From Bacillota bacterium (lineage in GTDB: Bacteria > Bacillota > Dethiobacteria > Dethiobacterales > Dethiobacteraceae): DNA of 64,000 nt. A program made the translations under genes and the position numbers. The notes beneath the pieces are model-generated. The model searched no databases. It saw only the letters and a list, made by a program, of their open reading frames with translations, and was not told the origin of the DNA. Below, one piece after another: positions 1 to 64,000 of this stretch (positions are counted from its first letter, which is position 1; every line of letters begins with the position of its first letter). The stretch lies in assembly GCA_018725565.1 (NCBI GenBank), contig QLUR01000004.1:1-64000 (forward strand), written 5' to 3'.

Positions 1-58
1 TTTGCCGCGGACAATACTTGCCGGATTGGCGGACCATGTGCTGCAGCGAAACGGTTAG
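1..58 (+). CDS. Possible 3' end of an upstream gene (partial)
   Basis: Reading from base 2 gives an open stretch of 18 codons ending LADHVLQRNG and a TAG stop at 56-58. It would be the tail of a plus-strand gene that begins outside the window. The stop overlaps the stop of the convergent terpene synthase gene, as is common for compactly packed convergent genes. It is too short to assign a family, and could be chance. Confidence 0.3.
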   Translation, partial: LPRTILAGLADHVLQRNG

Positions 59-1122
59 ATGACCCCGCGGCGGCGCAAGCCGAGGCAGACGCGGTGCATT
101 CGGGATGCCTCGGGTCCGCCCGCGCGCAGCAGACGCTGCGCCGTTTTTTTTCTCTCCGGAGTTAGTGCCTTGGGGTCGGAAAGGTAGAGAGCCAGCAAAC
201 CGCTGACAACCATTCCGTGAAAGGCCGGACGGGGCAGCGCCTCCACCCTTTGCAGCGCCTCCCGCAGAAATCTGAGCAACCCTTCCTCGGCATCGCGGGG
301 GGAGGGGTAATAAGACACGAAATTCAGGTCGTTGTATGTTTTATCCTCGTTTAAGTCAATAAAATAATCGAGCAGGATATGGAGGCCGCATATCCAGGGG
401 AAATAGCAGGACAGAATCCCGGCTATCTCCTTGCCGCCCGCCGGACCAGCCGCCGCCCTGGCTGACAAGGCGAAAAGGCCGAGCGTTGACCCCGCGGCGG
501 CGGCGAATTCCCACCAGGTTAGGCTGGGCGGCTTACTGGGATTGCCTGTAAACCAGTCGACAAGTTTTTGCTCACGCTGCTCTGCGGCAAGATGCTTGAG
601 GACTTGCAGTTCAATGTAGAGGGCGGCAAGACCGGCTATTTCTTCCCTGACATCGCCAAGGCCCGGCAGAAATGCGAGCACGCGTGAGCCGGCTGCCACA
701 AGCGCGTCAAGATATCCGCCGTCGTTGCTGTGAGGAAAATACTGATACCAGTCCCGACGTACGGCGGCGGGGTCAAGTGCCGCATACATTGAACGGTGCA
801 AGCTCCGGTAGCCTTCCTCGCCGGCTCCCTCCACCCGGTCACAGAGGTTGTCCAGATAGTCGCTGATAGTCTGCAGCGCCACTATCAAGGTAAGCAACCG
901 GTGCTGCTGTCCCGGAGCGTACAGGGTATAGATGCTCCCGCCCAGGCAGTGAAACCTTTTTTCGGCGATGCTGGCCAGTGCTTGTTTGCGCAGCTCGTCG
1001 TCAGGGATGGCCAAAGCGCGGACGCGCCAGAAAGCCAGCTCCTTTTCCACCGCGGGAAAAATCCGGAATATGTACGGGAAGATGAGCAGACGGTCCTTGA
1101 AACTTTCGATGATAGTTTGCAT
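55..1122 (-). CDS. ytpB: DUF2600 / YtpB-type terpene synthase
   Basis: This 355-residue protein matches the DUF2600 family. Its characterised member, Bacillus YtpB, cyclises a C35 polyprenyl diphosphate to tetraprenyl-beta-curcumene, the precursor of sesquarterpenes. An Asp-rich segment, DYLDNLCDR, lies near residue 90 and a second, LLDYFIDLNED, near 250; both fit metal-diphosphate binding in all-alpha terpene synthases. The length is normal and no signal peptide is seen. A GAGGAAA site precedes the ATG. The gene is monocistronic, and no squalene-hopene-type cyclase is present in the window. Family assignment is firm; the exact product is inferred. Confidence 0.85.
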   Translation of the reverse strand: MQTIIESFKDRLLIFPYIFRIFPAVEKELAFWRVRALAIPDDELRKQALASIAEKRFHCLGGSIYTLYAPGQQHRLLTLIVALQTISDYLDNLCDRVEGAGEEGYRSLHRSMYAALDPAAVRRDWYQYFPHSNDGGYLDALVAAGSRVLAFLPGLGDVREEIAGLAALYIELQVLKHLAAEQREQKLVDWFTGNPSKPPSLTWWEFAAAAGSTLGLFALSARAAAGPAGGKEIAGILSCYFPWICGLHILLDYFIDLNEDKTYNDLNFVSYYPSPRDAEEGLLRFLREALQRVEALPRPAFHGMVVSGLLALYLSDPKALTPERKKTAQRLLRAGGPEASRMHRVCLGLRRRGVI

Positions 1123-1382
1123 GCTGGTTTCCTCGAAAAACCTCCCTGGAGGTCAGGCCATGAAAATTATTTTCGCAAATATTATGTCCCAATACCGTGT
1201 CGAGTTCATGGCTTTTGATTACCCGCTAATCGCCTGCTTATTCAGAAGGCCAAAGCGGGGCACTGCTGACCGGTCGATCCGCAGGAAAAAACGCTCGAAT
1301 GCTTTGTACTCCGGGAAGCCGCTTACGTTCTGGTGGCCTCGGGAACGGATCAGTGAAAAAAAAGTTTTGAGCCAAGAACCCT

Positions 1383-1784
1383 TTATGGAACGGTTATAAA
1401 CTGCTCGCTGGCGAAATGTGCGTCGAGGGTTAAGGCCTGACTGATCCTCAGCCTGCGCATGACGACAAACGAAGTGCAGTCAGTAAAACTGTACGCTTTG
1501 TCAGCCCGCGCGGAAAAAAGAGTCCATGCCTCGTTGTCGTCGGCTGGGGTAACGTGTTCCAGGAGCAAAGACTTTGGGTCCCGCAAGAGTTTTCCGACCC
1601 GAAGGGCAGAGTCATGCCCCATACGAAGCCGTACCAGGGTGACAAGTTCGTCGAAAATGTAGCTTGAGGTTACCAGCTTGCCGTGGAAGTTGTGTAAATA
1701 ATTTCTTACTGAAGTGTGAGCCGGATCCGTCCTGTTGACGTACGCATACCAGGCGCTTGTATCTACAAACAGCCAGGTTTTCAT
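1383..1784 (-). CDS. vapC: PIN-domain ribonuclease toxin (VapC-like)
   Basis: A 133-residue PIN-domain protein. It begins with the typical strand plus first acidic residue (LFVDTSAWYAY, D8), then a central acid in the IFDELVTL segment, then a downstream Asp pair in FTDCTSF and TLDAHF. These four acids would bind the metal used for RNA cleavage. The ATG overlaps the stop of the ribbon-helix-helix gene by 4 bases (ATGA), so the two are translationally coupled as a toxin-antitoxin pair. Likely target is RNA; specificity cannot be read from sequence. Confidence 0.85.
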   Translation of the reverse strand: MKTWLFVDTSAWYAYVNRTDPAHTSVRNYLHNFHGKLVTSSYIFDELVTLVRLRMGHDSALRVGKLLRDPKSLLLEHVTPADDNEAWTLFSARADKAYSFTDCTSFVVMRRLRISQALTLDAHFASEQFITVP

Positions 1785-2017
1785 GGTTGTTTGTAGAGTA
1801 CACTGTCATGTTCTTTACCGCTTATCTCCCGGTCCTCGCCGATTCCTTCAATTGACTGCAGCCGTTCTCTTACTGCCCCATAATTGCTGATAGTGAATTG
1901 TGACAAAATCTGTCGCAGAGCCTCGGACATGCTGATACCGTCACGTTGTGCGATGCTTTTCAGATAACGGTACTGTTCTTCTTCTAGTAATAACTGAGTA
2001 CGATATTTTTTGGACAT
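1781..2017 (-). CDS. Ribbon-helix-helix antitoxin
   Basis: A 78-residue protein starting MSKKYRTQLLLEEEQYRYL with a short beta strand followed by two helices (SIAQRDGISMSEALRQIL), the CopG/RHH DNA-binding fold. A start 8 codons further upstream is possible, but AGGAGGTGG lies 6 bases before the ATG at 2017, so that start was chosen. The gene precedes and overlaps the PIN toxin gene. It should neutralise the toxin and repress its own promoter, where a 7-bp tandem repeat sits. Confidence 0.8.
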   Translation of the reverse strand: MSKKYRTQLLLEEEQYRYLKSIAQRDGISMSEALRQILSQFTISNYGAVRERLQSIEGIGEDREISGKEHDSVLYKQP

Positions 2018-2033
2018 CTCTCCACCTCCTGAG

Positions 2034-2066
2034 TACATCATACATCATACATCATGATATAATCAA
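2034..2066 (-). promoter_or_regulatory. Toxin-antitoxin promoter with triple 7-bp operator repeat
   Basis: On the minus strand a -35 TTGATT (2061-2066) and a -10 TATGAT (2037-2042) are 18 bases apart. The unit TGATGTA is repeated exactly three times in tandem over 2034-2054, covering the spacer and -10. Short tandem direct repeats are a common RHH antitoxin operator, so autoregulation is inferred. Confidence 0.5.
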
Positions 2067-2087
2067 GAAAATATGCGGATATGGGCC

Positions 2088-2116
2088 TTGACTTTTGCCT
2101 GGCCTGGTGGTACGAT
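2088..2116 (+). promoter_or_regulatory. Sigma-A-type promoter of the arginine operon
   Basis: TTGACT at 2088-2093 and TACGAT at 2111-2116 are separated by 17 bases. The expected transcription start, near 2123, falls just ahead of the T-box leader. Confidence 0.6.
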
Positions 2117-2122
2117 TAGGCC

Positions 2123-2383
2123 AATTTAAATTATCAGGGCCATGATGGGGAGAGTAGGTTTGCCGGAAGTACAAGCGAGCCCGGGACGGTGGGAGCCGGG
2201 CATGGAAGGCAAAGTGAAGCGCACCCCGGAGCCGCGCGCCAAACGGCCGGAGCTTGGTAGGTTGCGCCGGGGAATGCCCGTTACAGCACGCCGTGTTTGC
2301 ACGGGTTAAGTGGGCCTTTGGCCAATAAAGGTGGTACCGCGAGAGACCTCTCGTCCTTATTTCGGGCGGGAGTTTTATTTTTT
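2123..2383 (+). promoter_or_regulatory. T-box riboswitch, arginine-type, upstream of argC
   Basis: The leader carries the conserved T-box AAGGTGGTACCGCG at 2328-2341, with the UGGU bulge that pairs with the tRNA acceptor end at 2332-2335. It also shows the early GGGGAGAGTAG element near 2147 typical of stem I. In the stem I segment GTGAAGCGCACCCC, the triplet CGC (2220-2222) followed by A is the best specifier candidate, reading Arg. Uncharged tRNA-Arg would stabilise the antiterminator and switch on the arginine genes. The T-box is certain; the specifier codon is inferred and fits the downstream genes. Confidence 0.9.
2348..2383 (+). terminator. T-box-controlled intrinsic terminator
   Basis: CTCTCGTCC (2348-2356) pairs over 9 bp, two of them G-U, with GGGCGGGAG (2364-2372), followed directly by TTTTATTTTTT. 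It is the terminator alternative to the T-box antiterminator. Confidence 0.85.
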
Positions 2384-2408
2384 AATAAGCTCAGGGGAGT
2401 GCAGAGAA

Positions 2409-3455
2409 ATGTTAAAAGTGGCTGTTGTGGGCGCTACCGGTTATACCGGACGCGAGTTGGTGCAGATTCTGGCCTGCCATCCCAAGGTGCGGCTCTTCTG
2501 CCTGACATCGGAAAGTTCCGCCGGCTTACGTTTCGACCAAGTTTATCCCCAGTTCCGTTCACTGGTGGAACTGCCGCTCGAAAAATTGACAGAGGTGGAA
2601 GCGCTGGCCGAAAGTGATTTTATTTTCAGCGCCTTGCCGCACGGGCTGTCGCTGGAGATGGTGCCGGCACTCCTGGCGACGGGCAGGCCGGTGGTGGATT
2701 TAAGCGGCGATTTTCGCCTGAAAGACGGGGAACTTTACCGGCAGTGGTACGGATATAACCATGACTGCCGCGAGCTGTTAGCTGCTAGTACTTACGGATT
2801 GCCCGAGTTTAACCGGGAGGCGATTGGCAAGTCCAGGTTTATCGCCAACCCGGGCTGCTATCCGACCAGTGTTCTGCTGCCGCTTGGCCCGCTGCTGCGG
2901 GAGGGGGTCATCGACCCGGATGAGATTGTCATTGACGCCAAGTCGGGTGTTTCCGGCGCGGGCCGGCAGGCAAAGCTGCCCTTCCATTTTCCGGAGTGCG
3001 CGGAAAATTTCAAAGCCTACAAGGTGGCGGAGCATCAGCACACTCCGGAAATCGAGCAGGAACTGGCCGCAATCTGTAACCGTCCGCTCCGCGTTGCCTT
3101 TACCGCTCACCTGGTGCCGATGGTGCGCGGAATACTATCCACCATTTACTTGCGGGCCGTTTCCGGTACTGGCGAGCAGGACTTATGGGCCGTGTATGAC
3201 CGGCATTTTGCCGGCGAGCCTTTTATCCGCCTGCTGCGTCCGCCGGAGTTGCCGGAGACTAAGTTTGTCAGCGGCAGTAATTTTTGTGATATTACTTTCC
3301 GCCTTGACCGCCGGACGGGGCGGCTGATTGTTATCTCAGTTATCGATAATCTGGTTAAGGGGGCTGCCGGACAGGCGGTGCAAAACATGAATATTATGCA
3401 AGGCTGGCCGGAGGAGACCGGCCTGAAAGGAGTGATGCCGGATGAAGTTTCATAA
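2409..3455 (+). CDS. argC: N-acetyl-gamma-glutamyl-phosphate reductase
   Basis: ArgC reduces N-acetylglutamyl phosphate to the semialdehyde with NADPH, the third step of arginine synthesis. The 348-residue product opens with the Rossmann motif VGATGYTGRE and has the active-site Cys at about residue 150 in FIANPGCYPTSVLLPLGPL. The reading frame stays open upstream into the terminator, but the ATG at 2409 has AGGGGAG about 10 bases before it and gives the normal N-terminus, so it was chosen. First gene of the operon; argJ starts inside its last codons. Confidence 0.97.
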   Translation: MLKVAVVGATGYTGRELVQILACHPKVRLFCLTSESSAGLRFDQVYPQFRSLVELPLEKLTEVEALAESDFIFSALPHGLSLEMVPALLATGRPVVDLSGDFRLKDGELYRQWYGYNHDCRELLAASTYGLPEFNREAIGKSRFIANPGCYPTSVLLPLGPLLREGVIDPDEIVIDAKSGVSGAGRQAKLPFHFPECAENFKAYKVAEHQHTPEIEQELAAICNRPLRVAFTAHLVPMVRGILSTIYLRAVSGTGEQDLWAVYDRHFAGEPFIRLLRPPELPETKFVSGSNFCDITFRLDRRTGRLIVISVIDNLVKGAAGQAVQNMNIMQGWPEETGLKGVMPDEVS

Positions 3456-4647
3456 AGCAGAGGGCGGCATTGCGGCGCCCAGGGGCTTTCTGGCCGCGGG
3501 AATCCATTGCGGAATTAAACACAACAAAAAGGATCTGGCGCTTGTCTATTCGGAAACACCGGCCGCCGCCGCAGGTGTTTATACGCGAAACCGGGTGCAG
3601 GCGGCACCCGTGCTGGTCAGCCGCGAACATCTGGCCGGCGGAGCGGCGCGGGCGGTACTGTGCAACAGCGGCTGTGCCAATGCCTGCACCGGCGAACAGG
3701 GATTGCTTGACGCGCGGCGCATGGCGGCGCTGACTGCCGGGGCGCTGGGTATTGCCGCCCGCGAGGTGGTGGTAGCTTCCACCGGCGTCATCGGCGCTTA
3801 CCTGCCTATGCAGATACTGGAAAAGGGCGTCCCGGAGATTGCCGGTCGCCTCTCAAAGGGTGGGGGAGGCGAGGCGGCCGAGGCCATTATGACTACGGAC
3901 CTGGCGGTCAAGGAGTGCGCGTACAGGCTGCCCATCGGCGGAAAACCGGTAACGGTGGGCGGCATGGCCAAAGGCTCAGGGATGATTTACCCCAACATGG
4001 CTACCATGCTGGCCTTTGTCACCACCGATGCGGCTATCGCCCCGGAGTTGCTGGCCAAGGCGCTGAAATATACCGTAAACCGTTCTTATAACCTGACTAC
4101 CGTGGATGGCAATACCAGCACGAATGATATGGCGGTGGTGCTGGCCGGCGGTGCCGCCGGCAATCAGCCGATTGTTACTGAAGGTGAGGACTATCACCGG
4201 TTCCTGGCGCTGCTGCAGCGAGTCAACACTGAACTGGCGCAAAAAATTGTCCGCGATGGCGAAGGAGCCACCAAATTTATCGAGCTGACCGTCAGGCGGG
4301 CTCCATCTTTTACCGCCGGCAGGACGCTGGCCATGGGTATCTTAAACTCAACGCTGGTCAAGACTGCGTTTTTTGGCGCAGACGCCAACTGGGGCAGGAT
4401 TCTCTCGGCCATGGGCCAGACAGAGGCGGAGTTTTACCCGGAGCGTGTCGATATCTATCTTGGCGAACTGCAGGTGGCCCGTGACGGGCGGGGAGTGCCG
4501 TTTGACGAAACACATGCGAAAGAGATTCTGAGCAAAAAGGACATCAAGGTAACGGTTGACCTAGATATGGGAGGCGAAACAGTTACCGCCTGGGGCACGG
4601 ATTTGAGCCTGGACTATATTAAAATCAACGCCAGCTATCGCAGCTAG
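3442..4647 (+). CDS. argJ: Glutamate N-acetyltransferase / ornithine acetyltransferase
   Basis: ArgJ moves the acetyl group from N-acetylornithine to glutamate (cyclic pathway); bifunctional members also use acetyl-CoA. The 401-residue precursor carries the self-cleavage site in NMATMLAFVTTDAA, with Thr188 as the new N-terminal nucleophile of the beta chain. The start overlaps argC by 14 bases and has GAAAGGAGTG upstream. No argA was seen in the window, which makes a bifunctional role plausible but not shown. Confidence 0.97.
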   Translation: MKFHKAEGGIAAPRGFLAAGIHCGIKHNKKDLALVYSETPAAAAGVYTRNRVQAAPVLVSREHLAGGAARAVLCNSGCANACTGEQGLLDARRMAALTAGALGIAAREVVVASTGVIGAYLPMQILEKGVPEIAGRLSKGGGGEAAEAIMTTDLAVKECAYRLPIGGKPVTVGGMAKGSGMIYPNMATMLAFVTTDAAIAPELLAKALKYTVNRSYNLTTVDGNTSTNDMAVVLAGGAAGNQPIVTEGEDYHRFLALLQRVNTELAQKIVRDGEGATKFIELTVRRAPSFTAGRTLAMGILNSTLVKTAFFGADANWGRILSAMGQTEAEFYPERVDIYLGELQVARDGRGVPFDETHAKEILSKKDIKVTVDLDMGGETVTAWGTDLSLDYIKINASYRS

Positions 4648-4672
4648 CGGGACTGAAGAAGGGGAATTCAAG

Positions 4673-5590
4673 ATGAGTAAAGAAATAAAAGAGTTGATTG
4701 CCAAGGCGGAGGTGCTGATCGAGGCGCTTCCGTACCTGAGAAAGTTTGCCGATAAGTCCTTTGTCATCAAGTACGGCGGTCAGGCTATGGTTTCCGAGGA
4801 GTTCAAAAAGTCGGTGATCATGGACCTGATCTTGCTGAAGTACATTGGTATCAATCCTATCCTGGTGCACGGCGGCGGCGCTGAAGTGACCAGAATGCTG
4901 GAGCGCTTGGGCAAAAAGGCTGTTTTTGCCAACGGGCTGCGCGTTACTGACGCGGAGACGATGGAAGTGGTGGAGATGGTGCTGGTCGGCAAGGTCAATA
5001 AAGAGATTGTCGGACTGATTAACCGCCACGGAGGCAAAGCGGTAGGATTGTCAGGCAAAGACGCCGATTTGCTGGTGGCCAGGCGCCGGCCGCCGGAGAA
5101 AGTTAACGGCAGTGAGCAGGTAGTGGACCTGGGGCAGGTGGGAGACATTGAGCAGGTGAACCCGGGCGTGTTGCAGACGTTGTGCAGCCAGGGGTACATT
5201 CCGGTCATCTCCTCCATCGCAGTCGGCCGGGAGGGTGAGAGCCTGAACATTAATGCCGACCATGTGGCCGGCCAGCTGGCGGCGGCGCTGCGCGCGGAAA
5301 AACTGATTCTGCTGACCGATGTGGAAGGGATTTTTGCCGACCCGGCCATACCAGGTTCGCTTATTTCCACCTTGCCGAAGGAGCAGGCGCTGGCCATGAT
5401 TCGGGCCGGGAAAATCAACAAGGGGATGATTCCCAAGGTGGAGGCCTGCCTAATGGCCCTTGAACAGGGCGTAGGACGTACGCACATTATCGACGGCCGC
5501 TTGCCCCATGCCCTGCTGCTGGAAATATTTACAGACCACGGCATCGGAACGATGGTTACGGAGCAAGGAGAAAATGGAAATGGAAATTAA
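4673..5590 (+). CDS. argB: Acetylglutamate kinase
   Basis: ArgB phosphorylates N-acetylglutamate with ATP. The 305-residue protein has the amino-acid-kinase motifs FVIKYGGQAM near residue 30 and the phosphate-binding VHGGGAEVTRML near 63, and ends with the conserved ADHVAGQLAAAL and LTDVEGI segments. It has an N-terminal helix of about 25 residues ahead of the kinase core, a feature found in arginine-inhibited hexameric kinases, so feedback inhibition by arginine is likely but inferred. AAGGGGAA precedes the ATG. Confidence 0.97.
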   Translation: MSKEIKELIAKAEVLIEALPYLRKFADKSFVIKYGGQAMVSEEFKKSVIMDLILLKYIGINPILVHGGGAEVTRMLERLGKKAVFANGLRVTDAETMEVVEMVLVGKVNKEIVGLINRHGGKAVGLSGKDADLLVARRRPPEKVNGSEQVVDLGQVGDIEQVNPGVLQTLCSQGYIPVISSIAVGREGESLNINADHVAGQLAAALRAEKLILLTDVEGIFADPAIPGSLISTLPKEQALAMIRAGKINKGMIPKVEACLMALEQGVGRTHIIDGRLPHALLLEIFTDHGIGTMVTEQGENGNGN

Positions 5591-6842
5591 AGAGCTGGAA
5601 AAAAAATTTATCATCAATACCTACAACCGCCGACCGGAAACGACTATCCTGATCAAGCGCGGTGAAGGGGTTTACGTTTGGGACGAGTCGGGGAACAGGT
5701 ACATGGATTTTGTGGGCGGACTGGCCGTAAACAGCCTGGGGCATTGCCACCCGGCGGTGGTGGAGGCAGTTTGCCGCCAGGCGGAAAAATTATTGCACGC
5801 CTCCAACCTGTATTACACAGAGCCGCAGGTCCGCCTGGCGGAGATGTTGGTCCGCTATTCCGTGGCTGACAAAGTTTTTTTCTGCAACAGCGGCGCTGAG
5901 GCCAACGAGGCCGCTATTAAGCTGGCCCGCAAGTACGGCAAGCAAAAGCGGGGGGCTGACGCTCATGAAATAATTACCGCCGAACGCTCTTTCCACGGCA
6001 GGACGCTGGCGGCGGTCACCGCTACGGGACAGCCCAAATATCACCAAGGTTTTGAGCCGCTGGTCAGCGGTTTCCGGTACGGCCGCTTCAATGACTTAGA
6101 CTCTTTCGCTGCTTTGGTCAACGAAAAGACGTGCGCTATCCTGATGGAACCGCTCCAGGGCGAAGGCGGGGTTTATCCCGCCAACCAAGAGTTTCTGGCG
6201 GGTTTGCGGCGGCTTTGTGATGAAAATGACTTGCTTTTGGTTTTCGACGAGGTTCAGTGCGGCATCGGACGAACAGGCCGTCTTTTTGCCTATGAACACT
6301 TTGCTGTGGAGCCGGATGCCTTTACCCTGGCCAAAGCCCTGGGAGGCGGGTTGCCTATCGGCGCGTTGTGCGTCAGGGGTGAGGCGGCCGACTGCTTTGT
6401 TCCCGGTGACCACGCTTCTACTTTCGGCGGCAATCCGGTGGCTTGCGCCGCGGCGCTGGCTGTGCTGGAGGTTGTCCTGGGGAGCGGATTTCTGGCGCAC
6501 GTGGAGAAGATGGGCGATTACCTGATGACGCTGCTCCGGCAGCTTCAGTCCTCGCCCCTTGCAGATGTGCGAGGGTTAGGACTGATGGTGGGAATGGAAT
6601 TCGACGGAGATGGAGGCGCCCTGGCTGCTTACTGCCAGGAAAGAGGCCTGCTGCTGAACTGTATCGGCGGCAAGGTGCTGCGGTTTTTGCCGCCTTTGAT
6701 CGTGGAGCAGGAACATCTCGACGTTGCCGTGACTTTGCTCGGTCAGGCGCTGCAGGCGGTGACGGGGCAGGAAAAGCAGGCAAAGGTGGAGAATGTAACA
6801 GATGGCCGGCTGGATGAGGCCTGTCTGGAGGAATGTAGTTGA
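5580..6842 (+). CDS. argD: Acetylornithine aminotransferase
   Basis: ArgD is a PLP enzyme that converts N-acetylglutamate semialdehyde to N-acetylornithine with glutamate as amino donor. Motifs are CNSGAEANEAAIKLARK, the cofactor-binding LLVFDEVQCGIGRTG, and the lysine of FTLAKALGGGLPIGAL that forms the Schiff base. Two in-frame ATGs exist at 5574 and 5580. AAGGAG ends at 5570, giving spacings of 3 and 9 bases, so 5580 is preferred. Either way the gene overlaps the end of argB. Confidence 0.95.
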   Translation: MEIKELEKKFIINTYNRRPETTILIKRGEGVYVWDESGNRYMDFVGGLAVNSLGHCHPAVVEAVCRQAEKLLHASNLYYTEPQVRLAEMLVRYSVADKVFFCNSGAEANEAAIKLARKYGKQKRGADAHEIITAERSFHGRTLAAVTATGQPKYHQGFEPLVSGFRYGRFNDLDSFAALVNEKTCAILMEPLQGEGGVYPANQEFLAGLRRLCDENDLLLVFDEVQCGIGRTGRLFAYEHFAVEPDAFTLAKALGGGLPIGALCVRGEAADCFVPGDHASTFGGNPVACAAALAVLEVVLGSGFLAHVEKMGDYLMTLLRQLQSSPLADVRGLGLMVGMEFDGDGGALAAYCQERGLLLNCIGGKVLRFLPPLIVEQEHLDVAVTLLGQALQAVTGQEKQAKVENVTDGRLDEACLEECS

Positions 6843-7771
6843 TGGGCGAGATGCGCGGCCGGGACTTTCTCTCGGCTAACGATTTCAGCAAAGAAGAGTT
6901 GCGGGAGATACTGGCTGAAGCCCTGCGCCTGAAGCGGGAATTAAAAGAAGGGAAGGAGCACTGCCTGTTAAAAGGGCGGACGCTCGGCATGGTTTTTCAG
7001 AAGCCGTCCACCCGCACGCGCGTTTCTTTTGAGGTGGCCATGTGGCAGTTGGGCGGGCAGGCCTTGTTTTTAAGCGCGCAGGATCTGCAGATCGGGCGCG
7101 GAGAGCCGTTGAAGGACACGGCCCGGACGCTTTCGCGCTATCTGGACGGGATCATGATCCGCACCTTTGCCCACAGTGAGGCCGAAGAACTGGCGGCTTT
7201 CGCCAGTGTGCCGGTGATCAACGGCCTGACTGACCTGCTGCATCCCTGCCAGGCTATGGCAGACATGCTGACGCTCCTGGAACATTTCGGCCGGCTGGAA
7301 GGTTTGCAGCTGGCCTATGTCGGTGACGGCAACAACGTGGTGCACTCCCTGATGCTGGCCGCCACCAGGCTGGGTTTGCAGATGGCCGTTGCCACACCGC
7401 CAGGATACGAGCCTGACCAGGAAATAGTTGACGCGGCGAGAATCAACAGCGCGCGTGCGGGGACAAACCTGCTGGTGACCAACGACCCGGAGCTGGCTGT
7501 TATGGGGGCGCAGGCCGTGTATACCGATGTGTGGGCCAGCATGGGCCAGGAGGCCGAGCACGCGGAGAGATGCGCTTTGTTTCAGCCTTACCAGCTGAAC
7601 AGCCGGCTGCTGGCTCAGGCTGTACCCGGAGCGCTGGTCCTGCACTGCCTTCCCGCTCACCGAGGCGAGGAAATTACGGAGCAGGTGCTGGAAGGGCCGC
7701 AGTCGGTGGTCTTTGACCAGGCGGAAAACAGGCTGCATGTCCAGAAGGCGATTTTGGCCGCCCTTCTGTAA
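6842..7771 (+). CDS. argF: Ornithine carbamoyltransferase
   Basis: ArgF makes citrulline from ornithine and carbamoyl phosphate. The 309-residue protein shows KPSTRTRVSFEVAM near residue 55 (carbamoyl phosphate site), HPCQAMAD near 140 and the ornithine-side HCLPAHRGEE near 270. The ATG at 6842 overlaps the argD stop by one base; a TTG directly before it (6839) is an alternative, and GGAGGA lies upstream of both. Confidence 0.96.
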   Translation: MGEMRGRDFLSANDFSKEELREILAEALRLKRELKEGKEHCLLKGRTLGMVFQKPSTRTRVSFEVAMWQLGGQALFLSAQDLQIGRGEPLKDTARTLSRYLDGIMIRTFAHSEAEELAAFASVPVINGLTDLLHPCQAMADMLTLLEHFGRLEGLQLAYVGDGNNVVHSLMLAATRLGLQMAVATPPGYEPDQEIVDAARINSARAGTNLLVTNDPELAVMGAQAVYTDVWASMGQEAEHAERCALFQPYQLNSRLLAQAVPGALVLHCLPAHRGEEITEQVLEGPQSVVFDQAENRLHVQKAILAALL

Positions 7772-7858
7772 CAGCCCGGGTTGAGACGGATAAAATATTC
7801 TTTTGTTTTCTCCGGAATCTGTCATCAGGTGCTTTATCCGGAAAGGAGCATCGGTCTA

Positions 7859-8536
7859 ATGAAGCCGGTGGTAATTATCAACGACAGGACTTATGAACGG
7901 GTCCCGGTAAAAACACACCTGATTTCATTTGGCGAAGATCTTGTGCAGGTGTTGCACAAGTATGCAGGGCCGCTGTTTCAGCAGGGTGACTGGATCGCTG
8001 TCTCGGAAAAAGTGGTTTCCGTTTGTCAGAACAATGTCCGCCATATTTCAACCGTTAAAGCCGGTTGGTTGGCGAAGGTTATTGTCAGGGGGGTAAAAAA
8101 ATACCCGAATGACATCGGGTTTTCCCGGCCGGAGAAAATGCAGCTGGTCGTGGAAATATCAGGGATATTTAGGGTTTTGCTGGCCATGTTTTTTGGTGCT
8201 CTCGGCAAGCTGGTGGGGATTCGCGGTATTTTTTGGCATATCGCCGGTAAGCGCGTTGCTGAGATTGACGGCTTTAACCCAGCGGGGATGTATCCCTATA
8301 CGGAGTATGCTGCTTTGCCCCCGCAACAGCCGGCGAAAGTCTGTCAGGAAATCGAGGATAAACTGGGGATGCCGGCAGTCATTATTGACGGCAATAACAT
8401 TAATGTTAAAATTATCGCGCAAAGCAGGCAGGTTCCGGTGGACAAAAAAGCGGCCCGCCTGATACTGCTTGACAACCCGATGGGACAGGACCGGGAGCTG
8501 ACGCCTTTTATTATCGTACGCAAAGTGAGGGATTAG
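7859..8536 (+). CDS. CofE-like protein (F420-0:gamma-glutamyl ligase family)
   Basis: This 225-residue protein resembles the CofE / F420-0:gamma-glutamyl ligase fold. Typical pieces are the N-terminal [31 protein letters not shown], a [20 protein letters not shown]-like central loop (about 140-160) and an [11 protein letters not shown] segment near 180. CofE adds gamma-linked glutamates to coenzyme F420, but no other F420 gene is visible here. The gene sits between argF and argG, with AAAGGAG before the ATG at 7859 and only 2 bases to argG, so it is co-expressed with arginine synthesis. A gamma-glutamyl or amide ligase role on another substrate is possible. Family moderately sure, substrate unknown. 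Confidence 0.75.
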
Positions 8537-8538
8537 GG

Positions 8539-9744
8539 ATGAAAAAGATTGTGCTCGCTTATTCAGGGGGCCTTGACACATCAATTGCTATCGCCTGGCT
8601 GAAGGAGAGATACGCTTGTGAAATTGTGGCCATGGCGGCCGACGTGGGGCAGGGAGAGGAACTGGCGCCGCTGGAGGGAAAAGCTCTCAGCTCGGGCGCC
8701 AGCAAGCTGTATATCGAGGACATCAGGGAGGAATTCCTGCGCGACTTTGTTTTTCCAATGCTGCAGGCGGGAGCTTTGTATGAGCAAAAGTACCTGCTGG
8801 GAACCGCCATTGCCCGCCCGGCAATTGCCAAGGCGCTGGTGAAAGTGGCCCTGCAGGAAGGCGCCGACGCGGTAGCGCACGGCGCGACCGGTAAAGGCAA
8901 CGACCAGGTGCGCTTTGAGCTGACTGTCAAAGCCCTAGCACCGCACTTAAAAATAGTAGCGCCGTGGCGAGAGTGGGAAATCCGTTCCCGTGACGACGCA
9001 TTTGACTATGCCGAGAGGCGCGGCATTCCTGTTCCCGTTACCAAGTCGAAGCCTTACAGCATGGACCGCAATATCTGGCATTTAAGCTACGAGGGCGGGG
9101 TGCTGGAGGACCCGGACCGGGAGCCTGACCGGGAGATGTTTCTGCTGACGGCGGACCCGTCCGAGGCGCCGGACCAGCCTGAATTTGTGGAAATTGACTT
9201 TGTACAGGGGATACCGTCCGGGATAAACGGCGAGACGCTTGCCGCCGTGGAACTGCTGACCAGGCTGAACACGCTGGCCGGCAGGCACGGCGTGGGCCGG
9301 GTCGACATGGTGGAGAACCGCCTGGTGGGGATGAAGTCGCGCGGTGTTTACGAGACGCCGGGGGGGACGCTCTTGTTTCTGGCCCACCGGGAACTGGAGT
9401 CACTGACGATGGACCGTGAAACGATGCATTTTAAAGAACTGGTTGCCGCCAGGTACGGCGAACTGGTCTATTACGGACAGTGGTTCACGCCGCTGCGCGA
9501 GGGCTTGGGCGCCTTTGTGGAAAGTACCCAGCGCCATGTAAGCGGTTCCATCCGTTTAAAATTGTTTAAAGGTAATGTTACCGTGGCCGGCCGCCGCTCG
9601 CCTTACTCCCTGTACCGGGATGATCTGGCGACCTTTGGAGCCGACTCGGTGTATAACCAGCGCGACGCGGAGGGGTTCATCAATCTTTTTGGGCTGCCGC
9701 TCCTGACTCAGGGGATACTGCAACAAAAACGGCCAAAGGAGTAA
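8539..9744 (+). CDS. argG: Argininosuccinate synthase
   Basis: ArgG joins citrulline and aspartate using ATP. The 401-residue protein starts [18 protein letters not shown], the PP-loop nucleotide-binding motif of the family, followed by the conserved [15 protein letters not shown] near residue 115 and the [15 protein letters not shown] segment near 175. Length is standard. It begins 2 bases after the CofE-like gene, and argH follows 10 bases after its stop. Confidence 0.97.
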
Positions 9745-9754
9745 TGCTCAGGCG

Positions 9755-11128
9755 ATGAAATTGTGGGGAGGCAGGTTTGACAAAGATACCGACCGGCTGA
9801 TGGAGGAATTTACCGCTTCTATCTTCTTTGATCGGCGGCTGGCGGAGGAAGACATTGCCGGCAGCATGGCCCACTGCCGGATGCTCGCCAGCCAGGGAAT
9901 CATCAGCCCGGAGGAAGCCGGGCTGATTTTGGAGGGTCTGGCGAAGATACGGGAGGAAATCAGGCGCGGCGAGTTTACATATTCCGCAGTGCTGGAAGAT
10001 ATTCACCTGCACGTGGAACAAAGGCTGACGGAGAAAATCGGTCCGGCAGGCGGCAAGCTGCATACCGCCCGCTCGCGCAACGACCAGGTAGCCTTGGATA
10101 TGCATCTTTATGTCAGGAAGGAGATTCTGGCGGTTACCTCTCTTGTTGCCACGCTGCAACAGGTAATCCTTGAGGTGGCCGGAGCCCACCTGGACGTAAT
10201 AATGCCCGGCTACACTCACCTGCAGCGGGCGCAGCCCGTTCTGTTCTCCCATCACCTGCTGGCCTATTTCTGGATGCTGGCGCGGGACCGGGAGCGCTTC
10301 CTGGACGCTTACAAGCGCGCTGACTGGATGCCGCTTGGCGCAGGCGCCTTAGCCGGCACCACTTTCCCTGTGGACCGGGAGATGGTGGCAGCAGAGCTCG
10401 GATTTGCCAGACTGTACGAAAACAGCCTCGATGCCGTCAGCGACCGCGATTTTGTGGCCGAATTCCTGTCTGCCGCCGCTCTCCTGATGGTTCACCTCAG
10501 CCGCTTCAGTGAAGACCTGATTCTCTGGAGCAGCTCCGAATTTGCTTTTGTTACCCTGGATGACGCTTTTACTACCGGTTCCAGTATGATGCCGCAGAAG
10601 AAAAACCCGGATATTCCCGAACTGGTGCGCGGCAAGGCGGGCCGTGTGCTGGGCAGCCTGGTGGCGGTGCTGACGATGCTCAAGGGATTGCCCCTGGCCT
10701 ATAACAAAGACATGCAGGAAGACAAAGAAGGGCTTTTTGACACGGTGGATACACTAAAGATCTGCCTGATGCTGTACTCCGCCATGCTGCGCACGGTGAA
10801 AATAAACGCTGCACAGATGTATGCCGCCGCCTCGGGAGACTTTGCTTCCGCTACGGACCTCGCCGATTATCTGGTGCGGCAGGGGCTGCCGTTCCGGGAG
10901 GCCCACGCGGTGGTGGGCCGGCTGGTTGGAAGCTGTGTAAACTCAGGCCGCAGGCTGTCGGAGTTGACTCCTGAGGAACTGCGGGAAGCCAGCCCTCTGC
11001 TGGGCGCCGAGGCGTTGCTTCTGCTGGCCCCGGAAGCCTGTGTGGCCGCGCGTCGCGCCCGCGGCGGTACCGCCCGTGAGGCGGTGGAGGAACAACTGAA
11101 AAAGGCAAGGGAAATTATGGAGCCGTAA
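9755..11128 (+). CDS. argH: Argininosuccinate lyase
   Basis: ArgH splits argininosuccinate into arginine and fumarate, the last step of the pathway. The 457-residue protein has the N-terminal LWGGRFDKDTDRLMEEF, the HTARSRNDQVALDMHLY region near residue 108, and the fumarase/lyase signature GSSMMPQKKNPDIPEL near 277 whose serine is the catalytic base. With argCJBDFG upstream, the operon covers glutamate to arginine apart from a separate N-acetylglutamate synthase. Confidence 0.97.
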   Translation: MKLWGGRFDKDTDRLMEEFTASIFFDRRLAEEDIAGSMAHCRMLASQGIISPEEAGLILEGLAKIREEIRRGEFTYSAVLEDIHLHVEQRLTEKIGPAGGKLHTARSRNDQVALDMHLYVRKEILAVTSLVATLQQVILEVAGAHLDVIMPGYTHLQRAQPVLFSHHLLAYFWMLARDRERFLDAYKRADWMPLGAGALAGTTFPVDREMVAAELGFARLYENSLDAVSDRDFVAEFLSAAALLMVHLSRFSEDLILWSSSEFAFVTLDDAFTTGSSMMPQKKNPDIPELVRGKAGRVLGSLVAVLTMLKGLPLAYNKDMQEDKEGLFDTVDTLKICLMLYSAMLRTVKINAAQMYAAASGDFASATDLADYLVRQGLPFREAHAVVGRLVGSCVNSGRRLSELTPEELREASPLLGAEALLLLAPEACVAARRARGGTAREAVEEQLKKAREIMEP

Positions 11129-11140
11129 GGAGGAACGCTG

Positions 11141-13756
11141 GTGCAACAATGGTACACAATATCTGCTGAGGAGACGCTTGCTACCCTGGACAGCAACCGT
11201 AGCGGCTTAACAGCCGGAGAGGCGGAAGCGCGCTTAAAGCGTTATGGCTTAAATGAACTTCAGGAAAAAAAGAAAAAGACGGCAGTGATGATGTTCGTAG
11301 GGCAGTTCAGCGATTTTTTAATTATCGTGCTGATGGCCGCCGCTCTTATGGCCGGCCTTGCCGGATCGCCCAAAGATGCCATAGTTATTATGGCTGTTGT
11401 GGTCATTAACGCCGTGATCGGGTTTATCCAGGAACACAAAGCGGAGAAGGCCATGGCGGCCTTAAAGAAAATGGCGGCGCCCTCCGCTACCGTCATCAGG
11501 GATGGCTCCCCGTTGCAATTAGTCGCCTCACTTCTGGTGCCCGGTGATCTGGTTCTGCTTAACGCCGGCAAGGTTGTGCCGGCCGACATGCGCCTGGTGG
11601 AGGTAGCGCAGCTGCTGGTGGAAGAAGCGGCCCTGACCGGGGAATCAGTTGCGGTAGAGAAGCACAGCCAGCCTATCCATGAAGAGGGAATTCCTCTTGG
11701 CGACCGTAGAAATATGGCCTACAACGGCACCGTGGTTGTTGGCGGACGGGGCGTGGGGGTTGTAACAGACACCGGCATGGCAACGGAAATCGGCAAAATC
11801 GCCACCATGCTGCAGGAGGAAAAGGAAGTTAAAACACCGCTGCAGAAAAGGCTTGGCCAGTTTGGCAAGAAGCTGGCCGGTGTGATCCTGCTGATCAGTG
11901 CGGTTGTTTTTGGCATGGGCGTATTGCGCGGCGAGGATGTAGTGGCCATGTTTCTGACCGGCATTTCGCTGGCGGTAGCTGCCATTCCTGAGGCTTTACC
12001 AGCTGTTATCACGATTACACTGGCGCTTGGCGCCAAAAAAATGGCCAGGCAAAACGCACTGACCCGTAAATTAGCCGCTGTGGAAACATTGGGATCGGTT
12101 ACATATATCTGTTCTGACAAGACGGGCACACTGACCCTGAACAGGATGGAAGTGGAAGCAGTTTATGGCGGCGGCGCGCTGCTCCCCGCGGAAGAGTTGA
12201 CTGACCACTACCTGCTTTTGCAGGCGATGGCACTCAGCAATGATGCCCATGATAACGGCGGGGAGGAAGTATTAGGCGACCCGACTGAAGTAGCACTCTA
12301 TAATTTTGCGAAAAAACACGGCTTCCGCAAGAAAGAACTGGAGCAGCAGTACCCGCGCAGCGGGGAAATTCCTTTTGATGCAGAACGTAAGGCGATGACC
12401 ACTTTTCACCGCGCACCGGACGGTCAGTATCTGTCTTTCAGCAAGGGTGCCGCTGAAATGCTGGTGGAAAAGTGCAGCCTGATGATGACTGATGCCGGCC
12501 CTGCAGCTGTTGACCGGGAACAGGTCTTAAGCGTTGCCGCCGGTATGGCGGCCTCCGGCCTGCGCGTCCTTTCCCTGGCGATGCGCCGCTGGCAGGAACA
12601 GCCGGAAAAGCTGCAGCCGGATGAGGTAGAAAGAGACCTGATCTTGCTTGGCCTGGCCGGCATTATGGACCCGCCGCGGGAAGAGGCCAAAGATGCGGTA
12701 GCCATGTGCCGCACGGCCGGCATCGTCCCGGTAATGATTACCGGCGATCACCCGTTGACTGCGGAAGTGATTGCCAGGCGTCTCGGTATCCTGGACGACG
12801 GCGCGGCCGACGTCATTGGCGGCGCTGAACTGGAAAAGATGCCGGATGACGAATTTGCGGGAAAAGTCAGAGGAATCAAGGTCTATGCCCGGGTGGCGCC
12901 GGAGCAGAAGCTGAAAATCGTTAAGGCGCTGCAGGATAACAATGAGTTTGTGGCTATGACCGGTGACGGTGTCAACGATGCTCCGGCCATTAAGCGGGCG
13001 GATATCGGCATCTCTATGGGGATTACCGGTACCGATGTGACCAAGGAGGCCTCGGCCATTATCCTGCTGGACGATAATTTCGCCACCATTGTCAGAGCGG
13101 TGCGCGAAGGCCGGCGCATTTACAACAATATCCTGAAATTTATCAAGTACAGCATGACATCAAATGCAGGAACAATCACAGCTATCTTCTTTGCTCCTTT
13201 TTTCGGCCTGCCGCTGCCGATGCTGCCTATCCAGATTCTCTGGCTGAACATGCTGACCGACAGCCTGCCGGGACTGGCACTGGCCGCCGAGCCGGCCGAG
13301 AAAGATGTCATGCACCAGCCGCCGCGCAAACCGCAGGAAGGCGTATTTTCGAGCGGGCGCGGCTGGTATATCGCCCGCTTTGGCCTGATTATCGGCAGCA
13401 TAGCGCTCCTGCTGCAGGCTTATGCCATTAACAATGCGATGAATTGGCAGACAATGGTCTTTACCTTTTTAGTTTTAAACAGAATGGGTGTGGCCATGTC
13501 CGTGCGTTCCGATTCTTTTTCCCTATGGCGGACCGGGGTTTTCAGCAACAAGCCTATTCTTGGCGCCGTACTGCTGGTATTTGTTTTACAGCTGGCGGCT
13601 GTCTACCTGCCGTTTTTTAATTTGATTTTTTATACCGAGCCGATGTCACTTGAGGAACTGCTGATCGTGCTGGCCGCCTCGCCGTTGACTCTTTTCGCGG
13701 TGGAAGCGGAAAAACTATTCCGGAGCAAAGCAAACCGGTCGTTATCAGCTGCCTGA
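11141..13756 (+). CDS. P-type cation-transporting ATPase (Ca2+-type, P2A-like)
   Basis: An 871-residue membrane pump with the N-terminal cation-ATPase domain, TGES in the actuator domain (166-169), the phosphorylated Asp326 in SDKTGTLT, and the hinge MTGDGVNDAPAIKRADIG near 610. The M4 motif IPEALPAVITITLALG and the M6 motif NMLTDSLPGLAL match Ca2+/Mn2+-type pumps better than heavy-metal or K+ pumps. The start is GTG behind GGAGGAACGCTG, 12 bases after argH, so it is likely a late member of the arginine transcript. No link between the ion and arginine is evident. Confidence 0.9.
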   Translation: MQQWYTISAEETLATLDSNRSGLTAGEAEARLKRYGLNELQEKKKKTAVMMFVGQFSDFLIIVLMAAALMAGLAGSPKDAIVIMAVVVINAVIGFIQEHKAEKAMAALKKMAAPSATVIRDGSPLQLVASLLVPGDLVLLNAGKVVPADMRLVEVAQLLVEEAALTGESVAVEKHSQPIHEEGIPLGDRRNMAYNGTVVVGGRGVGVVTDTGMATEIGKIATMLQEEKEVKTPLQKRLGQFGKKLAGVILLISAVVFGMGVLRGEDVVAMFLTGISLAVAAIPEALPAVITITLALGAKKMARQNALTRKLAAVETLGSVTYICSDKTGTLTLNRMEVEAVYGGGALLPAEELTDHYLLLQAMALSNDAHDNGGEEVLGDPTEVALYNFAKKHGFRKKELEQQYPRSGEIPFDAERKAMTTFHRAPDGQYLSFSKGAAEMLVEKCSLMMTDAGPAAVDREQVLSVAAGMAASGLRVLSLAMRRWQEQPEKLQPDEVERDLILLGLAGIMDPPREEAKDAVAMCRTAGIVPVMITGDHPLTAEVIARRLGILDDGAADVIGGAELEKMPDDEFAGKVRGIKVYARVAPEQKLKIVKALQDNNEFVAMTGDGVNDAPAIKRADIGISMGITGTDVTKEASAIILLDDNFATIVRAVREGRRIYNNILKFIKYSMTSNAGTITAIFFAPFFGLPLPMLPIQILWLNMLTDSLPGLALAAEPAEKDVMHQPPRKPQEGVFSSGRGWYIARFGLIIGSIALLLQAYAINNAMNWQTMVFTFLVLNRMGVAMSVRSDSFSLWRTGVFSNKPILGAVLLVFVLQLAAVYLPFFNLIFYTEPMSLEELLIVLAASPLTLFAVEAEKLFRSKANRSLSAA

Positions 13757-13844
13757 AAGCAGATGCCAAAGACACTTATCCGGCAGGAAAAGCCTGTCTT
13801 AAGAGAGAATCTTTACTGATAGTATTTAAAGGAGGTTGTTGACA

Positions 13845-14099
13845 ATGAAAACGAAATGCAGTGTTATTGTTTTGGTGCTCGATAATCGTTTGGAAGATGC
13901 CCCGGAGGTGCAAAAAATACTGACGGAACACGGCTGCCTTTTTAAAGTGCGCCTGGGCCTGCCGCGGAACCACGTTGCCTGTACCAACGAAGGACTGGTG
14001 ATACTGGTGTCCGAGGGGAGCGAGGAAGAGACAGCGGCTTTCCTTGCGAAACTGCAGAAGTTTTCGCAGGTTAAAGTTAATTCTGTCGATATCTGTTAG
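13845..14099 (+). CDS. TM1266-like small ACT-fold protein (iron-only hydrogenase system regulator family)
   Basis: An 84-residue protein. The pattern SVIVLVLDNRLEDAPEVQKI, LGLPRNHVACTNEGLVILV and a C-terminal strand FSQVKVNSVDIC fits the small TM1266 family, which has a NikR-like ACT fold and is often annotated as an iron-only hydrogenase system regulator. In this window there is no hydrogenase gene, so the role is open; it has no DNA-binding domain of its own. GGAGG lies 9 bases before the ATG at 13845. TTG codons just upstream were not used. Confidence 0.65.
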   Translation: MKTKCSVIVLVLDNRLEDAPEVQKILTEHGCLFKVRLGLPRNHVACTNEGLVILVSEGSEEETAAFLAKLQKFSQVKVNSVDIC

Positions 14100-14136
14100 C
14101 CGGAAGCAAAGGTCCATGCGCCTGTCTGCCGGCACG

Positions 14137-14153
14137 CCAGTCGGTCAGACTGG
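14137..14153. other. Small inverted repeat before larB
   Basis: CCAGTC and GACTGG are separated by 5 bases. There is no T-run after it, so it is not a clear terminator. Function unknown. Confidence 0.25.
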
Positions 14154-14200
14154 AGAAACGGCCAGAGACAAGGGCAAAAAAAAATGAGGGGTAGAAGCTG

Positions 14201-14968
14201 TTGGATGAGATTTTACTGGCGTTACAGCGCGGCGAAATAGACCTCGACGCGGCCAGGCAAAAACTAAACGTGTTGCAGATTAAAAAAATCGGTGAAGTAG
14301 CAAAACTTGACGTCAACCGCGCCAGGCGGACAGGGGCGCCGGAAGCAATTCTGGCTCAGGACAAAGCGACAGAAGATGTGTGCCGGCTGACACTGGCCAT
14401 GGCGGAAGCCAGCGGCTATGCCCTGGTTACCAGGGCTAAGGACAGTGATCTGGCCGCGCTCGAAAAAAGCGTTCCGGAAGGCTACGAGCTGGAAATCAAC
14501 CGGCAGGCGCGCACCTGTCTTCTCAAACGTTGTGAGCATGTGTTCGGGGAAACGGGCAGGGTTGGCGTCCTGGCAGCCGGGACGGCAGATATCCGGGTGG
14601 CGGAAGAAGTGGTTGTCACCTCCCGGGTGATGGGCTGCGGGGTAATTAAAGCCTACGACGTGGGAGTGGCCGGAATCCACCGGCTGTACGGGCCGCTGAC
14701 AGAAATGACTGAGCAAGGGGTAGCTGCCATCGTGGTGGTGGCCGGGATGGACGCGGTGCTGCCGATTGTTGTCTCCAGCCACGTCAGCGTGCCGGTTATC
14801 GGTGTGCCGACTTCTGTTGGCTATGGCATGGGCAAGGACGGTGTGGCCGGACTGTTGACCATGCTGCAAACCTGTTCACCGGGCCTGGCGGTAGTAAACA
14901 TTGACAACGGTTTTGGCGCCGGCGTCTTTGCCTCCCTTATAGCACGGCAGAGCTGCCGCGGCAGCTAG
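14201..14968 (+). CDS. larB: Nickel-pincer cofactor biosynthesis protein LarB
   Basis: LarB carboxylates the nicotinate ring of NaAD and releases AMP, the first step in making the nickel-pincer nucleotide of lactate racemase-type enzymes. The 255-residue protein has a helical N-terminal part and a PurE-like C-terminal half: GRVGVLAAGTADIRVAEEV near 120, VIKAYDVGVAGIHRLYG near 150 and the VIGVPTSVGYG segment near 200. The start is TTG behind GAGGGGTAGAAG. larC, larE and larA are not in the window. It ends tail to tail with the UbiB gene. Confidence 0.9.
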   Translation: MDEILLALQRGEIDLDAARQKLNVLQIKKIGEVAKLDVNRARRTGAPEAILAQDKATEDVCRLTLAMAEASGYALVTRAKDSDLAALEKSVPEGYELEINRQARTCLLKRCEHVFGETGRVGVLAAGTADIRVAEEVVVTSRVMGCGVIKAYDVGVAGIHRLYGPLTEMTEQGVAAIVVVAGMDAVLPIVVSSHVSVPVIGVPTSVGYGMGKDGVAGLLTMLQTCSPGLAVVNIDNGFGAGVFASLIARQSCRGS

Positions 14969-16644
14969 AGTTTTCCGCTGCGCAGGATGGCAAAGAGCAG
15001 CCAGACGGCCATCACGCCTGCCAGGACGAAGCCGGTTTCGATAATCGGCAGCCGCCAGAGCAGCGTTACGCCGGTAATGCCGGCGACCAGTCCGGAACCG
15101 ACAATCAGTCCGGCCATTATTATACTGAAAGCCAGCAGAATAATGCTGAAAGAAAGCCGGTTGATCTGCCTGTCCAGGTGGGAGAAAAGCCTGTCCAGGT
15201 CCGGGTAACTGAGTTGCAGCGGAAAGCCTTCAAGATCGGTGCGTTCCAGGATTTCACCCAGCCGGCGCGGCAGCAAAAGGAAAAAGTCGCCGGCCTCAGA
15301 GATATGTTCCGAGAAAGTCTCGCGCAAAGCCGCCATGGAAAATGATTCACGGGCCAGTCGCCCGGCGTATGGTTTCAGCAGTTCTATCAGCTTCAGCTCC
15401 GGCATCAGGTCTTCAACTACGCCTTCCAGCGTCATCAGAGTTTTACCCAACAGGGTAAACTCGGCGGGAAGGCGTAGTTGGTGTTCGAAAGCCAGGGCGA
15501 AAGTTTCCCGCACGGCTGCTCCCAAGTTTGTTTCAGCCAACGGAAGGTCCAGATATTTCTCCATCATTCTTTCCACATCGTGACGCAGTGCCTTGCGGTT
15601 TACCTTCCGGGAAACGAACCCTATCTCGGTTATGGTGGAAACAAGCAGGCGCGCGTCACCGTTGACAAGCCCTAGCATCAGGCGAATGAACTGACGTCTC
15701 CGCGAGCGGCGCATCTTGCCGACAATACCGAAATCCATAAACACCAGCCGCCCGTCCCGGGAAACGGCCAGGTTGCCGGGGTGCGGGTCGGCATGAAAAA
15801 AGCCGTGGACAAAGATCTGCTCAAACATAACGTCAACCAGGCGGCGGGCGATTTGCTCGTTGCTGTGCCCGTCGGCGGCCAGGCTGCGCAATTGATTAAG
15901 CTTGACCCCGGCTACCTTTTCCATGGTCAGGACAGCGGGGGAGCTAAGTTCCGGGTAAATGCGGGGGATAACCACGTCCGTCCGGCCTTGCAGCTGTTCT
16001 CGGAGCCGGTCGGCGTTTTCCGCCTCGCGCCGGAAATCCAGCTCATCCCTGACGGCGCGCTGCAATTCCTGCACCACCTCTCCGGCCCGGTAAACCTTGC
16101 CCCACGAGGTGTGGCGGTCGGCAAAGCGGGCTATTTCCAGCAGGATTTCCAGGTCCGTTTCCATTTGTGCTGTAATGCCAGGCCGCCTCACCTTGACGAC
16201 CAGCTCGCGGCCGTCCGGCAGCCGTGCGCAGTGAACCTGTCCTATGGAAGCTGCTGCCAGTGGCTCAGGCGTTATTTCAGCGAAAAGTTCATTCCAGGGC
16301 CGTCCCAGCTCCTGCCTGATGATAGCGGCAGCTTCCGGGAAAGGGAAGGCGGGTACTTCGTCTTGCAGGCGTGACAGTTCATCCAGAATGTCGCGCGGCA
16401 AAAGGTCCGGCCTGGTGGAAAGCAACTGCCCGAACTTGACGAAGGTGGGTCCGAGGTCGATAAGCAGCAGGCGCAGGCGTTCGGCGCGGGTCAGGTCCAG
16501 CTGAAGGCGCTGGCGCAGGGCGGCGCGGCGGGTGAACGGAAATTTTTCCGCCAGGCCAAGTTGAGCCAGAAGGTGGCCGAAACCGTATCGAACCAGCATT
16601 CGTGCAATCTGACGGTAGCGTATTAGGTGATGGTAACGCGTAAT
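14965..16644 (-). CDS. ubiB: ABC1/UbiB-family atypical kinase
   Basis: A UbiB/AarF/ADCK-family protein kinase-like enzyme, linked in other organisms to quinone or isoprenoid lipid metabolism. It contains the family's LLIDLGPTFVKFGQLLSTRPD motif (KxGQ), the Ala-rich loop EPLAAASIGQVHCARL, HGFFHADPHPGNLAV and LVFMDFGIVGKM, and two C-terminal membrane helices. The first ATG (16599) has no ribosome site, and the frame runs on upstream as RYHHLIRYRQIAR, the usual UbiB N-terminus. There is no ATG, GTG or TTG in that stretch, but an ATT at 16644 lies just behind GGAGGT. I chose this ATT start, giving 559 residues; the gene itself is certain. Confidence 0.9.
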   Translation of the reverse strand: MTRYHHLIRYRQIARMLVRYGFGHLLAQLGLAEKFPFTRRAALRQRLQLDLTRAERLRLLLIDLGPTFVKFGQLLSTRPDLLPRDILDELSRLQDEVPAFPFPEAAAIIRQELGRPWNELFAEITPEPLAAASIGQVHCARLPDGRELVVKVRRPGITAQMETDLEILLEIARFADRHTSWGKVYRAGEVVQELQRAVRDELDFRREAENADRLREQLQGRTDVVIPRIYPELSSPAVLTMEKVAGVKLNQLRSLAADGHSNEQIARRLVDVMFEQIFVHGFFHADPHPGNLAVSRDGRLVFMDFGIVGKMRRSRRRQFIRLMLGLVNGDARLLVSTITEIGFVSRKVNRKALRHDVERMMEKYLDLPLAETNLGAAVRETFALAFEHQLRLPAEFTLLGKTLMTLEGVVEDLMPELKLIELLKPYAGRLARESFSMAALRETFSEHISEAGDFFLLLPRRLGEILERTDLEGFPLQLSYPDLDRLFSHLDRQINRLSFSIILLAFSIIMAGLIVGSGLVAGITGVTLLWRLPIIETGFVLAGVMAVWLLFAILRSGKL

Positions 16645-16671
16645 GCCACCTCCCGCCCAGGTTTTAAGTTT

Positions 16672-16700
16672 ATTATGACCGGGCGGAAAACCAGTGTCAA
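16672..16700 (-). promoter_or_regulatory. Strong sigma-A promoter of the UbiB gene
   Basis: On the minus strand a consensus -35 TTGACA (16695-16700) and -10 CATAAT (16672-16677) are exactly 17 bases apart. The predicted start is near 16665, about 20 bases before the ATT start codon at 16644. It lies directly after the end of the copper ATPase gene. Confidence 0.75.
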
Positions 16701-16722
16701 GGAAAGCGGAGAAAGTGACTTA

Positions 16723-19023
16723 TTATATTTTAGCTCTTTTTAGCAGTGCTGAGTTGCCCACAACGGAGAGAGAGCTAAGCGCCATGGCCGCTGCGGCGAT
16801 CATGGGATTTAAGAGTCCGAAAGCGGCAATTGGCACACCAATGGTGTTGTAAATAAATGCCCAGAAGAGGTTTTGTTTGATCTTTCTCATTGTTGCCTTG
16901 CTCAGTTTAATACCTTTAATCACATCCCGGAGGTCGTCCCGCACGAGGATAATTCCACCGGTTTCTTTGGCCACATCAGAGCCGCTTCCAATGGCAATTC
17001 CGATGTCTGCCTGGGCGAGGGCAGGAGAGTCATTGATTCCGTCTCCGACCATAGCCACAACTTTACCCTCTGTCTGAAGCTTCTTTATCACTTGAGCCTT
17101 ATCGCCGGGAAGCACATTAGAGATAATCATATCAATGCCAATTTGAGAGCCGATGGCCCTTGCGGTTCGCTCGTTGTCACCTGTGAGCATAACAACTTCA
17201 ATCCCTTCATCCCTGAGCCCCTTCACCACATCTCCGGCGTACTCTTTTAAGGTATCGGCAACTGCGATGAACCCCATCAGGTTCCCTTCAGCCGCCACAA
17301 TCATTGTCGTATTGCCTTTTTCTTCAAGTTCCGAGATTATTTTTTCGCTATCTGCTAAATTAATACCAATCTTTGCCATTAACCTGCGGTTTCCTATAAT
17401 AATTTCTTTTCCCTCAGAAACTACTCTAACACCGTAACCAGGAATAGCTTCAAATTCCTCTGCCTCAGGGATGCCTATCCCTAGCATATCAGCCCTTTTT
17501 ATAATAGCTTCAGCCAGCGGATGCTCAGAGCCCTTTTCCGCGATGGCTGCCAATCGCAGCACTTCGACTTCTGCGGCACCATCAACGCTTACTATTTCTG
17601 TAACTTCCGGTTCTCCTTTTGTGAGGGTGCCTGTTTTATCAAAGACCACCACGTTTAATTTTTCAGCTCTTTCCAGGTGTTCGGCTCCTCTTATGAGTAT
17701 GCCGAAATCTGCTCCCTTGCCGATGCCAACCATCAATGCCGCCGGAGTAGCGATCCCGAGGGCGCAAGGGCAGGCGATGATCAGCACCGCAATAAATGAC
17801 AGCAGTGCCATAGTAGCGTTACCTGCAAGTATCCATACGGCAGCGGATAAAAAGGCAATGCTCACAACTGCAGGGACAAAATAAGCGGCCACTTTATCGG
17901 CAAGCCTCTGGATTCGGGAAGACGATGCCTGCGCCTCTTCCACAATCTTTATAATCTGGCTTAATGTTGTATCTGCACCGACCCTTGTTGCCCTGAACTT
18001 GAATGTTCCCATTTTATTTATTGTGCCGCCAACGATCTCGTCTCCGGCTTTTTTTTCCACCGGGACGCTTTCTCCAGTGAGCATTTTTTCGTCAACAGAG
18101 GAATACCCCTCTATGACGATACCATCGGTGGGTATTTTTTCTCCCGGCCTGACAACAATTATCTCATCTAGCATCACTGATTCAGCAGCTATTTCAACCT
18201 CCAGACCGTCTCTGACCACCCTCGCTGTCTGAGGTTTTAAGTCAAGGAGCCTTCTCACAGCCGCAGAGCTTCTTTTCTTGATAATCTCTTCCATGTATTT
18301 CCCCAAAAGGACAAAGGCTATGATGACGGCAGAGACTTCAAAATAGACATTCTTTTCTTCCACGGGTAAAATACCCGGGAAGAATACAACAAAGGTGCTG
18401 TAGAGATAGGCGGTAGTTGTTCCAACGGCTATAAGCAAATCCATGTTTGCCACACGGTTTTTTATTCCATGCCAGGCCCCGATGAAAAAGCCCCTGCCGC
18501 CGAAGATCATGACCGGTGTTGTGATAATAAAAAGCCAGACACCCCCGGTAAACCATGGGAGCCACGGTATGGGAACCATAGTGAGGATTGTGGCGCCTCC
18601 GGCAAGGCCTAGGAATACGGCTGCCCTGAAAGCAGCAAGGACAACCACGCCGGTAAGGGCGATAGAGATCCTCTTCTTCATGATTTTCAGCTCTGCTTCA
18701 GGTGCCTCAAATGTTTTGACACAGCTTTCGCTGCAGAAATAATAGCTTCTGCCTCCTATCTCCCTTTTTATGGAACGGTCTTTTGCCACAACCATTCCGC
18801 AGATAGGGTCTTTGGCCATCTCTGCTGCCGGCTTGATAGCGTCCGGCTTCATCCCGTCCATCCGCGGGGCTGTCATTCCGGAGAGAAACGATTCGGGGTC
18901 TTTATCGAACCTTTCTTTGCATGATTTCGCGCAAAAATAGTAGGTTGTTCCTTTGTACGAAGATGTGGCAGCTGCGTTTTTATCATCAACAGTCATTTTG
19001 CATACAGGGTCGGTGGCTTTCAT
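16723..19023 (-). CDS. copA: Copper-translocating P-type ATPase with two N-terminal YHS domains
   Basis: A 766-residue P1B heavy-metal pump. Instead of the usual CxxC HMA domains it begins with two YHS domains (about 1-48 and 70-112), each with the DPxCxM...YFC..C metal-binding pattern. The membrane metal site CPC is at 418-420, the phosphorylated Asp is D462 in [10 protein letters not shown], and [18 protein letters not shown] forms the hinge. CPC with this arrangement indicates Cu+ or Ag+ export. AAGGAGG lies 7 bases before the ATG. Codon use is visibly more AT-rich than the flanking larB and ubiB genes, which suggests acquisition. Specificity is inferred. Confidence 0.93.
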
Positions 19024-19184
19024 CTGCTGACCTCCTTATACAATACCATCCTGCTCCCACCAGTAACGATCTCACCTGCGATTCTGACGGCCAGGTCCGC
19101 TTCCCCGGCGGTGTAAAAATCCGTAGGGGCACCGGCCTCAAAACCGTTCGGGTAGCGGGCCGGGATATTAGGAGGGACGAACAT

Positions 19185-19562
19185 TTACTTGCCTTTGGCC
19201 ACGAACACCACTCCGGCAAGGCCGGCAAAGTGCTGATCACTGGTCACAACCTGGCACTGTTCAGTCAAAGCAGTGGCATAAACGATGGCATCGGCCATAG
19301 GCAAGCGGTGTATCATGCTCAGATCGGCAGCGTACAAGGCGATACTCGGGGTGAGTTGCGCTAGCAAGGTACGGTGCATCTGAGCCGCCACTCGCAACGC
19401 GTCTTCCTCTCCCCGTTCACGCTTGATCTTCTTGTAGACCTCGTACAGCACTATAGTCGGCGTTACTAACTCCTCTAACCTTTCGAAGTATCTTTCGTAG
19501 GCTTGCGCAAGCGGGCCATCTGACAGGAACTCCAGCCAGCCGCAAGAATCCACCATGATCAT
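19185..19562 (-). CDS. vapC: PIN-domain ribonuclease toxin (VapC-like)
   Basis: A 125-residue PIN protein. Conserved acids are in MVDSCGWLEFL (N-terminus), TIVLYEVYKKI, LPMADAIVYATA and VTSDQHF. Its ATG overlaps the stop of the AbrB-type gene by 4 bases, giving the classical antitoxin-toxin order and coupling. It is a different subfamily from the PIN toxin at 1383-1784, whose partner is a ribbon-helix-helix protein. Confidence 0.88.
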   Translation of the reverse strand: MIMVDSCGWLEFLSDGPLAQAYERYFERLEELVTPTIVLYEVYKKIKRERGEEDALRVAAQMHRTLLAQLTPSIALYAADLSMIHRLPMADAIVYATALTEQCQVVTSDQHFAGLAGVVFVAKGK

Positions 19563-19768
19563 ACCCGTTCTTTCTCTTCCCTGAATCCGCTGATATCCAT
19601 CCCCTTGAACATCCCCCGCATTTGATGGGTGGGGTACAAGGGAACCAAGGTGATAGCGTTTCCTTTGACCATTATTTGCAGCTTTTGGCCGGCTTGCAGA
19701 TTAAGACGGGAGCGTACCTCCTTAGGAAGAACAACCTGGTACTTGCTGCTGATCGTAACCTCACTCAA
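19559..19768 (-). CDS. vapB: AbrB/SpoVT-fold antitoxin (VapB-like)
   Basis: A 69-residue swapped-hairpin DNA-binding protein: VTISSKYQVVLPKEVRSRLN and a second strand pair KLQIMVKGNAITLVPL are the usual AbrB motif, and the C-terminal tail (GMDISGFREEKERV) would bind the toxin. The start is a TTG. It is co-transcribed with and overlaps the PIN toxin gene. Confidence 0.85.
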   Translation of the reverse strand: MSEVTISSKYQVVLPKEVRSRLNLQAGQKLQIMVKGNAITLVPLYPTHQMRGMFKGMDISGFREEKERV

Positions 19769-19841
19769 ACTCTTCGCCCCACTTTACTTATTTGTTATCG
19801 ATAAGCATATTATACCACCTGACTCCCACTGCTTCAATAAC

Positions 19842-19981
19842 CACATTGCCTGCTCGATGCCCGGCGCAAACTTGTGCCGCATGTTCACCCCTGTGTCTGG
19901 CCTGGCGGGAGAGGGCTAGGGTGAGGGCTAGCTGAGACGCATTTTCATCCTTCTGATGGTGCCCCCGTCTTTGTGGGGGCA
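19842..19981. other. Intergenic stretch with GC hairpin and GAGGGCTAGGG-type element
   Basis: Between the VapBC pair and the small minus-strand genes no coding sequence is convincing. It contains GGCGGGAGAGGGCTAGGG with a following GTGAGGGC, a sequence style seen as a dispersed intergenic element in many bacteria, and the hairpin TGCCCCC/GGGGGCA (19960-19981, 8-base loop) without a T-run. Confidence 0.35.
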
Positions 19982-20011
19982 TGGGGGTCTACTCTGAAAT
20001 AGCCATACAAT

Positions 20012-20042
20012 AAAAAACGGGAATCAGTGTTCCTGCTTTTTT
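20012..20042. terminator. Bidirectional intrinsic terminator
   Basis: CGGGAA (20018-20023) pairs with TTCCTG (20030-20035) over 6 bp with a 6-base loop, flanked by an A6 run on the left and a T6 run on the right, so it can terminate on both strands. The TGA stop of the small gene at 20024-20173 lies inside the loop. Confidence 0.7.
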
Positions 20043-20173
20043 GTGGTATTTTCCTCCGCTTTGGGCCGGGGCTCAGGACGGTTGATTGTGCAACAGTCGG
20101 GCGCGGTGCCTTTAAATTCTTCCTGGTTGGTCCTAGCCAGTTTTTTAAGAAATTGTTTCAACCTTTTAAACAT
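20024..20173 (-). CDS. Small Cys-Cys protein of unknown function
   Basis: This 49-residue ORF starts at an ATG 7 bases after GGAGGTG, a strong ribosome site. The sequence has a basic amphipathic N-terminus (MFKRLKQFLKKLART), a central DCCTINRP and a charged tail. It is second in a two-gene minus-strand unit after a DUF2933-like gene and ends at a terminator. The paired Cys may bind metal, which would fit the nearby copper ATPase; this is inference. I do not recognise a named family. Confidence 0.65.
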   Translation of the reverse strand: MFKRLKQFLKKLARTNQEEFKGTAPDCCTINRPEPRPKAEENTTKKQEH

Positions 20174-20203
20174 TGAAAGCACCTCCGGAAGAGTTAGCTT
20201 TCC

Positions 20204-20323
20204 TTATTCGAATTTTTTCCGCTCTTCGTCGCAGCCTCTGTGCCTGAAGCCACGCATCATGAGAATATGGATCAGGGGACACAGCAATAACACAAGGTAA
20301 GGTAAAATTCTCTCCACTTGCAT
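20204..20323 (-). CDS. DUF2933-like small membrane protein
   Basis: A 39-residue protein: a single hydrophobic helix (ILPYLVLLLCPLIHILMMRG) followed by a short charged tail with a Cys. The CPLIHILMMRG core is very like DUF2933 proteins, tiny membrane proteins often found next to heavy-metal genes. AGGAG precedes the ATG, and a consensus promoter lies 26 bases upstream. Next gene: the Cys-Cys small protein, 30 bases downstream. Metal-handling role inferred from company only. Confidence 0.7.
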   Translation of the reverse strand: MQVERILPYLVLLLCPLIHILMMRGFRHRGCDEERKKFE

Positions 20324-20347
20324 CTCTCCTACACAATGTAGTAAAAT
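20318..20347 (+). promoter_or_regulatory. Possible promoter of the lgt gene
   Basis: TTGCAT (20318-20323) and TAAAAT (20342-20347), 18 bases apart, read toward lgt. It overlaps the divergent promoter of the small-gene unit, so the two directions may be co-regulated. Confidence 0.4.
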
Positions 20348-20348
20348 A

Positions 20349-20378
20349 ATTATAGCCTGTCAGCAGGGGGCATGTCAA
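20349..20378 (-). promoter_or_regulatory. Consensus promoter of the small metal-gene unit
   Basis: On the minus strand TTGACA (20373-20378) and TATAAT (20349-20354) are 18 bases apart. The spacer holds CCTG-ctga-CAGG, a small dyad that could be an operator. Confidence 0.75.
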
Positions 20379-20396
20379 GGAGAAAGGGAGAGTCAA

Positions 20397-21137
20397 ATGT
20401 CTTCACCGAGAATTCTTTTTACCATTGGCGATTTTTCCGTACACCTTTATGGAGTGATGGTAATGCTGGGCTTTTGGGCGGGAATGTATGTGGTTCTGAA
20501 AGAAGCCAACCGAAAAGGCTTTGAGACTGAAAAAATAATGGACTTGATTTTTTGGCTGTTTGCAGGCGGACTGGCTGGAGCGCGTGCTCTTTACGTCATC
20601 CTTAATTGGGACTCCTTCCGCGGGGCGCCACTTGGCATCCTTTCAGTTCACCAGGGCGGCTTAGCGTTTCATGGGGCAGTACTGGCTGGATTACTGGTAA
20701 CGCTGCTTTTTGCGCGCAGGAACAAGTGGTCATTTGCCGGCCTGGGTGACTTGCTGTCGCCGGGGTTAGCCCTAGGCTATGCAGTAGGCCGGATTGGCTG
20801 TGATATCTATGGCAACGTGACAGCGGTCCCCTGGGCCGTGGTGGTGGGCGGGGAGCCCAGGCACCCGGTACAGCTTTATTCGGCCCTGGCCGGATTCGTG
20901 ATTTTTTTCGTGCTGTGGCGCAGAAGAGAGCAGCTACGCTATAATGGGGAAAGCCTGTTGCTGATTGCGATTCTTTATTCTGTGTCCCGATTCTTTATCG
21001 AGTTTTTCCGGTCTCAGGGCGTCATAACACCGGCGCAGTATGCCAGTGTCTTAATCGCTGCTCTTTGTTTCGCCCTGTGCGCCGTTGTGGGCCGGAAAAA
21101 CCGGAAAATACTAATCAACAAGGGAGGCGTTGAGTGA
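20397..21137 (+). CDS. lgt: Prolipoprotein diacylglyceryl transferase family protein (divergent Lgt)
   Basis: A 246-residue integral membrane protein of about seven helices that aligns with Lgt, which moves diacylglyceryl from phosphatidylglycerol to the lipobox Cys. It keeps HQGGLAFHGAV near residue 85 and GRIGCD near 138, but the usual GRIGNFxNxE stretch reads GRIGCDIYGNVTAVPW, so the conserved Asn and Glu are missing. That points to a specialised paralog rather than the housekeeping enzyme. GGGAGAG precedes the ATG. The gene is followed by, and overlaps, a tiny Cys-rich gene and is divergent from a DUF2933-like gene. Confidence 0.85.
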   Translation: MSSPRILFTIGDFSVHLYGVMVMLGFWAGMYVVLKEANRKGFETEKIMDLIFWLFAGGLAGARALYVILNWDSFRGAPLGILSVHQGGLAFHGAVLAGLLVTLLFARRNKWSFAGLGDLLSPGLALGYAVGRIGCDIYGNVTAVPWAVVVGGEPRHPVQLYSALAGFVIFFVLWRRREQLRYNGESLLLIAILYSVSRFFIEFFRSQGVITPAQYASVLIAALCFALCAVVGRKNRKILINKGGVE

Positions 21138-21232
21138 TGGGCGGTTGCTGCGGAGGACACAGCTCCGGCGGACAGACTGGAAGTCCCGGCTGGTTTTTTT
21201 GGCTGGGTGGAGTACTGTTAATTACTGTATAA
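21137..21232 (+). CDS. Tiny Gly/Cys/His-rich membrane protein
   Basis: A 31-residue ORF starting MGGCCGGHSSGGQTGSPGW and ending in a short hydrophobic helix (FFWLGGVLLITV). Its ATG overlaps the lgt stop (TGATG) and GGGAGGCG lies ahead, so translation is probably coupled. The CC and His suggest metal binding at the membrane surface. Too short for a normal gene finder. Function unknown; placed with the copper/DUF2933 group by context. Confidence 0.6.
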   Translation: MGGCCGGHSSGGQTGSPGWFFWLGGVLLITV

Positions 21233-21246
21233 TCATACCACCCAGC
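21202..21246. terminator. Long-loop inverted repeat between convergent lgt and cysH units
   Basis: GCTGGGTGG (21202-21210) pairs perfectly with CCACCCAGC (21238-21246) across a 27-base loop. The T-run is poor, so termination is only a possibility. Confidence 0.3.
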
Positions 21247-21302
21247 TTCTGCCTCTTCAATTGACCTCTTACCTATACATGCTCGAAAATCCTTCCTCCT
21301 TC

Positions 21303-21977
21303 TCAGCTCTCTTTCACGCTTACGGTGTGGAGGCCGCACTCGAGTTTACTGCCGCCCCAGCGTCCGCTGCGGGCGTGCTCGCCTGCGGCGGGCTTGGCAG
21401 TGCAAGGTTCACAGCCGATGCTGGTGTACCCTTCGCTGTAAAGCGAAACGACAGGAATCTCGTTCGCGACAAGATAAGCGAAGACCTCAGCGGTGGTCCA
21501 ATCGTAAAGCGGGCTGACCTTGGCGAGCGTGCGGCCGTCCGGGAAGCGGTGTGTGTCGAAAGGTTGAAGATTAGCGCGCGTAGGGCTCTGCTCACGGCGG
21601 AGTCCGGTAATCCAGAGGTCGTAGTTAGCGATGCTACGCATCAGCGGCTCAACTTTGCGCAAGGAGCAGCAGCGGTTGGGATCAATCTCGTATAGCTTGC
21701 CAAACTCGTCTTCCTGCACAGCGACCGGCTGCAGCGCTTCCATATTAACCAGATTGAGATTCCACTCGCTGGCCAAACGATCCCGGTATGCAATGAGAGC
21801 AGCGAAGTGATATCCGGTTTCAAGAAACAAAACGGTGACATCGGGGCGCTGCCGGCGGAGCAGGTCAAGGATCGCGACATCTTCGGCCTGAAATGAGCAG
21901 GTGAAACAAGGGTTCGTGGAGCTTTCAAGCGCCTTAGCGATGATATCCCGTGCCGACTGAACCGATTTTTGCGACAT
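21303..21977 (-). CDS. cysH: Adenylylsulfate (APS) reductase
   Basis: A 224-residue reductase that converts APS to sulfite and AMP with thioredoxin-type electrons. The [4Fe-4S] pattern of APS-using members is present: Cys-Cys at 103-104 and CxxC at 189-192; the catalytic ECGLH Cys is at 214. This favours APS over PAPS, in agreement with the absence of an APS kinase gene. Its start overlaps the cysN stop by one base. GC-rich codon use resembles cysN and cysD but not the ABC genes upstream. Last gene of the sulfur block. Confidence 0.93.
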   Translation of the reverse strand: MSQKSVQSARDIIAKALESSTNPCFTCSFQAEDVAILDLLRRQRPDVTVLFLETGYHFAALIAYRDRLASEWNLNLVNMEALQPVAVQEDEFGKLYEIDPNRCCSLRKVEPLMRSIANYDLWITGLRREQSPTRANLQPFDTHRFPDGRTLAKVSPLYDWTTAEVFAYLVANEIPVVSLYSEGYTSIGCEPCTAKPAAGEHARSGRWGGSKLECGLHTVSVKES

Positions 21978-23596
21978 TATATTCCCTCCCCTTCCCCGAA
22001 CGCGTGGAGCGTATCGAGGGTAGTCTTGGCGCGGATCGCCTCGATAGCACCGCGCAGGTCGTTTCCATCCACCACCACGTCCGGCGTGCCTTCGTGTAAG
22101 CCGAAGGTGAGCACGATGAGGCCGAGCCGGCGGAGCTCGGGCTGCTCCGTGCGGACAACATGGAGGTGTACGTTGAGTAGCGCCCGCTCAAGAGCATCGG
22201 CGCACTCTTGAACTTTCGAAAGATCGACCCAGGCGCCGCTATGGCCGCGCAGGCACAGGCGCTCTTCAGGTGAAAGCGGACCGCATTCAGATATGTTTTC
22301 GGATTCGCGTTCGATAAGGCCGGCGCCGAGCGTGAGGTTAGAGATGCGGTGGACCACAATGAAGCCGCCCGTTGCGCGGTTTTCCCGGTATGGATCGAAG
22401 AGCAAAGGTTCAGCGGCTTCGATTTCGAGGACGCCGATTTCATTCAGCGAAAGTGATGAGGCTACGCGGGTTTCAAGCCGCTCCAGATCCCAGCGGTGGA
22501 GGATGCGAGAGACACGGGCCGAAACGACACGCGGCCCCTGCTGAATCAGGTACGAGCGGCCGGCGACGAGCGGCTCTTCGCTCATCCAGACGACCGTGGC
22601 TTCGACGGTCTGCGCTTGGCACGCGACTTTGGAGGTGGCAACAAGCATGTCGCCGCGGGCAATATCGCGCTCGTCTTCGAGCACGAGAGTCACCGACATC
22701 GGCGCGAAGGCTTCCTCAAGGTCACCATCGAAAGTGACGATTCGCGCCACGCGGCTCTTCTGACCGCCGGGAAGGGCAGTGACTTCGTCGCCTAAGCGGA
22801 GGTGGCCGCTGGCAAGCTGCCCGGCGAAGCCGCGGAAGTCGGGGTCGGGGCGGATCACCGTCTGCACCGGGAAGCGCAGCGGCAGGGCGGCGACGTCAAT
22901 GCTAGGTCGAGCCGTCTCGAGAATGTCAAGCAATGGCGGGCCATCGTACCAGGGCATGCGTTCGCTCTTTATGACGACGTTGTCGCCGTCTAAGGCACTT
23001 ACCGGAACGAAATGGACATGAACACCGTCGAGCAGCGAGAGCAAGGTGTTCGACTGCTCACGGATCTGCTCAAATATCTGCCGGCTGAATCCGACGAGGT
23101 CCATCTTGTTGATGGCAAAAACGAGGGTGCGCACACCCAGCAGCCAGGAAATAAAGGCGTGACGCCTCGACTGCGCAAGAAAACCCTTGCGCGCATCGAT
23201 CAGAATGACGGCGAGGTCCGAGGTGGAAGCGCCGGTAGCCATGTTGCGTGTGTATTGCTCGTGGCCCGGGGTATCTGCGACGATGAACTTGCGGTGCGCG
23301 GTGCTAAAGTAGCGGTAGGCGACATCGATAGTAATGCCCTGTTCGCGCTCAGCCCGCAGACCATCGGTGAGGAGCGAAAGGTCGATGCCGCGCGTGGCGC
23401 GGTTCACCTTACTCTTTTTAACATCATCGAGGTGATCTTCGAGAACTGTCTTGGTGTCAAACAGCAAGCGGCCGATGAGGCTGCTTTTGCCGTCGTCAAC
23501 ACTGCCGGCGGTCGACATACGAAGCAGCGGCAGTTCGGCGCCAGAGGCGGTGAAGTGGGCGAGTGTGACTGTTTTAGGTTGTGTGGCAGCGCTCAT
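21977..23596 (-). CDS. cysN: Sulfate adenylyltransferase subunit 1 (GTPase)
   Basis: CysN is the GTPase that drives APS formation by CysD. The 539-residue protein has the G1 loop AGSVDDGKSSLIGRLLFDTK near residue 30, DTPGHEQYTRNM near 108 and NKMD near 164, followed by EF-Tu-like beta-barrel domains. There is an extra C-terminal region of about 100 residues after the barrels, but no CysC kinase P-loop is seen in it. Overlaps cysD and cysH by one base each. The sequence style is more like Gram-negative or Acidobacterial proteins than the neighbours; transfer is inferred. Confidence 0.93.
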   Translation of the reverse strand: MSAATQPKTVTLAHFTASGAELPLLRMSTAGSVDDGKSSLIGRLLFDTKTVLEDHLDDVKKSKVNRATRGIDLSLLTDGLRAEREQGITIDVAYRYFSTAHRKFIVADTPGHEQYTRNMATGASTSDLAVILIDARKGFLAQSRRHAFISWLLGVRTLVFAINKMDLVGFSRQIFEQIREQSNTLLSLLDGVHVHFVPVSALDGDNVVIKSERMPWYDGPPLLDILETARPSIDVAALPLRFPVQTVIRPDPDFRGFAGQLASGHLRLGDEVTALPGGQKSRVARIVTFDGDLEEAFAPMSVTLVLEDERDIARGDMLVATSKVACQAQTVEATVVWMSEEPLVAGRSYLIQQGPRVVSARVSRILHRWDLERLETRVASSLSLNEIGVLEIEAAEPLLFDPYRENRATGGFIVVHRISNLTLGAGLIERESENISECGPLSPEERLCLRGHSGAWVDLSKVQECADALERALLNVHLHVVRTEQPELRRLGLIVLTFGLHEGTPDVVVDGNDLRGAIEAIRAKTTLDTLHAFGEGEGI

Positions 23597-24504
23597 CAGA
23601 AGTAGCCCTCCCGCTTTTTAAGCTCCATGGAGCCTTCCTGGTCGTGGTCGATGACGCGGTTCTCGCGTTCGCTGCGGCGAAAGGAGACAAGTTCTTCGAT
23701 AATCGAACGGCTGGTGCCGGCTTCGGAACGGATAGCGCCGCTGCAAGGCGTACAGCCCAGCGTGCGCATACGGCAATTGATTATCTCGGGTTGCTCCCCA
23801 TCGAGGATCTTGACGTTGCTCTGCAGCGGAATCAGTGTTTGCCCGCGCACAATGACTTCGCGCGGCTTCGCAAAGTAGAGCGGCACAACTGCGATATTTT
23901 CAAGTTCGATGTAACGCCAGATGTCGTTCTCAGTCCAGTTGGAGAGCGGGAAGACGCGAATGCTCTCACCGGGGTTGACGGCGCCGTTGTAGAAATTCCA
24001 GAGCTCCGGCCGCTGGTTACGCGGTTCCCAGCGGCCTGCCTTGTCGCGGAAACTAAAGACCCGCTCCTTGGCGCGGGACTTTTCTTCGTCGCGGCGGCCG
24101 CCGCCAATCGCAGCGTCGTAGTTGCCTTCCCTTAGTCCTTCGACGAGAGCGCGGGTGCGAAGCAGATGGCAGCACTTGGCGGTGCCGAGGTCGTAGGGGT
24201 TCGCGCCAGCGTTGATCGCTTCCAGATTCGTGTAGACGCGGAGTTCGGCGCCGATCTCTTTGGTGAAGCGGTCGCGGAACTCGATCATCTCCGGGTATTC
24301 GTAAGTGGTGTCGATATGCAGCAGCGGAAACGGGAGCTTGCCGGGGTAGAACGCTTTGCGGGCGAGGTGTACCAGTACGGAGCTGTCCTTCCCGATGGAG
24401 TAAAGCAGAACCGGATTGCAAAACTGCGCGGCGGTCTCACGGAGAATGTGGATGCTCTCCGCTTCGAGCGCTCGAAGATGCGAAAGAACGTAGCTCTGGG
24501 CCAA
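23596..24504 (-). CDS. cysD: Sulfate adenylyltransferase subunit 2
   Basis: CysD makes APS from sulfate and ATP. The 302-residue protein has the PP-loop [20 protein letters not shown] near residue 35, [18 protein letters not shown] near 130 and [15 protein letters not shown] near 190. It starts 2 bases after the sulfite reductase gene and overlaps cysN by one base, so the order is sulfite reductase-cysD-cysN-cysH on one transcript. Confidence 0.95.
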
Positions 24505-24506
24505 TG

Positions 24507-25385
24507 TTATTTCCCTGCGCTTTCCAGTGCTTTTTCAAGTTCCCGCTGAAACTGGTCCCACCCGACGCGGTCAAGGGTATTACCGAAACGCTCGCTGGGT
24601 TTCCCGTGTTTGTTGAAGAATTGCAGCGTTGTTTCCACAACCCGGTGAAGCTCTTCGACAGAAAACAGGATGGGAAGAAGCTGCCTGCCGATGGCAATCC
24701 TGTTGCCAAACAAGCCGCCGAAATAGACAATGAATCCGCTTCTGCCTGTCCAGGCGCCCACCGGACAGGCTTTTACACAGCGTCCGCAGTAATTGCAGGT
24801 GGTTTCATTAAAGGTGAGCGCCCTTTGCTGTTTATCCACCGCAATGGAGTGCTCAGGGCAAACCACTTCACAAAGACCGCAGAAATTGCAGCTGCCTTCT
24901 GTCCAGAGAGGCTTCATTCCGCCTTTTACCCCTAGGTCGTTTTCCTCGGGCTTAAGGCAATTATTGCGGCACCCTGTAATGCCAAGCTTGAATTTATGCG
25001 GCAATTCTCTGGCATAGTATCTGTGGTCAAATTCTCGGGCAAGAAAGGTGGTGTCGATCAAACCGCTGGTACAGACAGTGCTGCCTTGGCATGCCGTAAC
25101 CGTCCTTACCCTGGGGCCGCACGCGCCCGGCTGCAACCCGGCCTCCGAAAGCTCTTTCTTTACGCTTTCAATGTCATTTAGATGAATATGAGGGATTTCC
25201 ATGCTCTGCCTGGAAGTCATATGAATATAGCCCTGTCCGTACCTTTGAGCGATTTCATAAACCTTGTGCAGCTGCCCGGCCGGGAGTTGTCCTCCGACAA
25301 TCCTCAGCCTAAGTGAAAAGCGGTCTTTCTGGACCTGCCGCATAAAACCGCCTTTTTTCAGTTCCGTGTAGTCTGCCTGCCTCAT
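24507..25385 (-). CDS. Siroheme sulfite reductase with two ferredoxin clusters
   Basis: A compact 292-residue sulfite/nitrite reductase-type protein. The siroheme-[4Fe-4S] ligands are C99 and C105 (CQGSTVC) and C139 and C143 (CRNNC). Two CxxCxxCxxxC ferredoxin motifs follow at about 166-176 and 200-210. This is the short single-repeat form found in anaerobes (AsrC or Fsr-C/Dsr-like), not the 570-residue CysI. In this operon it most likely reduces sulfite to sulfide for cysteine synthesis; a dissimilatory role is not indicated, since dsrAB, aprAB and partners are absent. Exact electron donor unknown. Confidence 0.85.
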
Positions 25386-25430
25386 AGCTATTCTCCTTCT
25401 ATGATTAATTCTTCCTTAAACATAGCAAAA

Positions 25431-26210
25431 TCAGCTTTTGCTCAACCCCCAGCGGCAAAGGATGGCATGCTCCACCCTGCCGAAAAGCAGGCGATCGGTT
25501 ACGACACCCATGATGACAATCACAATCATAATTCCTACCACTTGGTTCATATCATGAAGGTCCCGTCCCATGACCAGCACATAACCCAGTCCGGAAGTGG
25601 GCGTTAGCAGTTCTCCGGCCATTAAAGCCCTCCAGGCAAAGGACCAACCCTGTTTCATGCCCGAAATGATGGAAGGCAAAGCGGCAGGAACGACAACGGA
25701 GGTGTAGCGGCGAAGGCCCTTGGCGCCCATTGTTTTGGCCGCCCTGATATAAAGGGGCGGGACATGTTTGATCCCTGAAACAACGGCCATGGAAATGGAA
25801 AAAATGGATCCGATGGCGATAACGAAGATAATGGATTCTTCTCCCAGACCAAACCAGAGAATGGCCAGAGGAAGCCAGCAAATGCTTGGCAGGGTCTGTA
25901 CGCCAAGCAGCAGCGGGGAAAGAGCTTCATCCAGGTACTTGATCCGGTCGATTAGAACACCTAGCAACAATCCTATCACCAGTGAGATGGAATAACCGAT
26001 AAAAAGCCGCTGCATACTGATTTGAGCGGCAATGGGTATGCTCAGATCCTGCATCCCTGCGCTCAGGTTCTCCAAAACCCCTGAAGGGGAAGGGAAAAGG
26101 AAGGATGGCCAGATGCCTGTTCTAGATACCATTTCCCAGATGAGTATCAGGGCGAGATATAAAGGAACTATTTTCAAGAGACCAGTCACTGTCAAGCTCT
26201 GCTTTCGCAA
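25431..26210 (-). CDS. ssuC: ABC transporter permease, sulfonate/taurine type
   Basis: A 259-residue inner-membrane protein with about six helices and the EAA loop near MGAKGLRRYTSVVVPAALPSI, matching SsuC/TauC/NrtB permeases. The frame is open upstream to 26240, but the TTG at 26210 has a perfect AGGAGG 9 bases ahead, so that start was chosen. It still overlaps the ATPase gene by 89 bases, an unusually long coding overlap. Works with the ATPase and binding protein encoded upstream. Confidence 0.88.
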   Translation of the reverse strand: MRKQSLTVTGLLKIVPLYLALILIWEMVSRTGIWPSFLFPSPSGVLENLSAGMQDLSIPIAAQISMQRLFIGYSISLVIGLLLGVLIDRIKYLDEALSPLLLGVQTLPSICWLPLAILWFGLGEESIIFVIAIGSIFSISMAVVSGIKHVPPLYIRAAKTMGAKGLRRYTSVVVPAALPSIISGMKQGWSFAWRALMAGELLTPTSGLGYVLVMGRDLHDMNQVVGIMIVIVIMGVVTDRLLFGRVEHAILCRWGLSKS

Positions 26211-26958
26211 CCTTTTCCACCTCCTCTTTGAGTTCACCAAGTATCTGTCCGACGGTGCTGGTCAGATCAATGTCTTCTATGTTCCTTGGTCTGGCCAGTT
26301 GGACCCGGAACTCTTTTTTGATCCTGCCGGGATTAGCAGTCATGACAATAACCCGGTCTGCCAGTAAAACCGCCTCTTCCACGTTGTGGGTCACAAAAAT
26401 GATCGTCTTTTTTGTGGCTCCCCAGATTTGTTGCAGTTCTGCATGTAGAATGCTTTTGGTTTGGCTGTCCAAAGCGGCAAAGGGTTCATCCATCAAAAGC
26501 ATATCCGAGTCCATAGAAAGGGCTCTGGCCAACGCCACCCGCTGACGCATGCCCACGGAAAGTTCATGAGGATAAGCTGATGCAAAACGGGTCAGGTGTA
26601 CCATTTTTAGGTAGTGTATGGCCTTCTCCCTTCGCTCCCGTTTGCCTGTTCCCTTGATTTTCATCCCATACTCTACATTGTCGATTACTTTGAGCCAAGG
26701 GAAAAGAGCCGCTTCCTGAAACATCACCATACGATCAGGGCCAGCATCCAGAATTGGTCTGCCTGATTTAGAAACCTGTCCCGAAGTAGCCTTTTCCAGA
26801 CCCGCGATAATGTTCAACAGGGTTGACTTCCCACATCCAGAAGGTCCGACCAAAACTACAAAATCTCCATTTTTTACGCTGAGATTGACTTCTTGCAGGG
26901 CGTTGGTTACTCCGTTTTTAGTTTTAAAATTCTTATGAACATTTACTATTTCCAGCAC
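26122..26958 (-). CDS. ssuB: ABC transporter ATP-binding protein, sulfonate/taurine type
   Basis: A 278-residue ATPase with Walker A GPSGCGKSTLLNIIAG near residue 40, Q-loop MFQEAALFPW, signature LSVGMRQRVALARAL and Walker B MLLMDEPFAALD. It fits the SsuB/TauB group. Start GTG behind GAGGGG. Its 3' end runs 89 bases into the permease gene in another frame, so the last roughly 30 residues are dual-coding. Confidence 0.93.
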   Translation of the reverse strand: MLEIVNVHKNFKTKNGVTNALQEVNLSVKNGDFVVLVGPSGCGKSTLLNIIAGLEKATSGQVSKSGRPILDAGPDRMVMFQEAALFPWLKVIDNVEYGMKIKGTGKRERREKAIHYLKMVHLTRFASAYPHELSVGMRQRVALARALSMDSDMLLMDEPFAALDSQTKSILHAELQQIWGATKKTIIFVTHNVEEAVLLADRVIVMTANPGRIKKEFRVQLARPRNIEDIDLTSTVGQILGELKEEVEKVAKAELDSDWSLENSSFISRPDTHLGNGI

Positions 26959-27009
26959 ACCATCAACCCCTCTGACATCTTCCTAATTTTGGAGCAGCCA
27001 ATCCGAAAA

Positions 27010-28122
27010 CTATTTTACTTCTGCTGAGCCCTGATCTCTCAGAACTCTATTGAGGGGCGCCAACTCCAAAAGCTGGGAAATATCCGGCTCTTGTTCAAGG
27101 TAGCCAGTAGCTACTTTTAATGTGACAAAATCTGTTATCGAAGTGATTTCAGGGTCGTAAGTAACCAACAGCCGCCTAAATGAACTGTCCAGTACATCTT
27201 GGGGAAGCGTTTTCCCAGTCAGTTTCTCAAACTGTTTATTGAAGATCTGTTTATAGCTTTCAGGATCGTTGTTGATTCTCTCCGTTAATTCCACATGGGC
27301 CGCCAGCCATTTTTCCACCAGCTCAGGTTGCTCTGCCAGAAATTTTGTGGTGGCGATAACTACTGCAGTCGCATAGCTTCCGTCCTTCCATAGCTGGTCC
27401 GCTTCTAATACCACGCTGGCGCCTGTCTCCTTGATGATTCTGGAACCCCACGGTTCGGGAACTAGGGCGGCATCTACCTCACCTCTGGCAATCAGAGTCA
27501 GAATATCTGGGTTTTCTGCGGGAATCACCGTTACCGTTCCGCCTTTGGAGGCATCCTTTAGTCCTGCTTCTTTCATCAGCCTCCGCAGAGTGAGGTCCTG
27601 AGTGGCGGCCAACTGGGGAACAGCTATTTTTTTGCCCGCCAGGTCTTCTACATTTTTAATATTGGCGCCTTTTCCAGCCACCAGAATGGCTCCCTCATTG
27701 GAAGCGCCCGCGATTATTCGCAACCCTTTATTGGAGACAACATAACCGTTAATTGCAGGTACTGGTCCGATATAGCCCAGATCGATTTCTCCTGTCAACA
27801 GTGCTTGAATTAGTTTAGGCCCGGCATTAAAGATCTTTTCTTCAATTTCCACCTGTTCCCCCAGAGCTTTTTGGAAAGTCCCGTCATTTTGGCCCACCAT
27901 CGCCTGGATATGGGTTATATTTGGAAAATATCCCAGTCTTATTGTTAGCTTTTCATCGCCGCCCGCCGGAGCGTTTGTTGCCTGACCATTCTCCCTGCCC
28001 CCGCAGCCTGCCAGCACCCCAAAAGTCAAGGCAAAGGCAAGTAACAGACCGACTGTGGCCATCCAGCCCTTACTTAACCGCAACCCTCCCCAAGCGCTAG
28101 GTTCCCCTTTTTTCTCAGTCAT
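27010..28122 (-). CDS. ssuA: ABC transporter substrate-binding lipoprotein, sulfonate/taurine type
   Basis: A 370-residue secreted lipoprotein. A charged N-terminal region is followed by the hydrophobic signal MATVGLLLAFALTFGVLAGC with the lipobox Cys at 40, then an NMT1/SsuA-type periplasmic-binding fold (RLGYFPNITHIQAMVGQNDG, GYIGPVPAINGYV). GGAGAGGG lies upstream of the ATG. The sulfur genes downstream make an organosulfonate or sulfate-ester ligand likely, but the fold also serves nitrate, thiamine precursors and others. It is the first gene of the block behind a strong promoter. AT-richer than cysDNH. Confidence 0.9.
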   Translation of the reverse strand: MTEKKGEPSAWGGLRLSKGWMATVGLLLAFALTFGVLAGCGGRENGQATNAPAGGDEKLTIRLGYFPNITHIQAMVGQNDGTFQKALGEQVEIEEKIFNAGPKLIQALLTGEIDLGYIGPVPAINGYVVSNKGLRIIAGASNEGAILVAGKGANIKNVEDLAGKKIAVPQLAATQDLTLRRLMKEAGLKDASKGGTVTVIPAENPDILTLIARGEVDAALVPEPWGSRIIKETGASVVLEADQLWKDGSYATAVVIATTKFLAEQPELVEKWLAAHVELTERINNDPESYKQIFNKQFEKLTGKTLPQDVLDSSFRRLLVTYDPEITSITDFVTLKVATGYLEQEPDISQLLELAPLNRVLRDQGSAEVK

Positions 28123-28147
28123 TTTTTTGCATCCCTCTCCTTAAAGC

Positions 28148-28163
28148 CCTATAATTATATAGG
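28148..28163. promoter_or_regulatory. Palindromic operator candidate before the sulfur block
   Basis: CCTATA-ATTA-TATAGG is a perfect dyad lying between the promoter and the ribosome site of the binding-protein gene. A repressor of sulfur genes (Rrf2/CymR type or other) could bind here; the regulator is not identified. Confidence 0.45.
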
Positions 28164-28184
28164 ATAAGTATGTTATGTGCCTGT

Positions 28185-28214
28185 ATTATATTCGGGCCTC
28201 CTCATCTATGTCAA
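28185..28214 (-). promoter_or_regulatory. Consensus promoter of the sulfur assimilation block
   Basis: On the minus strand TTGACA (28209-28214) and TATAAT (28185-28190) are 18 bases apart, both perfect consensus hexamers. Confidence 0.8.
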
Positions 28215-28261
28215 GTAGGAAAAATAAAATTAGTCTGTGCTTGCCTGAAGACGCAGAACTG

Positions 28262-28290
28262 TTTTACTTTTCCCTGTGATATGGTAAGAT
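28262..28290 (+). promoter_or_regulatory. Extended -10 promoter of the molybdenum cofactor genes
   Basis: TTTTAC (28262-28267) and TAAGAT (28285-28290) are 17 bases apart, with TGG directly before the -10 (extended -10). It reads into the small CQLGCF gene and moeA. Confidence 0.5.
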
Positions 28291-28312
28291 AAATTTCGAG
28301 GTGGAAGAGCAT

Positions 28313-28486
28313 TTGGAAAAGAACGAGTTGCTGTTGTTAATCCGGGAAAACCTCGAGGACGGGCGTTTGTCCTGTGCGGCCGCTTTCCGGCTGGCTGCGG
28401 CGCATGGACTTCCGCTCCGGGAGATTGGCCAGGCCTGCAATGAGGCGAAGATAAAAATCAGCGCTTGCCAGCTGGGCTGCTTTTAA
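28313..28486 (+). CDS. Small conserved protein ending CQLGCF
   Basis: A 57-residue protein with a helix-turn-helix-like middle (CAAAFRLAAAHGLPLREIGQACNEAKIKI) and the C-terminus SACQLGCF. I recall similar short proteins with a CQLGCF tail near molybdenum-enzyme or moeA genes in Clostridia, but cannot name a function. The TTG at 28313 is preferred because GAGGTGG ends 8 bases before it; a GTG at 28301 inside that site is the alternative. moeA starts 4 bases after the stop. The helical part resembles a DNA-binding unit; the two Cys could bind a metal or metal-sulfur ligand. Confidence 0.65.
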   Translation: MEKNELLLLIRENLEDGRLSCAAAFRLAAAHGLPLREIGQACNEAKIKISACQLGCF

Positions 28487-28490
28487 GTTT

Positions 28491-29705
28491 ATGCTGACGG
28501 TGTTAAGCGTGACGGAGGCGGCGGAAAAAATTTTGCACAGTACAGACGCCCGCCCGGTTGCTGAAAGTGTCGGTTTGGACGGCGCGGTCGGCCGTGTCCT
28601 GGCCGCTCCGCTGACCATAACGGCTGACCTGCCGCCTTTCCCCCGGTCCTCCATGGACGGATACGCCGTGGCGGCCCGGGATACTTATGGCGCCGCCGAG
28701 TCTCTGCCTGCGCTCTTAACCGTAGCCGGTGAGGTGCCGATGGGCGGAGTGCCGCCTGCCGCCCTGGCCCCTGGGCAGGCGATGCGCATTGCCACCGGAG
28801 GTATGCTGCCGGAGGGCAGCGATGCGGTGGTAATGGTGGAGCATACCGAGATTCTCGACGCGATGACGGTGGCGGTCGGCCGTCCGGTTGCTCCGGGGGA
28901 AAACATTGTGGCGCGCGGAGAGGACCTGCGGGCGGGGCAGACTGTTCTGCCGGCCGGCCACCGGCTGAGGGCCCGTGACTTGGCCGTCCTGGCAGCGCTC
29001 GGGCTTGTGCGGGTCGCCGTGACCAGGCGGCCGCGGGTGGCTATTATCTCTACCGGCGATGAGTTGGTTCCGCCGGAGCAGGACCCGGCTCCGGGGCAGA
29101 TTCGCGATGTCAACACGGCGCTGCTGACCGCCCTGGTGCAGCAAGCCGGCGGGGAAGCGGTGCCGCTGGGGATTGTTCCTGACCGGGAGGAGGCGTTTTT
29201 TGCCGTCCTGCGCAGGACTGCCGGCTGTGACTGTGTTATCCTTTCCGGAGGCAGTTCGGCCGGGGCCAGGGACCTGACGGCTGCGGTCATTGACCGTTTC
29301 GGCCGGCCCGGTGTCCTGTTTCACGGTGTTTCCATGCGGCCCGGAAAACCTTTTATTTTCGGGGTGGCGGACACCGTCCCTTATTTCGGGCTGTCCGGCA
29401 ACCCTACCTCCGCGCTGGTCGGGTTCATCGTACTGGTACGGCCGCTGCTGTGGAAACTGTCCGGCAGCACCGAGCGGCAGCTCTTTATCCCGGTGCGGGT
29501 GGAGCGCAGCCTTCCCTCGGCCGGCGGGAGAGAAGATTATTATCGGGCTCAAGTCTTCGAACAGGAAGGCGAGCTGTGGGCCAGGCCGCTGCCGGGCCAG
29601 GCCGGCCTGCTTTCTACTATGCTGCACGGCAATGCCCTGCTGCGTATCCAGGAGCATTGCGAAGGTGTGGAGGCAGGGGAAAAAGCAGCCGTCTTGCTGC
29701 TGTAA
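28491..29705 (+). CDS. moeA: Molybdopterin molybdenumtransferase
   Basis: MoeA inserts molybdate into adenylylated molybdopterin. The 404-residue protein shows the four-domain family layout: N-terminal VGRVLAAPLTITADLPPFPRSSMDGYAV, GTMLPEGSDAVVMVE-like region near 110, IISTGDELVPP near 185, ILSGGSSAG near 250 and a C-terminal beta domain. It is the plain version, in contrast to the fused copy that follows 15 bases downstream. Confidence 0.95.
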   Translation: MLTVLSVTEAAEKILHSTDARPVAESVGLDGAVGRVLAAPLTITADLPPFPRSSMDGYAVAARDTYGAAESLPALLTVAGEVPMGGVPPAALAPGQAMRIATGGMLPEGSDAVVMVEHTEILDAMTVAVGRPVAPGENIVARGEDLRAGQTVLPAGHRLRARDLAVLAALGLVRVAVTRRPRVAIISTGDELVPPEQDPAPGQIRDVNTALLTALVQQAGGEAVPLGIVPDREEAFFAVLRRTAGCDCVILSGGSSAGARDLTAAVIDRFGRPGVLFHGVSMRPGKPFIFGVADTVPYFGLSGNPTSALVGFIVLVRPLLWKLSGSTERQLFIPVRVERSLPSAGGREDYYRAQVFEQEGELWARPLPGQAGLLSTMLHGNALLRIQEHCEGVEAGEKAAVLLL

Positions 29706-29720
29706 ATGTGAGGTGAGCCG

Positions 29721-31640
29721 ATGAAAGAGAAGCGGCAACGCTATCTGCACAATGTAACGGTCGAGGAGGCCAAGCGGCGCTTTCTTAACCGCGATTGGCC
29801 GGACCTGGGCGAGGAGACGCTGCCGGCAAGTCAAGCCGTCGGGCGGATTACGGCCCGCGCAGTATTTGCCCGTCTGTCTTCTCCCCATTACCATGCAGCG
29901 GCCATGGATGGCGTGGCGGTGCGCGCACGCGATACCGCCGGCGCCGCTGAGTCGAGGCCGAAGCGCCTGCGGCTCGGCGAGCAGGCGGTGCCGGTAGATA
30001 CCGGTATGCCGCTGCCGCCGGGGTTTGATGCCGTGATTATGGCTGAAGACTTGCTGGAGATCAGTGAAGAAGTGGAGATTGCGGCGTCTGTAGCGCCATG
30101 GCAGCATGTGCGTCCCGTTGGGGAAGACATCGTGGCTACGGAAATGCTGTTGCCTGCAGGACAGGTGCTGCGCGCTTTCGAGGCCGGCGCGCTGCTGGCC
30201 GGCGGGGTGGACGCTGTTGCCGTCCGGCGCCGTCCTCGTGTCATTCTTATCCCTACGGGGCATGAACTGGTGCCGCCGGGGACCATTCCCGCTCCCGGGC
30301 AGGTGATTGAGTATAATTCAACCATCCTCTCGTCGCTGGTGGCAGAGTGGGGCGGGGAGGCCGCGGTGCATAAGGTGGTTGCCGATAATTTGCCGCTGCT
30401 CCGGGAGGTTACCGCTGCGGCGGCCCGTGATTATGATGTAGTGCTGATCATAGCCGGATCGTCTGCCGGACGCCGGGATTATACGGCGGAGGTAGTGGCC
30501 GCGCTTGGCGAAGTGCTGGTTCACGGAGTGGCCGTCCGTCCCGGCAAGCCTGTCGTTCTTGGTACAGTTGCAGGCAAGCCGGCGATAGGAGTGCCTGGCT
30601 ACCCCGTTTCAGCGGTGGTGGCGCTGGAGCTTTTTTTGCGGCCCCTGCTTTATCAGCTGCAGGGATGCCTGGCGCCGGTGCGGCCGCTGCTTCCGGCCGT
30701 CTTCTCCCGCCAGCTCGTGTCCACCTTGGCTGCTGAAGAGTGGGTCAGGGTGAATGTAGGACTGGTGAACGGCTCCTATGTGGCCGCGCCGCTGGCGCGC
30801 GGCGCCGGAGTGACAACATCGCTCTGCCGGGCTGACGGAGTGGTGCGCATCCCGCAGCAGCAGGAGGGCCTGCAGGCAGGAGACTGGGTGAATGTGGAGC
30901 TGTGGCGCCCGCAGGAGCTTATTGACCGCTCTGTTGTTTGCTCCGGCAGCCATGACCTGACTCTTGATGTGCTGGGCGACCTGCTCAGGCGGCGTCATCC
31001 CGGCTACTCCCTGGCCTCTTCGCCGGTAGGCAGCGTCGCCGGACTGCTGGCCCTGCGCCGCGGCGAGGCGCATCTGGCCGGAATTCATCTCCTGGATGAG
31101 GAGAGCGGCGAGTACAACATTCCTTTTCTGGAACGCTTCCTGCCTGGGGTTACGCTGGAACTGGTCACCTTGGTGGAACGGGAACAGGGGTTGATTGTGG
31201 CCCCCGGAAATCCCAAAAAGATTTTTACTATTGAAGATTTGCCGCGTCCGGAGGTGTCCTTTGTCAACCGGCAGCGCGGCGCCGGAACCCGGTTGCTGCT
31301 CGATGCCTGGCTGAAGGAAAAAAATATTTCTCCCTCCGCTATAAACGGCTATGAGCGTGAGGAATACACCCACCTGGCGGTGGCGGCAGCAGTGTCCGCC
31401 GGCTCGGCTGATGCGGGGCTCGGGGTATACGCCGCCGCCAAAGGCATGGGCCTCGGCTTTGTCCCGCTGGCCAAAGAACGCTTTGACCTGGCCGTTCCGG
31501 CGGACAGTCTTGACGATGAACGGGTGGTCAGGCTGTTTGAGATAATCCGCTCGGCGGAATTTCGCGCCGCAGTGGCCGCGCTGGGCGGGTATGATGTAGA
31601 AAAAACAGGACAGCGCATTTACCGCACAGCGGCATTATAG
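29721..31640 (+). CDS. MoeA fused to a periplasmic-binding-like domain
   Basis: A 639-residue protein: residues 1 to about 400 are a second MoeA (SPHYHAAAMDGVAVRARDTAGA, LIPTGHELVPPG, IIAGSSAGRRDYT). Residues from about 410 to the end are a PBP-like domain (CSGSHDLTLDVLGDLLRR, FVNRQRGAGTRLLLDAWLKEKN) related to the ligand domain of molybdate/tungstate-responsive proteins. This fusion is known in Firmicutes and archaea and may sense or select molybdate or tungstate before insertion; that role is inferred. No signal peptide, so the PBP domain is cytoplasmic. GTGAGGTGAG precedes the ATG. Confidence 0.93.
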   Translation: MKEKRQRYLHNVTVEEAKRRFLNRDWPDLGEETLPASQAVGRITARAVFARLSSPHYHAAAMDGVAVRARDTAGAAESRPKRLRLGEQAVPVDTGMPLPPGFDAVIMAEDLLEISEEVEIAASVAPWQHVRPVGEDIVATEMLLPAGQVLRAFEAGALLAGGVDAVAVRRRPRVILIPTGHELVPPGTIPAPGQVIEYNSTILSSLVAEWGGEAAVHKVVADNLPLLREVTAAAARDYDVVLIIAGSSAGRRDYTAEVVAALGEVLVHGVAVRPGKPVVLGTVAGKPAIGVPGYPVSAVVALELFLRPLLYQLQGCLAPVRPLLPAVFSRQLVSTLAAEEWVRVNVGLVNGSYVAAPLARGAGVTTSLCRADGVVRIPQQQEGLQAGDWVNVELWRPQELIDRSVVCSGSHDLTLDVLGDLLRRRHPGYSLASSPVGSVAGLLALRRGEAHLAGIHLLDEESGEYNIPFLERFLPGVTLELVTLVEREQGLIVAPGNPKKIFTIEDLPRPEVSFVNRQRGAGTRLLLDAWLKEKNISPSAINGYEREEYTHLAVAAAVSAGSADAGLGVYAAAKGMGLGFVPLAKERFDLAVPADSLDDERVVRLFEIIRSAEFRAAVAALGGYDVEKTGQRIYRTAAL

Positions 31641-31678
31641 ATTTTAATCGGGAGCAATTTTGAAAAGGATGGTTTCAC

Positions 31679-32518
31679 ATGCCCGATATCTACTATGTCA
31701 ACGGTCGTTTCACCGAGCCTGAAGGCGCAGTTATTTCTGTAGAGGACAGAGGATTTTTGTTCGGCGACGGCGTGTATGAGGTGCTCAGAGCCTATGGTCA
31801 GCACATATTTCGCATCGATGAGCATTTTAAAAGGCTCTCCCAGGGTCTTGAAGCAATCAACATTTTTTACGAACCAGTATCGGAACTGAAGAGCTTGATT
31901 CTTGAAGCTTTGCGGCGAAGCGGATATGACGCTGCGCTCATTTACCTGCAAATAACCCGCGGAATTGCGAAAAGAGCGCATGTTCCACAAAAGGGTATGC
32001 AGCCAACCGTTGTAATAATGGTATGTGAGGCTCCAGCTTTGCCTGCGGAGCTTTTTCGAAATGGCGCGAAAGCGATACTTTATCCGGATCTCAGATGGGC
32101 AAAATGCCACATAAAAACAATTCAGCTTTTGCCCAACACAATCGCGCTGACACAGGCACATGCCGAATCAGCCGTTGAGGCGATAATGCACAAAAACGGC
32201 ATAGTAACTGAATGCGGCAGCAGCAATGTTTTCATCGTCAAAAATAAAAAAGTAAAAACTCATCCTGCCGACGAAGCAATTCTGCATGGGGTAAGCCGAA
32301 AGACGGTACTGGAAATTCTTCGAAACCAGGAGGTGCCTGTTTTGGAAGAGGAGTTCACCGTCGAAGAACTACTGGAATGCGATGAGGTTTTTATAACCAG
32401 TACCAGGGTTGAAGTTATGCCCATAACAAAAATAGACGATAAACCTGTGGGGAACGGAAATCCTGGTCAGATAACTGCTATGCTCATGGAGGAGTTCAGA
32501 CGGCTGACTGTAGGCTAA
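31679..32518 (+). CDS. dat: D-amino-acid aminotransferase (class IV)
   Basis: A 279-residue PLP enzyme of fold type IV. It has YYVNGRFTEPEGAVISVEDRG at the start (two residues over the usual core), RGFLFGDGVYEVLRAY near residue 25, the Schiff-base lysine in WAKCHIKTIQLLPN near 145, and ECGSSNVFIVKN near 180. This fits Dat, which makes D-alanine or D-glutamate, better than IlvE. The gene is much richer in A/T and uses AT-ending codons unlike moeA and mog on either side, and it splits the molybdenum cofactor cluster; lateral insertion is likely. Confidence 0.9.
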   Translation: MPDIYYVNGRFTEPEGAVISVEDRGFLFGDGVYEVLRAYGQHIFRIDEHFKRLSQGLEAINIFYEPVSELKSLILEALRRSGYDAALIYLQITRGIAKRAHVPQKGMQPTVVIMVCEAPALPAELFRNGAKAILYPDLRWAKCHIKTIQLLPNTIALTQAHAESAVEAIMHKNGIVTECGSSNVFIVKNKKVKTHPADEAILHGVSRKTVLEILRNQEVPVLEEEFTVEELLECDEVFITSTRVEVMPITKIDDKPVGNGNPGQITAMLMEEFRRLTVG

Positions 32519-32569
32519 ACTTCAATTCTGTTCTGGCCGCGAAGGCACTTATTGCTGAGGAGGTAAGCA

Positions 32570-33082
32570 ATGGCTGAATTTACGGTGGCAATTCTCACCG
32601 CCAGCGACAAAGGCGCCCGCGGGGAGCGGGAAGACGGAAGCGCGCCGGTTATCCGCGAACTGGTAGAGCCGCTTGGCGGCCGGGTGCTGGCGTATGACGT
32701 GATACCTGACGATTTGACGCTGATTAAACAGAAGTTGCTGGAATACGCGGACACGTTAGGCGTGTCCCTCGTCCTGACGACCGGCGGTACGGGACTGGGC
32801 CACCGGGATATTACGCCGGAGGCGACACTGGCCGTTCTGGAACGTCAGGTACCAGGAATGGCGGAGGCGATGCGTGCCTGCGGCTGCCTGAAGACGCCAC
32901 ATGCCATGCTTTCCCGGGCCGTATGCGGTGTGCGCAAAGCAACGCTGATCGTCAACCTGCCCGGGAGCCCGCGGGCTGTGCGGGAAAACCTCGGGGCCAT
33001 ACTGCCGGCTCTGCCCCACGCGCTCCAGGTGCTGCGCGGGGAGATTTCCGAGTGTGCAACTTTGCGCGGGGAAAATGAATAA
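32570..33082 (+). CDS. mog: Molybdopterin adenylyltransferase / MoaB-Mog family
   Basis: A 170-residue MogA/MoaB-type protein that adenylylates molybdopterin before MoeA acts. It has VAILTASDKGARGEREDGS at the start and the molybdopterin-binding TTGGTGLGHRDITPEAT near residue 65, then NLPGSPRAVRENL near 130. GGAGG lies 7-8 bases ahead of the ATG. It completes the set with the two MoeA proteins; moaA, moaC, moaD and moaE are not in the window. Confidence 0.93.
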   Translation: MAEFTVAILTASDKGARGEREDGSAPVIRELVEPLGGRVLAYDVIPDDLTLIKQKLLEYADTLGVSLVLTTGGTGLGHRDITPEATLAVLERQVPGMAEAMRACGCLKTPHAMLSRAVCGVRKATLIVNLPGSPRAVRENLGAILPALPHALQVLRGEISECATLRGENE

Positions 33083-33241
33083 AATAGTTTTTTGCGGTAC
33101 AAAATAGCGGCAACGGAAACAGAGGAAAAAAAAGAGAACAGAAGAAATCCTTGAATATCCTAAGCATAATTGTGATATGCACGGCTATTTGCCTGTTATT
33201 TTGGCCGTTACGCTGTTGCGTTAAAGCTGTTTTTTAGATAC

Positions 33242-33247
33242 TATACT
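33242..33247 (+). promoter_or_regulatory. Probable -10 box of the groESL promoter
   Basis: TATACT lies 9 bases ahead of the CIRCE element. The -35 is unclear: candidates TTGCGT and GTTAAA give poor spacing of 20 and 16 bases. Confidence 0.45.
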
Positions 33248-33256
33248 AGTGTACAA

Positions 33257-33283
33257 TTAGCACTCGCAAGCAAAGAGTGCTAA
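33257..33283 (+). promoter_or_regulatory. CIRCE operator (HrcA site) before groESL
   Basis: TTAGCACTC and GAGTGCTAA are separated by exactly 9 bases, a perfect match to the CIRCE consensus bound by the heat-shock repressor HrcA. It lies in the transcript start region ahead of groES. Confidence 0.98.
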
Positions 33284-33316
33284 TAATAATCAACTATTTT
33301 TTAAGGAGGTTGCCCT

Positions 33317-33604
33317 ATGAAAATCAAACCCTTGGCCGACCGTGTGGTAATCAAGGTGCTGGAGGCGGAAGAAAAGACCGCCAGCGGCATTGTTTTGCCG
33401 GATAAGGCCAAAGAAAAGCCCCAGGAGGGTGAAGTCATGGCCGTCGGTGGCGGCCGGATTCTGGAAAACGGCACCCGTGTGGAAATGGATGTCAAGGTTG
33501 GTGACCGGATACTTTTTTCCAAGTACGCCGGTACGGAAATCAAGCTGGAGGGTACAGAATACCTGATTATGCGCCAGGATGATATTCTGGCCAAGCTGGT
33601 TTAA
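33317..33604 (+). CDS. groES: Co-chaperonin GroES
   Basis: The 95-residue GroES begins [21 protein letters not shown] and holds the mobile loop [16 protein letters not shown] that docks onto GroEL, and the C-terminal [14 protein letters not shown]. It caps the GroEL cavity for protein folding in the cytoplasm. AAGGAGGT is 7 bases before the ATG; groEL follows after 43 bases. HrcA control is expected from the upstream CIRCE. Confidence 0.98.
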
Positions 33605-33647
33605 CCGATACTTACAAAACTATAACGTTTCAGGAGGTAAAGAGTAA

Positions 33648-35267
<1,620 letters not shown>

Positions 35268-35288
35268 CCCTGAACCAAAGTTAAGACA

Positions 35289-35330
35289 AAGACACCGTAC
35301 GGTATGTTACCGGCCACGGTGTCTTTTTTT
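35289..35330 (+). terminator. Intrinsic terminator after groEL
   Basis: AGACACCGT (from 35290) and ACGGTGTCT form a stem followed by T7 at 35324-35330. Confidence 0.88.
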
Positions 35331-35557
35331 GCCTGATTTCATTACCGGGTTTTTGCCGAACGTGCGAATTGACAAAGCTGCAAACCATACTGTATGCTTA
35401 ATTGTAACAAGATAATGCAGGAGATCGTCAGGTACAATGTCAGCGACAGTCAGAATAAGTCAGGCGTCTTGCCAGGTGCTTCGTCAAATAGCAGCGCAGG
35501 TAGGCGAGCCAATGCAGACAGTGCTTGATAAAGCTAGGGAAGAAACCGTTATCATTG

Positions 35558-35583
35558 CCAAGGGTTCCTTCGGGAAACCTTGG
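35558..35583 (+). promoter_or_regulatory. UUCG hairpin touching the ribosome site
   Basis: CCAAGGGTTCC (35558-35568) pairs with GGAAACCTTGG (35573-35583) around a TTCG tetraloop, with one G-A mismatch. The 3' arm ends inside the TGGGAGGGAG ribosome site of the AhpD-like gene that starts at 35597, so it could modulate translation or protect the 5' end. Confidence 0.5.
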
Positions 35584-35596
35584 GAGGGAGTCTGTG

Positions 35597-35923
35597 ATGA
35601 GTAAAGATCTGAATCCTACAGAGCTGTTCGCGGTGTTTGCCAGGTTGAAAACCGAAAACCCGGCTGTAACGGAGTCCATAGTTTTTTTGCGGGAGGCAAT
35701 ACATAAAAGTTCTGTGTTGGATAGCAAGACAGCGAATCTGGTGGCGATAGGTATCGCTACTGCTCTGAAGAACGAGGATGCTCTGGCAGGCCATCTTTAT
35801 CTGGCCAGGGAAGCAGGCGTGGGACGCGACGAGGCAATCAGCGCCATCTTGTTGGCGATACCTTCCTGCGGCGTGCCGGCCGCTTTAGCCGCCTTGCCTG
35901 TGGCCTGGCGCATCTACGAATAG
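35597..35923 (+). CDS. AhpD-like / carboxymuconolactone decarboxylase-fold protein
   Basis: A 108-residue helical protein of the AhpD/CMD superfamily: LREAIHKSSVLDSKTANLVAIGIATALKNEDALAGHLYLAREAG matches the family core in order and length. The usual CxxC redox pair is not present at the canonical place (KNEDALAGH instead), so a peroxidase role is doubtful. The ATG at 35597 lies 6 bases after GGGAGGGAG. A stem-loop with a UUCG cap lies just before it. Function unknown. Confidence 0.75.
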   Translation: MSKDLNPTELFAVFARLKTENPAVTESIVFLREAIHKSSVLDSKTANLVAIGIATALKNEDALAGHLYLAREAGVGRDEAISAILLAIPSCGVPAALAALPVAWRIYE

Positions 35924-35974
35924 CCGTGGTTTTCCCTGCGGTTTTTCCTTTGTTTGCTGGTAAGGAGCTAAAAG

Positions 35975-36856
35975 ATGCAGAAGTATCTGGATAAGCGGCT
36001 CAGCCGCAATGAAGCCTTGGTTTTCCTGGCGCTGGCAGCTCTGTTGTGGAGTCTGGGAGGCCTGCTGATTAAACTTGTAGACTGGCATCCGCTGGCTATT
36101 GCCGGGGCGCGCAGCGCCATCGCGGCGCTGCTTTTTGGGGCGGTGCTCCGCAGACCAAAACTTGACTGGTCGCCGCTGCTCTGCGGTGGCGCTCTGGCCT
36201 ATGCGGCCACGGTTATTCTTTTTGTTTCCGCTACCAGGCTGACGACTGCAGCCAACGCTATCCTGCTGCAGTTTACAGCCCCTGTTTATGTAGCTCTGTT
36301 GGCATCTTGGCTGTTAAAAGAGCGAACCAGACCGGTTGACTGGGCGGCTATTTTTTTTGTGATGGTCGGGATGGGCCTGTTTTTTGTGGACGGCTTTACC
36401 GCCGGGAACCAGCTTGGCAATGCTCTGGCTGTCTGCAGCGGCATCAGCTTTGCTGCGATGTTAATACTTTTGCGCCTGCAAAAAAACGGCGCCACGCTGG
36501 AGCCGCTCTTTTTGGGTAATGTGCTTACCGCTCTGATTGGGGCGCCGTTTATGACGGCGCCGTTCCCCGGCTTTACCGGCTGGGGCGCGCTTATCGTGCT
36601 TGGCTTGTTCCAGTTGGGCTTGTCTTACCTGCTTTACGCGGTGGCGGTCAGGCATGTCACGGCGCTGGAGGCGTCACTGGTGCCGGTTATTGAACCTCTT
36701 CTCAATCCTGTCTGGGTGTTTCTGGCTCTTGGTGAGGCGCCCGGGGGTTGGGCGCTGGCCGGCGGGGCGCTGGTGCTGTCGTCGGTAACCGGGCGGATTA
36801 TCCTGGTTTCCGGCCGTATCCCTGCGCGAGGCAGCGAAAACACTACTAGTGTTTAA
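35975..36856 (+). CDS. EamA/DMT-family permease
   Basis: A 293-residue membrane protein with ten hydrophobic segments in two EamA repeats (about 15-140 and 150-285). Typical cues are LLWSLGGLLIKL near residue 18, AANAILLQFTAPVYVALLASW near 95 and YLLYAVAVRHVTALEASLVPVIEPLLNPVW in the second half. Members export amino acids, metabolites or drugs; the substrate cannot be read. AAGGAG precedes the ATG. It stands alone between the AhpD-like gene and a foldase. Confidence 0.88.
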   Translation: MQKYLDKRLSRNEALVFLALAALLWSLGGLLIKLVDWHPLAIAGARSAIAALLFGAVLRRPKLDWSPLLCGGALAYAATVILFVSATRLTTAANAILLQFTAPVYVALLASWLLKERTRPVDWAAIFFVMVGMGLFFVDGFTAGNQLGNALAVCSGISFAAMLILLRLQKNGATLEPLFLGNVLTALIGAPFMTAPFPGFTGWGALIVLGLFQLGLSYLLYAVAVRHVTALEASLVPVIEPLLNPVWVFLALGEAPGGWALAGGALVLSSVTGRIILVSGRIPARGSENTTSV

Positions 36857-36977
36857 CTCCCTTGACTCTTGTACTATTTAGGGGAGCGACACTCTCTGGC
36901 GGCGTGACAACGGCGTCTCACGCGAGAAGAGATACTGCTTTTGACTTGAGTGATCCGGAAAGGAGAATGCCTGTCAG

Positions 36978-37931
36978 ATGACAAGCAAGGTACGCTCCAT
37001 CAAATGGAGCGCAGGGGCGTTTTTGCTCTTGTTGTTAGCGGCGACAGCGGCAGTAACCTTTCTGGGCGCTAGCAACAGCCAGGTTGTAGCCACTGTAAAC
37101 GGAGAAAAAGTTACCCGCGCTCAACTCGACAAGCGCCTGAACATCCTGTTATTATTTGAGCCTGACATTGATAAAATATTGGCGGACGAAACGCGACGCA
37201 GCGAATTCGAAAAGCAGGTCCTGGAAACCTTGGTTGACGGCCTGCTGCTTAAGAGTGCCGTCGGCGAGCTAGGTCTGAGGGTCAGCGCCGAAGAGATAGA
37301 TGACGCCTACCAGTATGCAATGGCTGAGTTGAAAGGCACGCATGGCACGGAGCAGGCAGTAGCCCAAAAAATTAAAAAGTTGGGGGTAGCTGAACGAGAC
37401 CTGCGCAATTTTTTAAACTATAATATCTATTCAAGAGTCTTATACAGCTATCACTTGTTACAGGTAACAGATGAAAAGGCACGTGCCTTTGTGCGCGATA
37501 GACCCAGCCTGACTCAGGTTCCTGCCATGCTTGATATAAGTCATATTCTTGTGGAAACCAAGGAAACGGCATGGTTAGCGCAGAGGCGGTTGCTGGCCGG
37601 TGAAAGGTTTGCAACGCTGGCAGTGCAGCTGTCTAAAGCCTACAATGTCAATACGTCACAAGGGCGCCTGGGGCAAGTTCCTGTAAATATGGAGCAATTC
37701 AGTCCTGCCTTTATGGAGACGGCCAGGGCTTTGCCGGTGGGAATGTTTTCAGCCCCTGTGGAATCACCTCTTGGGTGGCATATCATCAAGGTGCACGGCC
37801 GCACTGAAGCTAAAGAAAAAACCTATGAAGAAATTAGGGACGTTATTTTTCCGATGGTTGCAGAAGTCGGGTATTACACGCACTTAATCAGGCTGCATGA
37901 ACAGGCTGACATTTCATACAAGCTGCGATAA
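36978..37931 (+). CDS. SurA/PrsA-like peptidyl-prolyl isomerase, membrane anchored
   Basis: A 317-residue foldase. An N-terminal helix (AGAFLLLLLAATAAVTFLGA) acts as signal anchor; no lipobox Cys is present, unlike PrsA. A SurA-N-like chaperone region (NGEKVTRAQLDKRLNIL) follows, then a parvulin PPIase domain at about 180-290 (ISHILVETKETAW, GRLGQVPVNMEQFSPAFMETARAL, SPLGWHIIKVHGR). It would help fold secreted proteins outside the membrane, possibly including the SLH esterases later in the window. Confidence 0.9.
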   Translation: MTSKVRSIKWSAGAFLLLLLAATAAVTFLGASNSQVVATVNGEKVTRAQLDKRLNILLLFEPDIDKILADETRRSEFEKQVLETLVDGLLLKSAVGELGLRVSAEEIDDAYQYAMAELKGTHGTEQAVAQKIKKLGVAERDLRNFLNYNIYSRVLYSYHLLQVTDEKARAFVRDRPSLTQVPAMLDISHILVETKETAWLAQRRLLAGERFATLAVQLSKAYNVNTSQGRLGQVPVNMEQFSPAFMETARALPVGMFSAPVESPLGWHIIKVHGRTEAKEKTYEEIRDVIFPMVAEVGYYTHLIRLHEQADISYKLR

Positions 37932-38018
37932 CACATTTAAAGAACTGGCAAAATGCAGAGGTATGGAAGTCACAAAGCACCCTTCTTTCGAAGCTGCTTA
38001 CTCTGCTGCTGCTTTTAA

Positions 38019-38047
38019 TTGACAACTATTAATCGTGGTTGTAAACT
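38019..38047 (+). promoter_or_regulatory. Consensus-like promoter of a short transcript
   Basis: TTGACA (38019-38024) and TAAACT (38042-38047), 17 bases apart, read toward the small ORF at 38073 and a hairpin at 38147-38170. Confidence 0.6.
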
Positions 38048-38072
38048 CAAAGCAAGTTGGGGTGATTATTCC

Positions 38073-38198
38073 GTGGCTAAAGAGAACTCTACTCCATACC
38101 AGGGTAACAAGAAGCTATCCTACCGGGACTGCGCCGATCTTCCGGAAGAGACCGGCTTTAGCCGGTCTCTATTTTGGGAACGGTGGCCAGCCCTTTAG
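38073..38198 (+). CDS. Possible small protein behind its own promoter
   Basis: A GTG 9 bases after TGGGGTG opens a 41-codon frame (start [15 protein letters not shown], then [14 protein letters not shown]). A good promoter lies 26 bases ahead. The last third passes through a stem-loop and overlaps the 3' end of the convergent TrpB2 gene. No family recognised. The promoter, ribosome site and codon pattern make it more than chance, but the transcript may instead be a short RNA ending at the hairpin. Confidence 0.4.
38147..38170 (+). terminator. Stem-loop between the short transcript and TrpB2
   Basis: AGAGACCGGC and GCCGGTCTCT form a perfect 10-bp stem with a TTTA loop. On the plus strand ATTTT follows, a weak T-run; on the minus strand none. 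The TrpB2 stop codon lies in the loop. Confidence 0.55.
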
Positions 38199-39519
38199 CC
38201 AGGTCCTCCGCGGTGTAGTCAAAGTCTTCCAGCTTGCCGGAGAGATAGTCGTCATAGGCGGTAAGGTCGAAATGGCCGTGCCCGCTTAAGCAAAAAAGAA
38301 TGGCCTTTGAGCTGCCCGCCTCGCGGCATTCGATGGCGGCATCGACGGTGGCGCGGATGGCATGAGCTGTTTCGGGCGCCGGCAGGATTCCTTCGGTGCG
38401 GGCAAACAGTACGGCGGCTTCAAACACGCTGCGCTGGTGCGGCGCTTTGGCTTCGATGAGGCCCTCGTGATAAAGCTGGCTGACAAGCGGAGAATCGCCG
38501 TGGTAGCGTAAGCCGCCGGCGTGGATGCCGGGAGGCACGAAGTCGTGGCCGAGCGTATACATCTTAACGAGCGGGGTCAGCGCCGCCGTGTCGCCGAAGT
38601 CGTAGGTGTACCGGCCGCGGGTCAGCGTCGGGCAGGCGGCAGGTTCTACGGCAATGATACGCGTCTTTTTCCCGTGAATCTTGTCATAGACAAAGGGGAA
38701 GCTAAGTCCGGCAAAGTTGGAGCCGCCCCCACAGCAGCCGATCACATAATCCGGGTATTCACCGGCCAGGGCCAGTTGCTTTTTTGCCTCCAGGCCGATT
38801 ACGGTCTGGTGCAGCAGGACGTGGTTCAGGACGCTGCCCAGGGCGTAGTTGGAATCCGGGCGGGTGGCGGCGTCTTCCACCGCCTCGGAAATGGCCATGC
38901 CAAGGCTGCCGGGGGAATGAGGGTCACGCGCCAGCATTTGCCGGCCTGCGTTTGTCCTGTCACTTGGGCTTGGTACCACGGTGGCGCCCCAGACTTCCAT
39001 CAATGAGCGGCGGTACGGTTTTTGGCTGTAGGAAACTTTGACCATGTAGACCATACATTCCAGGCCATAAAAACTGCAGGCGAGCGCCAGGGCCGTACCC
39101 CACTGGCCGGCACCGGTTTCCGTGGCCAGGCGCTTTACGCCGGCCTGCTTGTTGTAGTAGGCCTGCGGTATGGCGGTGTTGGGTTTGTGGCTGCCGGCAG
39201 GGCTCGTCCCTTCGTATTTATAATAAATACGGGCCGGAGTACCGAGAGCTGCCTCCAGCCGGTGAGCGCGGAAGAGCGGGGTGGGACGCCACAGACGATA
39301 AATTTCCCGGACTTCTTCCGGAATGTCGATCCAGCGTTTCGTGCTGACTTCCTGCTCAATCAGCGCCATGGGAAAAATAGGGCTTAAGTCCTCCGGCCGC
39401 AGCGGCTGCCTGGTTTGCGGGTTAAGCGGCGGGGCGGGCGGAGATGGCAGGTCCGCCAGGACATTGTACCACTGCTGTGGCAGGTCTTTCTCGTCCAGCA
39501 AGATTTTAGTCTGTGTCAT
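38158..39519 (-). CDS. trpB2: TrpB-like PLP enzyme (TrpB2 type)
   Basis: A 453-residue tryptophan-synthase beta-like protein of the long TrpB2 class: [21 protein letters not shown] near residue 115 contains the PLP lysine, then [19 protein letters not shown], and the phosphate loop [15 protein letters not shown] near 260. TrpB2 enzymes make tryptophan from indole and serine or salvage indole, and usually do not bind TrpA. No trpA or other trp gene is near. A TTGACT-17-TAAATT promoter lies upstream. It is divergent from the purine operon. Confidence 0.93.
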
Positions 39520-39573
39520 CCTCTTTCCTCCAACTCCTGAAAAAAATTAGCTCTGCGCCATAAACTCAGCCTA

Positions 39574-39602
39574 AATTTACCGCATTAGAGTAAAAAAGTC
39601 AA
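39574..39602 (-). promoter_or_regulatory. Promoter of the TrpB2 gene
   Basis: On the minus strand TTGACT (39597-39602) and TAAATT (39574-39579) are 17 bases apart. Confidence 0.65.
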
Positions 39603-39612
39603 GGAAGACGGA

Positions 39613-39635
39613 AAGCGGCGAAAATTTTGTCGCTT
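39613..39635. promoter_or_regulatory. 23-bp dyad ahead of the purine operon
   Basis: The sequence AAGCG-GCGAAAATTTTGT-CGCTT is an almost perfect palindrome with an AAAATTTT centre, located between the TrpB2 promoter and guaA. It may be an operator for the purine genes; no G-box purine riboswitch was found. Confidence 0.4.
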
Positions 39636-39701
39636 CGGGTATGTCTGGCAGGAGAAGACCGGGAAGGAAACGAAAAGATACTTTTCGGGAGGTGGAAGGG
39701 T

Positions 39702-41237
39702 TTGGGGCATGAAACGGTTGTCATCCTGGATTTTGGCGGCCAATACACCCGCCTGATCGCACGCCGCATCCGGGAACTGAGTGTTTACTGCGAGATTTTG
39801 CCGTACACCGCTCCTTTGGAGCGGGTTTTGTCGCTTGAGCCGCAGGCGCTGGTGTTGTCAGGGAGCGGGCAAAGCGTTTACCGTGAGGACGCGCCGCGGG
39901 TGGACGAGCGGATATATGGTCTGGGCCTGCCGGTGCTGGGCCTGTGTTATGGGATGCAACTGCTGGCAAGGGATTTTGGCGGTGCTGTCAGTTCAGCCGG
40001 CCGCCGGGAGTACGGAAAAACCAGACTTGCCGTTTTAGACGACCGCGACCTCTTTTCCGGCCTGGGAAAAGAGCTGGTGGTCTGGATGAGTCATGGCGAT
40101 TACGTTGAGCAAGCTCCGCCCGGTTTTACGGTGACCGCTGGAACAGCCAACACGCCGGTTGCCGCTATCGCCGATTTTGGGCGTAAACTTTACGGGGTTC
40201 AGTTTCATCCTGAGGTAATCCATACGCCTCGCGGGATGGATATTTTGCGCAATTTTCTTTTTAAAGCGGCTGGGCTGTCCGGGGACTGGACCATGGGATC
40301 CTATGTTGAAACTGCCGTCCGACAGATCAGGGAAACTGTAGGGGAACAGGAGCAAGTGGTTTGCGGTCTTTCCGGCGGTGTTGATTCTTCTGTGGCTGCC
40401 TTGCTGGTGCACCGGGCCATAGGTGACCGTCTGACCTGTATTTTTGTGGATCACGGCTTGCTGCGACATGATGAGGCAAAGCAGGTCATGGAAACTTTTG
40501 CTGAAAAGCTAAGGATCAAGGTAATCCCGGCTGATGCGGCGGAGGCGTTTTTACGCCGACTGGCTGGTGTCACCGACCCGGAAGAGAAGCGCAAAATCAT
40601 CGGTGAGGAATTTATCCGCACTTTTGAGCGGGAAGCGGCGAAGCTTGGCCGTATTGATTATCTGGTGCAGGGGACGCTGTATACTGACGTGATTGAAAGC
40701 GGTACCGACACGGCTTCGCTGATCAAGTCCCATCACAATGTGGGCGGACTGCCGGCCGATATGCAGTTTAAGCTGATCGAGCCGCTTAATCACCTGTTTA
40801 AAGACGAGGCGCGCCTGTTAGGCGAGGAGCTTGGGTTGCCGGAGGAGATTCTCTGGCGCCACCCTTTCCCGGGACCGGGGCTGGCTATCAGGGTGCTGGG
40901 GCAGGTGACGCTTGAGAAGCTGGAGATATTGCGCGCGGCCGATGCCATCGTGATTGAGGAAATCAGGAAAGCAGGATTGTATCGGGACATCTGGCAGGCG
41001 TTTGCCGTGTTGCCGGATATCCGTACCGTGGGCGTGATGGGCGACAGCCGTACCTATGCTTATCCCGTGGTATTGCGGGCTGTGACCAGTTATGACGGAA
41101 TGACCGCCGACTGGTACCGTTTCCCTTATGAGGTCCTGGAGAGCATCGCCAGCCGGGTGGTCAACGAGGTGCCGCATGTGAACAGGCTTGTTTATGACAT
41201 TACTTCCAAGCCGCCTGGCACTATTGAGTGGGAGTAG
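39702..41237 (+). CDS. guaA: GMP synthase (glutamine-hydrolysing)
   Basis: GuaA turns XMP into GMP with glutamine and ATP. The 511-residue protein has an N-terminal class I amidotransferase domain (Cys82 in GLCYGMQ, His and Glu in QFHPEV), a PP-loop ATP-pyrophosphatase domain ([14 protein letters not shown] near 220) and the C-terminal dimer domain ending KPPGTIEWE. The frame is open upstream, but the TTG at 39702 lies 9 bases after GGAGG and gives the expected length. It is unusual for guaA to head the de novo IMP operon. Confidence 0.95.
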
Positions 41238-41242
41238 CTGCT

Positions 41243-42421
41243 ATGTGGGAACGTGTCTTTTCCTGCCCTCCTTTCAGGATTGCTATTGTCGGCGGCGGTC
41301 AGCTCGGCAAAATGATGACGGTGGCGGCCAAGCAGTTCGGGTTTTATGTTTTAGTGCTTGACCCTACGCCGGGCAGCCCGGCGGCACAGGTAGCCGACTG
41401 CCAGAAGGTTGCCTCTTTCCACGACAGGGAGGCGATCCGTCGCATGGCGGAGGAGGCCGACGTGCTGACCTATGAATTTGAGCATATTGACTGTACGGCG
41501 CTGGCCGAACTGGAAGCAGCCGGTTTCCCTGTCTTCCCGGCCGCCCGCCTGTTGCGGGTTATTCAGCATAAACTTGCGCAGAAGCAGGCCTTGCAAGCGG
41601 CGGGAATACCGGTGCCGCAGTTTATGGCGGTAGGCGGGGCGGCTGACGTACAGGCGGCGGCCCGGCAGTTTTCTTACCCCCTGTTGCTGAAAGCCTGTAC
41701 CGGAGGCTACGACGGGAAGGGCAATTACCTGCTGCGCGCCCCGGAAGAAATCGGCCAGGCGCTGGAGGTGCTGGGCGAGACAGAGCTGATGGCCGAAAAA
41801 TTTGTTCCTTTTGCCTGTGAAATTTCTGTGCTGGCGGCCCGTGGACGGGACGGTGAGGTTAGGACTTATCCTTTAAGCGAGAATGAGCATCAGGATAATA
41901 TCCTGCGCCGCAGTATTGTGCCGGCGCGCGTAGGGCCGGCTGTGGCCGGGCGGGCCCGGGAGGTGGCTGAGGCTGTAATGAGGGAGTTTGCCGGAGTAGG
42001 CGTGTTCTGCGTGGAAATGTTTGTTACTCCTGACGGCGGGGTGCTGGTTAACGAAGTGGCGCCGCGGCCGCACAATTCCGGTCATTATACCATCGAGGCC
42101 TGTGTCACTTCCCAGTTTGAGCAGCATATCAGGGCGATAACAGGACTCCCGCTGGGCGATACTTCGCTCCGCAGCCCGGCGGTGATGGTTAACCTGCTGG
42201 GTACTGAAGGGCATGACGGGCCGACCGTTCTGGAAGGATACCGGCAGGCACTGGCACTGCCCGGGGTGCACCTGCACCTGTACGGCAAGGCCATAACGGC
42301 GCCGCAAAGGAAAATGGGCCATGTTACGGTTACCGCGGTAAATCTGGAACAGGCGCTGAACCTTGCGGAACAGGCGCAAAACCTGCTGCGGGTGGCAGCC
42401 GCCGGGAGGGGAGAAGAATGA
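41243..42421 (+). CDS. purK: 5-(Carboxyamino)imidazole ribonucleotide synthase
   Basis: PurK uses ATP and bicarbonate to make N5-CAIR from AIR. The 392-residue ATP-grasp protein opens with [20 protein letters not shown] and has the central [32 protein letters not shown] and [16 protein letters not shown] motifs. GGGAG in the end of guaA lies 9 bases before the ATG at 41243. purE starts inside its last codons. Confidence 0.96.
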
Positions 42422-42957
42422 CTGTTAAGCAGCCGCTGATTGGAATTATTATGGGGAGCAAATCGGATCTGTCCGTTATGCGCGCCGCGGCCGAGGCGCT
42501 GGAGGAGTTTGCCGTGCCTTACGAGCTGACCATTGTTTCGGCACACCGTACGCCGGAGAGAATGTTCCGCTATGCGCAAACAGCCGCCGGACGCGGGCTG
42601 CGCGTTATTATCGCCGGCGCCGGCGGTGCGGCGCATTTGCCGGGGATGGTGGCGTCTCTGACAGAATTGCCGGTGATTGGTGTGCCGGTGCGTACTGAGG
42701 CGCTCTTAGGCCTTGATTCCCTATATTCTATTGTGCAAATGCCGCCCGGGGTGCCGGTGGCCTGCGTTGCCGTCAACGGCGCCAGAAATGCCGGTTTGCT
42801 CGCTGTGCAGGTGCTGGCGGTGGCTGATCCGTCTTTGCGCCGAAGAGTGGTCGCCTTTAAAGCAGCATTAAAAGAGGCGGTGGAGGCGGATGCTGCCGAA
42901 TTAGCCGGAAGTCAGCAGTCGGCAGATTCCGGCGAGCCGGAGCTGCCAGGGCTTTAG
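42418..42957 (+). CDS. purE: N5-CAIR mutase
   Basis: PurE shifts the carboxylate of N5-CAIR to give CAIR. The 179-residue protein has [19 protein letters not shown], the active-site [10 protein letters not shown] near residue 41 and [18 protein letters not shown] near 63. It is the class I (PurK-dependent) type. The ATG overlaps the purK stop by 4 bases. The last roughly 15 residues ([15 protein letters not shown]) are an extra tail. Confidence 0.96.
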
Positions 42958-43024
42958 CACGCCGGCAGCCGACAGCAGATCGCAGGCTTGGCTGAAAAGA
43001 ATCTCTCAAGGAAGTGACGGGCAA

Positions 43025-44317
43025 TTGATTGAGCGGTATACGTTGCCGGAAATGGCCCGGCTCTGGACGCTGGAGAACAAGTTTCAAAAATGGCTGGAAA
43101 TTGAAATCTATGCCTGTGAAGCCTGGGCAGAGCTTGGCGCTATCCCCCGTGAGGCGGCGGCAGCCATCCGCCGGCAGGCCTCCTTTAGCGTGGAACGCAT
43201 TCTGGAAATCGAAGCGCAGACACGCCACGACGTGGTCGCTTTTACCCGTTGTGTTGCTGAAAGCCTGGGGGAGGAGTCCAAGTATCTGCATTACGGCCTT
43301 ACTTCTGCTGATGTCACTGACACGGCGCTGTCGGCCCTGCTGAAAGAGGCGTCCGCCCTTCTCCTCGCGGCTGTCCAAGAGCTGGTGCTGGCCTTAAAAG
43401 AGCTGGCCCGGCGGCATAAATATACGCTGATGATGGGCCGGACGCACGGTGTTCACGCTGAGCCGACTACTTTTGGGCTGAAGATGGCCCTGTATGTGGC
43501 AGAAATGGAGCGTAACCGCAGCCGCCTGGAAAGAGCCAAGGACAATGTTGCGTTTGGCAAGCTGTCGGGAGCGGTAGGGACATACGCTAACATTGATCCT
43601 TTTGTGGAAGAGTATGTGTGCAGGAAACTTGGCCTTGAGCCCGACCCGGTTTCTACGCAGATTGTGCAGCGTGACCGGCATGCGGAGCTGATGACCGTGC
43701 TGGCTATCATTGCCGGGACGCTCGACAAGTTAGCCACCGAAATCAGGGGATTGCAGAAAACGGAAACAAGGGAGGTGGAGGAACCGTTTTATCAGGGGCA
43801 GAAAGGGTCTTCCGCCATGCCGCACAAGCGCAACCCGGTCAATTGCGAACAAATCAGCGGCCTGTCCCGCGTGGTGCGGGCCAATGCGCTGGTGGCTCTG
43901 GAAAACATGCCGCTTTGGCACGAGCGGGATATTTCACATTCATCCGCGGAACGGGTGATTTTCCCTGACAGCACAATCCTGCTGCACTACATGCTGCGTA
44001 ACATGACGCGCATTATCAGCGGCCTGCACGTTAACCCGGAAAACATGCGGCGCAATATGCAAAAGACTCATGGCCTGACCTTTTCCCAGCAGGTATTGCT
44101 GGCCTTGGTGCAGAAAGGACTGACAAGGGAAAAAGCGTACGATCTGGTGCAAAAGTATGCCATGCAGGCCTGGGAGGCCGGGCGGCCGTTCCGGGACCTG
44201 CTGGCCGGGGACGAAACCATTGCGCAACTGCTTTCTTCCGCTGAACTGGCGTCTTGCTTTGACCCGGACCGCGCACTGCACAAAGTAGATGAAATTTACA
44301 GGAGGCTTGGGATATAA
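43025..44317 (+). CDS. purB: Adenylosuccinate lyase
   Basis: PurB removes fumarate from SAICAR and from adenylosuccinate. The 430-residue protein shows EIEAQTRHDVVAFTRCVAE near 60, HYGLTSADVTDTALS near 86, GRTHGVHAEPTTFG near 138 and the superfamily signature GSSAMPHKRNPVNCEQ near 260. The start is TTG; AAGGAAG is somewhat far (about 12 bases), so the start is less sure than the gene. Confidence 0.95.
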   Translation: MIERYTLPEMARLWTLENKFQKWLEIEIYACEAWAELGAIPREAAAAIRRQASFSVERILEIEAQTRHDVVAFTRCVAESLGEESKYLHYGLTSADVTDTALSALLKEASALLLAAVQELVLALKELARRHKYTLMMGRTHGVHAEPTTFGLKMALYVAEMERNRSRLERAKDNVAFGKLSGAVGTYANIDPFVEEYVCRKLGLEPDPVSTQIVQRDRHAELMTVLAIIAGTLDKLATEIRGLQKTETREVEEPFYQGQKGSSAMPHKRNPVNCEQISGLSRVVRANALVALENMPLWHERDISHSSAERVIFPDSTILLHYMLRNMTRIISGLHVNPENMRRNMQKTHGLTFSQQVLLALVQKGLTREKAYDLVQKYAMQAWEAGRPFRDLLAGDETIAQLLSSAELASCFDPDRALHKVDEIYRRLGI

Positions 44318-44318
44318 C

Positions 44319-44702
44319 ATGGAACTATGGATACTTGCACTCATTCCCGCAGGCGGGTTATCGGCCTGGCAGCTTTACCGCCAGTATAAAAAAAGCGGTA
44401 AGGTCAGCAAACTCATCCTGGCGCAGTTGAGCGCGTTTCTCGTAGTTTATCTGTTGCTGGACCTGCTGGAACGGAGGGGGTTAGTCGCAGAGCGCACCAT
44501 GGATTATCTATCCATGGGCGTTGTAGCCCTTTTTGTGATAATTGGAGCAGCACTGACCGGCGCTGCGGTACGTAAAGCCGAAGAAAAGAAAAAGAAAATG
44601 ACGGCGGGCAAAACGCCGCTAAAACAACAACCTGCAAGAAACAAGTCTAAAACGGCCACTGCTAAAAAAAGTACGCCAAAAAGCAAAAAAAAGAAAGGGT
44701 AG
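44319..44702 (+). CDS. Small two-helix membrane protein with Lys-rich tail
   Basis: A 127-residue protein with an N-terminal membrane helix ([18 protein letters not shown]), a second near 30-50 ([19 protein letters not shown]), a third near 65-85 ([18 protein letters not shown]) and a roughly 40-residue tail with very high Lys content and poly-Lys stretches. It starts 2 bases after the purB stop, with GGAGG upstream, and purC follows 5 bases later, so it is embedded in the purine operon. No family recognised. The basic tail would face the cytoplasm and could bind RNA, DNA or acidic partners. Confidence 0.8.
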
Positions 44703-44706
44703 CAGC

Positions 44707-45444
44707 GTGGACAAACAACAACTGCTCTACGAAGGCAAGGCCAAAAAGGTTTATGCCACGGCAGACCCCGACCTGTTGGTGGTGGAGTACAAAGATGACG
44801 CCACAGCCTTTAACGGCCTGAAAAGAGGGCAAATAGCAGATAAGGGCCTCATGAACAACCAGATTGCTGCCCACTTCTTCCGGGTGCTGGCCGGGAACGG
44901 GGTTCCCAGCCATTTTGTGCGGGTGCTTTCCGGCCGGGAGATGCTGGTGAAGCGGCTCTCCATTTTGCCGGTGGAAGTGGTAGTACGTTATATTGCCGCC
45001 GGGAGCTTAAGCAAGCGCCTTGGTCTGGCCGAGGGGACTCCGTTACCTTCGCCGGTGCTGGAGTTTTACTACAAAAAAGACGAACTGGGTGATCCGCTGG
45101 TCAATGAGTACCATATCAGGGTCCTGGGGTTGGCTGCCCCGCAGCAGGTGGCGGAAATTTCCGGGCAGGCCCTGCAGGTGGGTAAGCTGCTGACCGCCTA
45201 CCTGCGGGAGAAGGCAATTGTCCTGGTGGACTTTAAACTGGAGTTTGGCCTGTTTCACGGCCAGGTGCTGCTAGGGGATGAGATTTCGCCGGATACCTGC
45301 CGCTTCTGGGACGCTGTTTCAGGGGAAAAGCTGGACAAGGATCGCTTCCGGCGCGATCTTGGCGGTGTCGGCGAAGCTTACGCTGAGGTGCTGAGACGGC
45401 TGACGGGAGGTGAGCCTGAACGTAATGTGGAAAGCAACAATTAA
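44707..45444 (+). CDS. purC: SAICAR synthetase
   Basis: PurC joins CAIR and aspartate with ATP. The 245-residue protein has [13 protein letters not shown] at the start, the conserved [15 protein letters not shown] near 95 and the [27 protein letters not shown] stretch split around residues 178-200. The start is GTG 4 bases after the previous stop. Its 3' end overlaps purS by 20 bases. Confidence 0.96.
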
Positions 45445-45673
45445 GGTAATGTTGAAGAAAAGCGTTCTTGACCCGCAGGGGCAGGCCGTACAAAAGGCGC
45501 TCCACGCTCTTGGCTACCAAAATGTGCCTGACGTGCGGATCGGCAAATACCTGGAAGTAAAAGTCGCCTTAGCTGACCGCGAAAGCGCGGCGGCGCAAGT
45601 ACGCGAGATGTGCGAAAGACTGCTGGCCAACATGGTGATTGAAGACTACACCTTTGAACTGACGGAGGCATAA
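45425..45673 (+). CDS. purS: FGAM synthase subunit PurS
   Basis: PurS is the small structural subunit bridging PurQ and PurL in the three-part FGAM synthase. The 82-residue protein ([47 protein letters not shown]) has the full PurS length. ATG at 45425 was chosen; a GTG at 45410 lies in the GGGAGGTG ribosome site itself. It overlaps purC and is 3 bases from purQ. Confidence 0.95.
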
Positions 45674-45676
45674 GAC

Positions 45677-46375
45677 ATGAAATTTGGGGTGGTTGTCTTC
45701 CCCGGGTCTAACTGTGACCTGGATGCTTACCATGTTATCCGCGACGTGTTGAAAAAACCGGTGGAATATCTCTGGCACCAGGAGGAAAGTGTCAGCGGTT
45801 TTGACTGTCTCGTCCTGCCAGGTGGTTTTTCCTACGGCGATTATTTGCGCTGCGGCGCCATCGCCCGTTTCTCGCCGGTAATGAGCGCCGTGGTGGAGAT
45901 GGCCTCCCGCGGTGGCTTGGTCTTAGGTATATGCAACGGCTTTCAGATTTTGCTGGAGGCCGGCTTGCTGCCCGGCGCCCTGTACCGTAACACCAGTTTG
46001 CAGTTCCGCTGCCAGTTTACCCATCTGGTGACGGAAAACAGGTCCACACCATTTACCGGACTGCTGGAACCGGGCCGGGTCCTGAAAATTCCCATCGCTC
46101 ACGGTGAGGGGAACTATTGCGTTGACCCGGAAACGTTAAGAGACATGCAGGAGCGGGGACAAATTGTCTTCCGTTACGCTACGCCGGAAGGGGAAACAAC
46201 GCCTGAAGCCAACCCCAACGGCTCAATGTGGAATATAGCCGGTGTCTGCAACGAGAGGAAAAACGTCCTTGGGCTGATGCCGCACCCGGAACGGGCCGGG
46301 GAAGCGGCGCTGGGCTCGACGGACGGCCTGGTTATCTTTCAGTCTATTATCAGGCACTGGGAGGACAGCAGATGA
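45677..46375 (+). CDS. purQ: FGAM synthase glutaminase subunit PurQ
   Basis: PurQ releases ammonia from glutamine for PurL. The 232-residue class I amidotransferase has [19 protein letters not shown] at the start, the nucleophile Cys in [16 protein letters not shown] near residue 85, and [12 protein letters not shown] near 205 with the catalytic His/Glu pair. Its stop overlaps the purL ATG (ATGA). Confidence 0.96.
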
Positions 46376-48557
46376 AAGCAGGCATCTGGCGCGATCTTGG
46401 ATTAAAAGACAGTGAATACGAAATGATTGTTGCTTTGCTTGGCCGCGAGCCAAACTTTGTGGAGCTTGGCATGTACAGCGTGATGTGGTCTGAGCATTGT
46501 TCCTACAAAAATTCCAGGGAAGTGCTGCGCTCCTTCCCGACCAAGGGGGAACGGGTGCTGCAGGGCCCTGGCGAGAACGCCGGTATCGTCGCTATCGGCG
46601 ACGGCCTGGCTGTCTGCTTTAAGATAGAATCTCACAATCACCCCTCGGCCATTGAACCGTACCAGGGGGCGGCCACCGGAGTAGGGGGCATCATCCGCGA
46701 CATCTTTACCATGGGGGCCAGGCCTATTGCCCTGTTGAACTCGTTACGCTTCGGGCCGCTCTCTGACCTGCGCGTGCGTTACACGATGGGCGGCGTGGTG
46801 GCCGGCATCGCCGGCTACGGCAACTGTATCGGCATCCCTACTGTGGGAGGCGAGGTTTATTTCGACCGCTGCTATCAGGGGAACCCACTTGTTAACGCCA
46901 TGTGCGTAGGCTTGCTGGAAGTAGATAAAATAAAGCGGGGCAGGGCTGCCGGTGTTGGCAATGCCGTAATCCTAGTCGGGGCCCGCACCGGCCGCGACGG
47001 TATTCACGGGGTGACATTCGCCTCTGAGGAGCTGACTGCAGCCTCGGAAGAAAAAAGGCCAGCCGTGCAGGTGGGCGACCCCTTCATGGAGAAACTGTTG
47101 CTGGAGGCGTGCCTCGAACTGATTGACAATAATGACCTTGTCGGTATCCAGGACCTGGGTGGTGCTGGTCTGACCTGCGCTGCTTCGGAGATGGCCAGCC
47201 GGGCCGGCACCGGGATGGAAATTGAGTTGGACCAGGTCCCCCGCCGCGAGACAGGGATGAGTGCTTACGAAATAATGCTTTCCGAGTCACAGGAACGCAT
47301 GCTGCTGGTAGTGGAGCCGGCCAAAGAGGAACGGGTGCACAGCGTGTTCCGGCGCTGGGGGCTTGATGCCACCACCATCGGCTACGTCACGGCAGACGGG
47401 ACCTTGCGCGTCCGTTTCGGCGGCGAGGTAGTGGCCGAGGTGCCGGCCAGGAGCCTGGCGGAAGATGCGCCCTCCTATTGCCCCGAGTACCGGGAGCCGG
47501 CTTACCGGCAGGCGGCGCTGCAGCTGGATTTGAGCGGCGTTCCCGATGTGACGGATCCTGCCGCCGCGCTGGGCGCCCTGCTTGCTTCTCCCAATATTGC
47601 CAGCAAGGAGTGGGTCTGGCGCCAGTACGACCACATGGTACGGACGTGTACCGTGGTGCTGCCCGGCTCGGATGCTGCGGTGCTGCGCCTGCGCGGAACG
47701 GGCAAGGGCCTGGCCATGACTTGTGACTGCAACTCCCGTTATGCCTATCTGGACCCGTACACCGGCGGGAAAATCGCGGTGGCCGAGGCGGCCCGCAACT
47801 TGGTCTGCAGCGGCGCGGAGCCGCTGGCCGTGACCGACTGCCTGAATTTCGGCAACCCGGAAAAGCCGGAAATCTTTTGGCAGTTCCGTGAAGTTGTGGC
47901 CGGGATGAGTGAGGCCTGCCGCGCGCTTGGCACCCCGGTTACCGGCGGCAATGTTTCCTTCTATAACGAAACTAACGGCGAGGCTGTCTACCCCACGCCG
48001 ACTGTCGGCATGGTGGGGCTGCTCGACGACATAGAGCTGCGCTGTACCCAGGACTTTAAAGAGACAGGCGACCTGATTGTTCTCCTCGGTGAAACGCTGC
48101 CTGAGCTTGGCGGCAGCGAGTACCTGGCGGTGCTGCATAACCAGGTGTGCGGCCATCCGCCGGGATTGGACCTTGAAAAAGAGCTGGCTCTGCAAAAAAC
48201 AGTTCTTGCCGCTATCCGCCGCGGGCTTATTGCCTCTGCTCACGACCTGTCGGAAGGAGGGCTGGCAGTGGCTCTTGCCGAAAGTTGCTTCGGGAAGTGC
48301 CTCGGTGCTTCGATAACCGTTAGCTCCTCAGGGCTGCGTATGGATCAGTTGCTCTTTGGCGAAAGCCAGTCGCGGGTGCTGCTTTCCCTGCCGGAAGGAA
48401 ACCTTGCCGCCCTGCGGGCCCTTGCCGCCGCAAACGCGTTGCCGCTGCAGGTACTCGGCCGCGTCGGCGGGGAGAGGTTGCAGATTACTGTTGACAGCCG
48501 GCTGCTGGTTGACCTGCCGGTTACAGTGCTGCGCGAGAAATGGCAGGAGGCGATAGC

Positions 48558-48573
<16 letters not shown>
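46372..48573 (+). CDS. purL: FGAM synthase large subunit PurL
   Basis: PurL converts FGAR to FGAM with ATP and ammonia from PurQ. The 733-residue short form fits the PurS/PurQ-dependent class (not the 1300-residue fused type). Motifs include [12 protein letters not shown] near 35, [24 protein letters not shown] near 80-103 and [10 protein letters not shown] near 525. The frame is open upstream, but the ATG at 46372 follows GGGAGGAC and overlaps the purQ stop. Confidence 0.96.
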
Positions 48574-50016
<1,443 letters not shown>

Positions 50017-50033
<17 letters not shown>

Positions 50034-51045
50034 ACAGGCCGGCGTCGACATCGCTGCCGGCAACGAGGCCGTGACACTGATGAAGAGCGCGGTGCGGAGC
50101 ACTTTCCGGCCGGAGGTGCTGGCCGACATCGGCGGCTTCGGGGGACTGTTCGCCCTGAACACCGCGAAATACAGGGAACCGGTGCTGGTAGCCGGAGCGG
50201 ACGGCGTCGGCACGAAACTGAAAATCGCTTTTTTAACGGATAAACACGATACAATCGGTCAGGACGCCGTAGCCATGTGCGTCAACGATATCATTGTCCA
50301 GGGAGCTGAGCCGCTTTTTTTCCTGGACTACCTGGCAGTGGATGCTCTTGACCCGGAGAAGGTAGCCACAATTGTCGGCGGCATCGCCGCCGGATGCCGA
50401 CTGGCCGGCTGCGCACTGCTCGGAGGCGAAACGGCCGAGATGCCGGGATTTTACGCGCCGGGTGAATATGACTTGGCCGGCTTTGCCGTAGGCGTGGCGG
50501 AACGCGCTCAAGTAGTTGACGGGACAGGGGTCCGGGCCGGCGATGTGCTGATCGGGCTCCCTGCCTCCGGGCTGCACAGCAATGGCTATTCCCTGGCGCG
50601 CCACGTTTTTCTGACGCAGGCCGGCTGGACGGTAGAGCGCTTTGTGCCGGAGTTAGGCCGGACGCTGGGGGAGGAGCTGCTGGAGCCGACCAGGATTTAT
50701 GCCCGTCCGGTGCTGGCTGTATTGTCCGGGGTGCCTGTCCGCGGGATGGCCCATATCACCGGCGGCGGCCTGGCGGAAAACCTGCCGCGTTGCCTGCCTG
50801 CCGGGCTTGGGGCTGTTCTTAAACGCTCGGCTTGGGAGGTACCGCCGGTGTTTTCGCTGTTGCAGTCACTGGGTAAAGTGGATGAACAGGAGATGCTGCG
50901 CACTTTTAACATGGGGTTGGGCCTGATTCTGGCAGTGCCGGCAACTGAAGCCGACAAAGCCTCGCACCTCCTGCGTGAAGCCGGAGAAAGGCCGCTCGTA
51001 GTCGGGGAAGTGGTGCCTGGTGCGGGAGTCAGTTTCAGAGATTGA
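50017..51045 (+). CDS. purM: AIR synthetase
   Basis: PurM closes the imidazole ring of FGAM with ATP to give AIR. The 342-residue protein starts [17 protein letters not shown] and has [15 protein letters not shown] near 60, [14 protein letters not shown] near 128 and [16 protein letters not shown] near 240. The frame is open far upstream, but the GTG at 50017 with GGGGGGTG ahead gives the family N-terminus. It overlaps the purF end by 17 bases. Confidence 0.95.
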
Positions 51046-51059
51046 GGGGAGAGAGTCCT

Positions 51060-51674
51060 TTGTTGAAGCGAATTGCCGTGCTGGCATCAGGCCGCGGCAG
51101 CAACCTGCAGGCCATCATTGACGCCATAGAGAGCGGCACGATGCAAAACGTCGCCGTGGCGCTGGTGGTAAGCGACAGGAAAAATGCCTATGCCCTGGAG
51201 CGTGCCAGGCAGAAAAATATTCTTACCGCCTACTTTAATTCGCGGCTGTTCATCTCCCGCGAGGAGTATGACAGGGAACTCGTGGCTTACCTCGAAGAAC
51301 AACAGATAGATTTAGTGGTGCTGGCCGGCTTTATGCGCCTGCTCACCCCCTATTTTGTCCTCGCTTTCCAGGGCAGGATTTTAAATATCCATCCCTCGCT
51401 GCTGCCTGCTTTTCCCGGAATGAACGGCGTGGCCGATGCACTGGCCTGGGGCGTAAAAGTTACCGGATGTACCGTCCATTTTGTTGACGAAGGCCTGGAC
51501 ACGGGACCCATCATTCTGCAGGAGGCATTGCCGGTTGCCCGGGATGACACGGTGGAAACCCTGCACCAGCGTATTCACGCCCTGGAGCACAGGCTTTACC
51601 CGCTGGCCATCAGTCTATGGGCCGAGGGCAGGCTGAAAATAGAGGGAAGAAGGTGTCTCATTGATGAAGAATAA
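51060..51674 (+). CDS. purN: GAR transformylase (formyl-THF dependent)
   Basis: PurN formylates GAR using 10-formyltetrahydrofolate. The 204-residue protein begins with RIAVLASGRGSNLQAIIDAI and has the catalytic NIHPSLLPAFPGMNGVADAL near residue 107 (Asn-His) and Asp in VDEGLDTGPII near 145. Two adjacent TTG codons can serve as start; the first (51060), 8 bases after GGGGAG, was chosen. Its end overlaps purH by 11 bases. Confidence 0.94.
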   Translation: MLKRIAVLASGRGSNLQAIIDAIESGTMQNVAVALVVSDRKNAYALERARQKNILTAYFNSRLFISREEYDRELVAYLEEQQIDLVVLAGFMRLLTPYFVLAFQGRILNIHPSLLPAFPGMNGVADALAWGVKVTGCTVHFVDEGLDTGPIILQEALPVARDDTVETLHQRIHALEHRLYPLAISLWAEGRLKIEGRRCLIDEE

Positions 51675-53205
51675 ACTGGCGCTGCTATCCGTTTCGGACA
51701 AAACCGGCCTTGTTGATTTTGCCAAAGGTTTGATCAGACAAGGCTATGCAATTATTTCCACGGGTGGTACTAAAAAAACATTGCTGGAGGCCGCCCTGCC
51801 GGTTATGAGCGTCTCGGAGGTGACCGGATTTCCGGAAATCCTGGACGGCCGTGTCAAAACGCTGCACCCGCTGATTCACGGCGGGATTCTGGCCCGCCGC
51901 GACCTGGAAGAGCACCGGCAGCAACTGGCCGCGCATGGTATCGGTGCCATCGACCTGGTGGCTGTAAACCTGTACCCATTTGCGCAAACGGTGAGCAAAC
52001 CGGCGGTAACCCTAGAGGAAGCGATTGAAAACATTGATATCGGCGGCCCGGCCATGGTCCGGGCGGCAGCTAAAAACTACCGGCACGTAGCGGTAGTGGT
52101 CAACCCTGCGCGCTACCCGGAACTCCTGGCCGAGCTGGAGCAGCGCGGGACTTTACGCGAAGAGACGCGTTTTGCCCTTGCCGTGGAGGCGTTTGCTCAC
52201 ACAGCGGAATATGATACAATGATCAGCGGTTGGCTGCAGCGGCAGTTGAGCGGCGCCCCGCTTTTTCCGCAAACCTTGCTGCTGCCCTTTACTCTGCAGC
52301 AGGCGCTGCGCTACGGGGAGAATCCGCAGCAGGCGGCCGCCTTTTACCGGGAAGCCGCCCCGCTGCCCGGCAGTATCGCTGCCGCCCGCCAGTTGCACGG
52401 CCGCGAGCTGTCTTTCAACAACCTGAACGACTTAAACGCCGCCTGGGAGCTAGTGCAGGAATTTGAGGAACCGGCGGCAGTGGCGGTCAAACACGCCAAC
52501 CCCTGCGGCGTGGCTGTGGGCCGGGATCTCCATGCGGCGTACATGTCGGCCTTTGACTCTGACCCTGTTTCCATCTTTGGCGGTATCGTAGCCGTCAACC
52601 GGAAGCTGGATGCCCGCACAGCCCGGCAGATGAGCGAAATTTTCCTGGAAGTAATTATCGCTCCGGAATACGAGCCGGAGGCGCTGGATATTCTGACCGC
52701 TAAAAAAGACCTGCGCCTGCTTCAAGCGCCGCTTGACTTCTCCCGCCAGCCCCTGGACTACAAAAAAGTCTCCGGCGGGCTCCTGGTCCAGGAGGCGGAC
52801 AATCAACCGGTCGGTTCAGCCGGCTGGAAGCCGGTCAGCAAAGCATTGCCTGACAGCAGAATCCTGGCCGGCATGGTCTTCGCCATGAAGGTTGTCAAGC
52901 ACGTCAAGTCAAACGCTATTGTCCTGGCAAAGGACGGTCAGACGGTCGGTATCGGCGCCGGGCAGATGAACCGCGTCGGCGCGGCCCGCATCGCGCTGGC
53001 CCAGGCCGGGGAAAAGGCCCGCGGAGCTGTACTAGCTTCCGATGCCTTCTTCCCGTTCCGTGACACTGTTGATGAGGCGGCAGCAGCCGGGGTGGCCGGC
53101 ATCGTCCAGCCTGGCGGATCCCTGAAAGATCAGGAATCGATAGCTGCTGCTGATGAATACGGCTTGGTTATGGTGATGACCGGCAGACGGTTTTTTAAAC
53201 ATTAG
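51664..53205 (+). CDS. purH: Bifunctional AICAR transformylase / IMP cyclohydrolase
   Basis: PurH performs the last two steps to IMP. The 513-residue protein has the IMP cyclohydrolase half at the N-terminus (ALLSVSDKTGLVDFAKGL, GRVKTLHPLIHGGIL) and the AICAR transformylase half from about 200 (RYGENPQQAAAFY, AVKHANPCGVAVG with the catalytic Lys-His, SDAFFPFRDTVDEAA). The ATG at 51664 was preferred over the TTG directly before it. Confidence 0.95.
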   Translation: MKNKLALLSVSDKTGLVDFAKGLIRQGYAIISTGGTKKTLLEAALPVMSVSEVTGFPEILDGRVKTLHPLIHGGILARRDLEEHRQQLAAHGIGAIDLVAVNLYPFAQTVSKPAVTLEEAIENIDIGGPAMVRAAAKNYRHVAVVVNPARYPELLAELEQRGTLREETRFALAVEAFAHTAEYDTMISGWLQRQLSGAPLFPQTLLLPFTLQQALRYGENPQQAAAFYREAAPLPGSIAAARQLHGRELSFNNLNDLNAAWELVQEFEEPAAVAVKHANPCGVAVGRDLHAAYMSAFDSDPVSIFGGIVAVNRKLDARTARQMSEIFLEVIIAPEYEPEALDILTAKKDLRLLQAPLDFSRQPLDYKKVSGGLLVQEADNQPVGSAGWKPVSKALPDSRILAGMVFAMKVVKHVKSNAIVLAKDGQTVGIGAGQMNRVGAARIALAQAGEKARGAVLASDAFFPFRDTVDEAAAAGVAGIVQPGGSLKDQESIAAADEYGLVMVMTGRRFFKH

Positions 53206-53217
53206 GAGGGAAGTTTT

Positions 53218-54522
53218 GTGCGTATCATGATCATCGGCAGCGGCGGCCGCGAGCATGCTCTGGCCTGGAAACTAAGCCTGAGTTCCTGGGTGCAAAAAAT
53301 CTACTGTATCCCCGGCAATCCCGGCATTGCGCAGGTAGCCAAATGTCTGCCGGCAAACATTGAGGACTCTGACAGACTGATTCATCTCGCGGTGCAAAAT
53401 GAAGTGGACTTAGTGGTGATAGGGCCGGAGACACCGCTGGCTGCCGGCCTGGTTGATGACCTTACCGCTGCCGGAGTGCTCGCTTTTGGACCGGGCAAGG
53501 CTGCCGCGCAACTGGAAAGCAGCAAGGTCTTTGCCAAGCAGCTGATGGAGAGGTACCAGATCCCGACCGCTGCCGGCAGTGCCTTTACCGGTTCTGCCGC
53601 TGCCCTCGCGGAAATAGAAAAAAGGGGTACTCCTATAGTAGTCAAGGCAGACGGCCTGGCGGCAGGCAAGGGGGTAGTCGTGGCCGCCACCAGGGAAGAA
53701 GCGGCACAGGCAGTGCGCCGGATTATGGACGAACGCGCCTTCGGGGAGGCCGGCAAAAAGGTGCTGCTTGAAGAATACCTGGTGGGAGAGGAAGTCTCCG
53801 TCCTCAGCTTCACCGATGGGGAGACCATCATCCCGATGGCCTCCGCTCAAGACCACAAAGCCGTCTTTGACGGGGATGACGGCCCTAACACCGGCGGCAT
53901 GGGGGCTATCTCCCCGGCGCCGCAGCTGACGCCGGAGCTGCTTTCTGCAGTGCAGGAAGAGGTTCTGGTACCCACCATCCGCGCCCTGCGCCGTGAAGGT
54001 ATCGTTTTCCGCGGCGTACTCTACGCCGGGCTGATGATCACGGCCGACGGCCCAAAAGTGCTGGAATTCAATGTGCGTTTCGGCGACCCGGAGTGCCAGG
54101 TAATCCTGCCCCGCTTAAAGAGCGACCTCGGAAAAATAATGCTTGCCACCATTAACGGCAACCTCAGCGAAAAGGAATTGCGCTGGCACAACTACCACAC
54201 CGCCTGCGTGGTGATGGCTTCCGGCGGCTATCCCGGACCTTACGAAAAGAATCATGTTATTGCTGGCCTGGAGCAGGCGGCAAGCATGCAGGATACCTTA
54301 GTCTTTCACGCCGGTACGGCGCTCCAGGAAGGCAACATCGTAACTAACGGCGGCCGCGTCCTCTCCGTGACGGCCTGGGGCGCCACCCTGCCGGCGGCTC
54401 TGGACAAGACTTACGCCGCCTGCCGGTCCATCTCTTTTGACGGCGCCCACTACCGCAAAGACATCGGTCACCGTGCCCTGCGCCACATTAAGGAATCATA
54501 TGACATTTCTTTTATGCACTAA
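53218..54522 (+). CDS. purD: GAR synthetase
   Basis: PurD joins phosphoribosylamine and glycine with ATP. The 434-residue ATP-grasp protein starts MRIMIIGSGGREHALAWKL and has IVVKADGLAAGKGVVVA near 135, AQDHKAVFDGDDGPNTGGMG near 210 and LEFNVRFGDPECQ near 280. Start GTG behind TTAGGAGGG. It is the last gene of the 14.8-kb purine operon; its stop lies inside a direct repeat. Confidence 0.95.
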   Translation: MRIMIIGSGGREHALAWKLSLSSWVQKIYCIPGNPGIAQVAKCLPANIEDSDRLIHLAVQNEVDLVVIGPETPLAAGLVDDLTAAGVLAFGPGKAAAQLESSKVFAKQLMERYQIPTAAGSAFTGSAAALAEIEKRGTPIVVKADGLAAGKGVVVAATREEAAQAVRRIMDERAFGEAGKKVLLEEYLVGEEVSVLSFTDGETIIPMASAQDHKAVFDGDDGPNTGGMGAISPAPQLTPELLSAVQEEVLVPTIRALRREGIVFRGVLYAGLMITADGPKVLEFNVRFGDPECQVILPRLKSDLGKIMLATINGNLSEKELRWHNYHTACVVMASGGYPGPYEKNHVIAGLEQAASMQDTLVFHAGTALQEGNIVTNGGRVLSVTAWGATLPAALDKTYAACRSISFDGAHYRKDIGHRALRHIKESYDISFMH

Positions 54523-54556
54523 GCGTATAATCATTAAATACTAAGCGTATAATCAT
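54518..54556 (+). repeat. 17-bp direct repeat carrying twin TATAAT boxes
   Basis: ACTAAGCGTATAATCAT occurs at 54518-54534 and again at 54540-54556, 22 bases apart, each with a perfect TATAAT. The first copy contains the purD stop. The repeat may provide tandem promoters for the GerMN gene. Confidence 0.7.
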
Positions 54557-54579
54557 AAAAAATACGAGGGGGTATTAAC

Positions 54580-55110
54580 GTGAACAAGCGGCTCATCCCG
54601 ATGCTGCTGATTGCCATGACCCTGGCAACCGGCTGTCCGCGCCGTCAGGCGCAGCCGCTGCAGCCGCCAGCCCCGCCAGCTCCGCCTGAGTATTCCGTTG
54701 CTGTTTACTATGGCGACCGGGAGGCGGAATTCCTGATCCCTGAGCAGCGGAAAATAACGGTGCCGGCAGGACAAACGCTCCTTTCATTGGCTGCCGCTGA
54801 ACTGCTGCTTGACCCGCAGACCCCCGACGCCGTGCGCCTGATCCCGCCGGAAACAGAAATCCTCGGCGTAAGTGCGGAAAACAAGATTATAACAGTAAAC
54901 TTCAATGAAAAGCTGCGTGACAACTTTGCGGGCGGCTCCTCCAGCGAAGGACTGCTCATTTACAGCGTTGTCAATACCCTTACCGGGATTGAAGGGTACC
55001 AGAATTATACGGTCCGCTTCCTGCTCAACGGTGAAACATTTGAAAGTATCGGCGGCCACATTTCCGCCGAGGAACTGTTTGAGCGCAACGAAACGCTGAT
55101 CAGAAAATGA
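54580..55110 (+). CDS. GerMN-domain lipoprotein
   Basis: A 176-residue protein with a lipoprotein signal (RLIPMLLIAMTLATGC, Cys19), a Pro/Gln-rich linker, and a GerMN domain from about 40 to 170 (SLAAAELLLDPQT, ENKIITVNFNEKL, YSVVNTLTGIEGYQNYTVRFLLNG). GerMN domains occur in the germination protein GerM and other cell-envelope lipoproteins, with a suggested role in peptidoglycan-associated complexes. Start GTG behind GAGGGGGT. Only one GerMN copy, unlike the double one in GerM. Confidence 0.88.
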   Translation: MNKRLIPMLLIAMTLATGCPRRQAQPLQPPAPPAPPEYSVAVYYGDREAEFLIPEQRKITVPAGQTLLSLAAAELLLDPQTPDAVRLIPPETEILGVSAENKIITVNFNEKLRDNFAGGSSSEGLLIYSVVNTLTGIEGYQNYTVRFLLNGETFESIGGHISAEELFERNETLIRK

Positions 55111-55480
55111 TTCTTCCCGCAGCGCAGCGCTCGCTTACGGCGGACACAAAGACCGCGCCAGTGCCGCCATGACGCTGGCGGCGCTGTACGGGGCATGGGG
55201 AGCGGGATAAGGCTGGGGAGTATTTCAACAGAACGCGGTACCGGGAGCAGGACAGCGTCAAGGTATATCAGGTATTTATGCGCGTCAGGACACAGACGGC
55301 CTTCAGCGGTTATTTTTTGAAACTTTTTAAAAATGGCAGGATTCTGTTTTTTATTGCCGAAGTAAACATCACAGTATTATATTAACAATTACACTAGCAA
55401 GCTGCAAATGCAAGCATATTTTGGCATTTCCGCTTTAACTGTACATGCCGAACTGGTGAAAATTAAGCTGTGGGGGTGAT
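55111..55480. other. Non-coding stretch upstream of the first SLH esterase
   Basis: No convincing gene. It contains an inverted repeat AGTGCCGCCA/TGGCGGCGCT (about 55160-55186), possibly a terminator for the GerMN gene without a T-run, then an open segment reading AGEYFNRTRYREQDSVKV that may be a gene scrap. From about 55310 it is AT-rich, with GGCAGGATT at 55335-55343 embedded in T-runs. That block is repeated, with about 70 percent match by eye, upstream of the second SLH esterase. Confidence 0.5.
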
Positions 55481-55570
55481 ATGAAAGGAAACTTTCATGG
55501 GGCCGCAAGAGCCGGGCAAAGCGGCATCCTCGCATTATGCTTCGGGATTACAGGAAGTATATGTAAGTAA
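55481..55570 (+). other. Leader segment: hairpin and 29-codon ORF before the first SLH esterase
   Basis: GGGGGTGAT is followed by an ATG opening a 29-codon frame (MKGNFHGAARAGQSG start, ending ICK). The same bases form a perfect stem ATGAAAG-GAAA-CTTTCAT with a GNRA loop (55481-55498), followed by GCCGC/GCGGC. Either a leader peptide or a structured 5' UTR. Confidence 0.4.
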
Positions 55571-55586
55571 ATGGGGAGGACAAGTC

Positions 55587-57263
55587 ATGAATCTTCTGAA
55601 AAGATGCATCAGCGTTTTTGCGGTTATGCTGGCAGTTGCTTTAGTGTGGGTCAATAGTGCCGAAGGAACACAGCCCCTGCGGACAAGTTCACTCGAGCAT
55701 GGTAATCGCGTGCGTACTTTTAGCTATTACGTACCCACCGGGCATGACATCCGAACAGAGGCGCCTCTTGTTATCTCCCTGCATGGGTTAGGCAGCAGTG
55801 GAGCGGGGCAGGCAGTGCTAACCGGGGCCGCGGCAGTTGCGGAACAAAATGGGTTCATTGTCGCTTTCCCCAACTGTTTTCCGCTGACGGGAACGCATCC
55901 GAATCTGCCAGCCCTGCCGGGTGCCAACCTGCAGTGGAATATCGGCATTGATATGTCTTTGCAGTACAGAGCCGGTGTTGACGATGTCGGCTTTATTTCA
56001 GAGTTGATTGATTATTTTGCAGAAAAATATAATATCGACCTGACCCGCGTTTACGTCAAGGGGATGTCAAATGGCGCAATGCTGGCTTATCGATTGGCCA
56101 TTGAACTCTCGGACAGGATTGCCGCGGTAGCGGGGGTTACCGCGCCAATGACAGTAAACTTTGCAGAGGCGAAGCCCCAAAGGCCGGTCTCCGTAATCAT
56201 CATGATGGGAGACCAGGATCCGGTAGTCCCATACGCCGGGGGCAGAGTCTTTCTGCACACTGAGGCGACAGCCGCCTTTTGGGCGGCTGCAAACGGCATC
56301 GCCACGGTTCCGCAGTCAGTATATTTGCCGCTGACTGCGGCAGGTGACCCCACCCTTATTCGCCGCACTTCTTACACCGGAGGCCTGGGTGGCGCCGAAG
56401 TAATATTGTACACAATAATAGGCGGCGGTCATACCTGGCCCGATGGGCCGCAATATGCGCCAATCGCTGCGATTGGCCGCGTCTCAAGGCATATCAATGG
56501 CAGCAGGGTAATTTGGGAGCATTTCGCAGAACATTCTCTCGGCAGGCGGGCAGCTATTATGGTTGAAGCTGCTGAAGCGGCGCCTTTCGCCACCCAGGAA
56601 GCAATCAGGACTGCGCGGGCGCGGCATAAAGCCGCACTGGCGGCGGTAGAGGACCTGCCTGACGGAGAAGGTAAAAAAGCCCTGATTGCCAGGCTGCGTG
56701 CCGTTGAAACCAGATTCCTGCCGGCATTGGCAGACATCGCCGACCACTGGGGCAGAAGTTCCATCAAAATGCTGGCCGGGAAAGGCATTGTCAGCGGCTA
56801 TCCCGATGGCAAATTCAGGCCCGAGGCCGGTATCACCCGGGCTGAGTTTGTTGCCATGCTGACCCGTGCCCTGGAGCTCGCCGCAAAGCCTGAAACGGCG
56901 GCCAGATTCAAGGACGCCGCCGGATTTGGCTGGGCCAAAGGTGCTATTGGTGCCGCGGTAGACGCCGGTCTTGTCGCCGGAATGCCTGATGGTAAATTTA
57001 CCCCGGCACGTCAAATAACCAGGGCAGAGATTGCTGCTATCCTGGCGCGTGTGGTAGAACGTCGCTTAGTGCCGGTCCCCACGGTTAAGGGGGTTGAATT
57101 TGCAGATGCGGGAGTCATTCCTGCCTGGGCTGCGGCTGCAGTCAGAAAGGCCAATACCGCCGGGTTGGTGCGCGGCTTCCCGGATGGTACCTTCCGGCCT
57201 GGCAGAAGCGTTACCCGGGCGGAGACAGCAGCTATGCTGCACCGTCTGGTAGCGGAAAGGTAA
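55587..57263 (+). CDS. Secreted SLH-anchored PHB-depolymerase-like esterase
   Basis: A 558-residue exported protein. Signal peptide about 1-26; alpha/beta-hydrolase of the LpqC/PHB-depolymerase type about 40-315, with LVISLHGLGSSG, nucleophile S161 in GMSNGA, acid D211 in GDQDPVVPY and H282 in GGGHTWPD; a helical linker; three SLH repeats at about 392-558 (LADIADHWGRSSIKMLAGKG, then TRAEF/TRAEI/TRAET). SLH repeats bind pyruvylated wall polymers, so the enzyme sits on the cell surface. Likely cleaves ester bonds in polyesters or feruloyl-type substrates. The frame is open upstream; the ATG at 55587 follows GGGGAGGAC and starts the signal peptide. Confidence 0.88.
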   Translation: MNLLKRCISVFAVMLAVALVWVNSAEGTQPLRTSSLEHGNRVRTFSYYVPTGHDIRTEAPLVISLHGLGSSGAGQAVLTGAAAVAEQNGFIVAFPNCFPLTGTHPNLPALPGANLQWNIGIDMSLQYRAGVDDVGFISELIDYFAEKYNIDLTRVYVKGMSNGAMLAYRLAIELSDRIAAVAGVTAPMTVNFAEAKPQRPVSVIIMMGDQDPVVPYAGGRVFLHTEATAAFWAAANGIATVPQSVYLPLTAAGDPTLIRRTSYTGGLGGAEVILYTIIGGGHTWPDGPQYAPIAAIGRVSRHINGSRVIWEHFAEHSLGRRAAIMVEAAEAAPFATQEAIRTARARHKAALAAVEDLPDGEGKKALIARLRAVETRFLPALADIADHWGRSSIKMLAGKGIVSGYPDGKFRPEAGITRAEFVAMLTRALELAAKPETAARFKDAAGFGWAKGAIGAAVDAGLVAGMPDGKFTPARQITRAEIAAILARVVERRLVPVPTVKGVEFADAGVIPAWAAAAVRKANTAGLVRGFPDGTFRPGRSVTRAETAAMLHRLVAER

Positions 57264-57277
57264 CAGTATAGCCAGAG

Positions 57278-57307
57278 GGGCCCTGCTAACAGGCAGGGCC
57301 CTTTTTT
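57278..57307 (+). terminator. Intrinsic terminator after the first SLH esterase
   Basis: GGGCCCTGC (57278-57286) pairs with GCAGGGCCC (57293-57301), followed by T6. Confidence 0.88.
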
Positions 57308-57471
57308 AGGAGGGGATAACACCGCCTCATGCTAATTTCAGGGGGCTGTTGTTTTCAAGGATGTCGAATTGCAGATTATGGCAAATAATTGTTGAACATT
57401 CAATTGCCTTTAGGTATACTGGGCACAGGTGGATTTCTGAAAAGCCATTATTTATAAAGGAGATAAAATAT

Positions 57472-58239
57472 TTGGAAATTAGAAAGTTTGAAGGAAAAAT
57501 CGCGCTGGTTACCGGAGCGACTTCAGGGATAGGACGCGCCGCGGCGATTGCTTTCGCCCGCGAGGGAGCGACAGTCGTCATGGCGGCCAGACGTGAAGAG
57601 CGCGGCGCGGAGGTTGTGAATCAGATCGCCGCGTTTGGCGGAAAGTCCCTTTTCGTGAAAACGGACGTCCGTAAATCAGAGGACGTAGACAATCTGTTTA
57701 AAACCATTATGGACAAGTACGGCTGTTTGGACTTTGCATTCAACAACGCCGGAGTGTCTTCACCGCACAACCCAACAACCATCAAAATTGACGACAACGA
57801 GTGGGACCGGATTATGGAAACCAATCTGCGCGGCGTCTGGCTCTGCATGAGGCACGAAATCAACATCATGAAGAAACAGGGTGGCGGCGCCATCGTCAAC
57901 ACAGCTTCCATTTTAGGCTTTGTGGGCGACTGGGGACTCACACACTACTGCGCCTCCAAGCACGGTTCTCTGGGGCTGGCTAAAACAGCTGCCCTAGAAT
58001 ACTGCAAGGATAACATCCGCATCAATACTATCTGTCCCGGTCCCATCATGACGGAAATGCTGGAAATGGCTCTTCCCTACATGCCCAAGATGTTAGATAT
58101 CATGGCCAGCAAGACAGCCCTGCGGCGTGTTGGTGATCCCGAGGAAATCGCGGGCGCTGCCTTGTGGCTGTGCACGGATGAGGCGGCGTTCATGATCGGC
58201 AAAGAAATCGCTATCGACGGCGGATATGTCACCTATTAA
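57472..58239 (+). CDS. Short-chain dehydrogenase/reductase
   Basis: A 255-residue classical SDR. Cofactor motif TGATSGIGRAAAIAF near residue 15 with acidic/basic positions suggesting NADP (AARREER after strand 2), NNAG near 93, catalytic Ser in NTASILGF near 145 and Tyr-x-x-x-Lys in HYCASKHGSLGLAK near 160. Family members are mostly alcohol or ketone oxidoreductases acting on unknown substrates. The frame is open upstream; the TTG at 57472 lies 9 bases after AAGGAG. Followed by a decayed tandem copy. Confidence 0.88.
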   Translation: MEIRKFEGKIALVTGATSGIGRAAAIAFAREGATVVMAARREERGAEVVNQIAAFGGKSLFVKTDVRKSEDVDNLFKTIMDKYGCLDFAFNNAGVSSPHNPTTIKIDDNEWDRIMETNLRGVWLCMRHEINIMKKQGGGAIVNTASILGFVGDWGLTHYCASKHGSLGLAKTAALEYCKDNIRINTICPGPIMTEMLEMALPYMPKMLDIMASKTALRRVGDPEEIAGAALWLCTDEAAFMIGKEIAIDGGYVTY

Positions 58240-58259
58240 CGAGATAGAGGAGACACGCA

Positions 58260-59031
58260 TTGAATACGAAAAGATTTCAAGATAAAGTCGTACTGGTCAC
58301 CGGCGGCAATTCCGGAATCGGAAAGGCCACGGCGTTGTCCTTCGGGCGAGAAGGGGCTAAAGTCATCATCGCCGCACGCCGCGAAAAAGAAGGCGCCGAA
58401 GTAGTGGATGAGATTAAAAGACAAGGCGGTGAAGCCTTGTTTGTGCAAACAGATCTGAGGACCGGCAGCGAAATCGACAGGCTGTTTGCAGCCGTTAAAG
58501 AGAAGTACGGAACGCTCAACTGCGCTTTCAATAACGCCGGTGTCTGGCCGGAAATGAAACTGACCGCCGACTACACCCTTGAAGAATTCGACGAGGTCAT
58601 GAACATTAACGTGAAAGCCGTCTGGCTTTGCATGAAACACGAAATCGCCCTGATGACAGAAGCGGGCGGCGGAGCCATCGTCAATTGTTCATCTGTCGCA
58701 GGGATGGGGCGGCCGGGAGGAAACGGCCCTCTACACCGCCAGCAAGCATGCCGTAATCGGGCTTACCCGTGCGGCAGCGATTGAATTCGGTCGAAAGAAG
58801 ATCCGCATCAACGCGGTGTGCCCTGGCTTCACTGAAACACCGATGCTGGAGCGCCAGTTGGCGGATTGCGGAGAAGCGTGAGAAAAACTAATGTTCCAGG
58901 GCATTCCGCTGGGGCGCTATGGAAAACCGGAGGAAATTGCCAGTAACGTCCTTTTCTTGTGTTCAGATGCCGCGTCTTATATCACCGCAAAAAGTATTGT
59001 GATAAGCGGCGGTCAGGGCATTCGTTCATAA
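58260..59031 (+). pseudogene. Decayed tandem SDR copy with frameshift and stop
   Basis: The first 150 codons encode a good SDR N-terminus (VTGGNSGIGKATALSF, NNAGVWPEM, NCSSVAGMG). Near 58710 the frame shifts by one base; the rest ([70 protein letters not shown]) continues in another frame up to TAA at 59029-59031. That second frame is also broken by TGA at 58879-58881, where a local pair of indels appears to hide AEKREK. The start is TTG behind GAGGAG. Similar in layout to the preceding SDR, so a tandem duplicate gone to decay; sequencing error could explain single indels but less easily three. Confidence 0.82.
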
Positions 59032-59317
59032 AAATAGCCTGCTGGATTGTATCAACCGCCCTTGAAAAAAGCGAAGCGCATGAAAAAGCAACCCTAACGC
59101 CGGAGGTCCGGCGTTAATTTATTTCTAAAAATATTTTTGAACACTTTGAATATTTTGGCAGGATTTTTTTTGCAGAATGTGACAAATGTTATGATTATCA
59201 TTATTACCATCTTTAGCTAATTTTCATGTCAGAATCTTTGAAAATTTTGTACTGCATAAATCTTCGGTCAAATCACGTGGCCCAGCAAATCTTTTTTTAA
59301 AACAAGGGGGTGAAGTC
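59032..59317. other. AT-rich non-coding region before the second SLH esterase
   Basis: No gene seen. A perfect 10-bp inverted repeat TAACGCCGGA/TCCGGCGTTA at 59095-59116 with ATTTATTT after it may end the SDR transcript. GGCAGGATT at 59157-59165, within T-rich sequence (TTTTTGAACACTTTGAATA before it), repeats the block at 55335 upstream of the first SLH esterase. Confidence 0.55.
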
Positions 59318-59443
59318 GTGACATCAGGGTATCCCGGCAGCTGTGGTTGTTTCTCCGGGCCTTATGACGGGATCCCAAAGGCGTCAGGTGTTAAGCCGAA
59401 AATCAGAAATTTAAGGAGGTTGACAAAGGTTGCCTGTTTTTAA
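59318..59443 (+). other. Possible 41-codon leader ORF overlapping the second SLH esterase
   Basis: A GTG 5-6 bases after AAGGGGGTG opens a frame (TSGYPGSCGCFSGPYDG) that ends with TAA at 59441-59443, 14 bases inside the next gene in another frame. Overlap suggests coupling. The segment could also be a structured leader: CCCGG/CCGGG arms are seen. Function unknown. Confidence 0.35.
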
Positions 59444-62363
59444 GATCTGGCATAAGCTTAGCGTAAAAAAATCAGTTTCTTGCCTGCTTATTTTACTGAT
59501 GCTTTTGAGCACGTTGCCGACAGGGGCCTGGGCGAGTGAGTCAACGCCGGTCAGTGCCACCATTTCCCTGCCGACAGCGCAGTATAACCTCGCTGCTCCG
59601 GGCGATGTAAGCACGACCATCACCTGGAACGATGCGAGCGTCGTTGCGTCTGTTTATCTGGACATATACGGAACACTTACGTTGGGTACTCACTTTGCGG
59701 TCAGCGAGGCCGTATACGTAAGCGAGGCCGTATACACGTCAGAGCTGACCATATTGAAAGGCTTCTTTACAGAACTTGGTCCGGCGGTAACGAAAGATGC
59801 TGTGTTGCCCTTCACCATCAACTTCAATGCAGGCGCTCCTGCCACCTTTACGGTGACGGTGATTGATACCCCTGTGTATATCACCGAGGTAACACCGGTG
59901 GAAGAGGTCAGCGTGCCAAACGGAACTACCCTCGTAAATGCCATCGCCGCCTTGCCTGCGACAACCACCATTGCGTTAAGTGACGGCAGCTCGATGGAGG
60001 TCGACTTGCAGTGGTCGATACTCGATTATTTCCCGGAAGGCACAGGACCAAATTATGCCATCGGTGTTTTTGAGTTACCGGAAGGGGTCCTACAGCCGGA
60101 TCCGGCGATTGCGTTAGAAGTGCGCACCTTTGTGCGAGTTCTGCCCGGGGCGACTATAACCTTGGCTGATTTCGACCAGCCTGGGGAGTATGTCAGCGGC
60201 ACAATGGTCGTCGGTGGATTTACCCGCACCTACCATTATTACCTGCCCAGCGAACTCGACCCGGCTGTACCGCTACCCGTAGTGTTCAACCTGCATGGGG
60301 GCGGCTCCCACGGGTTGGGTCAGCTGTACTACTCCGGGTTCGATGTCGTTGCGGAAAGGGAAGGCTTTATCGTTGTCAGCCCGGATTATGGCTCAGGGCG
60401 CGCCGGCGCTGCTACCTGGTCATTTACCGTGCCACAGGACATAGCCTTCTTCGATGCGCTCATCGACCACTTGGTGACAACTTACAACATCGATACCAGA
60501 AGGATTTATGCCGCAGGCATATCGATGGGCGGCGGCCGCGCCATTGAGATGGCGTATAGACTATCCGACAGAGTAGCTGCCATTGCCTCAGTCAGCAACA
60601 GAGCAACCGGCCTTTTGGTCGGAACGCCACCTGTGCCCAGAGTGCTGCCCAGACCGATGACTATGGTCTTTTTGGGCGGCACTAAAGAGCGCCTTGGCTA
60701 CGTACCACCCGCCTGGTTAGATTTTGCTGCGCCAATTCTGAGCAATGTGCAAACTTCATTGCTACCGCAGCTCTTTTCCGGTTCCATCCCCGAACCTGAT
60801 ATAAAGCAGTGGTCAGCTACTGAAGACGACCCGACCAGTATCACCAGATACCATTGGAGCGGAGGAGCCTTTGGCACCGAGGTGTTCGTTTACTATATCG
60901 AGGAAGGCGGGCATACCTGGCCGGGCAAGTACCAATATGCCAGCGTCATTTCTGTTGGCCGGACCTCGATGCATATTGATGCAACCGAACACATCTGGAA
61001 GCATCTCAGCCTGCACAAAATACCTTTTGCAACCAACGCCGATCTCTCAGCGCTGACCATAAGCCAGGGAGTTCTTACGCCGGCTTTCAATGCTGCGGTG
61101 ACCGCCTACACAGTTAACGTCGCCAACGCTGTGTCCAACATAGACATCACAGCCACAGCGGCCCATACCGGCGCCACGATGACTATCAGCAGCACTGCTC
61201 AGACCAGCGGTACCGCCAGGACGGTTCCGCTGGTTGTGGGAGCCAACACGATTACCATCGTTGTTACGGCCGAGGACGGGACGACACTGAAGACCTACAC
61301 CGTCACCGTGAACCGGGCGGCGGCTCCGGTTCCCGTTCCCGTAGACCCAGCACCTGTACCAGCACCTGCACCTGTACCAACACCAGTACCTGTGCCCACT
61401 CCAACTCCTCCGACTGTGGTTGAACGACCCATCGTTGCCGGGCAGCCCACGGAAGTTATGCTGGAAGGCGCAGCGAGAATTACCGTAGCAGCAGGAGCCA
61501 TTACCGGAGCAGCACCCAGAATTACCGCACAAGTTTTGCCCGAAGCAGCGGCTGCGCCGTTAATGGCGGCAGCCGCTGGAGCTGGCCTCAGCGCGGCAAG
61601 TGAAGTCGTGGTGCTTACGCTTGCCGGCGGTGTGTTTACGGCGCCGGTGCAGCTGACGCTGAACTTTGACCCGGCTAAGGTTGCTGCGGGACAGGTGCCA
61701 AGTGTATTCGTTTATAATGAGCGGACCGGGCGCTGGATTTTCCTTGGCGGCCAGGTCGGAGTCGCTACAATTACGGTTACAGTTGACAGGTTTTCCAGGT
61801 TTGCTGTGTTTGCCACGAGACCCTTACCGGCGCTGGCTGACATTGCCGACCACTGGGGCAGGGGTTCCATCAGGACGCTGGCCGGTATGGGTATTGTCAG
61901 CGGCTTTCCTGATGGCAGATTTAATCCTAATGCCGGAGTGACCAGAACGGAATTTGTCAGTATGCTGACGCGGGCTCTGGAACTTGAGGCCAAGCCGCGA
62001 GCGGCTGCCAGGTTTACGGATGCAGACGGCTGGGCTCAAGGCGCCATCGGCGCTGCTGCGGAAGCAGGCCTAGTTGCCGGCTACGCTGACAACACATTCG
62101 GCGGTGCCCGCCGGATTACCAGAGCGGAGATGGCGGTAATTCTGCAGCGTGTGATTCGCAAAGGCCTTGTGCCGGTTGCCGTGACTGCGGAGGCGGACTT
62201 TGCCGATGCGAGAGCTTTCCCGGCCTGGGCCGCGGATGGCATCAGAGTAGCCAGCAGAGCGGGCTTAGTACGCGGCTTCCAGGATCGGACGTTCCGTCCG
62301 GGAAGCACGACTACCAGGGCGGAAGCGGCAGCTATGCTGTACCGCTTGGTAGCGGAAAGGTAA
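59430..62363 (+). CDS. Large secreted SLH-anchored esterase-like protein with Ig-type modules
   Basis: A 977-residue exported protein. Signal peptide about 1-36; X2-like Ig module about 43-150; esterase domain about 250-525 with VVFNLHGGGSHG, S365 in GISMGG and H495 in GGHTWPG; cadherin-like beta-sandwich about 537-629 (LSALTISQGVLTPAF...YTVTVNR); Pro/Val linker 632-663; a ZU5-like beta domain about 670-795; three SLH repeats 800-977. The Asp loop seen in the smaller paralog (GDQDP) reads LGGTKERLG here, so catalysis is uncertain. The start is TTG behind AGGAGG. Likely a cell-surface polyester or carbohydrate-ester hydrolase or binding protein. Confidence 0.87.
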   Translation: MPVFKIWHKLSVKKSVSCLLILLMLLSTLPTGAWASESTPVSATISLPTAQYNLAAPGDVSTTITWNDASVVASVYLDIYGTLTLGTHFAVSEAVYVSEAVYTSELTILKGFFTELGPAVTKDAVLPFTINFNAGAPATFTVTVIDTPVYITEVTPVEEVSVPNGTTLVNAIAALPATTTIALSDGSSMEVDLQWSILDYFPEGTGPNYAIGVFELPEGVLQPDPAIALEVRTFVRVLPGATITLADFDQPGEYVSGTMVVGGFTRTYHYYLPSELDPAVPLPVVFNLHGGGSHGLGQLYYSGFDVVAEREGFIVVSPDYGSGRAGAATWSFTVPQDIAFFDALIDHLVTTYNIDTRRIYAAGISMGGGRAIEMAYRLSDRVAAIASVSNRATGLLVGTPPVPRVLPRPMTMVFLGGTKERLGYVPPAWLDFAAPILSNVQTSLLPQLFSGSIPEPDIKQWSATEDDPTSITRYHWSGGAFGTEVFVYYIEEGGHTWPGKYQYASVISVGRTSMHIDATEHIWKHLSLHKIPFATNADLSALTISQGVLTPAFNAAVTAYTVNVANAVSNIDITATAAHTGATMTISSTAQTSGTARTVPLVVGANTITIVVTAEDGTTLKTYTVTVNRAAAPVPVPVDPAPVPAPAPVPTPVPVPTPTPPTVVERPIVAGQPTEVMLEGAARITVAAGAITGAAPRITAQVLPEAAAAPLMAAAAGAGLSAASEVVVLTLAGGVFTAPVQLTLNFDPAKVAAGQVPSVFVYNERTGRWIFLGGQVGVATITVTVDRFSRFAVFATRPLPALADIADHWGRGSIRTLAGMGIVSGFPDGRFNPNAGVTRTEFVSMLTRALELEAKPRAAARFTDADGWAQGAIGAAAEAGLVAGYADNTFGGARRITRAEMAVILQRVIRKGLVPVAVTAEADFADARAFPAWAADGIRVASRAGLVRGFQDRTFRPGSTTTRAEAAAMLYRLVAER
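59700..59735 (+). repeat. 18-bp tandem duplication within the X2-like module
   Basis: Two 18-base units ending AGCGAGGCCGTATAC lie side by side with one mismatch, adding VSEAVY twice in frame at residues 91-102. Confidence 0.8.
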
Positions 62364-62378
62364 CAGTCTCATGCCAAA

Positions 62379-62398
62379 GGGGCCCTGTACAGGGCCCC
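62379..62398 (+). terminator. Terminator-like palindrome after the second SLH esterase
   Basis: GGGGCCCTGT and ACAGGGCCCC form a perfect 20-base palindrome with no spare loop bases and only TAATTCTT after it. Likely a weak terminator similar to that of the first esterase gene. Confidence 0.6.
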
Positions 62399-62503
62399 TA
62401 ATTCTTGGAGGGGCTAACGCGGAAACGAATCGTGGGTTAGAGTCTTCCGGCAAGACGCTTTTTGTGGTAATATATACAGCGAGAACCGCAAGGAGGTGAG
62501 CAT

Positions 62504-62728
62504 TTGAGACAATTCAAAATTGTGGTTGAAAAACACACTGATGGTTATGTGGCTTACCCATTGGGGGTTAAGGGAGCTATAGTTGGTCAGGGAGATTCTT
62601 ACGAGGAAGCGCTGACGGATGTAAGATCAGCAATCCGATTCCATATTGAGACCTTTGGCGCCGATGTACTTAATATGGAGCCGCCTATTCTTGAGGCGTT
62701 TGTTGCGGAAGCGGGAGTCGAAATCTGA
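62504..62728 (+). CDS. hicB: HicB-like antitoxin
   Basis: A 74-residue protein with the HicB partial RNase H-like fold: FKIVVEKHTDGYVAYPLGVKGAIVGQGDSYEEAL and a helix DVRSAIRFHIETF. It lacks an added DNA-binding domain, as in short HicB proteins. Start TTG behind AAGGAGGTGAGC. Here hicB precedes hicA and the stop overlaps the hicA ATG by one base. Confidence 0.85.
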   Translation: MRQFKIVVEKHTDGYVAYPLGVKGAIVGQGDSYEEALTDVRSAIRFHIETFGADVLNMEPPILEAFVAEAGVEI

Positions 62729-62967
62729 TGGCCAGATTTCCTGTTGACGCTCCAAAGGGAAAAGTAATTAAAGCCTTAGAGCTTCTCGGGTTTCGTATCC
62801 TTCGGGAGAAAGAGCATATTTCTATGGCACGGAAAAACCTGGATGGAAACCAAACACCATTGACCATGCCTAATCATCCAACAATCAAAGCTTCGACCCT
62901 AAGGACGATTTGCACCCAGGTTGGTATTTCCCGGGATGAGTTCCTAGGTGCTTATAACAAGACATGA
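62728..62967 (+). CDS. hicA: HicA-like mRNA interferase toxin
   Basis: A 79-residue protein of the HicA double-stranded RNA-binding-like fold: KVIKALELLGFRILREKEHISMARK followed by LTMPNHPTIKASTLRTICTQVGIS. The catalytic His of HicA is usually in GS/SHxxx; here the EHISM His near residue 31 is the candidate. It cleaves mRNA when free of HicB. This cassette separates the intact SLH gene from the SLH remnant. Confidence 0.87.
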   Translation: MARFPVDAPKGKVIKALELLGFRILREKEHISMARKNLDGNQTPLTMPNHPTIKASTLRTICTQVGISRDEFLGAYNKT

Positions 62968-63008
62968 TTCATGATTAATGGAAGCGCAGCACACCCTTAC
63001 CAGGGACT

Positions 63009-63251
63009 AAGTTTGCCGTGTTTGCCATTTCGCCCCTGCCGGAGCTCGCTGACATTGCCGACCACTGGGGCAGGGGTTCCATCAGGACGCTGGCCGGTAT
63101 GGGTATTGTCAGCGGCTTTCCTGATGGCAGATTTAATCCTAATGCCGCAGTGACCAGAGCGGAATTTGTCAGTATGCTGATGCGGGCTCTGGGCCTTGAG
63201 GCCAAGCCGGAAGCGGCAGCTATGCTGCACCGTCTGGTAGCGGAAAGGTAA
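63009..63251 (+). pseudogene. Mosaic remnant of an SLH-esterase gene
   Basis: KFAVFAISPLPELADIADHWG and the whole first SLH repeat follow 61800-61997 of the large esterase gene almost base for base. Then the sequence jumps, in frame, to the last 13 codons. The skipped part corresponds to 61998-62321 (324 bp, 108 codons). From GCAGCTATGCTGC onward the tail matches the smaller esterase gene (to about 57269) better than the larger one. No start or signal peptide is present, so it is not expected to make a working protein. Confidence 0.85.
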
Positions 63252-63267
63252 CAGTATTTAGACGAAA

Positions 63268-63303
63268 GGGCTCTGCCTGCAAATTGGCCGGGCCTTTTTT
63301 CTT
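63268..63303 (+). terminator. Intrinsic terminator after the SLH remnant
   Basis: GGCTCTGCC pairs with GGCCGGGCC (one mismatch, one G-U) followed by T6. It occupies the same position as the terminators of the two SLH esterase genes. Confidence 0.65.
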
Positions 63304-63434
63304 TTCCGGGAGAACACGGGGGAGAAGGGATAAGTGCCCTCATAGGCTCTGATGGCTTTGAGCGGGAGGGCTGACAGGATTTGGGCAAAGATTGTCGAAC
63401 TATAGGTTTAAAGCAAGTATTGGAGCAAAAATTG

Positions 63435-64000
63435 ATGGACGACCGTCAGGCTGAAGCTGAAAAAGAGCTGCTTGCCCGTGCCCGGCATTGCCCGGAGGCC
63501 TTCGGCCGGCTTTACAACCAAAACTATCCGGCGATACTCAACTATTGTATACGCCGGACGGGCGATGCGGAGCTTGCTCAGGATATCACCGCCGAAACCT
63601 TTGTCAAAGCGCTGAAAAATATCGGGAGCTTCGAATGGCGGGGCAGTTCCTTTTCAGCCTGGCTCTACCGCGTCGCCGGGAATGAGCTTGCCAGCTATTT
63701 TCGCAAAGGAACCTACAAGGCGGTTTCCTTGGAATATTTGCGGGAGAGCCAGGGGTTCGAGCCGGCAGCGTCTCACGAGCTGGAAGCCGAACTGATTGCG
63801 GCGCAGGAAGAGCTGGCGCGTCACCAGGAATTCCTGGCCTGCCGCCGACAAATCAGCCGGCTGCCCATTAAATACCAGGAGATAATCGCCTTGCGTTTTT
63901 TTGCCGGAAAGAGCCATAAAGAGATAGCCGGGATTCTGGGCAAACCGGAAGGGACCGTTAAGTCCCTTTTGCACCGCGGTTTGGAAAGATTACGGAAGCA
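63435..64000 (+). CDS. Sigma-70 family RNA polymerase sigma factor (ECF-like), partial
   Basis: The first 188 codons of a sigma factor that continues past the window. Region 2 is seen at about 20-85 (FGRLYNQNYPAILNYCIRRT, LAQDITAETFVKALKN, FSAWLYRVAGNELASYFRK) and region 4 at about 135-185 (LPIKYQEIIALRFFAGKSHKEIAGILGK, EGTVKSLLHRGLERLRK). TGGAG is 9 bases before the ATG. ECF factors usually pair with an anti-sigma gene just downstream, outside this window. Its position after SLH genes suggests envelope or S-layer control, which is only inference. Confidence 0.88.
   Translation, partial: MDDRQAEAEKELLARARHCPEAFGRLYNQNYPAILNYCIRRTGDAELAQDITAETFVKALKNIGSFEWRGSSFSAWLYRVAGNELASYFRKGTYKAVSLEYLRESQGFEPAASHELEAELIAAQEELARHQEFLACRRQISRLPIKYQEIIALRFFAGKSHKEIAGILGKPEGTVKSLLHRGLERLRK

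Follow-up and report, generated by a model that had tools for sequence, protein, structure and literature searches.

Putative sigma-H-type promoters and a Shine-Dalgarno-like leader site upstream of two SLH esterase genes

Two genes for SLH-anchored esterases are found in the stretch of 64,000 nucleotides that was analysed here (the window), and their upstream regions look alike although their coding regions differ. Does this likeness reflect a shared control, and if so, by which factor, or is it a leftover of common descent?

The two genes and their upstream regions

The genes, and the terminator in front of the second one, are located as follows.

55587..57263, + strand: SLH esterase gene 1, coding for a PHA-depolymerase-like esterase with 3 SLH (Pfam PF02230/PF10503/PF00395)
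59095..59116, + strand: terminator hairpin ending the upstream gene pair, immediately 5' of the block (terminator scan of both strands)
59430..62363, + strand: SLH esterase gene 2, coding for a signal peptide, a CBM_X2-like domain, an esterase, a cadherin-like domain and 3 SLH (Pfam)

The probable start codons are ATG 55587 in gene 1 and TTG 59430 in gene 2, and each has its own Shine-Dalgarno (SD) sequence (GGGGAGG at 55573-55579 and AAGGAGG at 59413-59419, respectively). Against NF050058 gene 1 scored 146.9, slightly under the cut-off of 150. At 58260-58784, a second short-chain dehydrogenase gene has an apparent frameshift near 58708 and then continues in another frame.

An earlier note on this DNA had described a T-rich block with GGCAGGATT before both genes, a GGGGGTG about 140-150 bases after it and the true start about 250-270 bases past the block. 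This layout was confirmed. GGCAGGATT is present at 55335 (gene 1) and 59157 (gene 2), GGGGGTG follows at 55472 and 59306, which is 137 and 149 bases further 3', and the start codons are 252 and 273 bases away from GGCAGGATT. In the window GGCAGGATT was observed 6 times, with 0.8 expected. Genome-wide scans, which were done as pattern searches, gave 12 hits for GGCAGGATTTTT, several of them inside genes, and 0 for the reversed pattern.

When both upstream regions were aligned directly, as the note had proposed, the similarity stood above that of shuffled sequences, but it was weak and the difference marginal (2 of 500 shuffles reached an equal score), and the best local match was limited to a 40-base T-rich block. 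Clearer matches were obtained with a relative, the MAG named Clostridium sp. CROMO_A_128 (G017), for the following two stretches.

55310..55334, + strand: A/T-rich stretch (ATTTTTTGAAA...) before the -35 box of gene 1, with 67.5% A+T in the 40 bases 5' of the box
59117..59156, + strand: A/T-rich, UP-element-like stretch before the -35 box of gene 2, with 87.5% A+T

The first stretch resembles copy a of the block in G017 over 58 bases (0 of 200 shuffles were as good) and the second aligns with copy b (0 of 300). The second copy of the SLH promoter block in G017 (L084 7241-7300, G017:C69) is about 480 bases upstream of the first, and the stretch between the two resembles a tRNA-linked insertion.

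A sigma-H promoter class in the family

Spore-formers start transcription from the sigma-H (Spo0H) promoter once they cease to grow, in the transition phase. Its consensus consists of a -35 box RNAGGAWWW, a spacer of 11-12 and a -10 box RNNGAATWW (boxes: PMC8510167). The genome encodes sigma-H, with 370.7 bits to TIGR02859 and thus above the cut-off, and Spo0A is also encoded. We searched 20 genomes of the family with GCAGGAWWT-N(0-24)-GNNGAATW, a pattern that allows any spacer from 0 to 24, and found 256 sites versus 7 for the reversed pattern. Among the sites listed, the spacer was 11-12 in 105 of 150, whereas 12 would be expected if the distribution were flat. Since this peak matches the published boxes, GGCAGGAWWT is, by sequence comparison, the -35 half of the sigma-H promoter in this family. 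A Spo0A box was considered as the main explanation, with TGNCGAA-like sites found at gene 1 and at the sigma factor gene at 63435, but it was rejected since the 11-12 peak fits sigma-H.

The genes that follow such sites were identified from reading their protein sequences. They are minC, asp23, an mreB/mbl paralogue, cvpA, alr and fapA in this genome, and dnaG, hpf, a parB-like gene, dnaX, gap and fhs in the relatives. The earlier note had argued that its proposal would fail if no other genes carried the block, and the block is indeed present family-wide. It appears to be a widely used sigma-H-type element and not a control specific to SLH genes, and most other SLH genes of the family are without it. 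A scan of a broad genome collection added just one further locus.

In Clostridioides difficile, minC and mreB likewise have SigH promoters, and cwp27, which codes for a surface protein, depends on sigma-H too (PMC7438776). The family sites resemble the sigma-H promoters of Bacillus and Clostridioides (spoVG, spo0A, minC, cwp27) in their -35 AGGA(A/T), the spacer of 11-12, the -10 GAA(T), the A/T-rich upstream region and in targets that include minC, mreB, dnaG, hpf and parB-like genes. They differ by a strong GGC ahead of AGGA, by having SLH-anchored esterases as targets and, for gene 2, by a spacer of 5.

For scoring, a family matrix was derived from the pattern-selected sites, with p values taken against shuffled upstream regions, and an independent matrix was built from 30 SigH sites of C. 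difficile (PMC7438776), all with a spacer of 11 or 12 as aligned here. The family-wide matrix GGCAGGAWWT-N11/12-GNNGAATWW may make growth-phase regulons readable from uncultured genomes.

Promoters and kinship of the SLH genes

The following elements were found at the two blocks.

55336..55364, + strand: putative sigma-H-type promoter of gene 1, GCAGGATTC - 11 nt - GCCGAAGTA (family matrix)
59157..59180, + strand: GGCAGGATTTTTTTTGCAGAATGT of gene 2, with a putative sigma-H -35 box, a poly-T spacer and a GCAGAAT box (spacer 5 versus 12 in relatives)
59187..59195, + strand: putative extended -10 TGTTATGAT, aligned with TGTTATAAT of G017 and of a second relative, G003 (alignment of the relatives' loci)

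The gene 1 promoter reads GCAGGATTC-TGTTTTTTATT-GCCGAAGTA with a spacer of exactly 11 and scored 18.4 with the family matrix (p ~0.001). Its -35 box has one mismatch to RNAGGAWWW, in the last W, and its -10 box at N11 has a T to G change, as in C. difficile ssuA. Gene 2 reads GCAGGATTT-TTTTT-GCAGAATGT, with a -35 box that matches RNAGGAWWW and the GCAGAAT box just 5 bases from it. As candidates for RNNGAATWW, GCAGAATGT at N5 and TGTGACAAA at N11 were found in gene 2; at canonical spacing, the scan with the family matrix detected no good -10 box and the score was 13.4 (p ~0.016). Scored by the C. difficile matrix, the sites of genes 1 and 2 ranked only 21 and 89 among 127,936 starts, so the assignment to sigma-H leans on the family comparison. 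Plain sigma-70 promoters were rejected: the scans detected none at the block of gene 2 (+ strand), and at gene 1 a 9/12 match with a spacer of 18.

In the two relatives, the orthologous SLH genes are preceded by predicted near-consensus sigma-H promoters. The G017 gene has GCAGGATAT-N12-GCAGAATAT followed by TGTTATAAT and received the top score among SLH genes (25.8, family matrix), and the G003 promoter is nearly identical to it. G017 agrees with RNNGAATWW at N12 and G003 does so too, with one mismatch in its -35 box. The extended -10 TGTTATGAT of gene 2 is 33 bases from GGCAGGA, a distance that is equal in the relatives. In gene 2, where the poly-T spacer seems too short, this conserved element probably takes over. 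The comparison suggests that starts for sigma-H and sigma-A overlap in the lineage of gene 2 and that the former is weakened in gene 2 itself. The poly-T spacer is 5 long in gene 2, 8 in G017 copy a, 11 in gene 1 and 12 in G017 copy b and in G003. It is a long shot that the tract between the boxes is a slippage switch, with a sporulation-type promoter undergoing phase variation; if true, slippage in the spacer would turn the sigma-H expression of SLH-anchored proteins on or off.

The earlier note had held that the coding regions are too diverged for a simple duplication and that the shared control therefore seemed selected. The esterase domains of gene 1 and gene 2 indeed share 32% of their residues, but their SLH ends are 69% identical in DNA (last 547 bases) and 65% in protein. 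Gene 2 and the G017 gene are 56% identical in the N-terminal part and 70% in the C-terminal part, with 52% over the first 146 residues (signal peptide region) and 81% for the SLH end, and the G017 gene combines a matching promoter type, leader site, signal peptide and SLH anchor with a different middle. Copying and rearrangement have evidently shaped the locus, where the ends were kept and the middles exchanged. The upstream similarity thus need not be convergent, but what was kept are the functional boxes. The shared control was supported by our results, but selection need not be invoked against duplication, since the SLH ends are clearly related and G017 has the equivalent around another middle.

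At 55146-55293, just 5' of the gene 1 block, we found what is left of the decayed 3' part of a TPR/O-antigen-ligase-like gene (150 bases with 77% identity to G003, L088), and its intact counterpart adjoins the SLH gene on the 3' side in G017. This remnant fits a plain inheritance, where the SLH genes, including those of the relatives, arose from one ancestral gene that was duplicated and exchanged domains, and where what remains alike upstream is just unselected. Common ancestry explains much, as the SLH ends (and, for G017 and gene 2, the signal peptides) are common and the middles are different. However, the promoter boxes and the SD-like site were conserved while the leader between them diverged, and the boxes agree with a promoter class that occurs across the genome and has its own spacing. 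An unselected remnant is unlikely, though not remote.

The full layout of block and leader site was found in 3 of the 28 SLH genes with a readable upstream region, namely gene 1, gene 2 and the G017 gene. The SLH gene of G003, which is outside the 28 and was found separately because it is truncated, has the full layout as well, and the orthologues in G008 and G015 have the GGCAGGA box alone, with a high score. The layout is hence a feature of one SLH subfamily; a general SLH control was rejected, as most SLH genes of the family are without it. The remnant of a third SLH gene, with one SLH repeat, is located at 63018-63251 (85% protein identity to SLH gene 2), and a HicB-like/HicA toxin-antitoxin pair (HicA by Pfam) is inserted between gene 2 and this remnant at 62504-62967.

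The leader site and the neighbouring sigma gene

The earlier note had also placed a short ORF after GGGGGTG, and both ORFs were found next to the leader sites.

55472..55479, + strand: SD-like leader site GGGGGTGA of gene 1, aligning with GGAGGTGA / GGGGGTGA of three further SLH leaders
55481..55570, + strand: short ORF MKGNFHGAARAGQSGILALCFGITGSICK of gene 1, starting with ATG 55481, 29 codons, not conserved (sequence comparison)
59306..59313, + strand: SD-like leader site GGGGGTGA of gene 2 (four-leader alignment, rarity)
59318..59443, + strand: short ORF of gene 2, starting with GTG 59318, 41 codons, not conserved, overlapping the gene 2 start in another frame

The leaders of gene 1, gene 2, G017 and G003 were aligned at the SD-like site, which has its fullest form in TTAA-CTGTGGRGGTGAAGT. 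On the two strands of the window together (128 kb), GGRGGTGA was counted 8 times, which corresponds to 0.014 expected per leader of 230 bases, and each of the leaders of genes 1 and 2 contains one, 115-124 bases 5' of the main start. It is a strong SD sequence in the 5' leader but does not serve the main start, which has its own. The short ORFs of both genes could be translated from the site. The conserved element is the site itself and not the ORFs downstream of it, which in the four leaders have 29, 41 or 14 codons or are fused to the main gene and show no common sequence. The leaders had no credible match in Rfam and their folding gave z-scores of -2.0, +1.3, +1.5 and +0.2 with no consistent structure, and on these grounds a riboswitch or a structured leader was rejected. 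A c-di-GMP-I riboswitch had been considered because, at another place in the genome, the block adjoins one before flgB, but there is no match to it in the SLH leaders.

In the cry3A mRNA, the Stab-SD is a 30S docking site that stabilises the mRNA (PMC4113751). GGRGGTGA is most likely a Stab-SD-like, mRNA-stabilising docking site for ribosomes. Unlike the Stab-SD of cry3A, which is near the 5' end, the SLH site is about 100 bases inside the predicted leader, and for two of the genes a start codon follows it at a usable distance. A conserved SD-like site lacking a conserved ORF is a candidate for a leader-mediated mRNA stabilisation of S-layer-type genes.

Alternatively, a leader peptide or a tandem in-frame start might be translated from GGRGGTGA and be coupled to the main start. 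The Brevibacillus brevis mwp gene has tandem starts, the short ORF of gene 2 has a good SD spacing, and in-frame extensions exist (ATG 55497 in gene 1 and 28 extra residues in G017). However, the peptides of 29, 41 and 14 residues and the fused one are unrelated, their frames differ, and the distance between the beginning of the SD and the first start is 21 bases in both G003 and G017. This translation control is rather improbable.

We favour, with a probability of roughly two in three, that the shared block is a sigma-H -35 half with its A/T-rich upstream region and that GGRGGTGA is an SD-like docking site in a leader of about 220 bases. The motif, the spacing peak, the conservation in two relatives and the rarity of the leader site were observed directly, and we infer the use of sigma-H, the transcription starts, the mRNA stabilisation and the timing. 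The sigma-H RNA polymerase would start gene 1 from GCAGGATTC-N11-GCCGAAGTA. For the lineage of gene 2, a sigma-H box with the poly-T spacer and GCAGAAT after it would overlap with an extended -10 for the main sigma factor; the relatives would retain both, and gene 2 with its shortened spacer probably depends on the second of these. The leader site would bind 30S subunits and most likely shield the mRNA from 5' decay rather than provide a specific peptide. As an outcome, the cell-surface esterases would be made as growth slows. An uncultured lineage of spore-formers would then have surface-anchored, PHA-depolymerase-like esterases as part of its transition-phase (sigma-H) programme. The match between the upstream regions is real, yet of a known kind.

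The eag gene of Bacillus anthracis reportedly uses sigma-H (Mignot 2002). The stationary-phase switch from sap to eag is similar in that SLH-type surface genes are under growth-phase control (PMC7759979), which is predicted here. In B. anthracis the main S-layer proteins are switched, whereas enzymes are encoded here and the role of a repressor is not known.

The earlier note had named the sigma factor encoded at 63435 (ATG) as a possible reader of the block, but this factor is of the ECF type and its own gene follows a block-like site.

63373..63402, + strand: putative sigma-H-type promoter GACAGGATTTGGGCAAAGATTGTCGAACTA before the ECF-type sigma gene (top site of the window by the family matrix and rank 3 by that of C. 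difficile)

Having this promoter, the ECF-type sigma gene is more likely a co-regulated fellow target than the source of the cognate factor. That it acts as a local surface-protein regulator reading both promoters is very improbable: its gene follows SLH gene 2 at a distance of about 1 kb and has a promoter that resembles the block, but the ECF class is known for reading other motifs, and the motif stands family-wide before housekeeping and transition-phase genes with the sigma-H spacing. The gene after the ECF sigma gene (L095 2023-3402; region 63373-64000) encodes a protein with one possible membrane segment, which is perhaps the anti-sigma factor of this ECF factor.

Elsewhere in the genome, at L012 1501-1657 (G000:C91:45220), a poly-T sigma-H-type block with GGCAGGATT and a spacer of 11 is located directly before a c-di-GMP-I riboswitch (Rfam 89.3 bits), which precedes the flgB-flgC operon. 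A control of flagella by both sigma-H and c-di-GMP is predicted for this operon.
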